The notes under the pieces: generated by a model | Database searches by the model: none | The model's input: only the letters and a program-made list of their open reading frames with translations | Told to the model about the DNA's origin: nothing | IMG/VR virus record: IMGVR_UViG_3300020171_000037 | Span: 1 to 52,948 of that record | Strand: one strand, 5' to 3' | Source: a virus | DNA: 52,948 nucleotides | Position numbers and translations under genes: made by a program | Shown: piece by piece, positions 1 through 52,948 of the stretch | Layout: each line of letters opens with the position of its first letter | Numbering within the stretch: position 1 is the stretch's first letter

Positions 1-44
1 ATGTAACCTTGTGACCTCAATAAAAAAAAAGTGTGGGTTTTGAA

Positions 45-177
45 ATAACATTTGTTATAAAAAGTTAATACACTAAGTAAAAATGAAAACGAATAATTTT
101 AATTTAACGTATTGATATTCAATTGATATAACATGTTATATTTTTGTTATAAAAAAACAGTAAATTTGTTATAAATT
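45..177. promoter_or_regulatory. Operator-like repeats and two candidate promoters
   Basis: A perfect 14-bp palindrome, TATAACATGTTATA, lies at 127-140. Its half-site TGTTATA recurs in three TTTGTTATAAA copies starting at 51, 143 and 165, and ATAAC/GTTAT also form an inverted repeat at 45-59. TATTTTTG (139-146) and TAAATTTG (161-168) match the Bacteroidota -7 consensus TAnnTTTG. The overlap of palindrome, half-sites and -7 boxes suggests a repressor-controlled promoter for the small gene at 178 and terS. The binding protein is unknown; the Cro-like gene at 51277 is one candidate. Confidence 0.45.
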
Positions 178-321
178 ATGAAAAAATACAGAATTACATT
201 AGATTCGAGTTATCTATTCCAGGAACAAGTGATTGAAGCTGAAAACATACTTCATTTACTGAGTTTAATTTGCAATGCATACAATTTAGATAGGATTACT
301 AAAATAGAACTTATTGATTAA
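178..321 (+). CDS. Small hypothetical protein, 47 aa
   Basis: A short frame starts at ATG 178 and ends with TAA at 319-321. The product begins MKKYRITLDSSYLF and is a mixed-charge soluble protein. It directly follows the TTTGTTATAAA repeats and candidate -7 box, so it would be the first gene of the transcript that reaches terS. I do not recognise its family. The A-rich stretch before the ATG is typical of the other starts here. Confidence 0.5.
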   Translation: MKKYRITLDSSYLFQEQVIEAENILHLLSLICNAYNLDRITKIELID

Positions 322-351
322 GTAATACCTTTTACAACTAAACGAAAAACA

Positions 352-921
352 ATGGCATTACTAACGCGAAAAGAATTTGCAAAGCTGATTGACAAAGATC
401 CTTTATATCTAGGTGTTTATATTAGCCGTAAAAAGTTAATTATTGAAAACAAGAAACTCGATACTAACAATATTATTAACAAAGAGTTCATTAATAAGCA
501 TTCATCAATAAAAGAGTTTAAAGAATCAGAACAGAAACAAGAACAACAAACTGCAGGTAATGAAGTGAATATAGGCAATATTGACTATGTAGTAAAGCAA
601 CATTCTTTAAAATTAAATTCGATTAAGTTAAAAAAAGAACAACTCGAAATCGAAAAGAAACAAGCTAAGGTAATGCCAGTTGATTTTACAATTGAAATAT
701 TCAATAATTACATGAAGGGTAATATTAACGGTTTAATTAACGATGGGTTTTCGATAATAGATGAACTAATTGAAGAAATGAATGGTAGTTTTGAGCTTAA
801 ATTAAAATATAAGAAAGCATTAAAAGGAAAATTCAATGAAACAATTAGGATAAACCACGAATCAATTTCGAAAAGCATCATTGAAAAGGCTAATGAATAT
901 GCATTACAAAGGAATTGGTAA
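352..921 (+). CDS. Probable terminase small subunit
   Basis: The 189-aa product would bind the packaging site and load the large terminase. The N-terminal 45 residues (LLTRKEFAKLI...) look like a helix-turn-helix of the Nu1/DNA-packaging type. A Lys/Glu-rich helix follows (LKKEQLEIEKKQAKVMPVDF, about residues 90-110), the linker common in Nu1-like small terminases before the C-terminal helical domain. Its place near the gpA-type large terminase supports the role. The two subunits are separated here by about 7.6 kb of cassettes and a recombinase, which is unusual. The stop lies 19 bp before the first recombination site. The call rests on pattern and position, not a strong catalytic motif. Confidence 0.6.
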   Translation: MALLTRKEFAKLIDKDPLYLGVYISRKKLIIENKKLDTNNIINKEFINKHSSIKEFKESEQKQEQQTAGNEVNIGNIDYVVKQHSLKLNSIKLKKEQLEIEKKQAKVMPVDFTIEIFNNYMKGNINGLINDGFSIIDELIEEMNGSFELKLKYKKALKGKFNETIRINHESISKSIIEKANEYALQRNW

Positions 922-939
922 TCTCTTTTTTGGCATTGC

Positions 940-1074
940 GTACAACGTTTGGTATATGACCAGTAGCGGATTAAATAGTAATAACCTATCAAATTAGTAG
1001 AATGAATATAGATACAACAGAAACTTCGCAAACCACCGCCCCCGCTATTGGTTATATACCGCGTGTTACCTGCC
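940..1074 (+). repeat. attC-like site 1 (72-nt loop)
   Basis: The left arm (941-969) begins TACAAC and ends GGTATATGACCAGTAGCGG. The right arm (1042-1074) reads back as GGTATATAACCAATAGCGG, 17/19 identical, with R'-like GTTACCT at 1065. The spacer between R box and inner stem is unpaired (GTTT versus ACGC). The loop is 72 nt and contains an ATG at 1002. This site follows terS directly and no complementary cassette start is seen upstream, so it may be the founding or attI-like site. Confidence 0.8.
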
Positions 1075-1121
1075 GTTTTTCGTGTTTTAAATCTTTGCGC
1101 TGGTATTGGCGGAAACCGTAA
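1002..1121 (+). CDS. Possible 39-aa peptide starting in the site 1 loop
   Basis: ATG 1002 in the site 1 loop opens a 39-codon frame that crosses the GTTACC crossover and stops at 1119-1121. It overlaps the methyltransferase in a different frame. Its end-of-arm residues (TAPAIGYIPRVTCR) resemble those read from the site 9 loop (NTAIDYSTCYRQ), where the same kind of start is in frame with the cassette gene. It may be a leader peptide or a start codon left out of frame by a cassette exchange. Expression is unproven. Confidence 0.3.
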   Translation: MNIDTTETSQTTAPAIGYIPRVTCRFSCFKSLRWYWRKP

Positions 1122-1680
1122 AAACTGGAAAGATTGCCAAGTTACAGCCGTTGAAAAAGACCCTAAAATAGCAGCACTTTATAAAAAACTTTATCCTGAT
1201 GATACTGTAATAGTTGGTGATGCTTACGAATACTTAAAAGAAAACTTTGAAAACTTTGATTTTGTTTGGATTTCTCCACCATGCCAAAAGCATAGTAAAA
1301 TGATGAAATTTACAAGGCATAAAGTAGCCGATTACCCAGACTTTAAACTTTATGAAGTGATTGTGTTTTTAGACAACTTTTTTAAAGGGAAATGGGTTGT
1401 TGAAAACGTGAAACCTTATTACAAACCATTGATTGAACCGACAGCCGAAATTGGAAGACATTTATTTTGGGCAAACTTTAAGATTGACCAGGTAAAAGTT
1501 GAACAGCCTAAAAACTTTATAAACAAGGCTAATATGGAAGGTAAAAAGGCAATGATGGACTGGTTGGGCATTCACTTTGAAGAAACAATTTATTATGGTA
1601 AAAATCATTGCCCTGTTCAAATTTTAAGGAATTGCGTTCATCCAATAGTTGGTGAGGCTATTTTCTTAAATGGCAGGTAA
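1048..1680 (+). CDS. DNA cytosine-C5 methyltransferase (cassette 1)
   Basis: The 210-aa protein transfers a methyl group from S-adenosylmethionine to cytosine C5 in DNA. Motif I is NLCAGIGG (about residues 15-22). Motif IV is SPPCQ with catalytic Cys79. A motif VI-like VENV follows near residue 116. The length is short, as in phage-type enzymes lacking a full target-recognition domain. There is no ATG: the frame opens at TTG 1048 inside the right arm of site 1, with GTG 1063 as an alternative, and conserved sequence begins almost at the crossover. The stop TAA (1678-1680) lies inside the R''-like box of site 2. No restriction enzyme is adjacent, so protection of phage DNA is the likely role. 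Confidence 0.8.
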   Translation: MVIYRVLPAVFRVLNLCAGIGGNRKNWKDCQVTAVEKDPKIAALYKKLYPDDTVIVGDAYEYLKENFENFDFVWISPPCQKHSKMMKFTRHKVADYPDFKLYEVIVFLDNFFKGKWVVENVKPYYKPLIEPTAEIGRHLFWANFKIDQVKVEQPKNFINKANMEGKKAMMDWLGIHFEETIYYGKNHCPVQILRNCVHPIVGEAIFLNGR

Positions 1681-1767
1681 CTATTCGTATAAACTGCGTT
1701 GGCAAAGTCCGATGTCAGTTTATAAGTAGCTAAATGCCAAATGCAATTTATACGGGTGTTGTGGTGC
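1672..1767 (+). repeat. attC-like site 2 (30-nt loop)
   Basis: The left arm (1672-1704) carries R''-like GGCAGGTAAC, then CGTATAAACTGCGTTGGCA. The right arm (1735-1767) reads back as CGTATAAATTGCATTTGGCA and ends in R'-like GTTGTGG at 1758. R'' is perfectly complementary to the start of cassette 1 (GTTACCTGCC at 1065), as expected for one circularised cassette. The methyltransferase stop codon is part of R''. Confidence 0.8.
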
Positions 1768-1795
1768 GTTTTTAAACATTTAATAAATAAATAAA

Positions 1796-2071
1796 ATGGG
1801 AATAAAGAAAATAGCAAGACCTATTAACTACGCAAAAAATTATTTTATTGAGTGGTTAAAAGAAAATGAAGCCTATAATATTGATGTATATGATGGGATT
1901 GATGAAAATGGTGAGTGGGATTATTACAGAACTGTAAGTGGATTTATAGGTGATTCATTGTACACGGTTTATTTTACGATGTGGCATGGTAAGATAAAAA
2001 TTGATTACTCTGATGATGAAAATAGATATTCTGATATGAGCATTTATGAGTTTATGCAGTTATTAACCTAA
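1796..2071 (+). CDS. Hypothetical protein, 91 aa (cassette 2)
   Basis: An acidic, Tyr-rich protein of 91 residues (GIKKIARPINYAKNYFIEWL at the start, ending MSIYEFMQLLT). It is the sole gene of cassette 2 and is preceded by an A-rich leader (AATAAATAAATAAAATGG). Its TAA ends 2 nt before the R'' box of site 3, the tight spacing expected of an integron cassette gene. I do not recognise the family. No signal peptide or membrane segment is seen. Confidence 0.6.
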   Translation: MGIKKIARPINYAKNYFIEWLKENEAYNIDVYDGIDENGEWDYYRTVSGFIGDSLYTVYFTMWHGKIKIDYSDDENRYSDMSIYEFMQLLT

Positions 2072-2073
2072 AT

Positions 2074-2173
2074 GCACTACAACGATGACAATAAACCAAG
2101 TTTGGTAACGAAACCGATTTCGTAACCAAATAGTGTCAAACCAAATAGGGTTTATTTGGGGTTATACAATGGC
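2074..2173 (+). repeat. attC-like site 3 (nested hairpin in loop)
   Basis: The left arm (2074-2106) has R'' GCACTACAAC, complementary at 9/10 to the start of cassette 2 (GTTGTGGTGC). The inner left stem ATAAACCAAGTTTGGT pairs with ACCAAATAGGGTTTAT (from 2140). R' is GTTATAC at 2161. The loop holds a second near-perfect hairpin, ACGAAA-ccga-TTTCGT, flanked by GGT/ACC. Confidence 0.75.
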
Positions 2174-2203
2174 TTTCAAGTAATTAACTCAAATAAAAAT
2201 TAT

Positions 2204-2596
2204 ATGAACAATTTAAACGAATTATCAAAACAGATTTACGAAGGTAATAAACTTCGCGGCTTCGATGTTTCAAAAGAAAATATCGGACAAACATTAATGC
2301 TTATAGTATCAGAACTGTCAGAAGCTTTGGAAGCTGATAGGAAAGCAAAATTTGCGAATATGAAAGTGTTTGAAAGTTGCATGGAAGCTGATGATATTAA
2401 AGAAAGTGATATGGATTATTACATAAAACAATCATTTGAATTTAATATTAAAGACACTTTTCAAGATGAAATTGCAGATACATTAATTCGCCTATTTGAT
2501 TTATGCGGTGGTTTACAAATTGATATTGAAAAGCATATTAAATATAAATTAGATTACAATTCAAAGCGAGAATTTAAACACGGTAAGCGTTATTAA
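2204..2596 (+). CDS. MazG-like nucleotide pyrophosphohydrolase (cassette 3)
   Basis: A 130-aa all-alpha NTP pyrophosphohydrolase homologue. The metal-binding pattern is visible as SELSEALE and, after a long insert, DEIADTLIRLFDL (an ExxE...ExxD arrangement). Such enzymes cleave (d)NTPs to monophosphates and PPi; phage MazG-type proteins are discussed as nucleotide housecleaning or alarmone-lowering factors. I chose ATG 2204, which has an A-rich leader; the frame is open upstream to TTG 2156, through the site 3 right arm. The stop (2594-2596) abuts the R'' box of site 4. Confidence 0.8.
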   Translation: MNNLNELSKQIYEGNKLRGFDVSKENIGQTLMLIVSELSEALEADRKAKFANMKVFESCMEADDIKESDMDYYIKQSFEFNIKDTFQDEIADTLIRLFDLCGGLQIDIEKHIKYKLDYNSKREFKHGKRY

Positions 2597-2703
2597 GCTA
2601 TTGTATAACGGTGGTTGTATGGTGTCGGTTTGCCTTGCAGAAACTTTCACAATACCGATACATTATCCGGCAAACTGCACTATACAACGTGTTAGCCGTT
2701 CGG
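2597..2703 (+). repeat. attC-like site 4 (34-nt loop)
   Basis: The left arm (2597-2634) includes GTATAAC, spacer GGTGG, then TTGTATGGTGTCGGTTTGCC. The right arm (2669-2699) reads back as TTGTATAGTGCAGTTTGCC, leaving one extra unpaired T on the left arm, like the extrahelical bases of attC hairpins. R' is GTTAGCC at 2691. R'' GCTATTGTATAAC is complementary at 12/13 to the start of cassette 3. The inner stem and part of the loop are nearly the same as in site 8. Confidence 0.8.
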
Positions 2704-2739
2704 TTTTTATTTTAGTAATTAACTTTAAAACAATATTTT

Positions 2740-3033
2740 ATGAACGAAAAATTAGAACAGGCAAATAAACTACAAAAACAGATTGAAGAACTGGAAAACT
2801 TTCTTTTCGTAGTTGTAGAATTTGACGAAAAATCAAAAGCAATACCGAGCGTTTGGTGCTCAATGACTAAAACCATTAAAGTTGAATTGTCATTGTTTGG
2901 CTTTAGGGGTTTTGGCTGTGGAAATCATTCGCAAACCGTGGTTATACCTAATTTAATCAGAAATAACCTAATTGATTCCTGTAAAGCAAGGCTTCAGGAA
3001 TTAAAAGATGAACTTGCTACGAAGCTGTCTTAA
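2740..3033 (+). CDS. Hypothetical coiled-coil protein, 97 aa (cassette 4)
   Basis: The product has a short N-terminal coiled coil (KLEQANKLQKQIEELENFLF), a central beta-like stretch with FGFRGFGCGNHSQTVVIP, and a C-terminal helix (CKARLQELKDELATKL). The shape suggests a small homodimer, but no family is recognised. ATG 2740 follows an A-rich leader. The stop at 3031-3033 is a few bases before the R'' box of site 5. Confidence 0.6.
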   Translation: MNEKLEQANKLQKQIEELENFLFVVVEFDEKSKAIPSVWCSMTKTIKVELSLFGFRGFGCGNHSQTVVIPNLIRNNLIDSCKARLQELKDELATKLS

Positions 3034-3036
3034 ACT

Positions 3037-3338
3037 GACGGCTAACGATTGGCGGTATATTGTCGGTTGCCGCTTGAATAACCGACACAGTTGAAACGAG
3101 TATTAACTTAACAATTTACGTGCGATGGATAACTTACAAATTAGAGACCAATTTGATTCTGTAACATTCAGAAACAAAAAAGCTGTTTGCATTTTAGAGG
3201 TGCAAAATGAATATAAAACTTCTGAATTTCGATTGAAAAAAAGTGATGCAATAAGCATAATTGCACATTTGCAGGAGTGGGTAGGCATAAAAGCCGATAC
3301 GAGCAAAAGCAACTGCAATATACCGCGTGTTGTGCCCT
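3037..3338 (+). repeat. attC-like site 5 with a 235-nt loop
   Basis: The left arm (3037-3073) has R'' GGCTAAC, complementary to the start of cassette 4 (GTTAGCC), and inner stem GGCGGTATATTGTCGGTTGC. The right arm (3309-3338) reads back as CGCGGTATATTGCAGTTGC, with R' GTTGTGC at 3329. The loop is about 235 nt, far longer than in the other sites. It contains a local hairpin (GTCGGTT/AACCGAC) and the start and first 60-70 codons of the next gene. Confidence 0.7.
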
Positions 3339-3448
3339 GTTTACCTAGTTACTCATGCCCCTATTGCAATAGCACGCTTATTAACTACAATAAAGTTGAT
3401 GGTTGGAGTTGTGATAATTGTGACGAAACCTGGTTGAATCCTTCTTAA
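3125..3448 (+). CDS. Zinc-ribbon protein spanning a site arm (cassettes 4/5)
   Basis: This 107-aa frame starts in the loop of site 5, reads through its right arm (about residues 63-71, NIPRVV) and continues into cassette 5. The cassette supplies a C-terminal zinc ribbon: CPYC, then CDNC followed by DETW. The N-terminal part is a separate small domain of unknown type. The protein therefore looks like a fusion of a loop-encoded segment and a cassette-encoded segment. Cassette 5 has no other gene and is only 211 bp. The stop at 3446-3448 lies 2 nt before R'' of site 6. Function is unknown. Confidence 0.55.
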   Translation: MDNLQIRDQFDSVTFRNKKAVCILEVQNEYKTSEFRLKKSDAISIIAHLQEWVGIKADTSKSNCNIPRVVPCLPSYSCPYCNSTLINYNKVDGWSCDNCDETWLNPS

Positions 3449-3450
3449 AT

Positions 3451-3550
3451 AGGGTACAACGTTGGCGGTATGAACTGACCGCCTATAAGACAGTTCAATA
3501 GTACAAATTATGCTCTCAGGCGGTTTGTTTATACCGTGGGTTGTAGGGCG
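3451..3550 (+). repeat. attC-like site 6 (33-nt loop)
   Basis: The left arm has AGGGTACAAC, then GTTGG and CGGTATGAACTGACCGCCT. The right arm (3518-3550) reads back as CGGTATAAACAAACCGCCT after a 3-nt spacer, 16/19 identical. R' is GTTGTAG at 3540. R'' is complementary at 9/10 to the start of cassette 5 (GTTGTGCCCT). The unequal spacers (5 versus 3 nt) resemble the unpaired central spacer of attC. Confidence 0.8.
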
Positions 3551-3563
3551 TTATTCAATATTT

Positions 3564-3974
3564 ATGACCATAGAAAATATTATTTACGAAACGACAAGAG
3601 AGATTTATAGTATTGAAGATAAGCTTAGAATTGCCACTATATTTTTATTCTGCGAAAAAATGGATTCTAAATTATTTGCTGAATTGCTTTACACTGACAA
3701 CCACGAAAAATTTATTGATAATATAAATTTGGAGTATTCTCATTATGAAGTTGATTTCTCTATTAGATTACAAGATAAAAATGTGAGAAATAGCTTTTAT
3801 AAAACGCTTGAAAAAGCTAAAGAACAATTTGACGACAATGGGTTTTACAAGGCTTTATTTGAGAAAGACGAATTTGCACTTGTAATTTATGAAATAGTAG
3901 GCTACAATTTTGATGCTATACAAATGAAAAAAATTACAAAGAATATAGCCGTTCAGTTGCAGCTCGCTCTCTAA
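3564..3974 (+). CDS. Hypothetical protein, 136 aa (cassette 6)
   Basis: A helical, acidic protein beginning MTIENIIYETTREIYS. I chose ATG 3564 because the upstream part of the frame (from 3510) is the site 6 loop and right arm. No conserved enzymatic motif is visible, and no signal peptide or membrane span. It is the only gene of cassette 6, and its TAA (3972-3974) touches the R'' box of site 7. Family unknown. Confidence 0.6.
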   Translation: MTIENIIYETTREIYSIEDKLRIATIFLFCEKMDSKLFAELLYTDNHEKFIDNINLEYSHYEVDFSIRLQDKNVRNSFYKTLEKAKEQFDDNGFYKALFEKDEFALVIYEIVGYNFDAIQMKKITKNIAVQLQLAL

Positions 3975-4043
3975 TGCCCTACAACGAATTGGTGTATGCG
4001 GAGGCTGAGGCACGAAGCTTACGTATGACACCGTGTTATACAC
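3975..4043 (+). repeat. attC-like site 7 (21-nt loop, weakest stem)
   Basis: R'' TGCCCTACAAC is complementary at 10/11 to the start of cassette 6 (GTTGTAGGGCG). The inner left stem GGTGTATGCG pairs with CGTATGACACC, with one unpaired base. R' is GTTATAC at 4035. The loop is the shortest in the array. A second possible GTT (GTTAACC at about 4048) was set aside because the cassette 7 end matches GTTATACAC, not GTTAACC. Confidence 0.65.
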
Positions 4044-4123
4044 TGGCGTTAACCACTTACCTGCAATTGAAACACGGACGTAATAATTATTTTTTTAGGG
4101 AGGGTATTTTTCTTTAATATTTC

Positions 4124-4154
4124 TTGTGTATATGAAATATACAATATATCTTTG
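4124..4154 (+). promoter_or_regulatory. Candidate promoter inside cassette 7
   Basis: TTG at 4124-4126 and TATCTTTG at 4147-4154 are separated by 20 nt and match the Bacteroidota pattern TTTG-N19/21-TAnnTTTG. The expected start lies near 4161, about 32 nt before the ATG at 4193. It would let cassette 7 be expressed on its own. Confidence 0.55.
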
Positions 4155-4192
4155 TTGTAAGAAATTTAATTAGAAACTAAAAACATACGATT

Positions 4193-4468
4193 ATGACTAA
4201 TCAAATTATTTTTAAAAAAGGACAAAAGGTAACAATTACCAACGGAATGAATGCTTCTGATTTTAACATGAACCAAACTTGGAGCATTATGAGTGCCTAC
4301 AATGTTGAAGAATGGTTTAAAAAGGAATTTACAATTGAAGGTACAGTAAAGTTAATAACATTTACTCATTCGCCAGAAGTGTATGGAGCTTATCTATTAC
4401 AACATAATGGCGTTAATGTTGGGTATATTTACAATACAGGAATTAAAGCTATTAAAGATGAAGCGTAA
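4193..4468 (+). CDS. Hypothetical protein, 91 aa (cassette 7, first gene)
   Basis: Product begins MTNQIIFKKGQKVTITNGM and ends GYIYNTGIKAIKDEA. It looks like a small beta-rich domain; the opening resembles a short SH3- or KOW-like strand pair, but this is not a firm assignment. It has its own promoter and overlaps the next gene by 11 nt. Family unknown. Confidence 0.6.
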   Translation: MTNQIIFKKGQKVTITNGMNASDFNMNQTWSIMSAYNVEEWFKKEFTIEGTVKLITFTHSPEVYGAYLLQHNGVNVGYIYNTGIKAIKDEA

Positions 4469-4619
4469 AAACTTAGACTTAACAGAGAATTGCATAAAAG
4501 AAATTGCAAAAGAGGCTATTGATAAAGGCACAGATTTTAAAAATTTAGCTCAGGATATATTAGAAGTACATGCCAAAACCTTAATTGCCGATAGGCAAAA
4601 GAGCGAGGGCAAAAAATAA
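4458..4619 (+). CDS. Small hypothetical protein, 53 aa (cassette 7, second gene)
   Basis: Starts at ATG 4458 within the end of the preceding gene and encodes a basic helical peptide (MKRKNLDLTENCIKEIAKEA ... SEGKK). The overlap implies translational coupling. The frame extends upstream to 4383, but that part is a shadow of the first gene. A two-gene cassette with its own promoter recalls toxin-antitoxin cassettes of chromosomal integrons. Neither product matches a toxin or antitoxin I know. Confidence 0.45.
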   Translation: MKRKNLDLTENCIKEIAKEAIDKGTDFKNLAQDILEVHAKTLIADRQKSEGKK

Positions 4620-4671
4620 TTATGGATAGTTTACACAGGCATTGATTAAGTGAGCTGAGGTTCTTACGCTT

Positions 4672-4772
4672 GTGTATAACGGCTGGCGGTATGGTGTCGG
4701 TTTGCCTTGCAGACTTTTTCAACCTATCACAGACCTTAATGGCAAACTGCACTATACCGCATGTTGTGTGTC
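4672..4772 (+). repeat. attC-like site 8 (34-nt loop)
   Basis: The left arm GTATAACGGCTGGCGGTATG continues GTGTCGGTTTGCC. The right arm (from 4741) is GGCAAACTGCACTATACCGC, then ATGTTGTGT, with R' GTTGTGT at 4763. R'' GTGTATAAC is complementary to the start of cassette 7 (GTTATACAC). The inner stem, loop length and loop start (TTGCAGA) are almost identical to site 4, so the two sites share a recent ancestor although their cassettes differ. Confidence 0.8.
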
Positions 4773-4838
4773 TGGTGCGGTCAAATTGCGAAACAGTTGA
4801 TTAAATGAACAGATGTAATAATTAAATATTTTTTAGGG

Positions 4839-5060
4839 ATGGCATTTTTTGATTTAAACACAATGAGGGAACAGGATGCAGTTATGCAATGCCCATACTG
4901 TTTTGAAGATTTAACTGAAAAAGATATAATTGGTGAAACAGTATATGATGTTGTAAGAATAGGACATAACATTGGTGGAGATGCAACAGTTTTTGAATGT
5001 CCGAAATGCTTTGAAAAATCATTTATTCATAAAGAAAGTTTGAAATGGAAAATACAATAA
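4839..5060 (+). CDS. Zinc-ribbon protein, 73 aa (cassette 8, first gene)
   Basis: Two CxxC knuckles, CPYCFEDL (about residues 18-25) and CPKCFEKS (about 56-63), are separated by a loop with a GHNIGGDATVFE segment, a typical zinc-ribbon layout. The partner (DNA, RNA or protein) is unknown. Translation is coupled to the next gene by a 16-nt overlap. Confidence 0.65.
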   Translation: MAFFDLNTMREQDAVMQCPYCFEDLTEKDIIGETVYDVVRIGHNIGGDATVFECPKCFEKSFIHKESLKWKIQ

Positions 5061-5275
5061 ACTTTGAAGGTAAAGAAATAAAATGGGAATATACTATCTG
5101 CCCATGCTTGCAATGCCCAATTTATCCAACAAAAAAGAAATGGGAAGAAGAAGCAGAAAAAGACGTAAGAAAGGATAAGTGCTATACTTCAAGATGCACT
5201 TATTCAAAAAATCTTGCAGCGAGTATTGCTTGGGAAATACATGATTTACGTTTTGGTTGGGAGGAAAATATTTAA
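5045..5275 (+). CDS. Cys-rich hypothetical protein, 76 aa (cassette 8, second gene)
   Basis: Product MENTINFEGKEIKWEYTICP ... has cysteines in CPCLQCP and later CYTSRCTY, suggesting one metal site or a disulfide pair, followed by an aromatic C-terminus (HDLRFGWEENI). It overlaps the upstream zinc-ribbon gene by 16 nt, so the two are probably made together and may act together. The family is not recognised. The stop is about 50 nt before site 9. Confidence 0.55.
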   Translation: MENTINFEGKEIKWEYTICPCLQCPIYPTKKKWEEEAEKDVRKDKCYTSRCTYSKNLAASIAWEIHDLRFGWEENI

Positions 5276-5320
5276 TTATGGTCAAGTTCCTACAAATGTT
5301 CATTAAATGCACGAATGTAG

Positions 5321-5464
5321 CACTTGCACACAACGTATGGTGCTATGAGCAGTAGCGGAATTTAAAAAACTAAACTTGAAAATTATGACAGAATTAAATA
5401 ATATACCTGAACTTGAAGCAAACACGAACACCGCTATTGATTATAGCACGTGTTACAGGCAGTA
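5321..5464 (+). repeat. attC-like site 9 (72-nt loop with start codon)
   Basis: The left arm has R'' GCACACAAC (5326-5334), then GGTGCTATGAGCAGTAGCGG. The right arm (5431-5460) reads back as GTGCTATAATCAATAGCGG. R' is GTTACAG at 5452. The 72-nt loop equals that of site 1 and contains ATG 5385 after an A-rich leader. That frame runs through the right arm into the cassette 9 methyltransferase. R'' pairs with the start of cassette 8 over about 8 nt. Confidence 0.8.
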
Positions 5465-6287
5465 CGGTATTAATGTACTGTCTCTATTCGATGGAATGTC
5501 TTGTGGTAGAATTGCTTTAGAACGAGCAGGAAATAAAGTAAACAACTACTTTGCTTCTGAAATAGATGAAAAAGCAATTTACATAACGCAAAAAAACTAC
5601 CCAAACACAAAACAACTTGGAAGTGTTACAGAAATTAAAGGTACGGATTTACCGCAAATTGACCTATTAATAGGAGGGTCTCCCTGCCAAAGTTTTAGTT
5701 CATTTGGTAACGGAAAGGGTTTTGATGGTAAAAGTGGATTATTCTGGGAATTTGTAAGGATTTTGAATGAAGTAAAACCAACATTCTTTTTACTTGAAAA
5801 TGTTGTGATGAAAAAAGAATGGGAAGATATTATTACAGATGCACTTGGAGTAGAACCTATACGCATTAACTCAAATCTATTTTCTGCTCATAACAGACCG
5901 AGAATATATTGGACCAACATACCAATAAATGAATTGCCAAAGGAAAACAAAACAACTGTTTATGATATTTTAGAAACACCAAGCTTTCATAATAACTACC
6001 CTAAATGGTTGTTGGGTAAATTTGGAAATAAAACGAGATTAGAACAGTTGTGGTATGCTGATGGGAAAGCAAGTTGTTTAACTTCAAATATGCACAAAGG
6101 ACAAAAATCTACATTTACAAAAGACAGGAACGAAAATATACATAGACTTACTGTTATAGAATGTGAGAGATTACAAACTGTACCTGACAATTATACAGAA
6201 GGTGTTTCAAACACAGATAGGTATAAAATGTTAGGGAATGGCTGGACTGTTTCTGTGATTGCTCACATTTTCGGAGGACTAAAGTAG
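5385..6287 (+). CDS. DNA cytosine-C5 methyltransferase, Dnmt3-like (cassette 9)
   Basis: A 300-aa AdoMet-dependent cytosine-C5 methyltransferase. Motif I is LFDGMSCGRIAL (about 34-45), motif IV GGSPCQSFS with catalytic Cys101, motif VI LLENV (about 136-140), motif VIII-like RPRIYWTNI, and motif X-like LGNGWTVSVIAHIF at the C-terminus. This arrangement resembles the Dnmt3-like group common in phages. ATG 5385 is in the loop of site 9; the first 25 or so residues are site-encoded and the enzyme proper begins YGINVLSLFDG just after the crossover. The stop lies just before R'' of site 10. It probably modifies phage DNA against restriction. Confidence 0.9.
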   Translation: MTELNNIPELEANTNTAIDYSTCYRQYGINVLSLFDGMSCGRIALERAGNKVNNYFASEIDEKAIYITQKNYPNTKQLGSVTEIKGTDLPQIDLLIGGSPCQSFSSFGNGKGFDGKSGLFWEFVRILNEVKPTFFLLENVVMKKEWEDIITDALGVEPIRINSNLFSAHNRPRIYWTNIPINELPKENKTTVYDILETPSFHNNYPKWLLGKFGNKTRLEQLWYADGKASCLTSNMHKGQKSTFTKDRNENIHRLTVIECERLQTVPDNYTEGVSNTDRYKMLGNGWTVSVIAHIFGGLK

Positions 6288-6427
6288 TATTGCCTGTAAC
6301 GTTGAAGCTATGACCAGTAAAGGATTACGGAGCGATAAACTGTCAACTGATACCAAGCTGGATGCGAGCTATAACGTTTGAATAACCGCCGAAACCTTTA
6401 TTGGTTATAGGTTGTGTTACCTGCTGG
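6288..6427 (+). repeat. attC-like site 10 (71-nt loop)
   Basis: R'' GTATTGCCTGTAAC is complementary at 13/14 to the start of cassette 9 (GTTACAGGCAGTAC). The inner left stem GCTATGACCAGTAAAGG (6307-6323) pairs with CCTTTATTGGTTATAGG (from 6395). R' is GTTACCT at 6416. The 71-nt loop places it in the same class as sites 1 and 9, but without an obvious start codon continuing into the cassette. Confidence 0.8.
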
Positions 6428-6465
6428 TGTTTGTACTAATTTATTAATATTCTTAATTTTACGAT

Positions 6466-7644
6466 ATGAAAACGATTAAAAGGAACAACGGAAACGACAT
6501 TAAAATTTATGCAACTACTTTAGAAGATGTTGCATTTGAACAAATTAAAGAACTTGGCGAATTTGAACCATACCAAGATTCTAAAATTAGGATTATGCCC
6601 GATTGCCACGCTGGTGCAGGTTGCACCATTGGAACTACAATGGAAATTAAAGACAAAATTACACCTAATTTAGTGGGAGTAGATATTGGTTGCGGAATGC
6701 TTACGGTTAAACTAAAAGAAACCGATATTGATTTACAAAAGTTAGATGCTGTTATTAATGAATTTGTACCAAATGGATTTAATACACATACTGAACCTAA
6801 AGCAGAATTTGAGTTTGATAAATTGCTTGCTAAAAACCTAAACGTTGGACGTGCTAAATTATCAATTGGCTCTTTGGGTGGCGGAAACCATTTTATTGAA
6901 GTTGGTAAAAACTCAAAAGGTGAGTTATTTTTGGTTATACATTCAGGTTCTCGAAATATTGGTGGACAAGTTGCAAAATATTACCAAGATATTGCAATTG
7001 AAAACTTAACGGATAACTCTAAAGAACGTGAAGAATTGATTGAGCGTTTGAAAAAAGAAGGTAAGCAAAATGAGATTGGCGAAGAGTTGAAAAAACTTAA
7101 AAAACCAATTATAAACAAAGATTTGGCTTACCTAACTGGTACTGACTTTGATAATTATATGCACGATATGGAATTGATGCAGAAATTTGCTGTATTAAAC
7201 CGTAGAACTATGGCAAATATTGTATTAGAAAAGGCTCAATTAACCGAAGCCGAAGCATTTGAAACAATACATAATTACATTGATTTTAAACGTATGATTT
7301 TGCGAAAAGGTGCTGTTTCTGCTGAAAATGGAGAAACCTTACTTATTCCAATTAATATGCGTGACGGGTCAATTATTGCCAAAGGTAAGGGGAATGAAGA
7401 TTGGAACTACTCCGCACCACATGGAGCAGGGCGTTTGATGGGTAGAAATGAAGCACATAAAAAATTGAACTTTGATGAATTTAAAGAACAAATGAAAGAT
7501 GTTTATTCAACTTCTGTTTTAACCGAAACACTGGACGAAGCTCCAAACGCCTACAAGTCAATGAATGAAATTATCGAAGCAATTGGAGAAACTGTTGAAA
7601 TTGTAGATATTATCAAACCTATCTATAATTTCAAAGCTCATTAA
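6466..7644 (+). CDS. rtcB: RNA ligase RtcB (cassette 10)
   Basis: A 392-aa RtcB-type ligase that seals RNA 2',3'-cyclic phosphate (or 3'-phosphate) to 5'-OH ends using GTP and Mn2+. Visible motifs are MPDCHAGAGCTIG, VGVDIGCGM with the metal-binding Cys, GSLGGGNHFIE, HSGSRNIG, and SAPHGAGRLMGR with the guanylated His at about 319. It is full length for the compact RtcB group. In a phage it may repair tRNAs cut by host anticodon nucleases; this is inference. It fills cassette 10 alone. ATG 6466 follows an A/T-rich leader. The stop is about 23 nt before the closing half-site. Confidence 0.95.
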   Translation: MKTIKRNNGNDIKIYATTLEDVAFEQIKELGEFEPYQDSKIRIMPDCHAGAGCTIGTTMEIKDKITPNLVGVDIGCGMLTVKLKETDIDLQKLDAVINEFVPNGFNTHTEPKAEFEFDKLLAKNLNVGRAKLSIGSLGGGNHFIEVGKNSKGELFLVIHSGSRNIGGQVAKYYQDIAIENLTDNSKEREELIERLKKEGKQNEIGEELKKLKKPIINKDLAYLTGTDFDNYMHDMELMQKFAVLNRRTMANIVLEKAQLTEAEAFETIHNYIDFKRMILRKGAVSAENGETLLIPINMRDGSIIAKGKGNEDWNYSAPHGAGRLMGRNEAHKKLNFDEFKEQMKDVYSTSVLTETLDEAPNAYKSMNEIIEAIGETVEIVDIIKPIYNFKAH

Positions 7645-7663
7645 ATGCAGTGCAGTTTCTTAC

Positions 7664-7690
7664 ACTTGCAGGTAACTATAATTAAAAGTA
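7664..7690 (+). repeat. Terminal half-site of the cassette array
   Basis: GCAGGTAAC at 7668-7676 is complementary to the start of cassette 10 (GTTACCTGC at 6416), so it is the R'' box of that cassette. No convincing right arm or GTTxxxx box follows before the recombinase start; only a weak A/T stem could form. This marks the right edge of the array. Confidence 0.6.
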
Positions 7691-7725
7691 ATTGTTTTAA
7701 ATACTTAATATAAAACTACTTACAA

Positions 7726-8541
7726 ATGGAATTGTCAGAAATAAAAAAGATTTATGTCAAAGAAATGAATCTTAAAACTAGGTCAAAACAAACTATTGAT
7801 CAGTATATGTCATGTGTAAATAAATTCACTAATGAAAATAGTAGAATTTACAGAATGACAAAAGATGAAATCAAAAACTACATGTCAGAATTTCGGTGTA
7901 GATATTCTGATTATTATTTCAATGTAATGGGTTCAGCTTTGAAAGTGCTTTATGAAAAAGTATTGAATCAAAATGAAAAAATGAAATGGTTTGTTCCTGT
8001 AAAAACAGAAATGAAATATCATAACATAATTTCAAATGATGAATTTATAAAAATGATGAAAAAAGCTAATAACATTAAACATAAATTCATAATCATTTTA
8101 TTGTATTCAACTGGAATTCGAGAAACTGAATTTATAAACATAAAGCTTGCTGACATTAATTATGAAGACAATTCCATTTTCATTAAAACTTTAAAAAACG
8201 GTAAAAATAGACATGTATCATTAAGACCACTTTGCAAAAAATATTTACAGGCTTATTTAAAACAATGGAATCCTATTGAATATTTACTAAACGGTCAAAC
8301 TGTTGGTAGTAAATATACCTCATCAAGTATGTTAAAAGTGATTAAAAATGTTTCTGATAATAAATTTACAGTTCATGATTTCAGGCACACCTTTAGTACT
8401 TTGACAATCGAACATGAAAACGTGTTTAGAACAAAAGAAATTTTAGGACACAAAAGCCTTAATAGTACGCTTCATTATTATCATATTCCTAAAAACCAAT
8501 TAAGTTCAATGTATAATCCACTTGACAGTATCGCAGTATGA
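7726..8541 (+). CDS. Tyrosine recombinase/integrase next to the array
   Basis: A 271-aa tyrosine recombinase. The N-terminal core-binding SAM-like domain covers about residues 1-90. The catalytic residues are Arg132 (STGIRETE), a Lys at about 157-160 (LKNGKNR), His217 and Arg220 (HDFRHTF), His242 (LGHKS) and nucleophile Tyr251 (LHYYH). It lacks the extra helix between the Lys and HxxR motifs that marks integron IntI enzymes, so it is XerD- or phage-integrase-like. It starts 50 nt after the array's closing half-site and overlaps terL by ATGA. It may shuffle the cassettes, integrate the phage, or both; sequence alone cannot decide. Confidence 0.9.
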   Translation: MELSEIKKIYVKEMNLKTRSKQTIDQYMSCVNKFTNENSRIYRMTKDEIKNYMSEFRCRYSDYYFNVMGSALKVLYEKVLNQNEKMKWFVPVKTEMKYHNIISNDEFIKMMKKANNIKHKFIIILLYSTGIRETEFINIKLADINYEDNSIFIKTLKNGKNRHVSLRPLCKKYLQAYLKQWNPIEYLLNGQTVGSKYTSSSMLKVIKNVSDNKFTVHDFRHTFSTLTIEHENVFRTKEILGHKSLNSTLHYYHIPKNQLSSMYNPLDSIAV

Positions 8542-10649
8542 GCCAATTAGAAATAACAGTAAAAAAAATACTCGATTCATTGAATGTAATTTCAGATGAT
8601 TTGAACCCAGTCGAATGGATACCAAAACATAGAACTATTCAACCTTATGTATCAATTAACATGTCGGGCAAATTTGATTGGTCAAATACACCATACATGA
8701 AAGAAATTACAAACCATTTAGATCAATATAGCCCTACTCAATATATTGCATTAATGAAGGGGGTTCGAGTTGGTGGAACATTCGCATTAGTTCATAATGG
8801 AGTGCCATATATAATGAGCGAGAGACCTGCAAATATTATGCTAATTTCAGCTAATAAAGAACTGGCACGAAAAACAATGCAGGGAGTTGACCACGGCATT
8901 GACGGTTGTAAGATTCGGCACTTAATGACTAAAAGTTCGGGCGTAAAAAGTAATTCGAGTGGTGACACAATGGAATCAAAAAGCTTTGCAGGTGGTTATG
9001 AGCTTTTCAATTTCGGTGGGCAATCAATTGACAATATGAGACAAGTTACAGCCTCAATAATAATTGCAGACGAAATAGATGCCATTAAAGAGAAATCTAA
9101 AGAGGGTGGTAGTTTTATTAAACTAATGGGCGACCGGGCAAAAGATGCAGGGCTTTTAAAGAAAATTATTTATTTAAGTTCGCCGCGGTTGTTAGATTCG
9201 AGTTTGATTTATGAATTATTTTTGGAAGGTGACCAAAGAGTGTATTATGTACCATGCCCGAAATGTGGCGAATATATTGAGCTGGTTTGGAATGAACGGA
9301 ACGAAAACAATACAAGATATGGGATTATTTTTGATGTAAAGAATAGCGAAGTAATTAAAAATAGCGTTCGTTATCGGTGTGGAAAATGTGAGAATGAATT
9401 TGCCGAAACAAAACAATTAAAAAAAGACATGCTAAATGCAGGGTATTGGAAACCCACAATTGAACGCGAAAATAAAACCTTTGTGAGTTATAGACTTTCA
9501 GCATTATATGCCCCTCCGACAATGGACAATTGGTATGATTTCGCTATTGAATATCAGAAAGCATTTCCGAGAGGTGGAATTAAAGACGATTCGCGTTATC
9601 AAAGTTTTGTCAACTCTATTTTAGGCATGCCGTTTAAACCTGAAGGTATTACTTTAAAATCAACTCGATTACAGGAAAACAGGCGCGAATATAAAATAGG
9701 TGAATGCCCGTTTGAATTGTCTAAAAAAGACGGTAACGGCGAAATAATTATTATTTCAATGGCATGTGACTTGAATGGATGGGAAGATGACGGGCGTATT
9801 GATTATGAAATAGTGGCAAAATCTGAAAAGGGCGCAACATATTCCATTGATGCAGGTTCATTTGGAACGTTTATTCCTAAAGTTGAAAAAACAGCATTGG
9901 AGCGCGAGGGGGTTAATGTAGCAAAAGAGGATAGCGAACGGATAAAATACACCTACAAACTTGGAGTTGAAAATAGCATTTGGAAACAATTTGAAGAAAA
10001 GATTGCTTTGACTTACGGAAAATCAGAAAGAAAACTAACTATTATAACAATTGACGTTGGGGTTTATAAAGATTTAGCAATATCGTTTGTGAAACGAATT
10101 AAAAACATGGGTTATACTGTTATTCCAATTATGGGAGCCGATGAAGAAATATTCACACAACAAAATAAAACCGAAACAGGCTCAATTTATCAGATTGCTA
10201 AAGTAGGTGACATTTATTTATTGAATGTAAATGTTATAAAAGATAAACTTTCAAAGTATATTAATTCAGAAAGCTACATTGATGAAGCAGGGCAAATGCA
10301 GCAACCGCCAAACTTTATGAATTTTCCTGAATACGATTCAAAGCAAAACAAATACACCTATCGAAATTACTTTGCTCATTACGAAGCGGAGCATAAACTT
10401 GTTAAAAAAACAGAGGGCGGAATTGATAGGTATTTGTGGGAAAAGAAACGCCCTGGTATTCAAAACCACTTTTGGGATGTTAGGATTTACAATGAGTTTA
10501 GCGCAATATTTATGACCGATTTGATTTGCTCAAACTCGAACCCATACAAAGCGCGAAATTACAAAACCCAAAAGATAACAGCCAATTGGGAAAATGCAGC
10601 TAGGTTAATTAAAGAGGCTAGTATTGAAAATAATGTACCTTTGAGTTAG
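8538..10649 (+). CDS. Terminase large subunit, lambda gpA type
   Basis: The 703-aa motor packages DNA and cuts it. The N-terminal ATPase has a Walker A variant MKGVRVGGT (about 73-81), like the gpA group's K-x-x-R-V-G form, and Walker B IIIADEID (about 174-181). A zinc knuckle pair, CPKC (240-243) and CGKC (about 290), is typical of GpA terminases. The C-terminal RNase H-like nuclease has MACDLNGWEDD and TIDVGVYKD as its acidic strands. ATG 8538 overlaps the recombinase stop (ATGA), implying translational coupling. The length is normal for gpA. Confidence 0.93.
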   Translation: MSQLEITVKKILDSLNVISDDLNPVEWIPKHRTIQPYVSINMSGKFDWSNTPYMKEITNHLDQYSPTQYIALMKGVRVGGTFALVHNGVPYIMSERPANIMLISANKELARKTMQGVDHGIDGCKIRHLMTKSSGVKSNSSGDTMESKSFAGGYELFNFGGQSIDNMRQVTASIIIADEIDAIKEKSKEGGSFIKLMGDRAKDAGLLKKIIYLSSPRLLDSSLIYELFLEGDQRVYYVPCPKCGEYIELVWNERNENNTRYGIIFDVKNSEVIKNSVRYRCGKCENEFAETKQLKKDMLNAGYWKPTIERENKTFVSYRLSALYAPPTMDNWYDFAIEYQKAFPRGGIKDDSRYQSFVNSILGMPFKPEGITLKSTRLQENRREYKIGECPFELSKKDGNGEIIIISMACDLNGWEDDGRIDYEIVAKSEKGATYSIDAGSFGTFIPKVEKTALEREGVNVAKEDSERIKYTYKLGVENSIWKQFEEKIALTYGKSERKLTIITIDVGVYKDLAISFVKRIKNMGYTVIPIMGADEEIFTQQNKTETGSIYQIAKVGDIYLLNVNVIKDKLSKYINSESYIDEAGQMQQPPNFMNFPEYDSKQNKYTYRNYFAHYEAEHKLVKKTEGGIDRYLWEKKRPGIQNHFWDVRIYNEFSAIFMTDLICSNSNPYKARNYKTQKITANWENAARLIKEASIENNVPLS

Positions 10650-10663
10650 ATATGAAATATAAT

Positions 10664-10739
10664 AAAAATAATTTAAAATAATTTGCACAACCAAAAAAGT
10701 ATATGTAATTTAGCAAAAATAATTTAAAGTAAATTGCAT
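10664..10739 (+). promoter_or_regulatory. Promoter with flanking direct repeat
   Basis: TTTG (10682-10685) and TAATTTAG (10706-10713) are spaced by 20 nt, close to the Bacteroidota consensus. The same A/T-rich element, AAAAATAATTTAAA followed by TAAwTTGCA, occurs just upstream (from about 10667) and downstream (from about 10715). The two copies flank the promoter like paired operators. The probable start is near 10720. Confidence 0.5.
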
Positions 10740-11336
10740 ATGAAAACAAATCAAGTATTAAAAAGGAATGATGCATTTGTACAAAGGACTAAGGATGGTT
10801 ATTTTGATTCAAATACATTAATTAATAATTGGAATTTAAACAATCCATCAAAAAGAAAAGAGTTAGCAAAATATAAGGCTAATAATTCAACTAAAGAATA
10901 CATTGAACAATTAATAAAAAGAGGTGTCGAAAATCCTATGTTAATTTCTAATAAAGGTACCTGGATGCACCCTAAGTTATTTATTGACTTTGCTATGTGG
11001 GTTTCAGTTGAATTTAAGGATTTAGTTATTGATTACGTTTTGGATGGGTTAATAAAGAGCCGTAACGATTCAGGCGATTATTATAATCAAATGTGTGCAA
11101 CTATTTTAGAAACCTATGTAAATTATTACCATTGCAAGCCCCCTGCACATATTTATATTGAAGAGGCTAATTTGATTAAATCGTTAGTTACAAATAAGCC
11201 TAGAAATGAAATGAATGAGCAAGAATTAAAACAAATAACTTATTTACAAAAGGTCAATTCTAATTTGCTAAAAAAAGGAATTGGAAAGTCTGCAAGGGTT
11301 AAGAGATTACATGAAGCATCTGAAATAGAAATATAA
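10740..11336 (+). CDS. KilA-N domain protein
   Basis: A 198-aa protein with an N-terminal KilA-N fold, a DNA-binding module found in phage regulators. Recognisable elements are TKDGYFDSNTLINNWN, then MLISNKGTWMHPKLFIDFAM and WVSVEFKDLVIDYVLDG (about residues 15-100). The C-terminal part is helical and without a known domain. ATG 10740 is preferred to the upstream TTG 10734. It is transcribed from its own promoter, whose flanking direct repeats could be its operator. Likely an early or regulatory gene embedded between terL and the head genes. Confidence 0.85.
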   Translation: MKTNQVLKRNDAFVQRTKDGYFDSNTLINNWNLNNPSKRKELAKYKANNSTKEYIEQLIKRGVENPMLISNKGTWMHPKLFIDFAMWVSVEFKDLVIDYVLDGLIKSRNDSGDYYNQMCATILETYVNYYHCKPPAHIYIEEANLIKSLVTNKPRNEMNEQELKQITYLQKVNSNLLKKGIGKSARVKRLHEASEIEI

Positions 11337-11372
11337 CTAAAGTAAATAAGTAAACTTAAAAAAATTAGAATT

Positions 11373-11741
11373 ATGATAATAAAAACTAAAGAAGTATATT
11401 ATTGCCAATATTGTAAAAAACATGGGCTTAATAAAAAACAAATGGAATACCACGAAACTATTTGTGTAAAAAATCCAATTAACGATAGGCCTTGTTTTCA
11501 TTGTGAAAATTTAGATAAAAAAGAAACTGAAATATATGGGCAATATTTCGATGGTAGCGAATGGAGTAGAAAACTAGATTTATTATATTGCAAAGTAAAT
11601 GAATGCTTTTTATTTACTCCTAAAAATCAAATAAAAGGTAATCAATTTGATTTAGGTGACGAAAACAATGAACCCATGCCAAAAGAATGTAAAATTTACA
11701 ACTCAATTAAAAAGGTTAATAAATCAATATTTGAATTATAA
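11373..11741 (+). CDS. Zinc-finger hypothetical protein, 122 aa
   Basis: The N-terminus carries a C2HC/C2H2-like finger, YYCQYCKKHGLNKKQMEYHE then C, followed by CFHC, so one or two zinc sites are likely within the first 50 residues. The rest is polar and ends in a short helix. It follows the KilA-N gene by 36 nt and probably shares its transcript. The family is not recognised; a nucleic-acid-binding role is possible. Confidence 0.6.
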   Translation: MIIKTKEVYYCQYCKKHGLNKKQMEYHETICVKNPINDRPCFHCENLDKKETEIYGQYFDGSEWSRKLDLLYCKVNECFLFTPKNQIKGNQFDLGDENNEPMPKECKIYNSIKKVNKSIFEL

Positions 11742-11949
11742 TTCATATATTTACACTTCGATTTAGTATTTAGACTAAAAAATAGTAACAATTAAAACTT
11801 ACGATTATGAAACATTAATTAAAATTAGAGTACTACTTGATAAATCAGAAAGCAAATAAATTAAAATAAAAATCCACCCAAATAGAGTGGATTTTTTTAT
11901 TTTTACTACTTATTAATTTTTTTCATAACTTTGATAAAAATTTGAATGC
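11742..11949 (+). promoter_or_regulatory. Intergenic leader: terminator, then late-operon promoter
   Basis: A hairpin AATCCAC-N9-GTGGATT at 11871-11893 followed by a T-run is a rho-independent terminator for the KilA-N/zinc-finger unit. TAACTTTG at 11926-11933 matches the -7 consensus and would start the head operon about 12 nt before ATG 11950. Between 11742 and 11870 there is a gene-like leader (ACTTACGATTATG) leading only to ATG AAA CAT TAA, so either a very short peptide, a decayed gene or a small RNA. Confidence 0.55.
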
Positions 11950-12195
11950 ATGAATATTACAGATTTAAAAGCCGAATATGAGATACTTAAGCTACAATTA
12001 GCCGATGTAAACACTCAAATCACAGCAATTTTAAAGAAAAATAAAAAATACACTTATTCAAACATTGAAAGCTCGCATTCTGCTGAAACCCACTCACTTA
12101 CAGACTTAATTTCACTTAAAAAATCTATAAAAGAAGAAATGAGTATAATTGAAAACCAGTTAGGCAGCTCTTTTGTTAAATTAAAAAACTACTAA
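11950..12195 (+). CDS. gpW-like head-tail joining protein
   Basis: The 81-aa product has an N-terminal helix (DLKAEYEILKLQLADVNTQI), a short beta-like turn (KKYTYSNIESSHSAETHSLT) and a C-terminal helix (LISLKKSIKEEMSIIENQL). That is the helix-hairpin-helix plan of lambda gpW. Its place between the large terminase and portal is that of gpW in lambda. It ends 1 nt before the portal start. The call rests on shape and synteny. Confidence 0.6.
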   Translation: MNITDLKAEYEILKLQLADVNTQITAILKKNKKYTYSNIESSHSAETHSLTDLISLKKSIKEEMSIIENQLGSSFVKLKNY

Positions 12196-12196
12196 C

Positions 12197-13864
12197 ATGT
12201 TTGGAATCAATGAATTAAAGTCTAAAGTTAATGAATTAAGCAAAATAAATGCTGAATTAATCGAAAAAACAACGGCTTTAAATGAATCGAATCATAAAAT
12301 GAACGCAATAGTAGCAGGTTCATTATTCAGTTACGAAACATTAACAGGTGAAACCAACGTTGGGGACTTGCCAGAGGTTAAAGAGTTCATTATTTGGTAC
12401 GAAAAGTTTAGACAAAGGAGTTGGTCATATATTTATAAAAACCATTTAGCTAATTTAATAGTAACAAAGCGGGTTAATTGGTTAATCGGTTCTGGTTTGC
12501 TTTTTAATTCGCGCCCCTCAGATACTCCATTTACAGATTTTTACGGGGCGGCAAATGGTAAAATAAAACACCGTGAATTTATTCAAAAACTAGAATACCA
12601 ATTTAGAAATTACATAAACACAAAGGCAGTTGACTACTCAAAAAACAACAACTTACATGAACTAGCTAGGCAAATTGATTTCAATGCAAGCGCGGACGGC
12701 GATATTCTAATATTAATGAGGGTTAAAAACGGTTTTCCAAACATTCAAGTAATATCAGGGCAATGTGTTACTAATCCATTTAATTACAGCTTACCAAGTG
12801 GAAATACAATTAATGAGGGTGTTGAAATGAATGGCAAAGGCGAAATAGTTAACTACCATGTTTTAGTTAACAAATCTACCTCAAAAACAGAAATCAAAGC
12901 CATTGAAACCGAAATAAGCTATTATACTGAATCAATTCCAGTTTATTTTAAAGGTACAAACATTCGTCAAGCGTGGTTATATAGGTCAAGCGATTTACAA
13001 AAAGCAGGTGAAACAAGGGCAATGCCTTTATTATCGTATATGTTTGAAACCTTACAACACTTGAATGATTACATTATTGCCAATGCCAAAAATGCTCAAT
13101 TAAAAGCTCAAATGGTAGTAGCGTTTGAAAAGGATGCAGCTTCGACAGGTGAGAAAGTATTTGGTGACGTAAAAATAAACGTAGCGGGTATTAGCGACAA
13201 TGTTAATGAAGAAATTACGGACACTTCGCTACTTTCAGAAACAACCGAAAGAAAACTAAAAGGCAATGGAATTGTAATTGATGCTCCTAAGGGTGTAAAG
13301 GTTAAGCAAGTTAATGATAAAGCTCAAAGTGACCAAGGCGATTATGTAAAAAGCACTTTAACAACTTTGTTAGCCGGAACCATATTCCCTTTAGAGGTTA
13401 CTTTAGGCACTTACAATTCAAACTATACTGCTTCAATGGGTGCCCGTTCTGATGCTCAATATAATTTGGACGTTACAACCGAAATAATCCCATCAAATCA
13501 GCTTTACAAAATGGTTTTAAATATGTTTTTATATCTGCAGGTTCTAAAAGGCGAAATTGATTGTCCACCTTTGAAAAAAGCATATGACAATAACGATATA
13601 ATCACAATTCAAGCTTTGACAAACTCAACATTTGAGGGTACTAAATTAAAACCAATTGACCCTGTTAAATTTATCAAATCATTGAGAATGCAAATACCCG
13701 AAAAGATACGTGAACAAGTGCCACTAAACACAATTGAAAACTTAGTAAATGCTGCAAGCGGTGGCGACTTTGAAAGCGTAAACAATCAAGTTGTAAATGA
13801 AATGGAATTGCTATCAGATAATTTTGAAATCATAATACCTGAAAATGGAAACGTACAAGTGTAA
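12197..13864 (+). CDS. Portal protein, lambda gpB-like
   Basis: The 555-aa portal forms the ring through which DNA enters the head. After an N-terminal coiled coil (LKSKVNELSKINAELIEK) come lambda-portal-like features: an LIVTKRVNWLIGSGLLF helix, DADG-like ASADGDILILMRV, and the stem/wing helices in NDYIIANAKNAQLKAQMVVA. A clip/crown region with YTASMGARSDAQYN follows. Size and position match the phage_portal_2 family. Its last 20 nt overlap the start of the small zinc-finger gene. Confidence 0.85.
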   Translation: MFGINELKSKVNELSKINAELIEKTTALNESNHKMNAIVAGSLFSYETLTGETNVGDLPEVKEFIIWYEKFRQRSWSYIYKNHLANLIVTKRVNWLIGSGLLFNSRPSDTPFTDFYGAANGKIKHREFIQKLEYQFRNYINTKAVDYSKNNNLHELARQIDFNASADGDILILMRVKNGFPNIQVISGQCVTNPFNYSLPSGNTINEGVEMNGKGEIVNYHVLVNKSTSKTEIKAIETEISYYTESIPVYFKGTNIRQAWLYRSSDLQKAGETRAMPLLSYMFETLQHLNDYIIANAKNAQLKAQMVVAFEKDAASTGEKVFGDVKINVAGISDNVNEEITDTSLLSETTERKLKGNGIVIDAPKGVKVKQVNDKAQSDQGDYVKSTLTTLLAGTIFPLEVTLGTYNSNYTASMGARSDAQYNLDVTTEIIPSNQLYKMVLNMFLYLQVLKGEIDCPPLKKAYDNNDIITIQALTNSTFEGTKLKPIDPVKFIKSLRMQIPEKIREQVPLNTIENLVNAASGGDFESVNNQVVNEMELLSDNFEIIIPENGNVQV

Positions 13865-14015
13865 AAATATTAAATGTAGGCAGCCTATTTTATTTGAGGG
13901 TGAGTTTTTAGGCACTATTAAAAAAATTTGCCCTAAATGCAAAGAAATGAATATCTTTGTTGAGCAAAAAAACGTAGTTTTAGATAAATTTTGTAATAAT
14001 AATTTAATTAAGTAA
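13845..14015 (+). CDS. Com-like zinc-finger protein, 56 aa
   Basis: A small protein, METYKCKNIKCRQPILFEG then FLGTIKKICPKCKEMNIFV, with CxxxxC and CPKC knuckles and the spacing of the phage Mu Com family. Com is an RNA-binding zinc finger that activates translation of mom. Here the gene overlaps the portal end by 20 nt and precedes a secreted-protein gene by 7 nt; no mom-like gene is seen. A translational or DNA/RNA-binding role is plausible but inferred. Confidence 0.7.
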   Translation: METYKCKNIKCRQPILFEGEFLGTIKKICPKCKEMNIFVEQKNVVLDKFCNNNLIK

Positions 14016-14022
14016 TTTTGAA

Positions 14023-14460
14023 ATGATGAAAAAAGTATTATTGATTTTATTTGCGTTTATAGTATTCGCAAATTTAGCCAAAGGGCAACAAGGTAACACT
14101 CAATTTTTTGATACTGTTTCTATAACGGTTTCAGAAAAAACAGTAGTGCCGGTTTATTCATATTCCTATGATGGAATGAAAAACTATGAGGGTGCCGTTG
14201 TTGGTTTTATTTTTAGTGTATCAAATTATACCGATACATTAGCAAGTGTAATTTTAGAAGGTGGTTACAAATTGGCAAGTGGTACTATAACTTATACGCC
14301 TGTTGACACTTTAACCGAACTTGGAGCAACAAAACCATATTGTTTATATCAAACTGAACCCGTATTCCAATATTATAGATTACGAATACCTTTTGTAACC
14401 GGCGACAATTCGACATTGAAAAATATATTATATTTTGAAAAGTTTAAGACTTTAAAATAA
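14023..14460 (+). CDS. Exported protein with signal peptide, 145 aa
   Basis: The N-terminus MMKKVLLILFAFIVFANLAK followed by G-QQG is a clear signal peptide, probably cleaved near residue 20-22. The mature part is beta-rich (SITVSEKTVVPVYSYSYDG ...). An exported protein inside a head operon is unexpected for virion assembly, so it may be a moron acting in the host envelope, for example on superinfection or surface properties; this is inference. It is bounded downstream by a strong terminator. ATG 14026 is an equally possible start. Confidence 0.7.
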   Translation: MMKKVLLILFAFIVFANLAKGQQGNTQFFDTVSITVSEKTVVPVYSYSYDGMKNYEGAVVGFIFSVSNYTDTLASVILEGGYKLASGTITYTPVDTLTELGATKPYCLYQTEPVFQYYRLRIPFVTGDNSTLKNILYFEKFKTLK

Positions 14461-14468
14461 TTTTCGCA

Positions 14469-14540
14469 CCCTTTAATTAGGGTTTGGTAGTTTTATGCAG
14501 AGCTAGCCTCTCGATGTTAATCATTGAGAGGCTTTTTTAA
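14469..14540 (+). terminator. Double hairpin with rho-independent terminator
   Basis: ACCC/GGGT at 14469-14482 and AGCCTCTC-N13-GAGAGGCT at 14505-14533 form two hairpins, the second followed by TTTTTT. They lie between the exported-protein gene and the protease and may reduce read-through from the portal/Com unit. Confidence 0.75.
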
Positions 14541-14549
14541 TTTAATCAT

Positions 14550-15539
14550 ATGGCACGAAAAATAGCAACCGATTTACCTGAATTTATCTTCTCATATACA
14601 ATCAATTCACTTATTGACAAAATAAATGAAACAGACGAAGATTATGAAATATCATGGAATAGCAAAGGCGGTTCGGTTTGGGCGGGTAATCAATTTATAG
14701 ATTTCCTAAACAACGATAAAAAACAAAGTACTGCAAATGTAACAGGCGTTGCAGCCTCAATGGGTGCCGTTATGTTGGCCTTTTTTACCAAAACAAAAGG
14801 CGCAAATCAAGCCGACTTAATGATACATTCGGCGGTGGGCGGCGCAAGTTCAACAATGAAAGCTACTAATGAGTTCCTTTATAAAGCACTATCAAAGAAA
14901 ATAGATTCAAAGAAATTTAAAGAATCGACTGGCAAGGATTTAAAAGAGGTTATGATGGCAAGCGAAGATCAAAGAGTTGACGTTTGGTTTACAGGCAAAC
15001 AGGCAGCTTATTTTGGTTTACTTGACGAATCTTACGACCTGCTTGAAAAGTCAGCTTCAATTGATAACAAAACAGATTTTAAAGAATTAGGTTATGAATT
15101 GCCCGAAAACTTAAAAGAGAAATACGGATTAATTAATATTCACACAAATAAAAATGAAATGGAAATAAAAGATGTAACAGCGAGTATGCTGCTTACAGGT
15201 AACAAAGAGGCATACGACAGCATCTTTGAAGCCGGAAAGCAAGCAGAACAAACGAGAGTTTCCGAAATCATGAAGTACGCACAGTACGACATGAATAAAG
15301 CTAACGAAATCGTTAAAAGTGGTAAGAGTTTAAGTATTGCAGATGTTGAACATTTTATGACTAAAAAGTTTGACACCGCAAAACTTAACGAACTTGAATT
15401 AGGTAGCGAAGACCCAATTACACCCGCAAAACCTATTGTAAACAAAGAAGCAAAAACAGTTGAAGAAAAAGAAAAAGAAGCTGCTTTTGCTGAAATGAAT
15501 GAGGGTATTGGACTTGGTAAAATTTTAACTCAAAAATAA
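14550..15539 (+). CDS. Head maturation protease with scaffold-like C-terminus
   Basis: The N-terminal 170 residues form a ClpP-fold serine protease: NSKGGSVWAG, the Ser70 elbow GVAASMGAV and His93 in MIHSAVG, with a likely Asp later in EDQRVDVW. After residue 200 the protein is helical and charged (EAGKQAEQTRVSEIMKYAQ, then a Glu/Lys-rich tail), as in protease-scaffold fusions of lambda C/Nu3. Tandem ATGs at about 15151-15159 (NEMEIKD) could start a separate scaffold from the same frame. It cuts scaffold and capsid proteins in the procapsid. The stop overlaps the next start. Confidence 0.85.
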   Translation: MARKIATDLPEFIFSYTINSLIDKINETDEDYEISWNSKGGSVWAGNQFIDFLNNDKKQSTANVTGVAASMGAVMLAFFTKTKGANQADLMIHSAVGGASSTMKATNEFLYKALSKKIDSKKFKESTGKDLKEVMMASEDQRVDVWFTGKQAAYFGLLDESYDLLEKSASIDNKTDFKELGYELPENLKEKYGLINIHTNKNEMEIKDVTASMLLTGNKEAYDSIFEAGKQAEQTRVSEIMKYAQYDMNKANEIVKSGKSLSIADVEHFMTKKFDTAKLNELELGSEDPITPAKPIVNKEAKTVEEKEKEAAFAEMNEGIGLGKILTQK

Positions 15540-16024
15540 TGGCTGATATTACAGAAACCTTAACCGTTAACACTCCAAATCACTTACGAGTTGATTATAA
15601 TGTTGACAACATATTCCTAAATTTTCCAAATCAACAAAAGAAATTCACTTTCGTTAATGGCACCGCTTCAATTCGCACTATTGCAGCAGGTACTTTGGTA
15701 GGAATAACCAGTGAAGATCAAACCATTGCAGCTCCTGTTAAATCGGATGCAACCGATGGTTCACATATTCCTTATGGAATATTGCTTTATGATACCACTA
15801 TTGCAGCTGGCGCAAGCGAAGAAGTTGAAGCTTTAGTTGGATATGGTGACAATCAAAGCTCTATTTTCTCAGATAAAGTAGTACTTGAAAAATCAGGAGA
15901 CACTTTGGACACTGTAATTACTGAATTAGGTATCAGTATTCGTAACGCTGTTATGGCTTACATGCAAATAAAAATCGAACCTGCAGCTCAAGAAATAAGC
16001 GGCTTAAAGGATTCACAAGTTTAA
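15539..16024 (+). CDS. Head decoration protein, gpD-like
   Basis: A 161-aa beta-rich protein in the gpD position between protease and capsid. It contains a typical decoration pattern: AAGTLVGITSEDQTIAAPV, DATDGSHIPYGILLYDTTI and AAGASEEVEALVGYG, close to the lambda gpD family's 'G-T-V-L/A ... G-V/I-L' strands. It probably trimerises on the expanded capsid to stabilise it. It starts on the protease stop (ATAATG overlap). Confidence 0.75.
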   Translation: MADITETLTVNTPNHLRVDYNVDNIFLNFPNQQKKFTFVNGTASIRTIAAGTLVGITSEDQTIAAPVKSDATDGSHIPYGILLYDTTIAAGASEEVEALVGYGDNQSSIFSDKVVLEKSGDTLDTVITELGISIRNAVMAYMQIKIEPAAQEISGLKDSQV

Positions 16025-16041
16025 CCCTTAAAAATTAAGAT

Positions 16042-17187
16042 ATGCCTATTTCAAGTTTTTCAATTAGCGAAATAATCCCTAATTTAATTAGCGGGTTAAT
16101 TACGTACATTCCAGATGTTTATCAAGAAACATTCGGACTTTCAGGTATGGCAAAAGAGGCCAAACCACAATTAGAGCCTAAAATACAAATACGTGGTAAA
16201 GTTTACAAGCGATTTGTAGCAAGTGACATTCCAGAAGGTAGCGAGGCCACTCAAGTTAAAGACACTAATTTTACAGATGAATTTTTCACAGCTCCAGAAT
16301 ACGGCCGTGCATTTTCAGTAAAAGCTGAGGACTTAATTAGAAATCAAGCCTATATTGCCAGTTTTCAAACAATGTCAGTGCAACCCGACCGAGTACCTAC
16401 CTTAATGGAGCGTATAAAATTAGGTTCAAATCTTTGTATTGACCAAATTAAACGTTCGGCCGATAAACAAGTTAAGGACATTTTGAACAATGGAACTGTT
16501 ATTTTGGACAATTACGACACTATTGACTTCGGTCGCGATAACAATAACAGTGAATCAATTACAACTGCTAATTTAAAATGGACCGTTGCAAATGCGGCTA
16601 CAATGAAACCACTTGGAGATATTAAACGTTGGACTGAACAAGTAGCAACCAGAGGCAATTCAGGCGGTCAAGAGTTCATTGTATTAATGGAAAGTACTTA
16701 CGCTTACAATGCGATGGTTAATTCAGACGAATGGAAAGATGATTCAAACCAACGTAGGAATTATAACATTAATCAAGTTCCTGGCATTACTTCAAAAATG
16801 AATGTAAATATTCCAGAGGGCGCATTGTATCGTTATACTTTGGTAAGCAATCCAGCCGGACCTGTTCACATTTTTACTTATGACCAAACTTATGATGTTA
16901 CAGCCTCAACTCAGGCTAAATGGTTAGATAACTACAAAGTTTATGTAATTGCAACCGATAACATGATTCAACGTCAACCAGTGAAAATCCTAACTATGAG
17001 CGATTTTATTGCACAATCTCAGGTTATGAAACAAACATTAGCCGCAACTCCATCAATGGACGGTTGGTTAGTAACACCTGAATTTAATAAGATTACAAAC
17101 CGCTCTATCTCATTTGGTATTTATAGAAAATTCTTAACAATACCTTTGACACCTAATAAAATGTTTACAGCAATCACTTATTCATAG
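16042..17187 (+). CDS. Major capsid protein, lambda gpE family
   Basis: The 381-aa coat protein follows the decoration gene as in lambda. The family pattern is visible: an N-terminal arm, KIQIRGKVYKRFVASDIPEG, PEYGRAFSVKAEDLIRNQAY, then MERIKLGSNLCIDQIKRSAD and a C-terminal part with NIPEGALYRYTLVSNPAGPV. Mu-, HK97- and P2-type coats look different. It forms the shell, with gpD-like subunits outside. It is close to the usual gpE length (about 340 aa). Confidence 0.85.
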   Translation: MPISSFSISEIIPNLISGLITYIPDVYQETFGLSGMAKEAKPQLEPKIQIRGKVYKRFVASDIPEGSEATQVKDTNFTDEFFTAPEYGRAFSVKAEDLIRNQAYIASFQTMSVQPDRVPTLMERIKLGSNLCIDQIKRSADKQVKDILNNGTVILDNYDTIDFGRDNNNSESITTANLKWTVANAATMKPLGDIKRWTEQVATRGNSGGQEFIVLMESTYAYNAMVNSDEWKDDSNQRRNYNINQVPGITSKMNVNIPEGALYRYTLVSNPAGPVHIFTYDQTYDVTASTQAKWLDNYKVYVIATDNMIQRQPVKILTMSDFIAQSQVMKQTLAATPSMDGWLVTPEFNKITNRSISFGIYRKFLTIPLTPNKMFTAITYS

Positions 17188-17191
17188 TATT

Positions 17192-17626
17192 ATGACTGCC
17201 GAGGAAAAGAAAAAAGCTGATGAAGCTGCAAAATTAGCAGCCGAGGAAAAAGCCAACCAAGAGTTGGAGGAAAAGAAAAAAGCTGATGAAGCTGCAAAAT
17301 TAGCAGCCGAGGAAAAAGCCAACCAAGAGTTGGAGGAAAAGAAAAAAGCTGATGAAGCTGCAAAATTAGCAGCCGAGGAAAAAGCCAACCAAGAGTTGGA
17401 GGAAAAGAAAAAAGCTGATGAAGCTGCAAAATTAGCAGCCGAGGAAAAAGCCACTCCAAAAGGCAATTATATTATGAAAGTTACTCATTTGAGTTGGGGT
17501 TTAAACGGTAAAAATCACTTTTATGCCGATAAAAAGCCATTGATTAATGCAAAAGAAATGGGTAGTTATTCAGGTGTATTGAAGATTTGGTTAGAAAACA
17601 AATGGATTGAAAAAGGTTCGTACTAA
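17192..17626 (+). CDS. Head-module protein with four tandem coiled-coil repeats
   Basis: The first 90 residues consist of nearly four copies of the 22-residue unit EEKKKADEAAKLAAEEKANQ-EL, an alanine/lysine/glutamate-rich single helix or coiled coil similar to TolA-like segments. The last 50 residues (MKVTHLSWGLNGKNHFYADK ...) form a small domain, possibly the ancestral gene. It lies where lambda has small head-completion genes such as FI. The repeats are identical at the DNA level, which suggests recent expansion and variable length. Confidence 0.65.
   Translation: MTAEEKKKADEAAKLAAEEKANQELEEKKKADEAAKLAAEEKANQELEEKKKADEAAKLAAEEKANQELEEKKKADEAAKLAAEEKATPKGNYIMKVTHLSWGLNGKNHFYADKKPLINAKEMGSYSGVLKIWLENKWIEKGSY
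17201..17450 (+). repeat. Tandem 66-bp repeat, about 3.8 copies
   Basis: Units start at 17201, 17267, 17333 and 17399 with a 66-bp period and look identical base for base; the last is partial. The unit encodes 22 aa, so copy changes keep the frame. The repeat creates long but false open frames on the other strand. Confidence 0.9.
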
Positions 17627-17976
17627 TGAATGATGTAATTCGAAACGATTTTGTGGATTTTATCAATAATGAGGATTATTTTAATAGTTCTGTAAAATTA
17701 TACGATTCACTTAATGTTTTAAAGTTTGATGGTAAAGGAGTATATGATAAAAAACCCATGCCCGTTCAAAATGAGAACGGCATGGTTTCTTACCAAGGGC
17801 ATATGAGCATATTAACGCTTTCAATGTCCTTACTAACCTTTATGACAGCTTACTTTTCATTAAAAGGCTACAAAGTTGAGATAACTGACAATGTTGACTT
17901 GAAATCGTACACAATTGCAAATTCAAACTATAATTCAAATGTTGGAAGTATTTACTGCGAATTAAAAGAATTATAA
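17626..17976 (+). CDS. Hypothetical neck/head-completion protein, 116 aa
   Basis: This soluble 116-aa protein (MNDVIRNDFVDFINNEDYFN ...) lies between the capsid block and the tail genes, with 1-nt overlaps (TAATG) on both sides. In this order lambda- and Mu-like phages carry head-completion and tail-terminator proteins. No sequence motif confirms it. The central segment (MSILTLSMSLLTFMTAYF) is hydrophobic and may be a buried helix. Confidence 0.5.
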   Translation: MNDVIRNDFVDFINNEDYFNSSVKLYDSLNVLKFDGKGVYDKKPMPVQNENGMVSYQGHMSILTLSMSLLTFMTAYFSLKGYKVEITDNVDLKSYTIANSNYNSNVGSIYCELKEL

Positions 17977-18599
17977 TGGCTTACACGGCGAAATTAACAT
18001 ATAGTATTTACGATTCTAACAGCTCATTGTTTTTGGAATTGCTAAAAACTATTTTGGAAACTGAATTTACAGCCCAAAGAATTGCGCCACATTTAAAGAC
18101 ATTTTTACCCAAAGCAGTACAAACAGACGAATATCTTTTAAGCCCAATAGCTGACAAAGAAATAGACCCCGCCTTTTGCTCAATTATAAAAGCGCAAATG
18201 AAGGGCACCGAAAATAGATTTGCAGGGCAACAAAATGAGCTTAATTACTTCATAATTGGAGTTCTGGCAAATGGACTTGCAAATCTTAGAAAAATACTTG
18301 ATGCAATTAGTATTATTTTGAATGACAATGATGTTAAAATCTATTTATTTCAGTACAAAAATGCATTAGGTGAAAACTTAATTTCAAACAGCAGTCAATA
18401 CATGATTAAAGAGCTTTCAAGCGAATTTGAAGTATCAAAAACCATTAATGATAAAAACATTGTTTATGGTTCGTTGATTCTGCAAGCTGAAATATCAGAG
18501 GTTGTAAAATTAAATACATACACCCCAATTAACAGTGTAGATTTAAATTTGGAATTAGGAAATAATGAAGTAAATATTAATCAAATAACAAATTTATAA
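17976..18599 (+). CDS. Probable tail-terminator or neck protein, 207 aa
   Basis: The 207-aa product precedes the tail sheath by 1 nt, a common place for tail-terminator/completion proteins in contractile phages. Sequence shows alternating strands and helices (SLFLELLKTILETEFTAQRI; LANGLANLRKILDAISIILN) without a catalytic motif. The role is inferred from synteny only. Confidence 0.45.
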   Translation: MAYTAKLTYSIYDSNSSLFLELLKTILETEFTAQRIAPHLKTFLPKAVQTDEYLLSPIADKEIDPAFCSIIKAQMKGTENRFAGQQNELNYFIIGVLANGLANLRKILDAISIILNDNDVKIYLFQYKNALGENLISNSSQYMIKELSSEFEVSKTINDKNIVYGSLILQAEISEVVKLNTYTPINSVDLNLELGNNEVNINQITNL

Positions 18600-18600
18600 A

Positions 18601-20109
18601 ATGGCAAATTCAGCAAGTCAAATAATGCCAAACGCTGCGGCGGCTGGTAGCTTTTATAAAGTTGGTTTAGGTTCGTTAACTGGACTTTCACCACTTTTAG
18701 AGCAAAAGATTGCCGTGTTATGTGAAGCTAACGCGGACATGCAAACTGAGGGTGCACAAGATGGGGGAGTTTTGAAACCCATCACATCTAAGGAAGTTGC
18801 ATTAAAATTTGGGTATGGCAGCCCGGCACATTTAGTAGCCAAAACGCTAATTGATGAATTATCAGTTGGAGTTGAAACTAAATTCTTTTTTGTTGCAGAA
18901 AACGGAAGCGCAACCGTAACTAAAACCGTAATAACTGGCACGGGTGCAACCATTACCAAAACAGGTTCAATTGTTTTGAATATTAATGGAGTTTTACTTT
19001 CAGTTGGTTTGGTTTTAGCCGATACTTTGGCGGAAGCTTTAGTAAAAATTAAAACTGCCATCAATGCGGAAATTAACTTACCTGTTTTAGTTTCAACTCC
19101 AACCCCGACAACTTCAATTTCAGTTGATTCAAAATGGAAAGGTTTGAGTTCAGTTCCTTTAACCGTAACCGTTGATTCATTAACCGCCGAGGGAATTACT
19201 TTTGCAGGTGTAAAAACTGATGGCACCGGAGAAACCGCTTTGGCCTCAACATTGGCTAAGTTTCAAAACGATTGGTATCCACATATTTTGAACACACTTG
19301 GGGAGGGTGGTACAAATGCAAACTTAGATGCTTTTGAAACATTCATTGGAACAGCCGCCGCCGGAACTGGCAAATATGCACCAGAGAATATGACACCTTG
19401 CGTTGCTTGGACTGCGACAAGCACATCAGTATTAGCTACATTACAAGCTGTAACGTCAACTAGATTAGATTATAGCTCAAATGTGTACATTCCAGTTCCA
19501 AACGCTCAAGATATTCCTTTTATTAATGCCACAAATGCATTGGGTATTTTCGTTAAAAAATCAAACGGAGACCCAAAACAGGATATTTTGGACGATGTTA
19601 TTCCAGGTGCAACCGCGCCCGAAGATCTGAACGTTGGTGACATTATTAATTATTCATTTAGGGATGCATTAGTAAAAGCTGGTTGTTCAACTACAAATTT
19701 TAGGAATGGTTCGTATTATGCCGGTGACATTATCACAACTTACCACCCAGAGGGCGAAACTGACCCAATATTCAGATATGTAAGGGATTGTATGATTGTT
19801 TTCAACATTTTGAATCAATTCAAAGCATTCAATTTGAAGCAAAAAAACAAAACAATAGCTCCAAACGCTTTACCAAGTGCAAGGATTACAAGTCCAAAAT
19901 TGTACAAAGCTGGTATTTTGAATGAGATAATTAAGCCTTTTGTTGAAGCTGGTTATATTGCTGATTTCGATTACGCAAAAGCTAATTTAGATGTGGGAAT
20001 TGACCCAACAAATGCAGGCCGTTTCAATGTACTTTCTCCAAACTTAATAACTAGCTTATTGAGAATAGTTGCTACTGAAGTTCAGGTTAATAAATATTAT
20101 GGTGCCTAA
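18601..20109 (+). CDS. Contractile tail sheath protein, Mu gpL-like
   Basis: The 502-aa sheath surrounds the tail tube and contracts at infection. It has the small N-terminal domain (FYKVGLGSLTGLSPLLEQKI ... KFGYGSPAHLVAKTLIDEL), a beta-rich inserted domain with 'TVTKTVITGTGATITKTG', and the conserved C-terminal part (LKQKNKTIAPNALPSARITS ... LITSLLRIVATEVQVN), like other DUF2586/gpL-type sheaths. A sheath-plus-tube pair makes this a myovirus. Confidence 0.75.
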   Translation: MANSASQIMPNAAAAGSFYKVGLGSLTGLSPLLEQKIAVLCEANADMQTEGAQDGGVLKPITSKEVALKFGYGSPAHLVAKTLIDELSVGVETKFFFVAENGSATVTKTVITGTGATITKTGSIVLNINGVLLSVGLVLADTLAEALVKIKTAINAEINLPVLVSTPTPTTSISVDSKWKGLSSVPLTVTVDSLTAEGITFAGVKTDGTGETALASTLAKFQNDWYPHILNTLGEGGTNANLDAFETFIGTAAAGTGKYAPENMTPCVAWTATSTSVLATLQAVTSTRLDYSSNVYIPVPNAQDIPFINATNALGIFVKKSNGDPKQDILDDVIPGATAPEDLNVGDIINYSFRDALVKAGCSTTNFRNGSYYAGDIITTYHPEGETDPIFRYVRDCMIVFNILNQFKAFNLKQKNKTIAPNALPSARITSPKLYKAGILNEIIKPFVEAGYIADFDYAKANLDVGIDPTNAGRFNVLSPNLITSLLRIVATEVQVNKYYGA

Positions 20110-20120
20110 AAATTAAAATT

Positions 20121-20525
20121 ATGAGTTTCGTAACAAAAGAAATACAAAACCTATATGTAACTACTCCAGAGGGTGACGTGGTTTTATCAGGTAAAGCGGG
20201 CGAAGTTCCTGAATTGAATCTTTACACCGATTCAATTGAAGATTCTGAAGATCATTTAACAAACGATAATCAATTAATTATCAATGTTAAAAAACAAAGA
20301 TCGCATATTAAAGGCGTATTCGCTTATAAGGATGAAGATATACCAATGCTTCAAAGCGGGATTGCTCAAGTAATTGGAGGCGGGGCAGAATTGCCTGCAA
20401 ACATACTTTGCACTGACGGTTCGATTTATTCAAATTCAGGTGTATTCGTTGGAAAATTAATGTATTCAGCCGCCGGCACTCAGGAATTAAAATTTGTGAG
20501 TGCATCCGATTGGATAGTATCATAA
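20121..20525 (+). CDS. Tail tube protein
   Basis: A 134-aa, beta-rich protein directly after the sheath, where the tube gene lies in Mu (gpM) and most myoviruses. Features include an N-terminal strand pair (MSFVTKEIQNLYVTTPEGDV) and VKKQRSHIKGVFAYKDEDI. The length is slightly above the usual 110-170 aa range minimum. The call rests mainly on synteny. Confidence 0.6.
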   Translation: MSFVTKEIQNLYVTTPEGDVVLSGKAGEVPELNLYTDSIEDSEDHLTNDNQLIINVKKQRSHIKGVFAYKDEDIPMLQSGIAQVIGGGAELPANILCTDGSIYSNSGVFVGKLMYSAAGTQELKFVSASDWIVS

Positions 20526-20538
20526 AAAAACTAAAAAC

Positions 20539-21108
20539 ATGAAAGACATATCAATTAAGGATTTAAATAAGACAGGTTCGGAAAATCAGGCCGAACCTGT
20601 TAAAGTTATTGTAGAGAAAAAAACCACTCCAAAAGATGAGTTTTTACTCGAATGCAATGATGAAGAAAAGGAAATTTTCCTAAAAATCATTGAAGTACTT
20701 ACAGAGCAATGCGACAAATACGAATTTGAGGCAGTAACCGCCGATAATTTGGAGGAGTTTTCACAAATCATAACCTACATTAAGAACGGAATTTTAACAC
20801 TTGAAAATGAAGGTGTGAGGGTTAAGTTAAGAAAACCACTAAAAAGACCAGATGGCACCGTTTTAACAGAAAGTGTAAAGATTCTTTATGAACGGAATGA
20901 AGCTCGGGAAAAAACATTCACAAAAGACATTAAGGTTACTAAAAAAAGCACTGAATCACAAAGAGAATTTACTTTAGCTTCATTGGCGGCATCATTTGAA
21001 AATATAAATGGGGCAATGATTGGAGTTGAAGCAACCAGGCGAATTCAAAATAACAATTACCGTGATTACATGCTTTTATTGACCGTGTTTAACTTTTTTC
21101 GCAACTAA
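20539..21108 (+). CDS. Tail assembly chaperone, upstream frame
   Basis: The 189-aa helical, charged protein lies between tube and tape measure, the position of G/gp41-like tail chaperones that coat the tape measure during assembly. It ends ...LLLTVFNFFRN. Near its 3' end the run ACTTTTTTC (21092-21100) could allow slippage of +1 (or -2) into the frame of the next ORF, which opens at 21083 and has no ATG. A fused product of about 265 aa is predicted. Confidence 0.6.
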   Translation: MKDISIKDLNKTGSENQAEPVKVIVEKKTTPKDEFLLECNDEEKEIFLKIIEVLTEQCDKYEFEAVTADNLEEFSQIITYIKNGILTLENEGVRVKLRKPLKRPDGTVLTESVKILYERNEAREKTFTKDIKVTKKSTESQREFTLASLAASFENINGAMIGVEATRRIQNNNYRDYMLLLTVFNFFRN

Positions 21109-21340
21109 AATACAAGTAGTTGAGTTGACCAATAAGGAAAGCTCAATCAAAAGCAAATACTACACAATTTTAGAATTATACGATTCAATAGAGTTAATAA
21201 AAGGGGATGTTTGCTACAATAAAAATATAAGTCCAAATGAAGTTGATGAACTTGAATACCAAGATTATAATTACAGAGGGCTTTTTTGGTGGTATAACAG
21301 AATCCTAAAAGAAATTGCAGAATCAAACGCTAAAAAATAG
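21083..21340 (+). CDS. Tail chaperone extension, likely reached by frameshift
   Basis: This frame is open from 21083 to the TAG at 21338-21340 and overlaps the end of the chaperone gene. Its first possible non-ATG start is TTG 21125, so translation by +1/-2 frameshifting from the upstream gene is more likely than independent start. The product part is acidic and aromatic (LEYQDYNYRGLFWWYNRILK). Phages with long tails usually make such GT-type fusions; Mu is reported to use a -2 shift. Confidence 0.55.
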   Translation, partial: PCLTFFATKIQVVELTNKESSIKSKYYTILELYDSIELIKGDVCYNKNISPNEVDELEYQDYNYRGLFWWYNRILKEIAESNAKK

Positions 21341-21361
21341 CCCCTTAACCGGGGCTTTTAC
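21339..21361 (+). terminator. GC-rich hairpin before the tape measure gene
   Basis: AGCCCC-ttaacc-GGGGCT followed by TTTTA lies between the chaperone stop (which it overlaps) and ATG 21365. It may attenuate transcription or block ribosomes to balance tape measure dosage. Confidence 0.6.
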
Positions 21362-21364
21362 AAA

Positions 21365-24166
21365 ATGAGACCATTTACATTAAAAACAGAGATAGTCGCT
21401 ATTGACAAAGCAAGCCAAAACATTAATAAGATTAATGCGGCGGCTGATCGAATGTCAAAAAACGTAACCAAAGAATCTACTATTTCTGGGAACGCATTTT
21501 CATTGATGGCCTCAAAGATAAATTCAGCAACCAAATCCGCCGCCGTTTCATTGGGTAATTTTAATGCTCGCGTTTCACAAATAAGTAGAAATGTAAGCAA
21601 AAAAGTTAGCGGAATGCTGGGAACGCTTGGTAAAATAGGCGTTGGAATTGGTTTGGTAACTACTTTGGGATTTATCGCAAATGCCAATATTGAAGTTGAC
21701 AAAAACATGCAAAGCCTGTCAGCGGTTACAGGTGTAGCAGGTGCCGAATTTGAAGGGTACAAAACAAAGGTTTTTGACGCTTCAAAAGAACTTAACATGT
21801 TTTCAGGTGACATGGCAAAAGCATTTGAGGTAATAGGTTCACAAAAACCCGAATTATTAGCCAGTGCCGATGCAATGAAGATGGTTACTAAGTCAGCTGT
21901 TATATTATCGCGTGCGAGTGGTGAAGATTTAGCTTCATCAGCTACCAATTTGACCGGAATAATGAATCAATTCCAATTGGGAGCAATGGAATCGGCACGA
22001 ACTATTGATGTTTTGGCGGCAGGTACAATTGCGGGAGCTTCATCAATAGCAGAAACCGGCGAGGCAATGAAAAACTTTGGAACCGTTGCAAAAAGCTCAA
22101 ATATGACAATTGAAGAATCAGTTGCAGCAATTCAATTATTATCACTTTACCAATTAAAGGGAGCTGAAGCAGGTACAAAAGCCCGTGGAGCAATTATTAA
22201 ATTACAGCAAGCTCAATTAGGCTATCAAAGTGGGATATTTAATACAAACGATGCATTAAAAGAGGCTAAAACTAAATACGATAAATTAGGCAGTGCAATT
22301 GCAAAAGATGCTTTTATACTTGATACTTTCGGGATTGAGAATAAAACAACCGGAATGATTCTAATGAACAACGTAGGACGTTTAGAATCAATGACCGTTG
22401 CCGTTTCCGAAACCGGAAAAGCTCAGGAAATGGCAAATAAGAACATGGATACCTTTTCACAAAAATTAATTGATATTCAAAACGCTTTCAAAAACGAAAC
22501 TACAAGCGTTCAGGCTAATTCAAGCCAAATGAACTCATTAAAAGCTATTTTAGGTTCAGTTGCAACCAATATGGATAAAATCATTGCAACCGTAATAGTT
22601 GCAGTTAAAATATACGCCGCATATAAGATAGCCACTTGGAGTGCAATAGTAGCTCAAAAAGCATTGCAAGCGGTTATTTTTGCTCAAAATGTAGTGTTAG
22701 GTATTCAATACGCATTGTATGGTAGCACTACGATAGCAATGAAAAGAAATATAATAACATCAAGGGGAAATGCAGTAGCCATGTGGACAATGAACGCTGC
22801 AACTAAGGCAGCAACAGTTGCAACCGCATTGTATAATTTAGGTTTAACAGGTGCAATTGCAGCAACTTGGGCATTTACAGCGGCATTATTGGCAAACCCT
22901 ATCACTTGGGTAATCGTTGGAATAGCCGCTTTGATTGTAATTATTATACTTTTGGTTAAACATTGGGAAACTGTAAAAAAAGCAGTTATTTCGTTTTGGG
23001 ATTCAATCAAAAATACAGCTCCAATTCAATACTTAATTGAAATATTCCAAGGTTTTAAAAACGCTGCAATGCAAGTGATTAATTCAGTAATTGGATTATT
23101 CAAAAATATGTGGGAATTTATAAAAGCTATTGGCGGTTTTATTTCGGCTGTTTTTACCGTTGCTTTCAGTCCTATTGTTGATTCTTTAAAATACGTTTGG
23201 AGTGTTTTTAAACTGGTTTTTAGTTTTATAATTGATTTGGCTGGTAAATTAATCGAGCCGTTCATTCCATTTGTTGAAGCATTAAAGAATATTGGAACCG
23301 TAATTAAGACTTATATTTTGGACAAATTTAAATCCATTGGAGCTTTTGTTTCAAAAATAATTGACAGTATAAGTAAATTCTTTGGGGATTCGGCAACAAA
23401 AATAAATGCAAAATCAGAACAAATATTGACCGTAAATAATAAAGAGGGTAATATTTCAGAAAAAAACATTAAAAATAGTGTTGTTGAAACTACAAAAAAT
23501 AAAACAATTGAAAATGAATCTTTAAAAACCGATGCATCAAAGAAATTAGCCGATGCATTAAACAAAAATACATCTTCAAATGATGAAAATACTGAAATTC
23601 AAAAAGCTAAAAAAGATGAATGGAAAGGTAAGTTTTATACTTCAATTTTGAAAAACGCTAATGTTCCAAGTTTAAACAAAACGGTAACAAATGAGCTAGC
23701 TACTACCAAAATAAACAATGAAAAAAACATTATAAATGAGCAAAAACAAATAGTAGATAAAACTAATCAAACTGAATTATCTAAAGTATCTGAAATTGCT
23801 AAAACTGATAGTATTGAAAAAAAGGCAACAAATACAATCATTAATGAGATAACAAATGAATCATTCAAAGAATCTGAAATTGCTAAAACAGCAATACGGA
23901 ATGAGCAAAATGTTATCAACACTCAAAAAGACGTAATCAATGAAAGCAACATCATTGAAAATACAACTAATAGAGATTTAGTCAAAGAATCAAATATAAC
24001 TCAAAAGTCAACAATTAACGAAAATACCATTTCAAAAACACCAACAAATCGAAACGAAAATAAAAAAAGTGAATTGGTAATTACTTTAATCGACAAAACA
24101 AACAACAAATTCGGAATAACAGTTGAATCAACAGGAATTGACGTAATAAGAACGGGAAATGCATAA
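21365..24166 (+). CDS. Tail tape measure protein
   Basis: At 933 aa this is one of the longest genes of the window. The N-terminal third has the phage TP901-like core (NIEVDKNMQSLSAVTGVAGA ... AFEVIGSQKPELLASADAMK). The middle holds long hydrophobic stretches (ATWAFTAALLANPITWVIVG; AALIVIIILLVKHW), normal for tape measures that enter the membrane. The last 250 residues are low-complexity and Asn/Glu/Lys-rich with many 'NEQNVINxQK'-like turns. It fixes tail length; about 930 residues would suggest a tail of roughly 130-140 nm by the usual 1.5 A per residue rule. Confidence 0.9.
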   Translation: MRPFTLKTEIVAIDKASQNINKINAAADRMSKNVTKESTISGNAFSLMASKINSATKSAAVSLGNFNARVSQISRNVSKKVSGMLGTLGKIGVGIGLVTTLGFIANANIEVDKNMQSLSAVTGVAGAEFEGYKTKVFDASKELNMFSGDMAKAFEVIGSQKPELLASADAMKMVTKSAVILSRASGEDLASSATNLTGIMNQFQLGAMESARTIDVLAAGTIAGASSIAETGEAMKNFGTVAKSSNMTIEESVAAIQLLSLYQLKGAEAGTKARGAIIKLQQAQLGYQSGIFNTNDALKEAKTKYDKLGSAIAKDAFILDTFGIENKTTGMILMNNVGRLESMTVAVSETGKAQEMANKNMDTFSQKLIDIQNAFKNETTSVQANSSQMNSLKAILGSVATNMDKIIATVIVAVKIYAAYKIATWSAIVAQKALQAVIFAQNVVLGIQYALYGSTTIAMKRNIITSRGNAVAMWTMNAATKAATVATALYNLGLTGAIAATWAFTAALLANPITWVIVGIAALIVIIILLVKHWETVKKAVISFWDSIKNTAPIQYLIEIFQGFKNAAMQVINSVIGLFKNMWEFIKAIGGFISAVFTVAFSPIVDSLKYVWSVFKLVFSFIIDLAGKLIEPFIPFVEALKNIGTVIKTYILDKFKSIGAFVSKIIDSISKFFGDSATKINAKSEQILTVNNKEGNISEKNIKNSVVETTKNKTIENESLKTDASKKLADALNKNTSSNDENTEIQKAKKDEWKGKFYTSILKNANVPSLNKTVTNELATTKINNEKNIINEQKQIVDKTNQTELSKVSEIAKTDSIEKKATNTIINEITNESFKESEIAKTAIRNEQNVINTQKDVINESNIIENTTNRDLVKESNITQKSTINENTISKTPTNRNENKKSELVITLIDKTNNKFGITVESTGIDVIRTGNA

Positions 24167-24587
24167 TTTACAACTCATAGATAGTGAAGATGGGGGTTTT
24201 TTCGGTTTTGATCGAAATGATTACCCAATTGACCAAGGCATTTATACTGAGTTGTATTGTGCTTTATTTTCAACAACAACTCAATGGTGGGGGGATAAAT
24301 CATTTGGAATAAATACTTTCAATATTACTTCAAAAACAGGGGTTTCATTGAAAAACAATAATTCAACAAGTCAATCAAATATCAACTTAATAAAAAAAGC
24401 GATAAAAGACGACTTGGATAGATTTACCGGAAAAAACAAAAACATCGAAGTAAGCGCAATTGAGGTTGCTTATTGGTCAAAAACGATACTTATTATAATT
24501 GAATTAATCGGATACAACAAACCGTTTAATTTCATTTATCAAAAGACAAAGGAAAGTTTAGAAAATTCAAATTTTAAGATATACTAA
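24159..24587 (+). CDS. Baseplate protein, Mu gp46-like
   Basis: The 142-aa protein has the gp46 family signature: an early acidic stretch (LIDSEDGGFFGFDRNDYPID), then a TTTQWWGDKSFG segment and a C-terminal helix-strand part (DLDRFTGKNKNIEVSAIEVA). It overlaps the tape measure end by 8 nt and precedes the gp47-like gene, the same order as Mu. It is probably a structural part of the inner baseplate. Confidence 0.7.
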   Translation: MHNLQLIDSEDGGFFGFDRNDYPIDQGIYTELYCALFSTTTQWWGDKSFGINTFNITSKTGVSLKNNNSTSQSNINLIKKAIKDDLDRFTGKNKNIEVSAIEVAYWSKTILIIIELIGYNKPFNFIYQKTKESLENSNFKIY

Positions 24588-24588
24588 A

Positions 24589-25797
24589 ATGACTTACCAA
24601 CAAATATACGATTCAATAATAACTGATTGGTGCAATAGGCTTGACATTACAGTTGAAAATGCAGGTTTTACGATTATAGCTACCTCAAAAGTATTTGCAT
24701 CCGGTTTATATTTACTTGTAAAAATGATTGACGGTTTGGCTAATAATGTTTGGGTAGGTTCGATGCAAGCCGCAAAACTAATCGAGGTAGGTCAAGATAA
24801 AATAGGCCGTGGACCGTATTTGGCAGTAAAAGGTGAATATAATTGTTCGACAATCGCAAAAGGCGTTGGAAATATACCTTTGGGAACCATTTTTATAAAA
24901 GAAATTGACGGTGCTACTTATACTTACGAAACTTTATCAGAGGTTGCAGGTGGGGCAAATGTCGTAATAAGGGCATTAACCGCCGGGACTGCAAACGAAT
25001 TAGTAATAAGCGACACCTTGACCGCTCAAAAAAGCTTAGATTATGCAGAAAGCACAATTACTGTTTTATCAGTAACTGAGAATCCAACCGATGATGAAAC
25101 GATTGAAGATTACAGAGCGGTTGTTGTTGCTTATGAGAGGTTAAGGTTGGGAAATGGTAATGCAAGCGACTATATTGTTTGGGTTTCAAATGTGAACGGA
25201 TTGAGAACGGCATATCCATACACGGCACCGGGCGAAGCGGGTAAAGCTGTTATTTATTGCGAAAGTTCAGATATTGAAGTACTGATACCAAGTGCCGGGT
25301 TAATTGATGACGCGATAGATTCAATCAAATATGATATTAATGGAGTTTCGCAACCGCCGGTTGAATTCTTTGAATTTGTAAATACTACTTATGTTTTGCC
25401 GGTAAAAATAACAGGCGTAAACATTATTTTGACAAACGGCGACCCATTGCAGCAATCAAGCATTGAAACTTTAGTAAGAAATTATTTATTGATTAAAAGG
25501 CCATTTTTGCACACCGTAAATAAATATATCCAAACGAGTACCGGTTATAATACTTATGAAAATACGATAGCTTTAGTTGATGTTATTCAGCTATTAGCAA
25601 ATGCCGGGATTACTTTTGATTCAATAGAAATGAAAGTAAATATATTATTAGCAGCAACATACGTAACAATGAGTAAATACGTGGTAGGCTATAGGGGTGG
25701 TTCAACCTATCCAACAACATTAAGCCCGTCAAATGACCCAGCCTTGGCGGCTTATTATGGTGAGTGTCCAAGATTAAATACAGTAACATTTGTGTAA
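24589..25797 (+). CDS. Baseplate J-like protein, Mu gp47-like
   Basis: The 402-aa protein matches the baseplate J/gp47 plan: an N-terminal helix (QIYDSIITDWCNRLDITVEN), a beta part with GVGNIPLGTIFIKEIDGATY and TAGTANELVISDTLTAQKS, then the hallmark ETIEDYRAVVVAYERLRLGN-GNASDYIVWVSNVNG. It forms the baseplate wedge. Its stop overlaps the ATG of the next gene (TAATG). Confidence 0.87.
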   Translation: MTYQQIYDSIITDWCNRLDITVENAGFTIIATSKVFASGLYLLVKMIDGLANNVWVGSMQAAKLIEVGQDKIGRGPYLAVKGEYNCSTIAKGVGNIPLGTIFIKEIDGATYTYETLSEVAGGANVVIRALTAGTANELVISDTLTAQKSLDYAESTITVLSVTENPTDDETIEDYRAVVVAYERLRLGNGNASDYIVWVSNVNGLRTAYPYTAPGEAGKAVIYCESSDIEVLIPSAGLIDDAIDSIKYDINGVSQPPVEFFEFVNTTYVLPVKITGVNIILTNGDPLQQSSIETLVRNYLLIKRPFLHTVNKYIQTSTGYNTYENTIALVDVIQLLANAGITFDSIEMKVNILLAATYVTMSKYVVGYRGGSTYPTTLSPSNDPALAAYYGECPRLNTVTFV

Positions 25798-26417
25798 TGT
25801 GGTATAATTTCATAAACAAAATAAAGCCAGACGGCAAGCCTTTTAGGAGTATTCTTTTTAGTAAGATTTTCTATGAGGTTATTGCTTATGGTTTGAATTT
25901 AATAAGTGATTACGCTACTTATAAAATTACTGACCAGGTTTGGTATGTGAATAGTAATTTCGACCCAGAACCATGGGAGAACAGATATTTAATAAACGTT
26001 CCTGAAAGTGCAACAATTGAAGAACGTAGATCGGTTGTAAAATCATACATGCTATTTCCACAATCGCAAAATAGACTATCGAGGGATTATATTAAAAGCT
26101 CGCTTATAAACGCAGGGTTTACCGGTATTGATATAAAATACAATCCAACCGGATTAAATGATGGTTATTTGCATGTAAATGATATCACGGATGAAAAAGG
26201 TGTATTCAACTTAGGGGCGTTAACTTACAATACATTTATAATTGATGGTGAAATAACAGCAAGCTATTATTGGAATGCTTTATATTTAGCATTGAGTTTG
26301 AAACCATTACAATTAGGAATGTATGATAAATTAGATATATTATACACAATCGCATTAGATGACGACTTTGCAATCGCATTGGATTCTGATTTTGCAATAG
26401 CATTAAGTAAAATTTAA
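25797..26417 (+). CDS. Baseplate/tail protein, Mu gp48-like
   Basis: The 206-aa product follows gp47 as gp48 does in Mu. It starts at ATG 25797, sharing its A with the previous stop. The frame is open further upstream, but that is a shadow of gp47. Residues ESATIEERRSVVKSYMLFPQ and YIKSSLINAGFTGIDIKYNP fit the gp48/DUF2313 helix-then-strand pattern. The C-terminus has a small repeat (LDDDFAIAL-DSDFAIAL). Confidence 0.65.
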   Translation: MWYNFINKIKPDGKPFRSILFSKIFYEVIAYGLNLISDYATYKITDQVWYVNSNFDPEPWENRYLINVPESATIEERRSVVKSYMLFPQSQNRLSRDYIKSSLINAGFTGIDIKYNPTGLNDGYLHVNDITDEKGVFNLGALTYNTFIIDGEITASYYWNALYLALSLKPLQLGMYDKLDILYTIALDDDFAIALDSDFAIALSKI

Positions 26418-26427
26418 TAATAAAAAG

Positions 26428-27606
26428 ATGGCAGGGGAAATTTCAACACCAAGCACGGCAGTAAAAATAGAATTATTTACTCCGACACAATTAGCTTTTT
26501 TTAAAGAATCTTTAAAATTAAATGGTGACATAATTCATAATCTTATTAAAACAGGAATAGATCATCATTCCGATATTGCATTATATGAAGGTGTAGTTTA
26601 TTCGATGGTTTCAGATAAAAGCATAAACGAATTTGATACAATTAGCGATTTAGCACTTAATGAATGGACCGTATCAATAAAAGAAAGCCAAACAATACCG
26701 GCTTTTTGCAGGTTTAAAGCTGAAATTTTAGGAACTGATATTTCAGTAAAAACAGATATATCATATCCAATTATTGCAAATGATTATTTATTGAAATTTG
26801 GAACGGTTGGCAGTTCAGACGGACTATTCAATAATCCATATGGTATAGCTGTTAATAAAACAAATATATTCGTAGTCGATCAGGGTAATGATAGAATTCA
26901 AAAATTTGATTTATTAGGGGCTTATGTATCTAAATTTGGCAGTGCAGGCTCAGGAAACGGTCAATTTAATTCAGCTTATGGTATTGCAATTAATCAAACA
27001 CATATATTTGTTACAGATATAGTTGACAATCGCATTCAAAAATTTACATTGGCAGGTGCTTATGTTTCACAATTTGGGCTAGGTTCTGGCTCAGGAGATG
27101 GCCAATTTAATGGTCCTTATGGAATATGCATTAAAGGTGAAAAAGTATATGTAAGCGAAGTTGTTAATAATCGAGTTCAGGTATTTGACTTAGACGGTAA
27201 TTATCTATTTAAGTTTGGAAGCTCAGGCTCAGGCGATGGTCAATTTTTCGGGCCTTATGGAATAATGGTAACTTCAAATAGGATTTACACAATTGAGGGT
27301 ACAGGCGCAAGGGTTCAGGTATTTGACTTAGACGGTAATTATCTATTTAAGTTTGGAAGTGGTGGTTCAGGTAGTGGTCAGTTTACAAACGCTAGAGACA
27401 TATCGGTTACAGATACAAATATTTATACAATTGAATTAACAAATAACCGAATTCAGAAATTTGATTTAGCTGGGGAATTTATAGAATTATTTGGTAGTTC
27501 TGGTTCGGGGGATGGTCAATTTAACTCTCCAAATAAATTAGTCATTATTGATAATAAAATATATACAACTGACTTAGGAAATGATCGAGTACAAGTATTT
27601 AATTAA
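26428..27606 (+). CDS. NHL-repeat beta-propeller tail fibre or adhesin
   Basis: After about 120 residues of N-terminal attachment domain, the 392-aa protein has about six blades of NHL repeats. Each carries a version of SGDGQFNGPYGI, a strand, 'NNRIQKFD' and 'GAYVSKFG'. NHL propellers bind RNA, sugars or proteins; at this place, after the baseplate wedge genes, a receptor-binding role is likely. Blades 4 and 5 share an almost exact stretch of about 50 nt. NHL proteins are unusual in phage tails. Confidence 0.8.
   Translation: MAGEISTPSTAVKIELFTPTQLAFFKESLKLNGDIIHNLIKTGIDHHSDIALYEGVVYSMVSDKSINEFDTISDLALNEWTVSIKESQTIPAFCRFKAEILGTDISVKTDISYPIIANDYLLKFGTVGSSDGLFNNPYGIAVNKTNIFVVDQGNDRIQKFDLLGAYVSKFGSAGSGNGQFNSAYGIAINQTHIFVTDIVDNRIQKFTLAGAYVSQFGLGSGSGDGQFNGPYGICIKGEKVYVSEVVNNRVQVFDLDGNYLFKFGSSGSGDGQFFGPYGIMVTSNRIYTIEGTGARVQVFDLDGNYLFKFGSGGSGSGQFTNARDISVTDTNIYTIELTNNRIQKFDLAGEFIELFGSSGSGDGQFNSPNKLVIIDNKIYTTDLGNDRVQVFN
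27170..27362 (+). repeat. Near-identical repeat within NHL blades
   Basis: The stretch GTTCAGGTATTTGACTTAGA and the following 25 or so bases (to AAGTTTGGAAG) occur identically at about 27175 and again at about 27314. Identity at DNA level between blades that otherwise differ points to recent duplication or gene conversion. Confidence 0.8.
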
Positions 27607-27623
27607 TTTTAATATAAGAAATC

Positions 27624-27905
27624 ATGGCAATAACAACAGGTAAATTATACAGCGTAAAAGCAAGTTCGACATTTCAAATAGGTCAAACAGCTAGAATAGA
27701 GCTAAAAGGAACCGTAAGTTTAATTATTTACGGTAGTGAAGAAATTCAAACGTCAGTTGCAAATTTGACACCCGTAAGCGAAGCAATTACAGAGGATGGT
27801 TACTACCCATGCGACACTTTGCCAACCTATATTGCATTTATTGGAACGGCTGATAGAATTAATGTAGGAGGTTATGATTTGACTTTAATTGGAGCAATTG
27901 AGTAA
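27624..27905 (+). CDS. Small structural protein, 93 aa
   Basis: A beta-rich 93-aa protein (MAITTGKLYSVKASSTFQIG ... GGYDLTLIGAIE) between the two fibre genes. It resembles a small tail-fibre connector or decoration domain. The A of the next gene's ATG is its last base. No firm family. Confidence 0.5.
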   Translation: MAITTGKLYSVKASSTFQIGQTARIELKGTVSLIIYGSEEIQTSVANLTPVSEAITEDGYYPCDTLPTYIAFIGTADRINVGGYDLTLIGAIE

Positions 27906-29797
27906 TGGCAGGGTTATTTAAAATGATACCTTTAGTCAGAGCTTCAGGTCTCATAAAAGGCAAAATAATTGAGGGCAAAGGGTTGATTAAGCAGTTTTTG
28001 CAATCATTCACTCTTACCATTTACAAAACAGGCGAAGGAACGGTTGACCCTGACGTGGGTGAATTGATTTGTCAGGAAGGTACACCCGTTACAATAACAG
28101 CAACGGCAACAGACCCCGATTATTACCATGATACTAATTTACTTGACGGCGTACCTGTTAGTAATCCTTACATTTGGAATCCAGATGCAAACAGAGCATT
28201 TGAAGCTAGGTTTTTGGCTTGGTTAAATATACTTGATGTATTTTCAACTACCCCGCAATCAATAGGAGGAAAATGGTATTTTAGAAATTTACAAGAAACT
28301 TTAAATAAATATAACCAGTATGTTGTATGTTTTGGAAATTCATTAACAGCCCAAAATTACCCGATTTATTTACGCAATTATTTAAACGCCAAGCTAAATT
28401 CACCTTATCGATACACATTGTATCAAGAAGGGTTAGGAGGAAGAACAGGAGCGCAGATGCTAATTGATTTCAATACTGATGTATTGCCATTAATTAATTC
28501 AGGTGGAGATAATTTGATTATCATAAATGAGGTTATTAATGATATGGCTAATAGTTATACATATACCGAAGCAGCTCAACATTTAATTGATATAGCTCAA
28601 TTATGTACTGATAACGGGGCAAAATGTATGATATTAACAGCCTCTCCAACATCAACAGCAATTCCTAATTATATTCAAAATGCTAATGACATAATCCTTG
28701 CAAATACAGTTAGTGATTACGTATTTGATTTATCGACAATACCTGAAACATTAGACCCTAACAACCTAACATATTATAGTGATGGCGTTCATTGGACTAA
28801 TGCACTTGCTTTAATTATTGCAAATACAATAGGGGCTTATGTTGATTCAATAAATTATCCTAAACATATTCAGGTTAAAAAAAATCAGGTAGCGACCTTT
28901 AATGATACAAAATTAAATGTTGGTAGATTTCATTCTGACTTGCCTAGTTTTGAGATTATATTAAAAATTCCAAATTATGCAACATCGTCAGGTTATATCT
29001 ATAATAAGCGATTAACCGCTGGTGCAGATGTTGAAATACAAATGAATTACGGAAGTTCAGGTGTATTAACTTGTTACATCACAACGGCTACTGGAACATT
29101 GATAACCGCAACATTAAGTAATAAAATAATCTCTGATAAATGGACTAGAGTAAGGTTTGACACAGTAGGAAATAATTTACATCTATCTGTATTTAACATA
29201 CAAGATCAACAGGATTATTATGAGCATATAGTACCATTTACAGGCGTTGTAAAAAACGTTGCAGCAGATAATATAATAGGGGTAAGGGGCTATGACAATA
29301 CAACACCAATGGTTAACGTTCAGGTTGCTTATATCAACATCAACAGTGGTCAATTTGAATGTTTCTTGAATCATAAAAACGGGTTAAATTGCTTTGATAA
29401 ATTAGGCACTTTAACTGGTTTATTTTCAATAAACACAACGCAATTATGGAGTAATACAACGGAATTTATTGAACCTTACTTTGCAACTAAAGGAACGACA
29501 ATTTACACTGCAAATTCAAATCCAACTGATGTAAGTTTGTGGATATTTATTTCAGGTTCGGAAACATCACAAGCAATTTCAAACTATACTAAATTAGGTT
29601 ACTTTCCTGTTAATTCAGGAATTTTAAAAGGGTTAATTAATGAGTACACAATACCGACAGATGCTGAAATAAATGCAGAAATAGCGGCAGGAGATTATGA
29701 TTTTGCTGAATTAGATGTGTTAGTTGCCGCGCCTGAATTGCAGATTGCCAAAACAGCAAATAACATAAGTCAATTAATAGTAAGAAAACAACAATAA
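27905..29797 (+). CDS. Tail fibre with SGNH/GDSL hydrolase domain
   Basis: The 630-aa protein has an N-terminal virion-attachment region (about 1-110, including a beta repeat 'GEGTVDPDVGELICQEGTPV'). Next is an SGNH hydrolase (about 135-320): block I FGNSLT with Ser146, block II GLGGRTG, block III Asn208 in INEVIND, and block V DGVHW with Asp293 and His296. A C-terminal LamG-like beta sandwich follows. It probably removes O-acetyl or other ester groups from host surface glycans during adsorption. It is the best depolymerase/esterase candidate of the phage. Confidence 0.87.
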   Translation: MAGLFKMIPLVRASGLIKGKIIEGKGLIKQFLQSFTLTIYKTGEGTVDPDVGELICQEGTPVTITATATDPDYYHDTNLLDGVPVSNPYIWNPDANRAFEARFLAWLNILDVFSTTPQSIGGKWYFRNLQETLNKYNQYVVCFGNSLTAQNYPIYLRNYLNAKLNSPYRYTLYQEGLGGRTGAQMLIDFNTDVLPLINSGGDNLIIINEVINDMANSYTYTEAAQHLIDIAQLCTDNGAKCMILTASPTSTAIPNYIQNANDIILANTVSDYVFDLSTIPETLDPNNLTYYSDGVHWTNALALIIANTIGAYVDSINYPKHIQVKKNQVATFNDTKLNVGRFHSDLPSFEIILKIPNYATSSGYIYNKRLTAGADVEIQMNYGSSGVLTCYITTATGTLITATLSNKIISDKWTRVRFDTVGNNLHLSVFNIQDQQDYYEHIVPFTGVVKNVAADNIIGVRGYDNTTPMVNVQVAYININSGQFECFLNHKNGLNCFDKLGTLTGLFSINTTQLWSNTTEFIEPYFATKGTTIYTANSNPTDVSLWIFISGSETSQAISNYTKLGYFPVNSGILKGLINEYTIPTDAEINAEIAAGDYDFAELDVLVAAPELQIAKTANNISQLIVRKQQ

Positions 29798-29871
29798 CTA
29801 TGAATACAACAATTTAACTTTTAAATATAAAACAAATGAGTATGAACTAATTTAATAAATTTTAAAAAAAT

Positions 29872-30348
29872 ATGACACTAAAAAAACATAACGGATTAAT
29901 CAAGTATGTGAAGAACATTTTTTACACTTACTATCAATTTGTTTTTTTAGGAATTGCCGGTGAAATAATTGAAATTGAAGGTTTGAATTATTATAAAAAC
30001 TATGGCCTTGGTGAAAATGAATGTAATTTGCTTATAATTTCAGGCACAATGGAAAATGAAGATTTAATAGTTCAATAAGCTAGCGGAAATTATGGACTTT
30101 ATGCAATATCGGTTAAATATGATTTAGACTGGTATGGTACTGATTTAAACGACCCTTTGCCAATTCCATACTCAGCTTTAAAAGCCATAAACACCACATT
30201 AATTAAGCGTTCTGATTTCTTTATTGACAATGAAACAACTTTAAAAACAATGTGTATTCAGCCATTTGAAGAAGTTACTTATAAATATGCACCTGTAACT
30301 TATGAAAATGAACCAACAGTATTTTTAAAACCTCATTTAATACCTTAA
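29872..30348 (+). pseudogene. Baseplate-region gene split by one in-frame TAA
   Basis: A frame from ATG 29872 reaches TAA at 30076-30078 (68 aa). The same frame then stays open for 89 further codons (ASGNYGLYAISVKYDLDWYG ...) to the TAA at 30346-30348. Without the stop, the protein would be 158 aa. The composition after the stop is like a normal structural protein. It is either a point mutation (CAA to TAA or similar), a sequencing/assembly error, or programmed read-through. The short ATG-initiated frame at 30157 is part of the same gene. Confidence 0.65.
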
Positions 30349-30350
30349 AA

Positions 30351-30905
30351 ATGGATATTCAAGATATAATCGGCACAACTCGCGATCAATTTTTGTTAGA
30401 CGGTTCAAACGAAATTGATTTTTTTCCGGCTATAATGTCCGACCCTATTGGAGGCACAGCCCCCGATGCAGGTAATATAACTATACAAGGGGTTCAATTT
30501 GCCACTTTATTATATGGAGTTAATGAAACCCAGGGCGTAAAAATTGAATTAAACCACCCCTATAAAAACGCTGGTTATGTTGATTTCCATATTAGGTATT
30601 TTCCAGTAAATGACAATACGGGAACCGTTAATTTTTCATATAATTATTTTATTTTTCATGTTGACGGTACAACAACTGCAGGTGCAGTGGTAAATGTTGA
30701 GCAAAAAACAATCTTAGCAGGTGACAAAACAGCCAATAAAGGACAATATGCAAGTGTTGTATTAGATAGCGCAAATTTCGTAGGTGGAGACATGATAATA
30801 GGACAATTTAAGCGCGAAGCTGGTACTTATGGTAGTGATGTTGCCATAATGGAAATAGGATTGCATGGTGGAGTTGGTAAAGTAGGACGTAAACACATGA
30901 CATAA
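30351..30905 (+). CDS. Structural protein, 184 aa (tail fibre region)
   Basis: A beta-rich protein (MDIQDIIGTTRDQFLLDGSN ...) with many Gly/Asn/Thr and a C-terminal GLHGGVGKVGRKHMT. It lies among fibre genes and overlaps the next start by one base (TAATGG). It probably forms part of the distal tail or a fibre knob; no catalytic motif is seen. Confidence 0.5.
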   Translation: MDIQDIIGTTRDQFLLDGSNEIDFFPAIMSDPIGGTAPDAGNITIQGVQFATLLYGVNETQGVKIELNHPYKNAGYVDFHIRYFPVNDNTGTVNFSYNYFIFHVDGTTTAGAVVNVEQKTILAGDKTANKGQYASVVLDSANFVGGDMIIGQFKREAGTYGSDVAIMEIGLHGGVGKVGRKHMT

Positions 30906-31384
30906 TGGACTTAAGAGATATTTTAAGATTGTTTTATTTGCCTAGAAAAATAGCAATTCAGGATTGTGTTGATACGGGTACTTTAATGAATTTATTAGAT
31001 GGCCAAACTTATGATTTACCCATAGATTGCGCTTTGAGAAATTATTTAAGTACCGAAAGGGAGTTGTTTTTTCCCGAAACTTCGACAGTTCGAGATTCGA
31101 TTGTAAATAATGGACTTACTGTTAAGGTGAAATTATCATTGCGCGGAAATGTTTCAGATAAATTAAAAATTAACATTTACATACCACATCCAACATACGG
31201 AAATATTCCAGTTGATAACTATGAAATTGTAATTTATCGGAATAATTTAACCGTGGATTTTAGCCAAATAATTGAGTTATACAATGCGATTGACGGGGAG
31301 GCTCATTTGTATGGTTTTAAATTTGAATTAGTGCCAGAGGGGAATTTAGAATTAACATCGAGATCAATATTAATTAAAGCTTAA
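30905..31384 (+). CDS. Hypothetical tail-region protein, 159 aa
   Basis: The product begins MDLRDILRLFYLPRKIAIQD and has a central beta-rich part (KVKLSLRGNVSDKLKINIYI). It overlaps the end of the upstream structural gene and is the last larger gene before the lysis block. Family unknown; structural role inferred from position. Confidence 0.5.
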   Translation: MDLRDILRLFYLPRKIAIQDCVDTGTLMNLLDGQTYDLPIDCALRNYLSTERELFFPETSTVRDSIVNNGLTVKVKLSLRGNVSDKLKINIYIPHPTYGNIPVDNYEIVIYRNNLTVDFSQIIELYNAIDGEAHLYGFKFELVPEGNLELTSRSILIKA

Positions 31385-31388
31385 AATT

Positions 31389-31448
31389 ATGGCAAAGAAA
31401 GTAAAAACAACAGAGACGATTCCACCGCCGGACAAACCGAAAAAGTAA
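31389..31448 (+). CDS. Possible 19-aa basic peptide
   Basis: ATG 31389 opens a 19-codon frame (MAKKVKTTETIPPPDKPKK) ending immediately before ATG 31449. The A-rich leader and tight packing support translation, but nothing is known of its function. Confidence 0.4.
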   Translation: MAKKVKTTETIPPPDKPKK

Positions 31449-31877
31449 ATGGAAAAAAGAATAATATTCATATTAATGTTGTCGAGTTTATTAATCGTAA
31501 CATATGTTAATTTAAACGATTTTAACTATGGTTTGATTAATGTACATTTTTGGAGGTTAATATATTACTTTCAATATTACGTGCTTGTAGGTTTTTCGAT
31601 AGTGTTGTTATGGATATTATTTTCAAACAAAGTGATAAGAATATTAACAGCTCCTATTGCAGTTTATTACTTATTCCATTTGTGTATTAATTATCTTGAA
31701 ATATTCAACCCTGAATTAAAAGATTTAATTTATACTACAAAAACAATAAATTACCTACTTTCAATATCTATGGCTATTTCCATTGTAATTGCTATGTATT
31801 GGGTAAAATTGACCAATTTAATACTCTATTTTTATGAGAAAACAAAACGATTCATTAACCGAAAACCAGTTAAATAA
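31449..31877 (+). CDS. Membrane protein with four predicted spans; holin candidate
   Basis: The 142-aa product has four hydrophobic segments (about residues 5-20, 38-58, 62-80 and 102-122) and a basic C-terminus (KTKRFINRKPVK). It lies four genes before no other enzymes than lysis genes and just upstream of the muramidase, so a holin or antiholin is possible. Its last 44 nt overlap the next frame if that starts at 31834. Confidence 0.55.
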   Translation: MEKRIIFILMLSSLLIVTYVNLNDFNYGLINVHFWRLIYYFQYYVLVGFSIVLLWILFSNKVIRILTAPIAVYYLFHLCINYLEIFNPELKDLIYTTKTINYLLSISMAISIVIAMYWVKLTNLILYFYEKTKRFINRKPVK

Positions 31878-31878
31878 A

Positions 31879-32166
31879 ATGAAAGAACTAATGATGAATA
31901 AATACTTAGGATTTATAGGGATTTTAACCAGTTTGATATTAAGCATTACATTGTACGCTTATGCACGTGATTTAAACACTTTAGATTCAAAAATTAAAAC
32001 TGAATCTGAGGTAAGAAAAGAATCTGATATTAAGCTGGGTATTGATATTGATAATAAAATGAGTGAACATGAAAAGTTACATATTGAGCAATCTAAGAAT
32101 AATGAGTTGCTTATAAAATATCTCGATCAGCGATTTGATGATATGGAAAAACTAATAAAAAAATAA
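31879..32166 (+). CDS. Single-span coiled-coil membrane protein
   Basis: One membrane span (YLGFIGILTSLILSITLYAY) near the N-terminus is followed by a long charged coiled coil (KIKTESEVRKESDIKLGIDI ... QRFDDMEKLIKK), the plan of XhlA-like or spanin-like lysis helpers. I prefer ATG 31879, 1 nt after the previous stop; ATG 31834 would add 15 residues and a 44-nt overlap. It precedes the muramidase by 3 nt. Confidence 0.55.
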   Translation: MKELMMNKYLGFIGILTSLILSITLYAYARDLNTLDSKIKTESEVRKESDIKLGIDIDNKMSEHEKLHIEQSKNNELLIKYLDQRFDDMEKLIKK

Positions 32167-32169
32167 TTA

Positions 32170-32730
32170 ATGGATAAAAAAGTTATTGATTTTGTGAAAC
32201 AACAAAATTTAGTGGATTCAGCTGTTTTATTAGCTTTTATAGAAGTTGAAACAGGCGGACTTGGATTTTCAAATGAGGGTAAAATAATAATTCAATTTGA
32301 GCCTGCATGGTTTAGAAAAAAAGCTCCATTTGTACCTAGCGGGAATTGGTCATTAAATAAAGTGGATAGGCAAGGTGCTGAATGGACTGCATTTAACGAA
32401 GCGTTTAAATTAAATGCAAATGCTGCAATGGAATCAACTTCAATTGGTTTAGGTCAAATAATGGGTTTTCATTGGAAAACATTAGGATTTAACTCAGTTG
32501 GTGCAATGTGGGATAATGCAAAATATAGCATTGAAAATCAAATTACTCAAATTATTCAATTTATATATTCGTCACAAAAGCTTAAAAAAGCAATTGCGAA
32601 TAAAGACTGGCATATGATTGCAACTATTTATAATGGGGCAAAATACAAAGAATTAGCTCAAAGAATAGGGCGTGAACCTTATAATATTTCGCTAGAAAAA
32701 GCATATTTAAAATACAGTCAAATTCATTAA
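32170..32730 (+). CDS. Endolysin, N-acetylmuramidase
   Basis: A 186-aa N-acetylmuramidase (Muramidase/DUF3380 family). The catalytic region is FIEVETGGLGFSNEGKIII then QFEPAWF (residues about 23-50), with a downstream TSIGLGQIMGFHW motif that is typical of the family. It hydrolyses the MurNAc-GlcNAc bond of peptidoglycan. There is no signal peptide, so it needs a holin for access. It follows two membrane-protein genes. Confidence 0.9.
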   Translation: MDKKVIDFVKQQNLVDSAVLLAFIEVETGGLGFSNEGKIIIQFEPAWFRKKAPFVPSGNWSLNKVDRQGAEWTAFNEAFKLNANAAMESTSIGLGQIMGFHWKTLGFNSVGAMWDNAKYSIENQITQIIQFIYSSQKLKKAIANKDWHMIATIYNGAKYKELAQRIGREPYNISLEKAYLKYSQIH

Positions 32731-32734
32731 AATA

Positions 32735-33022
32735 ATGGCTAAATTAGAAATAGTAAAAAAAGAATCAAATTCACCTGATTATACATTTCATTGTTTGGGT
32801 TGTGGATATAGTCATGGGGTTTGGACAACTAGATTAGAAGGTGAAACCCATCCACTATGGGGATTTAATGGAAATTTGGATAAACCCACATTTACACCAT
32901 CATTATTAGTAAGAGGTGTATTTGTTTGTCATTCCTTTATTAAGGATGGTAAAATACAATACCTAAATGATTGCACCCATAATTTAGCTGGTCAAACTAT
33001 TGAAATGGAGGAAATAGATTAA
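32735..33022 (+). CDS. DUF6527-like protein with metal-binding Cys/His, 95 aa
   Basis: The pattern HCLGCGYSHGVWTTR, PLWGFNGNLDKPTFTPSLLV, VCHSFIKDGKIQYLNDCTHN and LAGQTIEM matches a small family of phage proteins, usually near lysis genes, often named DUF6527. Conserved Cys/His residues suggest a zinc site. Function is unknown. It begins 4 nt after the endolysin. Confidence 0.75.
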   Translation: MAKLEIVKKESNSPDYTFHCLGCGYSHGVWTTRLEGETHPLWGFNGNLDKPTFTPSLLVRGVFVCHSFIKDGKIQYLNDCTHNLAGQTIEMEEID

Positions 33023-33181
33023 ATGGGTAAAACATATTTGCACAAAGAATCGGGTAAGTTTAAAAACGGTAAACTTGGAAAACCATCGAATAAATTGAGC
33101 CGAAAATTTGACCGTCACAATTTTGAAGTAGGTGAGTTAAGGAATGAAAGAAACAAATTAAAGTATAAAGAGTACGAATAA
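33023..33181 (+). CDS. Small basic hypothetical protein, 52 aa
   Basis: ATG 33023 follows the previous stop directly. The basic product begins MGKTYLHKESGKFKNGKLGK and ends KYKEYE. It may bind nucleic acid, but no family is recognised. Retained in a compact operon without gaps. Confidence 0.5.
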   Translation: MGKTYLHKESGKFKNGKLGKPSNKLSRKFDRHNFEVGELRNERNKLKYKEYE

Positions 33182-33196
33182 TTTAATAAATTAACT

Positions 33197-33541
33197 ATGA
33201 AAACAGAAATTTTAGGGTACATTTTAGGCAATTTAACACTATCGTTTTTGATTGCTTTTTATTTGTTCGCAGTTTGCGGGGTTGTTTTATCAATGCTTTT
33301 GCATTTGGGTAAAAAAGTAAAGAAAACAGCAGTTAAATTAAGTTGGCAGTATTGGATAAAAGACAATTTAATGCGGTTTTTTACTTCATTTATTTGCATT
33401 TTTATTGCTATTCGTTTTTATGATAGTTTACCAATTGATGTTGAGCCAAATATGTTTTTTGGGTTAATTGTTGGAATGAGTTTGGACCAGGTAATAATAT
33501 TGATTAGAAATAAAACCAATATTAATTTATTTCAAAAGTAA
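33197..33541 (+). CDS. Membrane protein, 114 aa; second holin candidate
   Basis: Three hydrophobic segments (about residues 10-34, 60-73 and 84-101) separated by basic loops (LGKKVKKTAVKL; RNKTNINLFQK). Small size and place in the lysis region make it a holin candidate along with the gene at 31449. Confidence 0.5.
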   Translation: MKTEILGYILGNLTLSFLIAFYLFAVCGVVLSMLLHLGKKVKKTAVKLSWQYWIKDNLMRFFTSFICIFIAIRFYDSLPIDVEPNMFFGLIVGMSLDQVIILIRNKTNINLFQK

Positions 33542-33565
33542 ATTATTAATTAAATATATAAATAC

Positions 33566-33829
33566 ATGTACACATTAAGAAGGATTACAAGTGATGGGTT
33601 GCAATCAAATCAAGCACTTGGAGAAAGTTACAATTTTGTAAGTAAAGAACTAAACGAAATTGAGTTTAAAAAATGCTTAGATCAAATGAAATGGGTTGAC
33701 GATCCTGAAATTTACGGATTTGTTAGCTATGGTGAAGGTTCAAAACTATTAGCACTTTACAAAAAGTCAGCTTATTTTATTATGACATCTGGAGGCGAAA
33801 CATTTGACAATTTAACACTTAAAAGATGA
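33566..33829 (+). CDS. Hypothetical protein, 87 aa
   Basis: A soluble small protein (MYTLRRITSDGLQSNQALGE ...) that overlaps the following spanin-like gene by 4 nt (ATGA). Similar small genes are frequent in Bacteroidota phage lysis regions, but I cannot assign a function. Confidence 0.55.
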   Translation: MYTLRRITSDGLQSNQALGESYNFVSKELNEIEFKKCLDQMKWVDDPEIYGFVSYGEGSKLLALYKKSAYFIMTSGGETFDNLTLKR

Positions 33830-34395
33830 AACTACTAACTAAAATATTAATAGCATTAGTTGTATTCTTTGCAATCGGTTTTGGTTATTCTTACAACCAA
33901 TGGCAAAAAGACAAAGATAGAGCCAATAGAATGACTGTAAACTATAAAGATGCCATAAAGCAAAACAATGAGCTTAATTTGACACTAAAAGAGCTTAATT
34001 CAGAGCAAGAAAAAAGAGTTAAGGTATTAACCGATTCTTTAAAAATTAAGCCAAAAAAGGTCAAAGAATATATTAATACGGTTATTCATGATACTATCCG
34101 TGATACGATAATGATTAAGCTTACCTTAGTTGAGCCATTTACTTATAAATTTACTCAAGATACAGGGTGTTTTCATTTAGCTGGGTTAGTTAATAATAAG
34201 AATGAAATACCTGTTTTACAATTCACAGAATTAGACTACGATAACACAATTGAGGCTTTAATTTATCAAGATAGGCAGCAATGGCAATTCCTTTTTATTA
34301 AGTCTAAGTTCTTAGGTAAAAAATACAATGAACTTGCAACATTCTCAAAATGTGGGGTTTCAACCGTTCAAAAGATAAATATTATTAAAAAGTAA
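33826..34395 (+). CDS. Spanin-like membrane-anchored coiled-coil protein
   Basis: The 189-aa product starts with a membrane anchor (KILIALVVFFAIGFGYSY), then a coiled coil (KDAIKQNNELNLTLKELNSE) and a periplasmic beta-rich part. This is the plan of inner-membrane spanins and of the DUF6549-type proteins of Bacteroidota phages. It is the last gene of the lysis block and is followed by terminators. The outer-membrane partner is not evident. Confidence 0.55.
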   Translation: MKLLTKILIALVVFFAIGFGYSYNQWQKDKDRANRMTVNYKDAIKQNNELNLTLKELNSEQEKRVKVLTDSLKIKPKKVKEYINTVIHDTIRDTIMIKLTLVEPFTYKFTQDTGCFHLAGLVNNKNEIPVLQFTELDYDNTIEALIYQDRQQWQFLFIKSKFLGKKYNELATFSKCGVSTVQKINIIKK

Positions 34396-34424
34396 GAATA
34401 GCCCTGATTGGTTGTTTTCATGTT

Positions 34425-34457
34425 TGCCCTCATTTTACTTTGTAAAGTGGGGGTTTT
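34425..34457 (+). terminator. Rho-independent terminator after the lysis operon
   Basis: CCCTCATTTTAC-ttt-GTAAAGTGGGGG forms a 12-bp stem with two G-T pairs and is followed by six T. It closes the long late transcript. Confidence 0.85.
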
Positions 34458-34492
34458 TTATTAGTTTTGAAGTGCTAAATATTTTTTACAAA

Positions 34493-34532
34493 AAGCCAGT
34501 TTTGCACCCCAAAAGCGACTGGCTTTTTTATT
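34493..34532 (+). terminator. Second terminator hairpin
   Basis: AAGCCAGT (34493-34500) pairs with ACTGGCTT (34518-34525), followed by TTTTT. It lies 40 nt after the first terminator with no gene between, so it is a backup or the end of a small unrecognised transcript. Confidence 0.75.
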
Positions 34533-34586
34533 TCAATTATATTTATTAAATTTGATATGTAGATTTTTTTCATACGTATTGGTTTT

Positions 34587-34628
34587 ACCCTCTGATTATT
34601 CCCGAAAAATAATTAGAGGGTTTTTTAT
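34587..34628 (+). terminator. Third terminator hairpin
   Basis: ACCCTCT-gATTATT-cccgaaaa-ATAATt-AGAGGG(T) followed by a run of T gives a long, strong hairpin. It insulates the tmRNA promoter that follows. Confidence 0.8.
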
Positions 34629-34638
34629 TTTAAATTAT

Positions 34639-34646
34639 TATCTTTG
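34639..34646 (+). promoter_or_regulatory. Candidate -7 box of the tmRNA transcript
   Basis: TATCTTTG matches TAnnTTTG and lies just after the third terminator and about 40 nt before the T-arm of the tmRNA. No good TTTG is found 19-21 nt upstream, so the promoter is only moderately supported. Confidence 0.45.
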
Positions 34647-34649
34647 AAT

Positions 34650-34935
34650 CAGTTCTTTAAGATATTAATAGTAAAATAGTTTGGACGGCGGTTCGATTCC
34701 GCCCAGCTCCACAATTCCAATTATAAAGCAAGGTTACCAACAACTTGTAAAAATGGTTTCCTATTTTAGAGAAGTCCTAAGTACCACTTTGGAGGTTATT
34801 ATCGAGAATGGGAATTACGGGGTTGACTGGTTTTGACAGCTACGAGTATGATTAATGGAGAGAACAAAACGCTTTAAACGGCAAAACAATTGAATTTTCT
34901 AAGCCATCATTAAGAATGGTAGCTTAGGTAGAATA
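34650..34935 (+). ncRNA. ssrA: Circularly permuted tmRNA (ssrA-like)
   Basis: The acceptor half comes first: T-arm GGCGGTTCGATTCCGCC and 3' end CAGCTCCA (to 34711). The coding half follows from GGGGTTGACTGG (34819). GGGGTTG and CAGCTCC pair as a tmRNA acceptor stem with two G-U pairs. Outside it, GGAATT (34811-34816) and AATTCC (34713-34718) extend the stem in the precursor, so a spacer of about 107 nt joins the halves. The tag frame is open through AAC GGC AAA ... to ATG GTA GCT TAG (34925-34927), ending in MVA, a ClpXP-type hydrophobic end. A P5-like hairpin, AAGCCATCATT/AATGGTAGCTT, holds the stop. It would rescue stalled ribosomes. Piece boundaries are approximate. Confidence 0.75.
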
Positions 34936-34964
34936 AAGCCCCTTAATTGGGGTTTTTTATTACC
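34936..34964 (+). terminator. Terminator of the tmRNA transcript
   Basis: AAGCCCC-ttaatt-GGGGTTTTTT is a classic rho-independent terminator directly after the tag region. Confidence 0.85.
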
Positions 34965-35001
34965 ATATTCTTAATGTCAGGAAAATGGTTTTTAAAATAA
35001 A

Positions 35002-35034
35002 TTTGCATTATTCAAATATTATTTTTTATCTTTG
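35002..35034 (+). promoter_or_regulatory. Strong Bacteroidota-type promoter
   Basis: TTTG at 35002-35005 and TATCTTTG at 35027-35034 are 21 nt apart, a near-ideal match. It reads into a non-coding segment that ends in a terminator about 120 nt later. Confidence 0.75.
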
Positions 35035-35039
35035 TAGTG

Positions 35040-35158
35040 TTAAAAAGACATTAAACGACCCGAAAGGGTACAAAAGTTGAGTTACGGTCAACTAATAAAA
35101 ACATAAAAAGACCTTTAGGGAGTAGAGCCGTAACCTCGAAACCTAGAGGTTTTTTATT
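35040..35158 (+). ncRNA. Pseudoknotted small RNA of unknown class, about 120 nt
   Basis: The transcript from the promoter at 35002-35034 would fold into hairpin ACCC-gaaa-GGGT (35058-35069) and stem GTTGA/TCAAC (35076-35092). The loop of that stem, GTTACGG (35081-35087), is complementary over 7 nt to CCGTAAC (35128-35134), an H-type pseudoknot. It ends with the terminator ACCTC/GAGGT plus T-run (35133-35156). Part of CCGTAAC overlaps the terminator stem, so the pseudoknot and terminator may exclude each other, as in an attenuator. No significant ORF is present. Confidence 0.6.
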
Positions 35159-35224
35159 TTATGACAAACCTATTTTTAACGCTTTCTAATGACTGCAAGC
35201 ACAACCCAATTAATCCACCTTAAT

Positions 35225-35495
35225 TTACACAATAGCCAATATATAGGAGGGTATGAAAGTAACAGCAGCTTATATTGGTAATTGTCATACTGCGGGATTC
35301 GATAAATGACAAATCCAGAACTAAGGCAAAGGGATTAAATCGACAGGGCTACCGATAGGCTTTGAAAGCAGTTGCCAACCTAAAGAACACGGCGTTTACT
35401 TTAGGCTCGAAACGATAAACGGCTCCATGGTCGCAAAATTGTTTTGTGAGTTTTAACTTAGAAAGTGATTTCTAAGGATAAACTCACTTTTCTCT
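35225..35495 (+). ncRNA. Large structured RNA candidate with two pseudoknots
   Basis: This stretch is richer in G+C than its surroundings and lacks a plausible gene. CCAATATA/TATATTGG (35236-35243, 35271-35278) interleaves with GTATGA/TCATAC (35251-35256, 35285-35290). Further on, CCTAAAG/CTTTAGG (35379-35385, 35399-35405) interleaves with CGTTTA/TAAACG (35393-35398, 35416-35421). Both are H-type pseudoknots. It ends in a long hairpin, GTGAGTTT/AAACTCAC enclosing CTTAGAAA/TTTCTAAG (35446-35487), then TTTTCTCTT. The class is not recognised. A separate or shared transcript with the RNA at 35040 is possible. Confidence 0.55.
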
Positions 35496-35608
35496 TACTC
35501 CAAACTCACCTTAATTGCAAAAAGAATATTAATAAATAGTAAATACAGTTTTCACTTAAAATTATATACAAAAAAGTAAATAAATTATATAACTTAAAAA
35601 TTACGAAT

Positions 35609-36310
35609 ATGAATGAGCTAATTAAGATTACAGAAACAAACGGCAAACAATTAGTAAGTGCTAGAGAATTGCATTTAATATTGCAGGTAAAAACACATTT
35701 TAAAGATTGGGCAAGTAGAAAAATAATTGAAAACCCATTTTTTCAAGAAAATGAAGATTTTGTAAGGGTGCTCAATTATGAGCGGGCTAATCAGCCAGCA
35801 TTAGAATTTGGATTAAGCATTGATATGGCTAAAAAATTAGCAATGTCGGAAAATAATGAAGCTGGAAATAATGTAAGAGATTATTTTATTTCATGTGAAA
35901 AACAGCTTAAAGAAATTAAACCGCAATTTGAAATACCTCAAACGCTTTCTCAGGCTTTAATGTTAGCATCAAAACAAGCTGAACAAATCGAAATGCAACA
36001 AACAACGATTGCAATAATGGAACCCAAAGCCGAATTTTACGACATTGTAACAGAATCAAAAGATACTATTGATATGGGTAATGCTGCTAAAGTTTTAAAC
36101 CTTGGATTTGGGCGTAATACCTTATTTGAAAAATTAAGAGATAAAAAAGTATTAATGCATAATAATAAACCTTACCAAACCTACATTGATAGGGGTTATT
36201 TTAGAGTAATTGAAACTAGTTTCGATAAACCAGACGGTAGCACTCACATAAATATTAAAACTTTGGTTTATCAAAAAGGTTTGGAGTTTATTAAAAATTC
36301 TTTGAAATAA
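35609..36310 (+). CDS. Antirepressor with AntA and KilAC-type domains
   Basis: The 233-aa protein has an N-terminal AntA/AntB domain (LVSARELHLILQVKTHFKDW ... GLSIDMAKKLAMSENNEAGN, about 15-100) and a C-terminal ANT/KilAC domain (AEFYDIVTESKDTIDMGNAA ... FGRNTLFEKLRDKKVLM, about 140-215). Such proteins counter phage repressors and promote lytic growth. It is the first gene after the RNA block. A strong 12-bp hairpin follows it. Confidence 0.93.
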   Translation: MNELIKITETNGKQLVSARELHLILQVKTHFKDWASRKIIENPFFQENEDFVRVLNYERANQPALEFGLSIDMAKKLAMSENNEAGNNVRDYFISCEKQLKEIKPQFEIPQTLSQALMLASKQAEQIEMQQTTIAIMEPKAEFYDIVTESKDTIDMGNAAKVLNLGFGRNTLFEKLRDKKVLMHNNKPYQTYIDRGYFRVIETSFDKPDGSTHINIKTLVYQKGLEFIKNSLK

Positions 36311-36314
36311 GATT

Positions 36315-36346
36315 ATTTACATACCCATTTATACGGGTATGTAAAT
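36315..36346. terminator. Perfect 12-bp hairpin after the antirepressor
   Basis: ATTTACATACCC (36315-36326) and GGGTATGTAAAT (36335-36346) pair perfectly around an 8-nt loop. There is no long T-run, so it is either a bidirectional terminator or an operator-like palindrome between the antirepressor and the next gene. Confidence 0.6.
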
Positions 36347-36362
36347 TATAAATAAACTGTAA

Positions 36363-36536
36363 ATGCAATTCCAAAACCTATATGAAGGTCAAAAATTCCA
36401 TTTGGACACTAAACACGGTCGGGTTACTTTCATTAAAGACTTTGATACTGGAATAGTGATACATAGTGAGCATTATTTTTTTGATATTGGGACCAAAAAA
36501 GCATTTAAAAAACATACTCAAATAAAAATAAATTAA
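36363..36536 (+). CDS. Small hypothetical protein, 57 aa
   Basis: ATG 36363 to TAA 36534-36536 encodes MQFQNLYEGQKFHLDTKHGR ... KKHTQIKIN, a small basic beta-rich protein. Coding-like composition and its fit between the hairpin and the next promoter support it. Function unknown. Confidence 0.55.
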   Translation: MQFQNLYEGQKFHLDTKHGRVTFIKDFDTGIVIHSEHYFFDIGTKKAFKKHTQIKIN

Positions 36537-36554
36537 AAAAATATTAAAAAAAGT

Positions 36555-36584
36555 TTTGTATTCTAAAATAAAGTATTACCTTAG
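36555..36584 (+). promoter_or_regulatory. Candidate promoter
   Basis: TTTG (36555-36558) and TACCTTAG (36577-36584) with an 18-nt spacer resemble the Bacteroidota pattern; the -7 box has one mismatch. It would serve the gene at 36614. Confidence 0.45.
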
Positions 36585-36613
36585 CACTATCAAATTATAA
36601 AATATTTAGCGAT

Positions 36614-36916
36614 ATGAAAACTACTACAAAGAAAATCACAAAAGCAACTTTCAAAAGTTTTATTAACAAAAACTTATCTGTTTTAGAAGTTAAAATTGAA
36701 TCATCATTTGACGGAATGACTGATTGCGTACAATCAATTAAAGACAATTTTAAAAAGGTAACAACAACTAATTCAAATGTAGAAAATACATTAGGAATTG
36801 ATGGTGTTTGGTTAGTTGGTAGCCGCGATTGGTTTAATTCATATGAAACTGAAACCCACATAGGAATTGAATATTATAATTGTTGCGGTTCGGGTGTAAT
36901 CGCAATACCAAAATAA
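36614..36916 (+). CDS. Hypothetical protein, 100 aa
   Basis: Basic N-terminus (MKTTTKKITKATFKSFINKN), a helical middle and a C-terminal region WLVGSRDWFNSYETETHIGI then YYNCCGSGVIAIPK with two adjacent Cys. This layout appears in small proteins of Bacteroidota phages and mobile elements, but I know no function. It has its own candidate promoter and is followed by a terminator. Confidence 0.6.
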   Translation: MKTTTKKITKATFKSFINKNLSVLEVKIESSFDGMTDCVQSIKDNFKKVTTTNSNVENTLGIDGVWLVGSRDWFNSYETETHIGIEYYNCCGSGVIAIPK

Positions 36917-36962
36917 TAAACCCTCTTTATGTTTTGTGGTTAAATAAAAAGTCAAGGGTTTG

Positions 36963-36993
36963 CCCCGATTCTGAAATAAGATCGGGGTTTTTA
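36963..36993 (+). terminator. Rho-independent terminator
   Basis: CCCCGAT (36963-36969) pairs with ATCGGGG (36981-36987), followed by TTTTT. It ends the single-gene transcript of 36614. Confidence 0.85.
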
Positions 36994-37018
36994 GGTGAAA
37001 ACAATAAATATTTAGCAA

Positions 37019-37249
37019 ATGAAAACGATTAAAAGATTATTCAGAAACTTACTATTTTGGCTCAAAACAAAGCCTTTTCATAGGATAAACAAATTAGATA
37101 CTTTTAGAATAGTTGATGAATTTGGCTCAGCTGGTTTTATGAAAACCTGCGAAATAAAAGCGATTTGTTTAGATAGTCAGGATGGCACCTACGAAAAAAG
37201 CAGGGAATACGCTTTTGAAATGCATCAAAGAGTAATTAAAACTTGTTAA
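37019..37249 (+). CDS. Small basic hypothetical protein, 76 aa
   Basis: Product MKTIKRLFRNLLFWLKTKPF ... RVIKTC is basic with an amphipathic N-terminal helix; it could associate with membranes or nucleic acid. It starts the early replication/recombination operon. Family unknown. Confidence 0.5.
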   Translation: MKTIKRLFRNLLFWLKTKPFHRINKLDTFRIVDEFGSAGFMKTCEIKAICLDSQDGTYEKSREYAFEMHQRVIKTC

Positions 37250-37260
37250 ATTTAAAATAA

Positions 37261-37497
37261 ATGGCAAATCTTAGAAACTTAATGGGTTTAATACCCAAAG
37301 ACAAAACGAATGAAGATTTCACAAAGGCAATATTTCCACACATGCCAAATGAAACACAACTGGACAAAACGAAATTGAATAAACAGCTTATTCAATTGGT
37401 AGCAGGTAAGAGCATCAAATACGATACGCTCGATAGAATTGCAAATGTAACAGGCGAAGATTACAACACAATATTGAATTATGCAGGTAGAAAATAA
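37261..37497 (+). CDS. HTH-like hypothetical protein, 78 aa
   Basis: The C-terminal half (LNKQLIQLVAGKSIKYDTLD then RIANVTGEDYNTILNYAGRK) resembles an XRE-type helix-turn-helix repressor fragment. It may be a small regulator of the downstream recombination genes. It overlaps the next gene by 17 nt. Confidence 0.5.
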   Translation: MANLRNLMGLIPKDKTNEDFTKAIFPHMPNETQLDKTKLNKQLIQLVAGKSIKYDTLDRIANVTGEDYNTILNYAGRK

Positions 37498-37657
37498 ACA
37501 ACGGCTAATATTGATAATTCTCACTGCTATTTTTATTGCAGCTTTGATTTACACGATATTTGACAAAGAAATGGACTTACCTACTCGAATCGGAGCTATC
37601 ATTTTTGAATTGGGCTTAATTGTATTGAATCTACACACCTATTTAAAAATTAAATAA
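37481..37657 (+). CDS. Small membrane protein, 58 aa
   Basis: ATG 37481 encodes MQVENKQRLILIILTAIFIA ... with two hydrophobic spans (about 9-25 and 36-53). It ends on the A of the Rad50-like gene's ATG (TAATG), so the two are coupled. Function unknown. Confidence 0.5.
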   Translation: MQVENKQRLILIILTAIFIAALIYTIFDKEMDLPTRIGAIIFELGLIVLNLHTYLKIK

Positions 37658-39672
37658 TGAAAAAAATCATTTTAAACAAATTGGAAGTTCGAAACTTCAA
37701 AGGGCAAATTCATAAAATAGTTGAGTTTGAAAACGAAACAACTCTATTTGGTGACAATGCCACTGGCAAAACTACAATGGGAGCCGATGCATTACCGTGG
37801 TTATTTTTCGGTAAAAACTCAGTTGATGAAAGTAAATTCAATGTTAAAACGCTTAATTCAGATGGGTCGCGAATCGCAAACGTAGAAACAAGTGTAAAAG
37901 GATGGTTTACCATAAACGGCGAAGTTGAGGTATTTGAGCGTATTTTGTTTGAAAAGTGGGTTAAACCAAACGGCGAAACCGAAAAACAATATATTGGTGA
38001 CGAAACTAAGTTTTTTATTAACGCGGCCCCAAAGCAAAAAAAAGACTTTGATTTAGAAGTGGGTAATTTGATTTCAACAACGCTGTTTAAGCTACTTTCA
38101 AACCCTTTGGAGTTTAACCGTTTACCGTGGGATAAAAGGCGCGAAACGTTAATACAAATGGCGGGTAACATTGAGATACAACCCACCGATTTAAACCTTT
38201 TAAAAATCCTAAATTCAGGCAAATCAATTGAAACTTACAAAGCTGAATTAAAAGGTAAAATTTCACTTTATAACAAATCGCTTGAAGACATACCTGGGCG
38301 AATTGATGAAAACCAAAGAAACAAACCCGAACTTGCAAACTGGAATGATTTAAACAGCCAATTAACAGCTAAAAACGAACGCTTGTTAATCATTGATGAA
38401 CTAATGAACAATGAGCTTAAAAAACGGGCTGCAAGTAATCAAGAACAAAACGAAACTCAAAAGCTAATCGGCGAAAAACAACTGCAGCTTCAAAAGTTAG
38501 AAAACGAATTGACCTTGGAATCTAACAAAGATTTAATTAAGTCTAAAAATTTAAAATCGGAGCTTCAGGAAAATTTGAACAAGCTTTCAATCTCAATTCA
38601 AACAAACAATACTTTTATTATTAATTCAGAAAATCAACTAACCGGTCTAAAAGCTGAAAAAGCAAAACTACTTGAAGAGTATTTTGCAATTAATAAAAGG
38701 ACTTTTGTTTTTGATGAATCAAAGGGCATTTGTTCCACTTGTAAGCAAATATTGCCCGAAAGCGATTATTTTGCAGCAAAAGAAAAACTAACAGGTAATT
38801 TTAACCAAACAAAAGCCAATGATTTAGAGTTAAATATGGCTAATGGCAAAGCAAAGGCAAAAGCAATTGAAGAACTTGAGGCCAAAATAAAAGATGCAAC
38901 CAAATCAAATGAGTTAATTGCAAATGAATTGCCCGAACTTAAAACCAAAATTGATTCAATTGTAATTGTTGAAAAGCCAGTTGATTTCTCAATGGAAAAG
39001 GAATGGAACGATTTATACAATGAAATTGAGGCTTTAAAAACTAAAGTTAGCACTCCAATTGAAATAACTGGGAATGAATCGTTAATCATTGAGAAAGCCG
39101 AAATTGGCGAAACAATCAAAGCTATCGAAAAGCAATTAAATGCTAAAACTGAAATTGAGAAAGCCGAAAAAAGAATTGGTGAACTTCAAAAAGAGCAATT
39201 GAGTTTATCTCAAATGATTGCGGACTTGCAAAAGGATGAAAACATTGTTTTAGCCTTTGAAAAAACCAAAATGAATATGTTAGAAGATCGAGTAAATAAC
39301 ATGTTTAAATTGGTTAAATTTCGAATGTTTGAACCTCAAAAAAACGGCGGTGAAAAGCCAGATTGTGTTACTTTAATTGACGGTGTGCCTTATTCAGATG
39401 CAAATACAGCATCAAAGATTAATGCAGGTATTGACATTATAAATGTACTTTCAGAGCATTACCAAACATTCGTGCCTATTATTGTGGATAACCGCGAGAG
39501 CGTTACAAATCTTTTGCCCGTTAAATCGCAAATTATAAACTTGAATAAAACAATTGGAGTTTATAAACTTACAAATAACGAAATCAATTCTTTGGAGCAA
39601 CAAATTGAATATTACAAAGGAAATGATTTCAAAGTAGCTCAATTGCAAGCAAAATTAAACTCATTAAAATAA
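37657..39672 (+). CDS. Rad50/SbcC-like AAA ATPase
   Basis: The 671-aa protein has the SMC-like head: Walker A FGDNATGKTT (31-40) after LEVRNFKGQ, long coiled coils, and a zinc-hook-like CSTCKQ with Cys359 and Cys362 at the coil apex. The C-terminal part (PIIVDNRESVTNLL) contains the Walker B/D-loop region in a divergent form. It is shorter than SbcC (about 1,050 aa). It would hold or unwind DNA ends for recombination with the RecT-like annealase downstream. No SbcD/Mre11-type nuclease follows; the MBL-fold protein may supply nuclease activity. Confidence 0.85.
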   Translation: MKKIILNKLEVRNFKGQIHKIVEFENETTLFGDNATGKTTMGADALPWLFFGKNSVDESKFNVKTLNSDGSRIANVETSVKGWFTINGEVEVFERILFEKWVKPNGETEKQYIGDETKFFINAAPKQKKDFDLEVGNLISTTLFKLLSNPLEFNRLPWDKRRETLIQMAGNIEIQPTDLNLLKILNSGKSIETYKAELKGKISLYNKSLEDIPGRIDENQRNKPELANWNDLNSQLTAKNERLLIIDELMNNELKKRAASNQEQNETQKLIGEKQLQLQKLENELTLESNKDLIKSKNLKSELQENLNKLSISIQTNNTFIINSENQLTGLKAEKAKLLEEYFAINKRTFVFDESKGICSTCKQILPESDYFAAKEKLTGNFNQTKANDLELNMANGKAKAKAIEELEAKIKDATKSNELIANELPELKTKIDSIVIVEKPVDFSMEKEWNDLYNEIEALKTKVSTPIEITGNESLIIEKAEIGETIKAIEKQLNAKTEIEKAEKRIGELQKEQLSLSQMIADLQKDENIVLAFEKTKMNMLEDRVNNMFKLVKFRMFEPQKNGGEKPDCVTLIDGVPYSDANTASKINAGIDIINVLSEHYQTFVPIIVDNRESVTNLLPVKSQIINLNKTIGVYKLTNNEINSLEQQIEYYKGNDFKVAQLQAKLNSLK

Positions 39673-39690
39673 CCTTAACAATTAAATAAA

Positions 39691-40545
39691 ATGGAAAATA
39701 AAAAAGAAACACCAAAAGCAGAAATTGTAAAAAATGCAGCTGCAAAGCAAGAAATTGAGCGCAACATAACCGATTCAGTTTTAGCTAGGTTTATCGAAAC
39801 AAAGTCAACTGGAGCAATTGACGTTCCAAATGATTACAGTGCCGAAAACGCACTTAAAAGCGCATGGTTTACGCTTCAAAATGTTCAAGATAAAGAAAAA
39901 AAACCCGCTTTGCAGGTTTGTGAAAAAAACAGCATTGCAAACAGCCTATATGAAATGGTTGTAAATGGATTAAATCCAATGAAAAAACAATGCTACTTTA
40001 TTGTTTATGGTAATAAATTAACCTGCCAAATTTCCTACCAAGGTAACATTGCCCTTGCAAAAAGGTTTTCAGGTGTTAAGTCAGTAATCGCAAAAGAAAT
40101 TCGCAAAGGTGACACTTTCAAAACTGAAATATTAAGCGATGCCAGGGAAATATTAAAAGAACATGATAGCGCTTTTGAAAACGCAGATGCTGAAATAATT
40201 GGAGCTTATTGCGTAATTGTTGATGACAACGACAAAGAACATCTTACGAAAATGACTATGCAAAACATTCGTAAAGCATGGTTAAAATCGGCTACAAAAG
40301 GCAATGGTGACGTTCACAAAGACTTTGCAGATGAAATGGCAAAAAGGACTGTAATAAATAGGGCCTGTAAACCTTGGATTAACAGTTCTAATGATGAAAA
40401 TATCATTGATGAAGAAAAGCCCGAAATCAAATCTGAAATGTTGACTATTGACATTACTGAAAAATCGCAGCCAGTACAAAAGACTTTGAGTATTGACGAA
40501 AAACCAGAGAAACCGATTGTTGAAAACCAAGATAAACCGTATTAA
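39691..40545 (+). CDS. recT: RecT family single-strand annealing protein
   Basis: The 284-aa protein matches RecT: ALQVCEKNSIANSLYEMVVN-GLNPMKKQCYFIVYGNKL, then ISYQGNIALAKRFSGVKSV. It binds single-stranded DNA and anneals complementary strands during replication and recombination. A Pro/Glu/Lys-rich tail ends the protein. The stop overlaps the next ATG (TAATGG). It works in a module with the Rad50-like ATPase and MBL-fold protein. Confidence 0.93.
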   Translation: MENKKETPKAEIVKNAAAKQEIERNITDSVLARFIETKSTGAIDVPNDYSAENALKSAWFTLQNVQDKEKKPALQVCEKNSIANSLYEMVVNGLNPMKKQCYFIVYGNKLTCQISYQGNIALAKRFSGVKSVIAKEIRKGDTFKTEILSDAREILKEHDSAFENADAEIIGAYCVIVDDNDKEHLTKMTMQNIRKAWLKSATKGNGDVHKDFADEMAKRTVINRACKPWINSSNDENIIDEEKPEIKSEMLTIDITEKSQPVQKTLSIDEKPEKPIVENQDKPY

Positions 40546-41264
40546 TGGAGCTAAAAATATTATCAACTGGCAGCGATGGTAATTGCTACCAGTTGAAATC
40601 TAAAACAGGCGATAGTATTTTAATCGAATGTGGTTTACCATTCAAAAAAATAAAAGAGGGTATTGATTTTGATTTGGTTAATATTTCAGGTTGTTTATTG
40701 AGCCATGAACACAAAGACCATGCAAGATGCCCACAGGAATTAATCAATGCAGGCATTCAAGTAATAAGTTCATTTGATACTGCATCGGCTTTAAAACTAA
40801 ATAATCCAACGTGTGTAATGGCAGGTGACTTATTCGAAGTTGGCGAATTTAAAGTAAAAGCATTTAAAGTTGAACACGATGCAATTGAACCTTTTGGGTT
40901 TTTAATTTACCATGATGAAATGGGCTTAATGGTTTTTGCAACTGATACTAAAAGCCTAGATTATGAAATTGCGGGTGTTAACCATTGGCTTATTGAGGCA
41001 AATTTTTCAGAAACTATAATGCTAAAAAACATTGAAACGGATAAATTAAATGCATTCCTAGCGAATAGAGTTTATCAAAATCACATGAGCATTGAAACAA
41101 CCATTGAAGTACTTAAAAAAAATGATTTAAGTACATGCCGTTCAATTACATTAATTCATTTATCGGCGAATAACGGAAATGGTAATGAGTTTGTTAAAAT
41201 GGTTTCAAAAGCAATTGGAATAAAGCCAAAAATAGCCAAAAACGATTTAATCATTGAGTTATGA
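40545..41264 (+). CDS. Metallo-beta-lactamase-fold hydrolase, likely recombination exonuclease
   Basis: The 239-aa protein has the MBL signature LLSHEHKDHAR (His54, His56, Asp58, His59) and later metal ligands (FKVEHDAIEPFG; FATDTKS; YQNHMS). YycJ-like MBL nucleases are frequent beside RecT in phages and can act as 5'-3' exonucleases. Thus it probably makes the single strands used by RecT. It overlaps both neighbours by a few nt. Confidence 0.83.
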   Translation: MELKILSTGSDGNCYQLKSKTGDSILIECGLPFKKIKEGIDFDLVNISGCLLSHEHKDHARCPQELINAGIQVISSFDTASALKLNNPTCVMAGDLFEVGEFKVKAFKVEHDAIEPFGFLIYHDEMGLMVFATDTKSLDYEIAGVNHWLIEANFSETIMLKNIETDKLNAFLANRVYQNHMSIETTIEVLKKNDLSTCRSITLIHLSANNGNGNEFVKMVSKAIGIKPKIAKNDLIIEL

Positions 41265-41533
41265 CAGATGAACAATTCAACCTAAAACTTTTAAAAATAG
41301 GAATACTTTCCGATATTTTAGAATCTGAAATAAAAGCATTACGACCCGAAAAGTACTTACAAGATAAAGTTTTTGCAATGAAAATTCGTAACGCTCAAAT
41401 TCACACGTCAAGCCTAAGGAAATATTTTGATAGGCTATTAAAACCATTAATTGGTTTGATTGGAGACTATTATGATTCAATAGATCAAACCATTGATTTA
41501 AAAATAAAAGAATTGGACTATGAAAAAAAATAG
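41261..41533 (+). CDS. Hypothetical protein, 90 aa
   Basis: A helical, charged protein (MTDEQFNLKLLKIGILSDIL ... IDQTIDLKIKELDYEKK) overlapping the MBL gene by 4 nt and the next gene by 14 nt. It belongs to the early operon. Family not recognised. Confidence 0.5.
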   Translation: MTDEQFNLKLLKIGILSDILESEIKALRPEKYLQDKVFAMKIRNAQIHTSSLRKYFDRLLKPLIGLIGDYYDSIDQTIDLKIKELDYEKK

Positions 41534-41792
41534 CGAATTAAAAGGAATTAGAAGTGAAATAAACAATGCACCCGCAAGTCATGATGAACTTACCAAACTT
41601 GCTAAAAAGCTAAAGAAAGCCCCAAAAGATAAGTATTTTTGCGATGTTTTCTATTCAGGTAGTACAAGGGTGCAATTTCAACTTAGAAGTCCATTAAAAG
41701 AGCGATTGCCAATAATTCAAAAGGCATATTCAAAGCAATACAATGATAGGATTATGACATTTGGTAAAATTAAACCTATAAAAGCAACGTAA
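41520..41792 (+). CDS. Hypothetical basic protein, 90 aa
   Basis: A basic protein (MKKNSELKGIRSEINNAPAS ... FGKIKPIKAT) with a Lys-rich middle (LAKKLKKAPKDKYF). It overlaps both neighbours. It may bind nucleic acid but no family is recognised. Confidence 0.5.
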   Translation: MKKNSELKGIRSEINNAPASHDELTKLAKKLKKAPKDKYFCDVFYSGSTRVQFQLRSPLKERLPIIQKAYSKQYNDRIMTFGKIKPIKAT

Positions 41793-42277
41793 TGGAAAAG
41801 AATTTATACAACTTAAAGTTGCACGAATCAATTACAGAACCATTTGGAATGTTAATTATGAGAGTTCCTGGAGGGTGGATTTATGATTGTTGGGATTTTG
41901 AAAATGATAAGTCAAAAATTGGAACATTTGTACCTTTTGATAATGAATTTATGGAAAAGGCAAAAAAGTTTGATGAGCTATTTCCACCCGAAAAAAAACC
42001 AGAGTTTAACTTCAAAAAATCACTTATCGAATTGGGAGTTGGTGAACAAATTGCAAGTGATTGGATTAAAGTAAGGGCAAAGAAAAAAGCATCAAATACT
42101 AAAACGGCATTTGATGAAATTGAAAAGCAAATCAAATTAACCACCCATAACCCAAACGAATGCATAAAATTGGCAATAAAAAAGAGTTGGGCCGGTTTTG
42201 AATCGGAATGGTATTTTAACGCAACAAAGAAAACTGAAAATGAATCAACCGAAAAGAAGCTTAGCGCAAAATTCTGA
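41792..42277 (+). CDS. Replication-accessory-like protein, 161 aa
   Basis: The 161-aa protein ends with a conserved helical block (VRAKKKASNTKTAFDEIEKQ ... CIKLAIKKSWAGFESEWYFN) seen at the C-terminus of many phage replication-initiation or DnaT/DnaD-like proteins. The N-terminal part includes LIMRVPGGWIYDCWDF. It overlaps dnaB by 38 nt, which supports a role in helicase loading. Confidence 0.55.
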   Translation: MEKNLYNLKLHESITEPFGMLIMRVPGGWIYDCWDFENDKSKIGTFVPFDNEFMEKAKKFDELFPPEKKPEFNFKKSLIELGVGEQIASDWIKVRAKKKASNTKTAFDEIEKQIKLTTHNPNECIKLAIKKSWAGFESEWYFNATKKTENESTEKKLSAKF

Positions 42278-43640
42278 TTTTGGCAAATTACCACCTCAAT
42301 CTGTTGAAATAGAGGAGTTAATTTTAGGAGCTTTAATGCTTGAAAAAACAGCTATTGAGCGAATTGAAAACATTTTAATTGATGGATGCTTTTATAAAGA
42401 TTTCCACAATTTTATATTCAAAGCAATCATTGAATTAAGCCATGAACGCAAATCAATTGACATTCTAACCGTATCTCAGCAATTAAAGAAAAACGGTAAT
42501 TTGGATATAGTAGGAGGTTCATTTTATTTAGCTCAATTATCAAATAAAGTAGCCTCAACCGCTCACTTAGAAGATCATTGTTATATAGTTCTTGAAAAAT
42601 ACATTCGTAGAAAAATAATCGAACTTCAAAACGAAATTTCAAACAATTCATTTGACGAATCAATAGATTTAGAGGACTTAATTTCAAAACTAAATGGTAA
42701 TATTGATATTATTAACGAATTGTCAAATGGTAATAAAGATTCTCAACACATTAGAGATATTGCCAGAAAGTGCATGGTTTCATTAGACGACCGGACTACA
42801 AAAACAAACAAAGGTGAATCTATTGGAGTACCAACTGGTTTTACTAAATTAGATCAAGCTACGAATGGATGGCAGCCAGGAGATTTAATTGTCTATGCAG
42901 CACGTCCGGGCGTTGGGAAAACAGCAGTAATGCTTCACCACGCAAAAGCGGCGGCCAATGGGAAAAAACATGTTTGCATTTACTCATTAGAAATGACTGC
43001 AATGTCATTAACAGATCGAATGATAATTTCAGTTGCTGACATAGATTCAAACAATTACAAGTCAGGAAAACTAAGCGATTTGGAATATTCGAGATTGGAC
43101 AAAGCTATTTCTGAAATAGAGAAAATGAACATCTATATAGATGACAATGTAAGCGTAAATATGAAATATATCCGTTCACACGCTCGCAAAATGAAGAAAT
43201 TAGGCAAATGTGACATTATAATGATCGACTACCTACAGCTTGTAAATATGGATAATTCTTATAATTCAAACCGGGAAGAAAAAGTAGCTCAAGCATCAAG
43301 AATGGCAAAAGTAATCGCAAAAGAATTAAACATTCCAGTTATTCTATTGGCTCAATTGAATAGAGATATTGAAAAAAGAGGTGGTGACAAAAGGCCGTTA
43401 CTTTCAGATTTAAGAGAATCGGGAGCAATTGAACAAGATGCCGATATGGTAATATTCATACACCGACCTAATTATTATGGGATTAATCAAGATGGCGAAG
43501 GTAACGACATTAGCGATATTGGTAAACTTATAATTGCTAAATTCAGGAACGGAACACCTCAAGATATTAAATTTAAACATAATAAAAGCCTTACGCGATT
43601 AATCGGTGAAGGTGAAGAAACTAGCGATTTACCTTTTTAA
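42240..43640 (+). CDS. dnaB: Replicative DNA helicase, DnaB-like
   Basis: The 466-aa helicase is full length. The N-terminal DnaB domain (PPQSVEIEELILGALMLEKT) is followed by the RecA-like motor: Walker A AARPGVGKTA, Walker B-like CDIIMIDYLQL, and DLRESGAIEQDADMVIFIHR with the arginine finger region. It unwinds the fork in a hexamer. I chose ATG 42240 (MNQPKRSLAQ), near where conserved sequence begins; the upstream 42198 start is only an extension inside the preceding gene. Confidence 0.95.
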   Translation: MNQPKRSLAQNSDFGKLPPQSVEIEELILGALMLEKTAIERIENILIDGCFYKDFHNFIFKAIIELSHERKSIDILTVSQQLKKNGNLDIVGGSFYLAQLSNKVASTAHLEDHCYIVLEKYIRRKIIELQNEISNNSFDESIDLEDLISKLNGNIDIINELSNGNKDSQHIRDIARKCMVSLDDRTTKTNKGESIGVPTGFTKLDQATNGWQPGDLIVYAARPGVGKTAVMLHHAKAAANGKKHVCIYSLEMTAMSLTDRMIISVADIDSNNYKSGKLSDLEYSRLDKAISEIEKMNIYIDDNVSVNMKYIRSHARKMKKLGKCDIIMIDYLQLVNMDNSYNSNREEKVAQASRMAKVIAKELNIPVILLAQLNRDIEKRGGDKRPLLSDLRESGAIEQDADMVIFIHRPNYYGINQDGEGNDISDIGKLIIAKFRNGTPQDIKFKHNKSLTRLIGEGEETSDLPF

Positions 43641-43642
43641 TT

Positions 43643-44353
43643 ATGTTACCACAAATTGGAATAGATCCTGGAATATCGGCTGGATGCATATCTGTTTTTG
43701 ACAATGGAAAGTTGCATATTTTTAAAATGCCTGAAAAGTTTATGGAAATAAACGAACTGTTAAAACCATTTGGATGTGGAAAAGCATCTATTGAGCAAAT
43801 TAATTCGCGCCCTAATTTTTCACCATTTGCAAATAAGAGAATGGAACCTTTGATTAAAAATGTTGAACACTTGAAAAACGCAATGGAAATAAACAGAATC
43901 GAATATAAAGAGGTTGCACCCTCAACCTGGCAAAAGTACCATGGGTTAATTTTACCAAAAGGAATTGGCGAAAAGGGCATGGATTATGATGAACTTTTGA
44001 GGCTTGAAAAGGAATTAAAGCATTTGGAAATTCACAGGTCAATTGAAACAAAAGTACAAAACGATGTTGTTTATTCTGAAAACATTAAATTCATTTTGGA
44101 AACATCTGGGAAATTAGCAGCTCGAAAAGCTCTTTGTGATTCATTCACATATTTTTCAAAATACGACATCAACAAAGCGATTGAAGAAACTGAAAAATCA
44201 ATTGCAAAGTTCAAATCTCAGGAAAAGGTAATCCGTAAAAAAAGATACCAAACATACATTACAAAAAAGCTAAAAAGTGAGGGTTACGATAAAAAGATAC
44301 CCCTATGGCAGTCAGATAGCTTATGTATTCTACTTTATCAAATAAATAACTAA
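43643..44353 (+). CDS. RuvC-like Holliday junction resolvase
   Basis: The 236-aa protein has an RNase H-like fold with acidic catalytic positions: IGIDPGISAG near the N-terminus, ASIEQIN (second acid), and a C-terminal WQSDSLCILLYQ in the RuvC pattern. The central region is longer than in bacterial RuvC (about 170 aa). It would cut four-way junctions before packaging. It follows dnaB by 2 nt. Confidence 0.75.
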   Translation: MLPQIGIDPGISAGCISVFDNGKLHIFKMPEKFMEINELLKPFGCGKASIEQINSRPNFSPFANKRMEPLIKNVEHLKNAMEINRIEYKEVAPSTWQKYHGLILPKGIGEKGMDYDELLRLEKELKHLEIHRSIETKVQNDVVYSENIKFILETSGKLAARKALCDSFTYFSKYDINKAIEETEKSIAKFKSQEKVIRKKRYQTYITKKLKSEGYDKKIPLWQSDSLCILLYQINN

Positions 44354-44357
44354 AACA

Positions 44358-44540
44358 ATGAAAAAATATTTTGAACAATACAGTAACATAATTTCACCAC
44401 GCGAAAATGAAAATTCGTTTTTAGGGTTAGTTAGAATATCAAATGAATTAAATATGTTATTTAAAAAAATTCATGATGATGGTTTTGAATTAGGATTTGA
44501 AAAATGTAAAGAATTAAAAGAGATTATCAAATCCAATTAA
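44358..44540 (+). CDS. Small hypothetical protein, 60 aa
   Basis: An acidic/basic mixed helical peptide (MKKYFEQYSNIISPRENENS ... ELKEIIKSN) within the tightly packed replication operon. No family recognised. Confidence 0.5.
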   Translation: MKKYFEQYSNIISPRENENSFLGLVRISNELNMLFKKIHDDGFELGFEKCKELKEIIKSN

Positions 44541-44542
44541 AC

Positions 44543-44929
44543 ATGAACGAATTAACAGTTACAGGCGAAATAAACAAAGCTGGTCAATTAGGCATGTACC
44601 AAATTCGAGAAATAGAGAATTTCGCCAAAATGAACAAAGGCAAAAAGCTACTTGTTAAGTACATAATTCAAGATGAAGATTTGCGAAAACGGCTTATTTC
44701 GTATTACTTTGGAGTTGTAATTGATATTTGGCAAACTCACTTTCATGATACTGGCACCATTTTGAGTAAAAAACAAGTTGATGTGCATTTAAGGCATAAT
44801 TGCCCAATTACCCACGAATGTGAACTTTCAAAACTAGAATTGAATGATTTAATTATGTTTTTGGATTATTTAAAAGAAATCACTTTGGAGCAAGCAAACC
44901 GATTCATTGAAAACCCTAGATTGTTATGA
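44543..44929 (+). CDS. NinB-like hypothetical recombination protein, 128 aa
   Basis: The protein has a GKKLLVKYIIQDEDLRKRLI then YYFGVVIDIW pattern and a C-terminal ELSKLELNDLIMFLDYLKEI helix ending in PRLL, reminiscent of NinB/Orf-type phage recombination mediators. The similarity is only by eye. It overlaps the ASCH-like gene by 4 nt. Confidence 0.5.
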   Translation: MNELTVTGEINKAGQLGMYQIREIENFAKMNKGKKLLVKYIIQDEDLRKRLISYYFGVVIDIWQTHFHDTGTILSKKQVDVHLRHNCPITHECELSKLELNDLIMFLDYLKEITLEQANRFIENPRLL

Positions 44930-45267
44930 AAATACTATATTTGACACTGACAAAGGAACCATTTGAAGCGATGCAATTGGGTTTAAAAGATCGCGAATAT
45001 AGAGAGCCGTCAAAATGGATTCGTAGCCGGTTAATTGATTCAAAAACCAAACAACCAAAGCATTTTGACGTTGTTTTATTCCGTAATGGTTATGAGAATG
45101 ATAAACCCTATTTTGCAGCCAAATACTTAGGCTTTGAATATTCCCAAATGAATTACTCAGTAACTTACGCCAATGGATTTACGGTTAACGTGAAAAAAGG
45201 GTATTTTAGAATAAAACTTGGAGCAATAATAAAAAAAGGAAATATAGACAGTAAAGAATTATTTTAA
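44926..45267 (+). CDS. ASCH/PUA-like domain protein, 113 aa
   Basis: A 113-aa protein with the ASCH pattern: MKILYLTLTKEPFEAMQLGL then KDREYREPSKWIRSRL (the GxKxxExR-like line), followed by FDVVLFRNGYENDKPYFAAK. ASCH domains bind RNA or modified nucleic acids, or act in nucleotide chemistry. The exact substrate is unknown. Confidence 0.7.
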   Translation: MKILYLTLTKEPFEAMQLGLKDREYREPSKWIRSRLIDSKTKQPKHFDVVLFRNGYENDKPYFAAKYLGFEYSQMNYSVTYANGFTVNVKKGYFRIKLGAIIKKGNIDSKELF

Positions 45268-45283
45268 CTAACAAATTTTAAAC

Positions 45284-45847
45284 ATGGAAAACAAATTATT
45301 TAATGTTCCAATTGAGTTATTCCAACTGGAAAAGCTTGTTTTAAACAAGGGTAAAAACTGCAAAGTTTGGTTTAAAATTATCGACATGCGAGGCGATAAA
45401 AATGAAACTATTGACGGCTATTTAGAGCCAGACTATCAATGCATTTTTGCAATGCAGGAAAAGTTAAACGAACTTAAACCGTATCTTTTGAAATTGCGAC
45501 ACAAAGGTGAAAACACAAACGGCAATGTGATTGTAAAGGGTGTAATTTGGAAAGGCGAAGGTGACAAAGAAGCTTTTAAAATTTTAGGCTCAGAGGTTTC
45601 CGATTCAGAAAAAAACATGACCTTTGATAGTGCGGTTGAGCATGTGAATGAATCAAACTACGGATTCGAAATGGAAGTACGTGACATCATTTTACAACTT
45701 GAAGCTTTTGCACATGCTTATTTGTTTGAAGGCATGAAAGCAGAACCTACTTTCGGGCTAAAAAACGGCAATGATTCTGAAAGTGAAGAAAGTGAAGACA
45801 ATGAAGAAATTGAAGAAATTGAAGAAGCTGAAACAATTGAAGACTAA
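45284..45847 (+). CDS. Hypothetical protein with acidic tail, 187 aa
   Basis: The body (NVPIELFQLEKLVLNKGKNC ...) is a mixed alpha/beta domain. The last 30 residues are extremely acidic (NDSESEESEDNEEIEEIEEA), as in single-strand-binding protein tails, so it may recruit replication partners. No OB-fold hallmark is clear. It overlaps the next start by 1 nt. Confidence 0.5.
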   Translation: MENKLFNVPIELFQLEKLVLNKGKNCKVWFKIIDMRGDKNETIDGYLEPDYQCIFAMQEKLNELKPYLLKLRHKGENTNGNVIVKGVIWKGEGDKEAFKILGSEVSDSEKNMTFDSAVEHVNESNYGFEMEVRDIILQLEAFAHAYLFEGMKAEPTFGLKNGNDSESEESEDNEEIEEIEEAETIED

Positions 45848-46326
45848 TGATTGAAATTAACAGCCGCCTCGAATATGACTATGTTGTAAGTCGAGGGCAT
45901 CAGCCCCTTTTGGATTGGAAGAAATATATAATGCCAATAGAGCTACGTTTATTAATCCAAGATGAATATTTCGGGGCGGCTGACTTTCAAAAAGAGAATC
46001 AAAAGTTTTACAGGTGGGTTTGGGAGCATTCAATTCATAATTGCGCCGAAACTGGACTACCATTACCAACTTATAGTTCTGTTTATATTTCACATATTAT
46101 TTCGAGGGGTTCAGATCGCAGAATGGCAATTGACCCTCGTAATGTAAATATACTTTCACCACAAATTCACGCTTTGTGGGATTCTGAAAACAAAAGTCAA
46201 AAGCAAAAATTAAACATTTATAGAGAAAATCAACTAATTATTAATTTACTTAAAAAAGACTATGATCAATCAAATAATTTTAGGACCATTAACATTGACC
46301 CCATTAGCTCAATTTGCATTCGATAA
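45847..46326 (+). CDS. HNH-type endonuclease-like protein
   Basis: The 159-aa protein has an HNH-like region: CAETGLPLPTYSSVYISHII then SRGSDRRMAIDPRNVNILSP-QIHALWDS, with the usual 'xxHxxxxx...NxxxLxxxxH' spacing. It resembles phage NinG/Rap-like or general HNH nucleases acting on junctions or packaging ends. The first 40 residues are a separate lead-in. Confidence 0.65.
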   Translation: MIEINSRLEYDYVVSRGHQPLLDWKKYIMPIELRLLIQDEYFGAADFQKENQKFYRWVWEHSIHNCAETGLPLPTYSSVYISHIISRGSDRRMAIDPRNVNILSPQIHALWDSENKSQKQKLNIYRENQLIINLLKKDYDQSNNFRTINIDPISSICIR

Positions 46327-46510
46327 TATCGAAGCATTAAAAGCTAAGACTGAAATCAAGCAAATCACATCGAAGTCAAACAAACCGTTCATTGTGATTA
46401 AGATTGAAATGGAAAATAATACAAAAGTAACTGACCCGTTAAAAAAGGATTTGAAAAGAATTTTTAGCGCGGAATCGGTTAATTTTGTTTATTCTGAAAA
46501 AATTAGTTAA
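46262..46510 (+). CDS. Hypothetical protein, 82 aa
   Basis: A soluble protein (MINQIILGPLTLTPLAQFAF ... SVNFVYSEKIS) overlapping the HNH gene by 65 nt. The overlap is large, so translation from a later start (for example the Met at about residue 51) cannot be excluded. Family unknown. Confidence 0.45.
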   Translation: MINQIILGPLTLTPLAQFAFDNIEALKAKTEIKQITSKSNKPFIVIKIEMENNTKVTDPLKKDLKRIFSAESVNFVYSEKIS

Positions 46511-46538
46511 AAAGTTGTAAATTTACAAAAAAGATATT

Positions 46539-46847
46539 ATGGAAAATCAAGTTTTAATTCTAAAGGACAAATACAAAGCTCATTATGGCATTAAGCTTTC
46601 AAGAACTGAAAAAAGAAGAGCTATTTTAGAGTTTAAAATATTTGAGGTTGAAGTTGAACCATTGATAAATGAGTTTGAAACTGAATTATTTGAAGATAAA
46701 ACTGAAAAAAGCTATGGTGATTTATACAAAAACAGCTTAGAAAAAATCACTAAACTATACGATTGGTTAAATATTCACAGGTTTAAAGTCATTGAAGTCG
46801 ATAATTATTTTTTTTCGAAAACATATCAACCAATTGAATCATTATGA
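46539..46847 (+). CDS. Hypothetical protein, 102 aa (start of second tail block)
   Basis: A helical charged protein (MENQVLILKDKYKAHYGIKL ... YFFSKTYQPIESL) just before the displaced baseplate genes and overlapping the next by 4 nt. Role not recognised. Confidence 0.5.
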   Translation: MENQVLILKDKYKAHYGIKLSRTEKRRAILEFKIFEVEVEPLINEFETELFEDKTEKSYGDLYKNSLEKITKLYDWLNIHRFKVIEVDNYFFSKTYQPIESL

Positions 46848-47236
46848 TCACAAAACAGGACGTAGATTTTCAAATCAGCTCAATAAACGAGCTTTATGAC
46901 GACTTCATAGTTTATGTTGATTCGATAAACATAACCGATTCAAACGAATTGGTTTATGTAACTTCGGACACGTTACTTTCGGCGGTTAAAAAGTGTAAAG
47001 AAACATCAATTCAAAGCCTTGAAGAACAAAAAAGGGATTCTTTAACTGAGTATTCATATACTTCAAATTCAGATTCTACTTTGTTTAATATTTGCTTTGA
47101 AATCTATGGAACTGTTAATGAAGAAAACATTGAACAATTAATAGTTGCTAATGATTTGCAAGCATTGAATAGGTTAGATATTAATCCAATGAATCCAATG
47201 ATTAAGAAAAACACCAAAATAATTTACTATAAATAA
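46844..47236 (+). CDS. Baseplate-associated protein with LysM-like end, 130 aa
   Basis: After an N-terminal helix-strand part, the C-terminal half (DSTLFNICFEIYGTVNEENI, EQLIVANDLQALNRLDINPM, IKKNTKIIYYK) has the 'GD-x-N-x-x-L-N-x-I-x-P-G-x-x-I' feel of a LysM-like module in tail genes upstream of the gpP hub. It overlaps its neighbours by 4 nt and 1 nt. A hub-linking role is inferred. Confidence 0.5.
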   Translation: MITKQDVDFQISSINELYDDFIVYVDSINITDSNELVYVTSDTLLSAVKKCKETSIQSLEEQKRDSLTEYSYTSNSDSTLFNICFEIYGTVNEENIEQLIVANDLQALNRLDINPMNPMIKKNTKIIYYK

Positions 47237-48165
47237 TGGCTAAATTGGTATTAAATATTGACGGTAAGGATTTGCAGTTATTCGATAATTTCGCTTATTC
47301 AGCTCAAATTGACGGCGGCGCAAGTTCAACTTCATTTAATTCATTCATTGATTTAGCTACGTTTGATTATTTACCAATTTCGATAAAAAGAAATGATGTT
47401 TTAATTTTTACAGGTGAAATCATAAGTAAATCAATTCCAAGGGAAACACCACCAAAGCCTTTTAATTATAAAGCCGAAAGTCTTACTCACATTTTATTTG
47501 AATCAACATTACCAACCGAGGCATACCCATTACAGCTTGAAAATTCAACACTCAAAGATATTGTTGAATATATTTGTTCATTCTTTGAAATTACCGTAAT
47601 CTTTGATAAATCAAGCGAAAGTGAAGCAAAAGCGGGTTATCCATTAGCGGATTTAGGTATTGGAAAAACAGCCGGGGAAATCATTAACGGATTAATTACT
47701 CAGGTAGGTTTGATATTGTCGCACAATTCAGAGGGTAATTTGATAATAACTAAGTCAATAGAACAATCCGAAATCATTTTGCCAAAATTTACAAGCGATA
47801 ACAAGCAATTTGATCTTAAAAAGTTTTTTCACAATTACATCGCATTAGGTCAAGCTCCGATAGGTGAAGATGCCGACATTCAGGCAATCGCTAAGTTTGA
47901 TAACATTGATAAAAGACGCAATATCACTCAAATTCAAGATAGTGGTGGAATTGATACGGTTGAAAAGAAAGCCTTTGGAATGAGAGCTGATAGTTTGAAA
48001 TCAATTCAACAATCATTGACATTTAATAACTTTTTTTGCAATATCGGCGACTTTGTTATGATTAATGATTATAAATTAATCGTTAATCAAATAGATTATT
48101 CATTCAATTCAAGTGGTGAAACTGCAACAATTTCATTACTTGATAGTCAAATTTATGTAAGATGA
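47236..48165 (+). CDS. Baseplate hub protein, Mu gpP (gpD/gp27)-like
   Basis: The 309-aa protein has the tail-hub plan: two beta domains with IDGGASSTSFNSFIDLATFD and VLIFTGEIISKSIPRETPPK, KTAGEIINGLITQVGLILSH and EGNLIITKS in the middle, then IDKRRNITQIQDSGGIDTVE, close to late control protein D / Mu gpP. It forms the ring that carries the spike. Confidence 0.8.
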   Translation: MAKLVLNIDGKDLQLFDNFAYSAQIDGGASSTSFNSFIDLATFDYLPISIKRNDVLIFTGEIISKSIPRETPPKPFNYKAESLTHILFESTLPTEAYPLQLENSTLKDIVEYICSFFEITVIFDKSSESEAKAGYPLADLGIGKTAGEIINGLITQVGLILSHNSEGNLIITKSIEQSEIILPKFTSDNKQFDLKKFFHNYIALGQAPIGEDADIQAIAKFDNIDKRRNITQIQDSGGIDTVEKKAFGMRADSLKSIQQSLTFNNFFCNIGDFVMINDYKLIVNQIDYSFNSSGETATISLLDSQIYVR

Positions 48166-48680
48166 ACACATCCGGACACATAAAAGAATCAACTCAAGAT
48201 GAAAACGGGTTTAGACAATTCCTTATTAATTGCTTAGGTTCAAGCGATCAAAAGAAATACTTTTCAATTACTCCATTTGGTATTGATTACAATGCACCTG
48301 TAAACGTGAGATCGTTAACAACCGATTCAAGCAATAAAGATGTTAAATATAATTTGGGGGTTTTAAACAAGCTTAAAATTGATGATTTGGCACCGGGTGA
48401 AAGTGCAATTTTTTCAACAGATGAACCGGGTGAAACGATAATGAGTAAAATTGTTTTAAGAAATACAGGTGACATTGAGATTAATAAGGATTTAGACAAT
48501 GGGAGTATTTTAATTGGTGTGGATGGTTCAATTCAGGTAATCGCCAAAGCGGATGCTTCAATTACGGTTGACGGGAACGCTACAATTGAAGCAACCGGGG
48601 ACGTTAATTTAAATGCTGATGGTAACGTAATTGTAACAGCAACTCAATTTAGTGCAAATGGTAATTTAACAGTTGATTAA
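48162..48680 (+). CDS. Baseplate spike protein, Mu gp45-like
   Basis: The 172-aa protein has an OB-fold-like N-terminal part (GDIEINKD...) and a C-terminal beta-helix signature of regular alternating repeats (DASITVDGNATIEATGDVNL, NADGNVIVTATQFSANGNLT), typical of gp45/gpV spikes that pierce the outer membrane. It overlaps the hub by 4 nt and is followed by the tip protein. Confidence 0.7.
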   Translation: MNTSGHIKESTQDENGFRQFLINCLGSSDQKKYFSITPFGIDYNAPVNVRSLTTDSSNKDVKYNLGVLNKLKIDDLAPGESAIFSTDEPGETIMSKIVLRNTGDIEINKDLDNGSILIGVDGSIQVIAKADASITVDGNATIEATGDVNLNADGNVIVTATQFSANGNLTVD

Positions 48681-49063
48681 TGAAAGCGATAGCAGTTGAC
48701 GGCGCAACATTCATGCAAAATGACCCATTAGTGGTTTGCACTATTGCACCCGTGGGAGTACCATCAATTAAATGTAAAGCAGAAACTAAAGGAATTTTAA
48801 AAGATGGTTATAATATAATTGTTTCAGCAATTACAGTTCCAAGTGCAGGTGCATCGATACCAGATCCAGCATCATATCCGGTTGCATTTTCAACAACAGC
48901 AACAAAAGTAAAAGCGGACGGTACTTTGGTATTATTGGAGGGTGATTTAACCCCAACGATTAACGCGGTACCACAAATACCTGGTTCACCTCCAACACCT
49001 TACCCAGTTGCATTCAAGATTGAAATAAAAGTAGCAGGTCAAACTAAAGTAAAGGGAATATAA
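48680..49063 (+). CDS. Probable PAAR-like spike-tip protein
   Basis: A 127-aa protein rich in Gly, Pro and Ala with repeating strands (CTIAPVGVPSIKCKAETKGI, SAITVPSAGASIPDPASYPV). It resembles tip proteins that cap beta-helical spikes, although a canonical PAAR motif is not clear. Position after the spike supports the role. Confidence 0.5.
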   Translation: MKAIAVDGATFMQNDPLVVCTIAPVGVPSIKCKAETKGILKDGYNIIVSAITVPSAGASIPDPASYPVAFSTTATKVKADGTLVLLEGDLTPTINAVPQIPGSPPTPYPVAFKIEIKVAGQTKVKGI

Positions 49064-49066
49064 AAT

Positions 49067-49387
49067 ATGGAAAAAGACTTAAGTTTAGATGAAATTGCAA
49101 AAAGAATAACTAATGCAATTATGAATGAGCCTTATTTTGATAGGGATAGTTTAAACGGCATAATTAAGCCTATTTTAAAAATATGGCTAAAAAAAACAGA
49201 TTCTTTCAAAAGTCAAAAAGCTCCAAAAAGTAGATTACAAGAAACAATTGAAAATAGACAAATTCAATTAAAGTTTTGGTACAATAAAACCAAAGAACTT
49301 GTAAATGAAGACACAATGAAGAGTTATTACAAAGAGCTTGATGAAATATTAGTCAATGAAGGTTATAAACAACCATCTAATTTTTAA
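49067..49387 (+). CDS. Hypothetical protein, 106 aa
   Basis: A charged, helical protein (MEKDLSLDEIAKRITNAIMN ... LDEILVNEGYKQPSNF) within the baseplate block. It may be a small chaperone or regulator; no family recognised. Confidence 0.45.
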   Translation: MEKDLSLDEIAKRITNAIMNEPYFDRDSLNGIIKPILKIWLKKTDSFKSQKAPKSRLQETIENRQIQLKFWYNKTKELVNEDTMKSYYKELDEILVNEGYKQPSNF

Positions 49388-49398
49388 AAAATAAAGAT

Positions 49399-50268
49399 AT
49401 GATTATAGTAACAGTAGATGGCAAGCGTTGGGCGGTCAAGTACATGCAAAACAAAGAAGACATTACTAATGATTTTGGCTCAACAGTATTTCAATATCCA
49501 AATTTCAATGGCTCTAAAGTACACCAGAACAGTACTTCATCTGATAAATATTCATTATCGTTTGCAATTCATAAAAACTTTTTTGTAGGGTTTAAAGAAT
49601 CCATTAAAAAATTTGTAATAAATGAAGAAGATGCAATTGAAGACCAGGAATATGGAAAATTGACCAATATTGTAATTGTTCATGATACTTGGGGGGCAAT
49701 TAAGGGTAAGTTTGTTGGAAATATAAAATATAATACGTCAAGCGATGGTGACATTATCTGTAATACTGTTTTTGTTGAGCATACTGAAGATAATGATACT
49801 GAGAAAAAAGACATTGAACAGGAAAACCAAGATGCAGCAAGTGAAGTCGATACTGAGACTAGCGAGGGCGAATTTGAAGAAGAAGATAGGCCGGCTCTTT
49901 TAAAGTTTCTTGACTGGCTTAATGCTCTTTATTCCAATATAAAAAATAGTGCAATTGTTGCGGCATTCAATGACTTAAAAAGTGCGCTAAATGAAGCGTT
50001 ATTGAATTTTCAAAAGATTATGAACGCGGTTAAAAAGATTTTAGCTTTGCCATTAGCTTTATTTGATGCAGTTGGCGACATTAAGCGCAAATTTGATCTA
50101 ATTAAAAAACAAGCTATGGTAATTAAAAACATGCCTAAAACCAGCTTTAATTTAGCTAAATTCAATGTTCAATGTTTAGCCTACAATACCAGAGTTTCAA
50201 GTAGAGTGCCATTTATTAATCCGGCCGCATTAAAAGCCGCTGCCGGGATAAAAACAGTTCCTTTGTAA
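49399..50268 (+). CDS. Tail/DNA-circulation-like protein, Mu gpN-like
   Basis: The 289-aa protein has an N-terminal beta domain (VTVDGKRWAVKYMQNKEDIT ... NPNFNG-type loops), an acidic linker (ETSEGEFEEEDRPALLK) and a C-terminal helical region (NSAIVAAFNDLKSALNEALL). The shape and place near the hub agree with the DNA circularization/gpN family. In Mu, gpN precedes gpP, but here the order is gpP, gp45, tip, then this gene. Confidence 0.5.
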   Translation: MIIVTVDGKRWAVKYMQNKEDITNDFGSTVFQYPNFNGSKVHQNSTSSDKYSLSFAIHKNFFVGFKESIKKFVINEEDAIEDQEYGKLTNIVIVHDTWGAIKGKFVGNIKYNTSSDGDIICNTVFVEHTEDNDTEKKDIEQENQDAASEVDTETSEGEFEEEDRPALLKFLDWLNALYSNIKNSAIVAAFNDLKSALNEALLNFQKIMNAVKKILALPLALFDAVGDIKRKFDLIKKQAMVIKNMPKTSFNLAKFNVQCLAYNTRVSSRVPFINPAALKAAAGIKTVPL

Positions 50269-51134
50269 TGGCAAATTTCAGCATAAAGTCAGAGGGCTTA
50301 ATAGATTATACGCTTTCGTTACAAAAAATAAATAACGTTGCGTTACCTTTTGCCGTCCAAGAGGCTTTGAATGAAACTGTAAAAGACACTAAAAAAAGAA
50401 CCTTAGCAGAAACAACAAATAAAATGTTTGACGTTAAGCGTAAAGGCTTTTTTAAGGCAAATTCAGGCTTTAAACCATACAAGGCAAAGGAATTTGATTA
50501 CAACATAAACAAGATGCATGCTGATGTTGGTATGATTAAAGGCTCAAAACCAAATGAGCAAGCAACTGAACAAGTCGGACATCAACAAACAGCAAGCCCA
50601 ATTAAGCGAAGTATTAACCCGCTTGGAAATAAACCACAATCGAATAATGTTATTGACGTTTTGAGTAAAAAGCCTGAATTTTTTCAATGGAATGCGACTG
50701 CAACAAGCGATGAAAATAGAAATGATTCAATATATAGATTCATTAGGGGTGCAGCAAGGTCAAAAAAAGCAAATAGACCATTCGTAATTTTAAGTAGCAG
50801 TTCAGGTTCAGGAACGGTATATATGGTAGATAGATTTGAAAAAAACTCTAATTATTTAGGCAAAAGAAAAATTTATAACGATAAAAAAACCAGAGCTAGA
50901 CATAAGGAAGGTGTATTTATAAAAAAAGGGGCGGAAGGTTTAGAAATAACAGATAATAGGGTTCATTTAATAAATATGGTAAATGTGGCATCATATCGTA
51001 AAGGTGGACATTTAACGCTTAATAAAAAAGCTCCATTCATATTTGAAGCCGCTGCAAAGGCTGTTAAAGAGGGTATGAATGAAAACTTTATTAAAGCAGC
51101 CGAAAAGCAAATACAAAAAGCTTGGAAAAGATAA
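50268..51134 (+). CDS. Hypothetical minor tail protein, 288 aa
   Basis: The N-terminal region (LPFAVQEALNETVKDTKKRT) resembles HK97-gp10/GpZ-like tail proteins that have 'ALNxTAxxxxxR' lines. The rest is basic and includes RPFVILSSSSGSGTVYMVDR. It is the last gene of the tail block and ends before a terminator. Structural role inferred. Confidence 0.5.
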   Translation: MANFSIKSEGLIDYTLSLQKINNVALPFAVQEALNETVKDTKKRTLAETTNKMFDVKRKGFFKANSGFKPYKAKEFDYNINKMHADVGMIKGSKPNEQATEQVGHQQTASPIKRSINPLGNKPQSNNVIDVLSKKPEFFQWNATATSDENRNDSIYRFIRGAARSKKANRPFVILSSSSGSGTVYMVDRFEKNSNYLGKRKIYNDKKTRARHKEGVFIKKGAEGLEITDNRVHLINMVNVASYRKGGHLTLNKKAPFIFEAAAKAVKEGMNENFIKAAEKQIQKAWKR

Positions 51135-51157
51135 TTTGATTATTATTTTAGCCATGG

Positions 51158-51191
51158 AAAGCGGAATATTAATTTATTTCGCTTTTTTTTA
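51158..51191 (+). terminator. Rho-independent terminator of the second tail block
   Basis: AAAGCG (51158-51163) and CGCTTT (51180-51185) form a 6-bp stem followed by a long T-run. Moderate stem length, but well placed. Confidence 0.65.
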
Positions 51192-51213
51192 TTAAAAATA
51201 ATATGAAAAATGT

Positions 51214-51243
51214 TTTGTACATTAAATATATTTATTAATTTTG
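51214..51243 (+). promoter_or_regulatory. Promoter of the early regulatory genes
   Basis: TTTG (51214-51217) and TAATTTTG (51236-51243), spaced 18 nt, fit the Bacteroidota pattern and lie 33 nt before the Cro-like gene. Confidence 0.6.
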
Positions 51244-51276
51244 ATTCATAAATGTGTTTAACTAAAAACAAAAAAC

Positions 51277-51465
51277 ATGATTTTAGAAGCAATTAAAGCT
51301 GAAATGTGGGACAAACACGAAAACCCAAATATTTTAGCAAAGAAATTTAAAGTAAAACCACCTCAAATGTATAATTACTTTAACGGGGTTAATAAACCGG
51401 GATTGGAAATGCTTGAAAGAATGTGTGAGCATTACGATTTAGAATTAACTAAAAAGGTAAAATAA
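51277..51465 (+). CDS. Cro-like helix-turn-helix regulator, 62 aa
   Basis: A small XRE/Cro-type protein: NILAKKFKVKPPQMYNYFNG with the recognition helix at PPQMYNYFNGVNKPGLEMLE. The length is close to lambda Cro (66 aa). It is first in the early operon and may bind the palindromic repeats at 45-177 or its own promoter. Confidence 0.8.
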   Translation: MILEAIKAEMWDKHENPNILAKKFKVKPPQMYNYFNGVNKPGLEMLERMCEHYDLELTKKVK

Positions 51466-51472
51466 TTGAGTT

Positions 51473-52090
51473 ATGACAGAGCTAATGAAATTTGACGCTA
51501 ATAACAAAGCTACAATGAGTAGCAGGGAAATTGCAGAATTAACAGGTAAAGGACACAGACATGTATTAAGAGATATTGACAAACTCAATGAATACTATGA
51601 AAAATTAACCATGCCCAAATGTGAGCAGGGTTTTTATACACATGAAAGAACGGGAAACCAACAACACAAAGAGTATTTTCTTACTAAAATTCAAACGTTG
51701 GATTTAATGACTGGTTATAGCATTGAATTAAGAATTAAAGTAAATAGGCGTTGGGAAGAGTTGGAAACAAAAAAACAAATACCCACCACTTATAAAGATG
51801 CTTTGATAGCATTAGTTGCAAAAATCGAAGAAACAGAACAATTAGCCTTGCAAGTAAACAACTTAGAAACCGTTTTGGATATTCGCTTGGATTGGGTTTC
51901 AATAATCAAAATAGCTCAATTCAATAAAGTAAGTGAAAAGGCTTTTGATTGGCATATTCTAAAAACCAAATCAAAAGAGTTAGGTTATGAAATAAAAAGA
52001 GCCGAAAGCGTAAGGTATAAATACCAAAACTTATATCATTTGAATGTATTCAGGGCATGTTATCCAAAGTATAATTATAATTTAAAATAA
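51473..52090 (+). CDS. Rha family regulatory protein
   Basis: The 205-aa protein has a Rha/pRha N-terminal domain (MSSREIAELTGKGHRHVLRD, then YEKLTMPKCEQGFYTHERTG and EYFLTKIQTLDLMTGYSIEL) and a C-terminal coiled-coil/helical part. Rha proteins are phage regulators that interfere with infection in hosts lacking IHF in the type case. It follows the Cro-like gene by 7 nt. Confidence 0.9.
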   Translation: MTELMKFDANNKATMSSREIAELTGKGHRHVLRDIDKLNEYYEKLTMPKCEQGFYTHERTGNQQHKEYFLTKIQTLDLMTGYSIELRIKVNRRWEELETKKQIPTTYKDALIALVAKIEETEQLALQVNNLETVLDIRLDWVSIIKIAQFNKVSEKAFDWHILKTKSKELGYEIKRAESVRYKYQNLYHLNVFRACYPKYNYNLK

Positions 52091-52108
52091 ACGCTAAAAA
52101 CTAAAACT

Positions 52109-52339
52109 ATGCAATCTATTCAGCCTTGGACTAGCGACAAATGCGATCCTCATAATGACATTCATGAAATGATTGAATTTGCTAAAAAACAAACATTCAA
52201 AAATTATAAAGAAGTTAGCATCCGCAAAAGTACTTTTGAAATGTACAAAAAGGCTACAGGATTAAATACATCACTCGAAATCGAAAATGAATACTACAAA
52301 AGATTTGATGAAAATATTAAAATAATAATTATAAAATAA
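52109..52339 (+). CDS. Small hypothetical protein, 76 aa
   Basis: A soluble protein beginning MQSIQPWTSDKCDPHNDIHE, with a helical C-terminus. Leader 'CTAAAAACTAAAACTATG' is nearly repeated before the next gene (CACTAAAAACTAAGACTATG), so these early genes share a start context. Family unknown. Confidence 0.5.
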   Translation: MQSIQPWTSDKCDPHNDIHEMIEFAKKQTFKNYKEVSIRKSTFEMYKKATGLNTSLEIENEYYKRFDENIKIIIIK

Positions 52340-52356
52340 CACTAAAAACTAAGACT

Positions 52357-52638
52357 ATGCAAGATTTATTCAAAAGACATTATGAAGCAACCGTAAAACG
52401 CGGTCAAATTCGCAAAGACACTAAAACCATTGATTTTATAATGAAAATGGCAGAGGAGGACAATGAAGTATTAAGAGAAATGATTACCTATTCAGTAGGA
52501 ATGCCACCAAGCGAAGAATTAGTATCAGAGGTAATTGATAAAGCTATGGTTTGCTTCAATTTCTTACAACACATCGGAGTTGACATTGAATTGGCACTTT
52601 GTAGAAACACTATGAAACAGGAATCCAGAAAAGACTAA
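52357..52638 (+). CDS. Hypothetical protein, 93 aa
   Basis: A helical protein (MQDLFKRHYEATVKRGQIRK ... CRNTMKQESRKD) whose middle (ETIDFIMKMAEEDNEVLREM is the family-like part here) recalls small MazG-like or phage early proteins, but the metal motif is incomplete. Family not assigned. Confidence 0.5.
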   Translation: MQDLFKRHYEATVKRGQIRKDTKTIDFIMKMAEEDNEVLREMITYSVGMPPSEELVSEVIDKAMVCFNFLQHIGVDIELALCRNTMKQESRKD

Positions 52639-52642
52639 ATTT

Positions 52643-52861
52643 ATGATACTGCAAGAACTAGCTCAAGCCGAAATAAACCGATTGAACAAATCAATTGAGA
52701 TTTTAAACGAAACAGTGCCAACGAATGTATTTTTAGGACATTTTTTCATTCAAAATTCAATAGCCAAAAAGCAAATGAGAATAAGGCAAATTCAAGATGA
52801 ATTAAAACACATAAACGAGGCCAAACCGGCTTACATATCGAATGACGAAATATACTTTTGA
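52643..52861 (+). CDS. Small hypothetical coiled-coil protein, 72 aa
   Basis: MILQELAQAEINRLNKSIEI ... NEAKPAYISNDEIYF, a two-helix coiled-coil-like protein that ends with the overlap of the next gene. Function unknown. Confidence 0.5.
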   Translation: MILQELAQAEINRLNKSIEILNETVPTNVFLGHFFIQNSIAKKQMRIRQIQDELKHINEAKPAYISNDEIYF

Positions 52862-52948
52862 ATTGCGGGACCAAAACTGGAAAATGAATAATTTTCTAAT
52901 ACTTGAAATGGACTTTTATGTTTATTGGCATGTACCGTTTCATTGGTT
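52842..52948 (+). CDS. Partial hypothetical gene running off the right end
   Basis: ATG 52842 opens MTKYTFELRDQNWKMNNFLI ... HVPFHW and is still open at the end. If the window is circular, the frame continues from base 1 (codons TTA, TGT, AAC, CTT, GTG ...) to TGA at about 40, giving a protein of about 48 aa. It overlaps the preceding gene by 20 nt. Confidence 0.5.
   Translation, partial: MTKYTFELRDQNWKMNNFLILEMDFYVYWHVPFHW

What the first reader, a model, noticed from the sequence alone, without database searches (positions are those of the whole stretch)
34650..34964. Circularly permuted tmRNA in a Bacteroidota phage
The T-arm and CAGCTCCA end lie upstream of GGGGTTGACTGG and a tag frame ending MVA-stop. 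The two halves pair as an acceptor stem, extended by GGAATT/AATTCC in the precursor. Permuted two-piece tmRNAs are known in alphaproteobacteria, cyanobacteria and some betaproteobacteria, whereas Bacteroidota hosts have, to my knowledge, the one-piece form. A phage form would be unexpected and suggests separate origin.
Basis: partly seen in the sequence, partly recalled or inferred. Interest (0 to 1): 0.8.

Follow-up and report, generated by a model that had tools for sequence, protein, structure and literature searches.

The report
Permuted tmRNA gene of Bacteroidota phages
This phage of a Bacteroidota bacterium carries its own ribosome-rescue RNA (tmRNA), encoded back to front so that it should mature into two pieces; it belongs to a widespread phage family that appears to descend from the one-piece tmRNA of its hosts, which would be a separate invention of the two-piece form.

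Summary
Confirmed. Rfam's permuted-tmRNA model hits window 34652-34927 (+) at 64.3 bits (cut-off 47, E 3.5e-10). ARAGORN misses it. The T-arm and acceptor 3' half lie upstream of GGGGTTGACTGG. The tag reads GKTIEFSKPSLRMVA-stop.

The window is a temperate contractile-tailed phage; its nearest isolates infect Cellulophaga and Flavobacterium. I found about 50 distinct relatives in viral contigs. One sits in a Zeaxanthinibacter prophage whose host also has a normal one-piece tmRNA. Crass-like phages and Chryseobacterium phage MA9V-3 also carry permuted tmRNAs with Gly-start tags, already auto-annotated. I found no paper describing the group.

The two P2 strands of each relative match each other far better than strands from different relatives (50 members, p 8e-10). 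The group shares Bacteroidia signatures: UUUGAC instead of UUCGAC (45/51 phage, 26/29 host, 0/56 CCA-encoding permuted phage tmRNAs) and a similar resume-codon context. The segment holding pseudoknot 1 is about 34 nt shorter than in hosts, and the window copy has no room for pseudoknots 2-4.

Best reading: a functional two-piece tmRNA of Bacteroidia ancestry, permuted independently of the alpha, beta and cyanobacterial lineages. Processing and tagging are inferred. New variant of a known kind.

The parts
34587..34621 (+). intrinsic terminator of the upstream unit, insulating the tmRNA
   Evidence: 14-pair stem then T run
34639..34646 (+). TATCTTTG, match to the -7 element of Bacteroidota promoters (TAnnTTTG); no clear -33 TTTG, weak evidence
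   Evidence: sequence; pattern matches genome-wide are no more than chance
34652..34682 (+). 5' part of the acceptor piece: 3' strand of helix P2
   Evidence: pairs with 34838-34865 in three segments
34683..34703 (+). GGAC and T-arm GGCGGTTCGATTCCGCC
34704..34711 (+). acceptor 3' strand CAGCTCC and discriminator A; followed by CAA, so CCA is not encoded and must be added
34712..34818 (+). intervening segment expected to be removed; AATTCC/GGAATT extends the acceptor stem in the precursor; contains a sub-threshold DUF3800-VIII-like hairpin at 34755-34817
34819..34837 (+). acceptor 5' strand and D-loop analogue GGGGTTGACTGGTTTTGAC
   Evidence: UUUGAC is the Bacteroidia-type variant
34838..34865 (+). 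5' strand of helix P2
34866..34879 (+). short linker in place of pseudoknot 1; GCT-TTAAAC-GGC can form a 3-pair hairpin with the resume codon
34880..34927 (+). tag reading frame, resume codon GGC, GKTIEFSKPSLRMVA, stop TAG; its 3' half folds into a helix-5-like hairpin (34899-34927)
34935..34958 (+). terminator hairpin CCCC-TTAATT-GGGG and T run, ending the coding piece

Best explanation
The locus is a complete, circularly permuted tmRNA gene. Shown: the gene order, all tRNA-like parts, a covarying P2 helix across about 50 relatives, a tag frame with the host-type resume context, and flanking terminators. Inferred: one precursor is transcribed; the host's tRNA 3' processing enzyme cuts after A34711 and CCA is added; RNase P cuts before G34819; the 107-nt spacer is discarded. 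The 60-nt acceptor piece and the roughly 140-nt coding piece stay joined by the acceptor stem and P2. Alanyl-tRNA synthetase charges the product (G3-U pair), host SmpB delivers it (the phage has none), and it rescues ribosomes stalled on broken mRNAs during infection, adding AGKTIEFSKPSLRMVA. The family most likely arose by permutation of a Bacteroidia one-piece tmRNA in or captured by phages, a fourth origin besides the alpha, beta and cyanobacterial forms, with loss of the pseudoknot-1 region and, in the window copy, of any space for pseudoknots 2-4.
For: RF04321 64.3 bits, E 3.5e-10. Relatives found by permuted-order patterns without encoded CCA; 9 of 11 checked records exceed the RF04321 cut-off, the two that fail being standard host genes. 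ARAGORN independently calls permuted tmRNAs in 30 of 43 relatives, 23 with Gly-start tags. Acceptor pair 5:68, left free in the search pattern, is a standard pair in 51 of 51; the outer T-stem pairs form in 50 of 51; P2 strands from the same gene pair at -13.9 against -9.0 kcal/mol for mixed genes, p 8e-10. U before GAC in 45/51 phage and 26/29 Bacteroidia host tmRNAs, 0/56 readable CCA-encoding permuted phage tmRNAs. The nearest row to the window in the tree is a Bacteroidales standard tmRNA at 87%. GAC-to-resume distance is median 42.5 nt in phage, 74-78 in 22 of 26 hosts. Flavophage relatives; a prophage copy beside a host standard tmRNA; no SmpB in 7 records.
Against: No transcript, processing or tagging data. 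The tree has only 63 columns, so one or several permutation events cannot be told apart, and a few members (L019, L126, L055) group with CCA-encoding permuted forms. The Bacteroidia signatures could be convergence onto host SmpB and alanyl-tRNA synthetase. The nearest phages by endolysin (80 loci) and three flavophage isolates lack the gene, so it is an accessory gene. For the distance comparison my script required a Gly start, so that test is not independent of the tag claim.
Confidence: 0.8

Rival explanations
1. The phage took an already permuted tmRNA from an alphaproteobacterial, betaproteobacterial or cyanobacterial lineage and adapted it to Bacteroidota hosts.
For: Permuted tmRNAs of those types are common in phage contigs. 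L019 and L126 keep UUCGACAGG and group with CCA-encoding forms. RF04321 and RF01850 recognise the shared tRNA-like domain.
Against: D-loop U, GUUUGGAC, the (T)AA[AC]NGGC resume context, Gly-start tag and missing CCA all match Bacteroidia standard genes. The nearest row to the window is a Bacteroidales standard tmRNA.
Confidence: 0.15
2. A decoy: the RNA titrates SmpB or blocks host trans-translation instead of rescuing ribosomes, as reported for the TLD-only RNA of mycobacteriophage DS6A.
For: The DS6A-type TLD RNA inhibits tmRNA (PMC4131195; PMC11915505). The phage form lacks the pseudoknot-1 region and its tag differs from that of hosts.
Against: A tag frame with resume codon, stop codon and AA/VA-type end recurs across the family, which a decoy would not need.
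Confidence: 0.1
3. A dead remnant, for example of integration into a host ssrA gene.
For: Phages often integrate at ssrA, and this phage has a tyrosine integrase.
Against: The order is permuted, both halves and the tag are intact, the gene is flanked by terminators, and P2 covaries across relatives. The integrase gene lies about 27 kb away.
Confidence: 0.03

Closest known systems
Rfam RF04321 tmRNA_permuted (alpha, beta and cyanobacterial two-piece tmRNAs)
   Same: Order of the halves, tRNA-like domain, P2 helix, tag after the D-arm half.
   Different: No encoded CCA, UUUGAC instead of UUCGAC, Gly-start tag, region of pseudoknot 1 missing, Bacteroidota phage carrier.
One-piece tmRNA of class Bacteroidia (RF00023)
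   Same: GACTGGTTTTGACAGC and GTTTGGAC, AA[AC]NGGC resume context, Gly-start tag, usually no encoded CCA.
   Different: Not permuted; about 34 nt more between D-arm and resume codon; host tags end ALAA/AMAA.
Two-piece tmRNAs of marine phages such as Melnitz (PMC9004378)
   Same: Permuted tmRNA carried by a phage.
   Different: Those follow the alphaproteobacterial, gammaproteobacterial or cyanobacterial lineages in that paper's tree; Melnitz carries a glutamine riboswitch.
Auto-annotated ssrA genes of crass-like phages (cr60_1, cr10_1, cr50_1, cr114_1, cr125_1, cr272_1) and Chryseobacterium phage MA9V-3
   Same: Permuted, Gly-start tags (GNNFVTDYTQLAVA and others); Bacteroidota phages; four of seven over RF04321 cut-off.
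   Different: Different tag subgroup (mostly GN...DYT) and different phages; no publication discussing them was found.
Callevirus tmRNA (Cellulophaga phages Calle_1, phi40:1)
   Same: tmRNA in a Cellulophaga phage.
   Different: Standard one-piece order (RF00023).

Membership tests
permuted (two-piece) tmRNA | T-arm and acceptor 3' half upstream of acceptor 5' half | tested here: met
permuted (two-piece) tmRNA | score above RF04321 gathering cut-off | tested here: met
   64.3 against 47 bits
permuted (two-piece) tmRNA | acceptor, T-stem and P2 pairings supported by covariation | tested here: met
permuted (two-piece) tmRNA | alanine identity: G3-U wobble in acceptor stem | tested here: met
   GGGGTTG/CAGCTCC gives G3-U; sequence
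permuted (two-piece) tmRNA | tag frame with resume and stop codon | tested here: met
   GKTIEFSKPSLRMVA*
permuted (two-piece) tmRNA | cleavage of the precursor into two pieces | not testable with these tools
   needs RNA data
permuted (two-piece) tmRNA | aminoacylation and tagging activity with SmpB | not testable with these tools
   needs biochemistry
alpha / beta / cyanobacterial permuted lineages | match to the lineage models RF01849, RF01850, RF01851 at cut-off | tested here: not met
   only beta_tmRNA appears, 35.7 against 84 bits
alpha / beta / cyanobacterial permuted lineages | UUCGA in the D-loop analogue and encoded CCA (as seen in CCA-encoding phage forms) | tested here: not met
   UUUGAC and no CCA
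descent from Bacteroidia tmRNA | shared sequence signatures and tree position | tested here: inconclusive
   signatures met; tree agrees but is poorly resolved

The most novel reading that the evidence does not exclude
A fourth, independent origin of the permuted two-piece tmRNA, confined to phages of Bacteroidota, stripped of pseudoknots, whose processing is partly driven by spacers that in some members are complete tRNA genes.
Probability: 0.6. Interest if true: 0.7.

Novelty: new variant of a known kind. Interest (0 to 1): 0.6.

Why it matters
Only three lineages of permuted tmRNA have been recognised in bacteria. A fourth one carried by phages, while the hosts sampled keep the one-piece form, would show that the permutation recurs and that phages maintain their own ribosome-rescue RNA alongside the host's. 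The family also gives a natural test of how much of tmRNA is dispensable, since the pseudoknot-1 region is reduced to a short linker. It spans flavophages and, in a related Gly-tag form, crass-like gut phages, so it bears on translation control in abundant viruses.

Tried and rejected
Direct blastn of the tmRNA region against phage records found only terminators and T-arms. Syntenic conservation was tested through endolysin relatives: no tmRNA in 80 loci by pattern, none in 13 by Rfam. Three flavophage isolates lack it. L119 and L120 turned out to be standard host tmRNAs with a chance GGGG downstream; L118, L121, L122, L125, L127, L159, L181 and L183 were dropped as false matches. A link to the phage RtcB ligase was rejected: only the window of 26 records has RtcB. 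A class-wide helix 5 holding the stop codon was not supported by folding (16 of 42), so it is claimed for the window only. A Bacteroidota promoter pattern over the whole window is no more frequent than chance.

Full report
OBSERVATION. ARAGORN reports nothing in the window. The acceptor halves GGGGTTG (34819-34825) and CAGCTCC (34704-34710) pair fully, with the G3-U wobble; GGAATT/AATTCC extends that stem in the precursor. The tag is GKTIEFSKPSLRMVA-stop. CCA is not encoded (CAGCTCCA-CAA).

ANATOMY. An upstream terminator (34587-34621) and a terminator-like hairpin at 34935-34958 isolate the gene. Folding the two expected mature pieces together gives the acceptor stem, T-stem and a multi-part P2 helix. 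Only 14 nt separate P2 from the resume codon and 7 nt separate the stop codon from the terminator hairpin, so this copy has no room for pseudoknots 1 to 4.

PHAGE AND HOST. The window is a virus record with integrase, TerL, portal, contractile sheath, tape measure, DnaB, RecT and antirepressor genes. The best TerL and sheath matches are Cellulophaga phage phiSM and Flavobacterium phages FL-1 and FCV-1/FCL-2, at about 31-34% and 29-31% identity. phiSM, FL-1 and FCL-2 lack the RNA.

RELATIVES. Pattern scans for the permuted order found 114 viral contigs, most of them encoding CCA. Scans requiring a non-CCA end gave about 70 hits, and after removal of duplicates and false matches 51 distinct members including the window. 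One of six genome hits, Zeaxanthinibacter sp. PT1 (Flavobacteriaceae), is genuine: 63.1 bits at contig 1, 986035-986308, flanked by DNA polymerase A, DnaB, rIIA, rIIB and integrase genes, i.e. a prophage, in a genome that also holds a standard tmRNA at 160 bits. Among 395 genomes of that phylum no other exceeds the permuted cut-off. Of 40 genomes of the class, 37 have a standard tmRNA over cut-off and the three without one have no permuted hit either. ARAGORN calls a permuted tmRNA in 30 of 43 relatives tested, 23 with tags starting with Gly, for example GKTINLFREVAIAA, GKVIQMNNAPVRLAA, GKTIEMKMAA, GEHVEMAMAA, GKVINMFGQPQLRAVA. The window tag fits this series.

STRUCTURE TEST. Position 5 of the acceptor stem and its partner were free in the pattern; they form a standard pair in 51 of 51 members (AT 19, GC 15, CG 11, TA 4, TG 2). 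For P2, the duplex energy between the two strands of the same gene averages -13.9 kcal/mol against -9.0 for strands from different genes (50 members, Wilcoxon p 8e-10). Members are related, so the p value overstates independence, but the direction is consistent. For the window alone the contrast is small (-11.9 against -10.6), so the P2 support rests on the family.

ORIGIN. In Bacteroidia standard tmRNAs the D-loop analogue ends in U before GAC in 26 of 29 and the bases before GGAC are UUU in 23 of 29; in the phage family U precedes GAC in 45 of 51, while in CCA-encoding permuted phage tmRNAs it is 0 of 56 readable cases. The resume context is mostly (T)AA[AC]NGGC in both host and phage family. 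A tree on 63 columns places the window next to a Bacteroidales standard tmRNA (87% identity) and mixes the phage family with Bacteroidia genes; it cannot tell one permutation from several, and L019, L126 and L055 fall with CCA-encoding forms. The distance from GAC to the resume codon is median 42.5 nt in the phage family against 74-78 in 22 of 26 hosts, the other four being upstream in-frame Gly codons. This is the segment that holds pseudoknot 1, which most tmRNAs keep, including the two-chain Caulobacter molecule (PMC1168896). A short hairpin that pairs the resume codon occurs in 22 of 42 members against 13% in shuffles; it resembles the weak 'helix m' described in that paper.

MECHANISM. 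Inferred from known tmRNA biology: precursor cleavage at the discriminator and before GGGG, CCA addition, alanine charging, delivery by host SmpB (none of seven phage records has smpB), tagging and ribosome release. What advantage the phage gains is not shown; rescue of ribosomes stalled on mRNAs broken during infection is the simplest proposal. A decoy role as for DS6A is less likely because the tag frame is kept.

WHAT IS KNOWN. Two-piece tmRNAs are recognised in alphaproteobacteria, betaproteobacteria and cyanobacteria (PMC11915505). Phages with two-piece tmRNA are known, mostly marine; Melnitz has an alphaproteobacterial type (PMC9004378). In the records examined here, crass-like phages cr60_1, cr10_1, cr50_1, cr114_1, cr125_1 and cr272_1 and Chryseobacterium phage MA9V-3 carry annotated tmRNA features that ARAGORN reads as permuted, with Gly-start tags; four of the seven exceed the RF04321 cut-off. 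Cellulophaga Callevirus phages have the standard form. Full-text searches found no paper describing the Bacteroidota phage family, but most subscription papers, preprints and supplementary tables are outside that library.

VERDICT. It is a new variant of a known kind; the claim of a separate origin is well supported by signatures but not proven by phylogeny.

Noticed in passing
L130:3674-3748(-), L136:5855-5927(-), L160:4462-4536(+), L370:640-712(+); L155 by sequence: In several related permuted tmRNAs the intervening spacer contains a complete tRNA gene (Ala, Glu, Ala, His; L155 looks like tRNA-Ala). Processing of the nested tRNA would free both tmRNA pieces.
   Followed up: partly
spacers of L049, L123, L128, L137, L147, L150, L175, L185: A recurring motif of about 24 nt, CTAACCCGTCGCGTTAGTACGG, with CCGU/ACGG varying to CAGU/ACUG and CUGU/ACAG, and CUAAC/GUUAG possibly forming an H-type pseudoknot. 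Function unknown, possibly a processing signal.
   Followed up: partly
window 34755-34817: The spacer of the window copy matches the DUF3800-VIII RNA family just below its cut-off (37.6 against 40.2 bits); seven relatives show no such match.
   Followed up: partly
window 35037-35160: A second small structured unit follows the tmRNA: strong fold (z -4.06), a TATCTTTG element in front and a terminator at the end; a hairpin loop GUUACGG is complementary to CCGUAAC at the terminator base, so it could be a switch. No copy in viral contigs with a narrow pattern.
   Followed up: partly
window 6466-7644: RtcB-type RNA ligase next to the integrase gene; not shared by 25 related tmRNA-bearing records.
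   Followed up: yes
L362:924-1283 (MT732432.1 43002-43361): The deposited tmRNA feature of Callevirus Calle_1 appears shifted by about 52 nt relative to ARAGORN and Rfam (872-1231/1233).
   Followed up: no
L367:384-552, L370:116-283, L364:228-329: RAGATH-9 and RAGATH-20 RNAs lie shortly upstream of the permuted tmRNA in crass-like phages.
   Followed up: no
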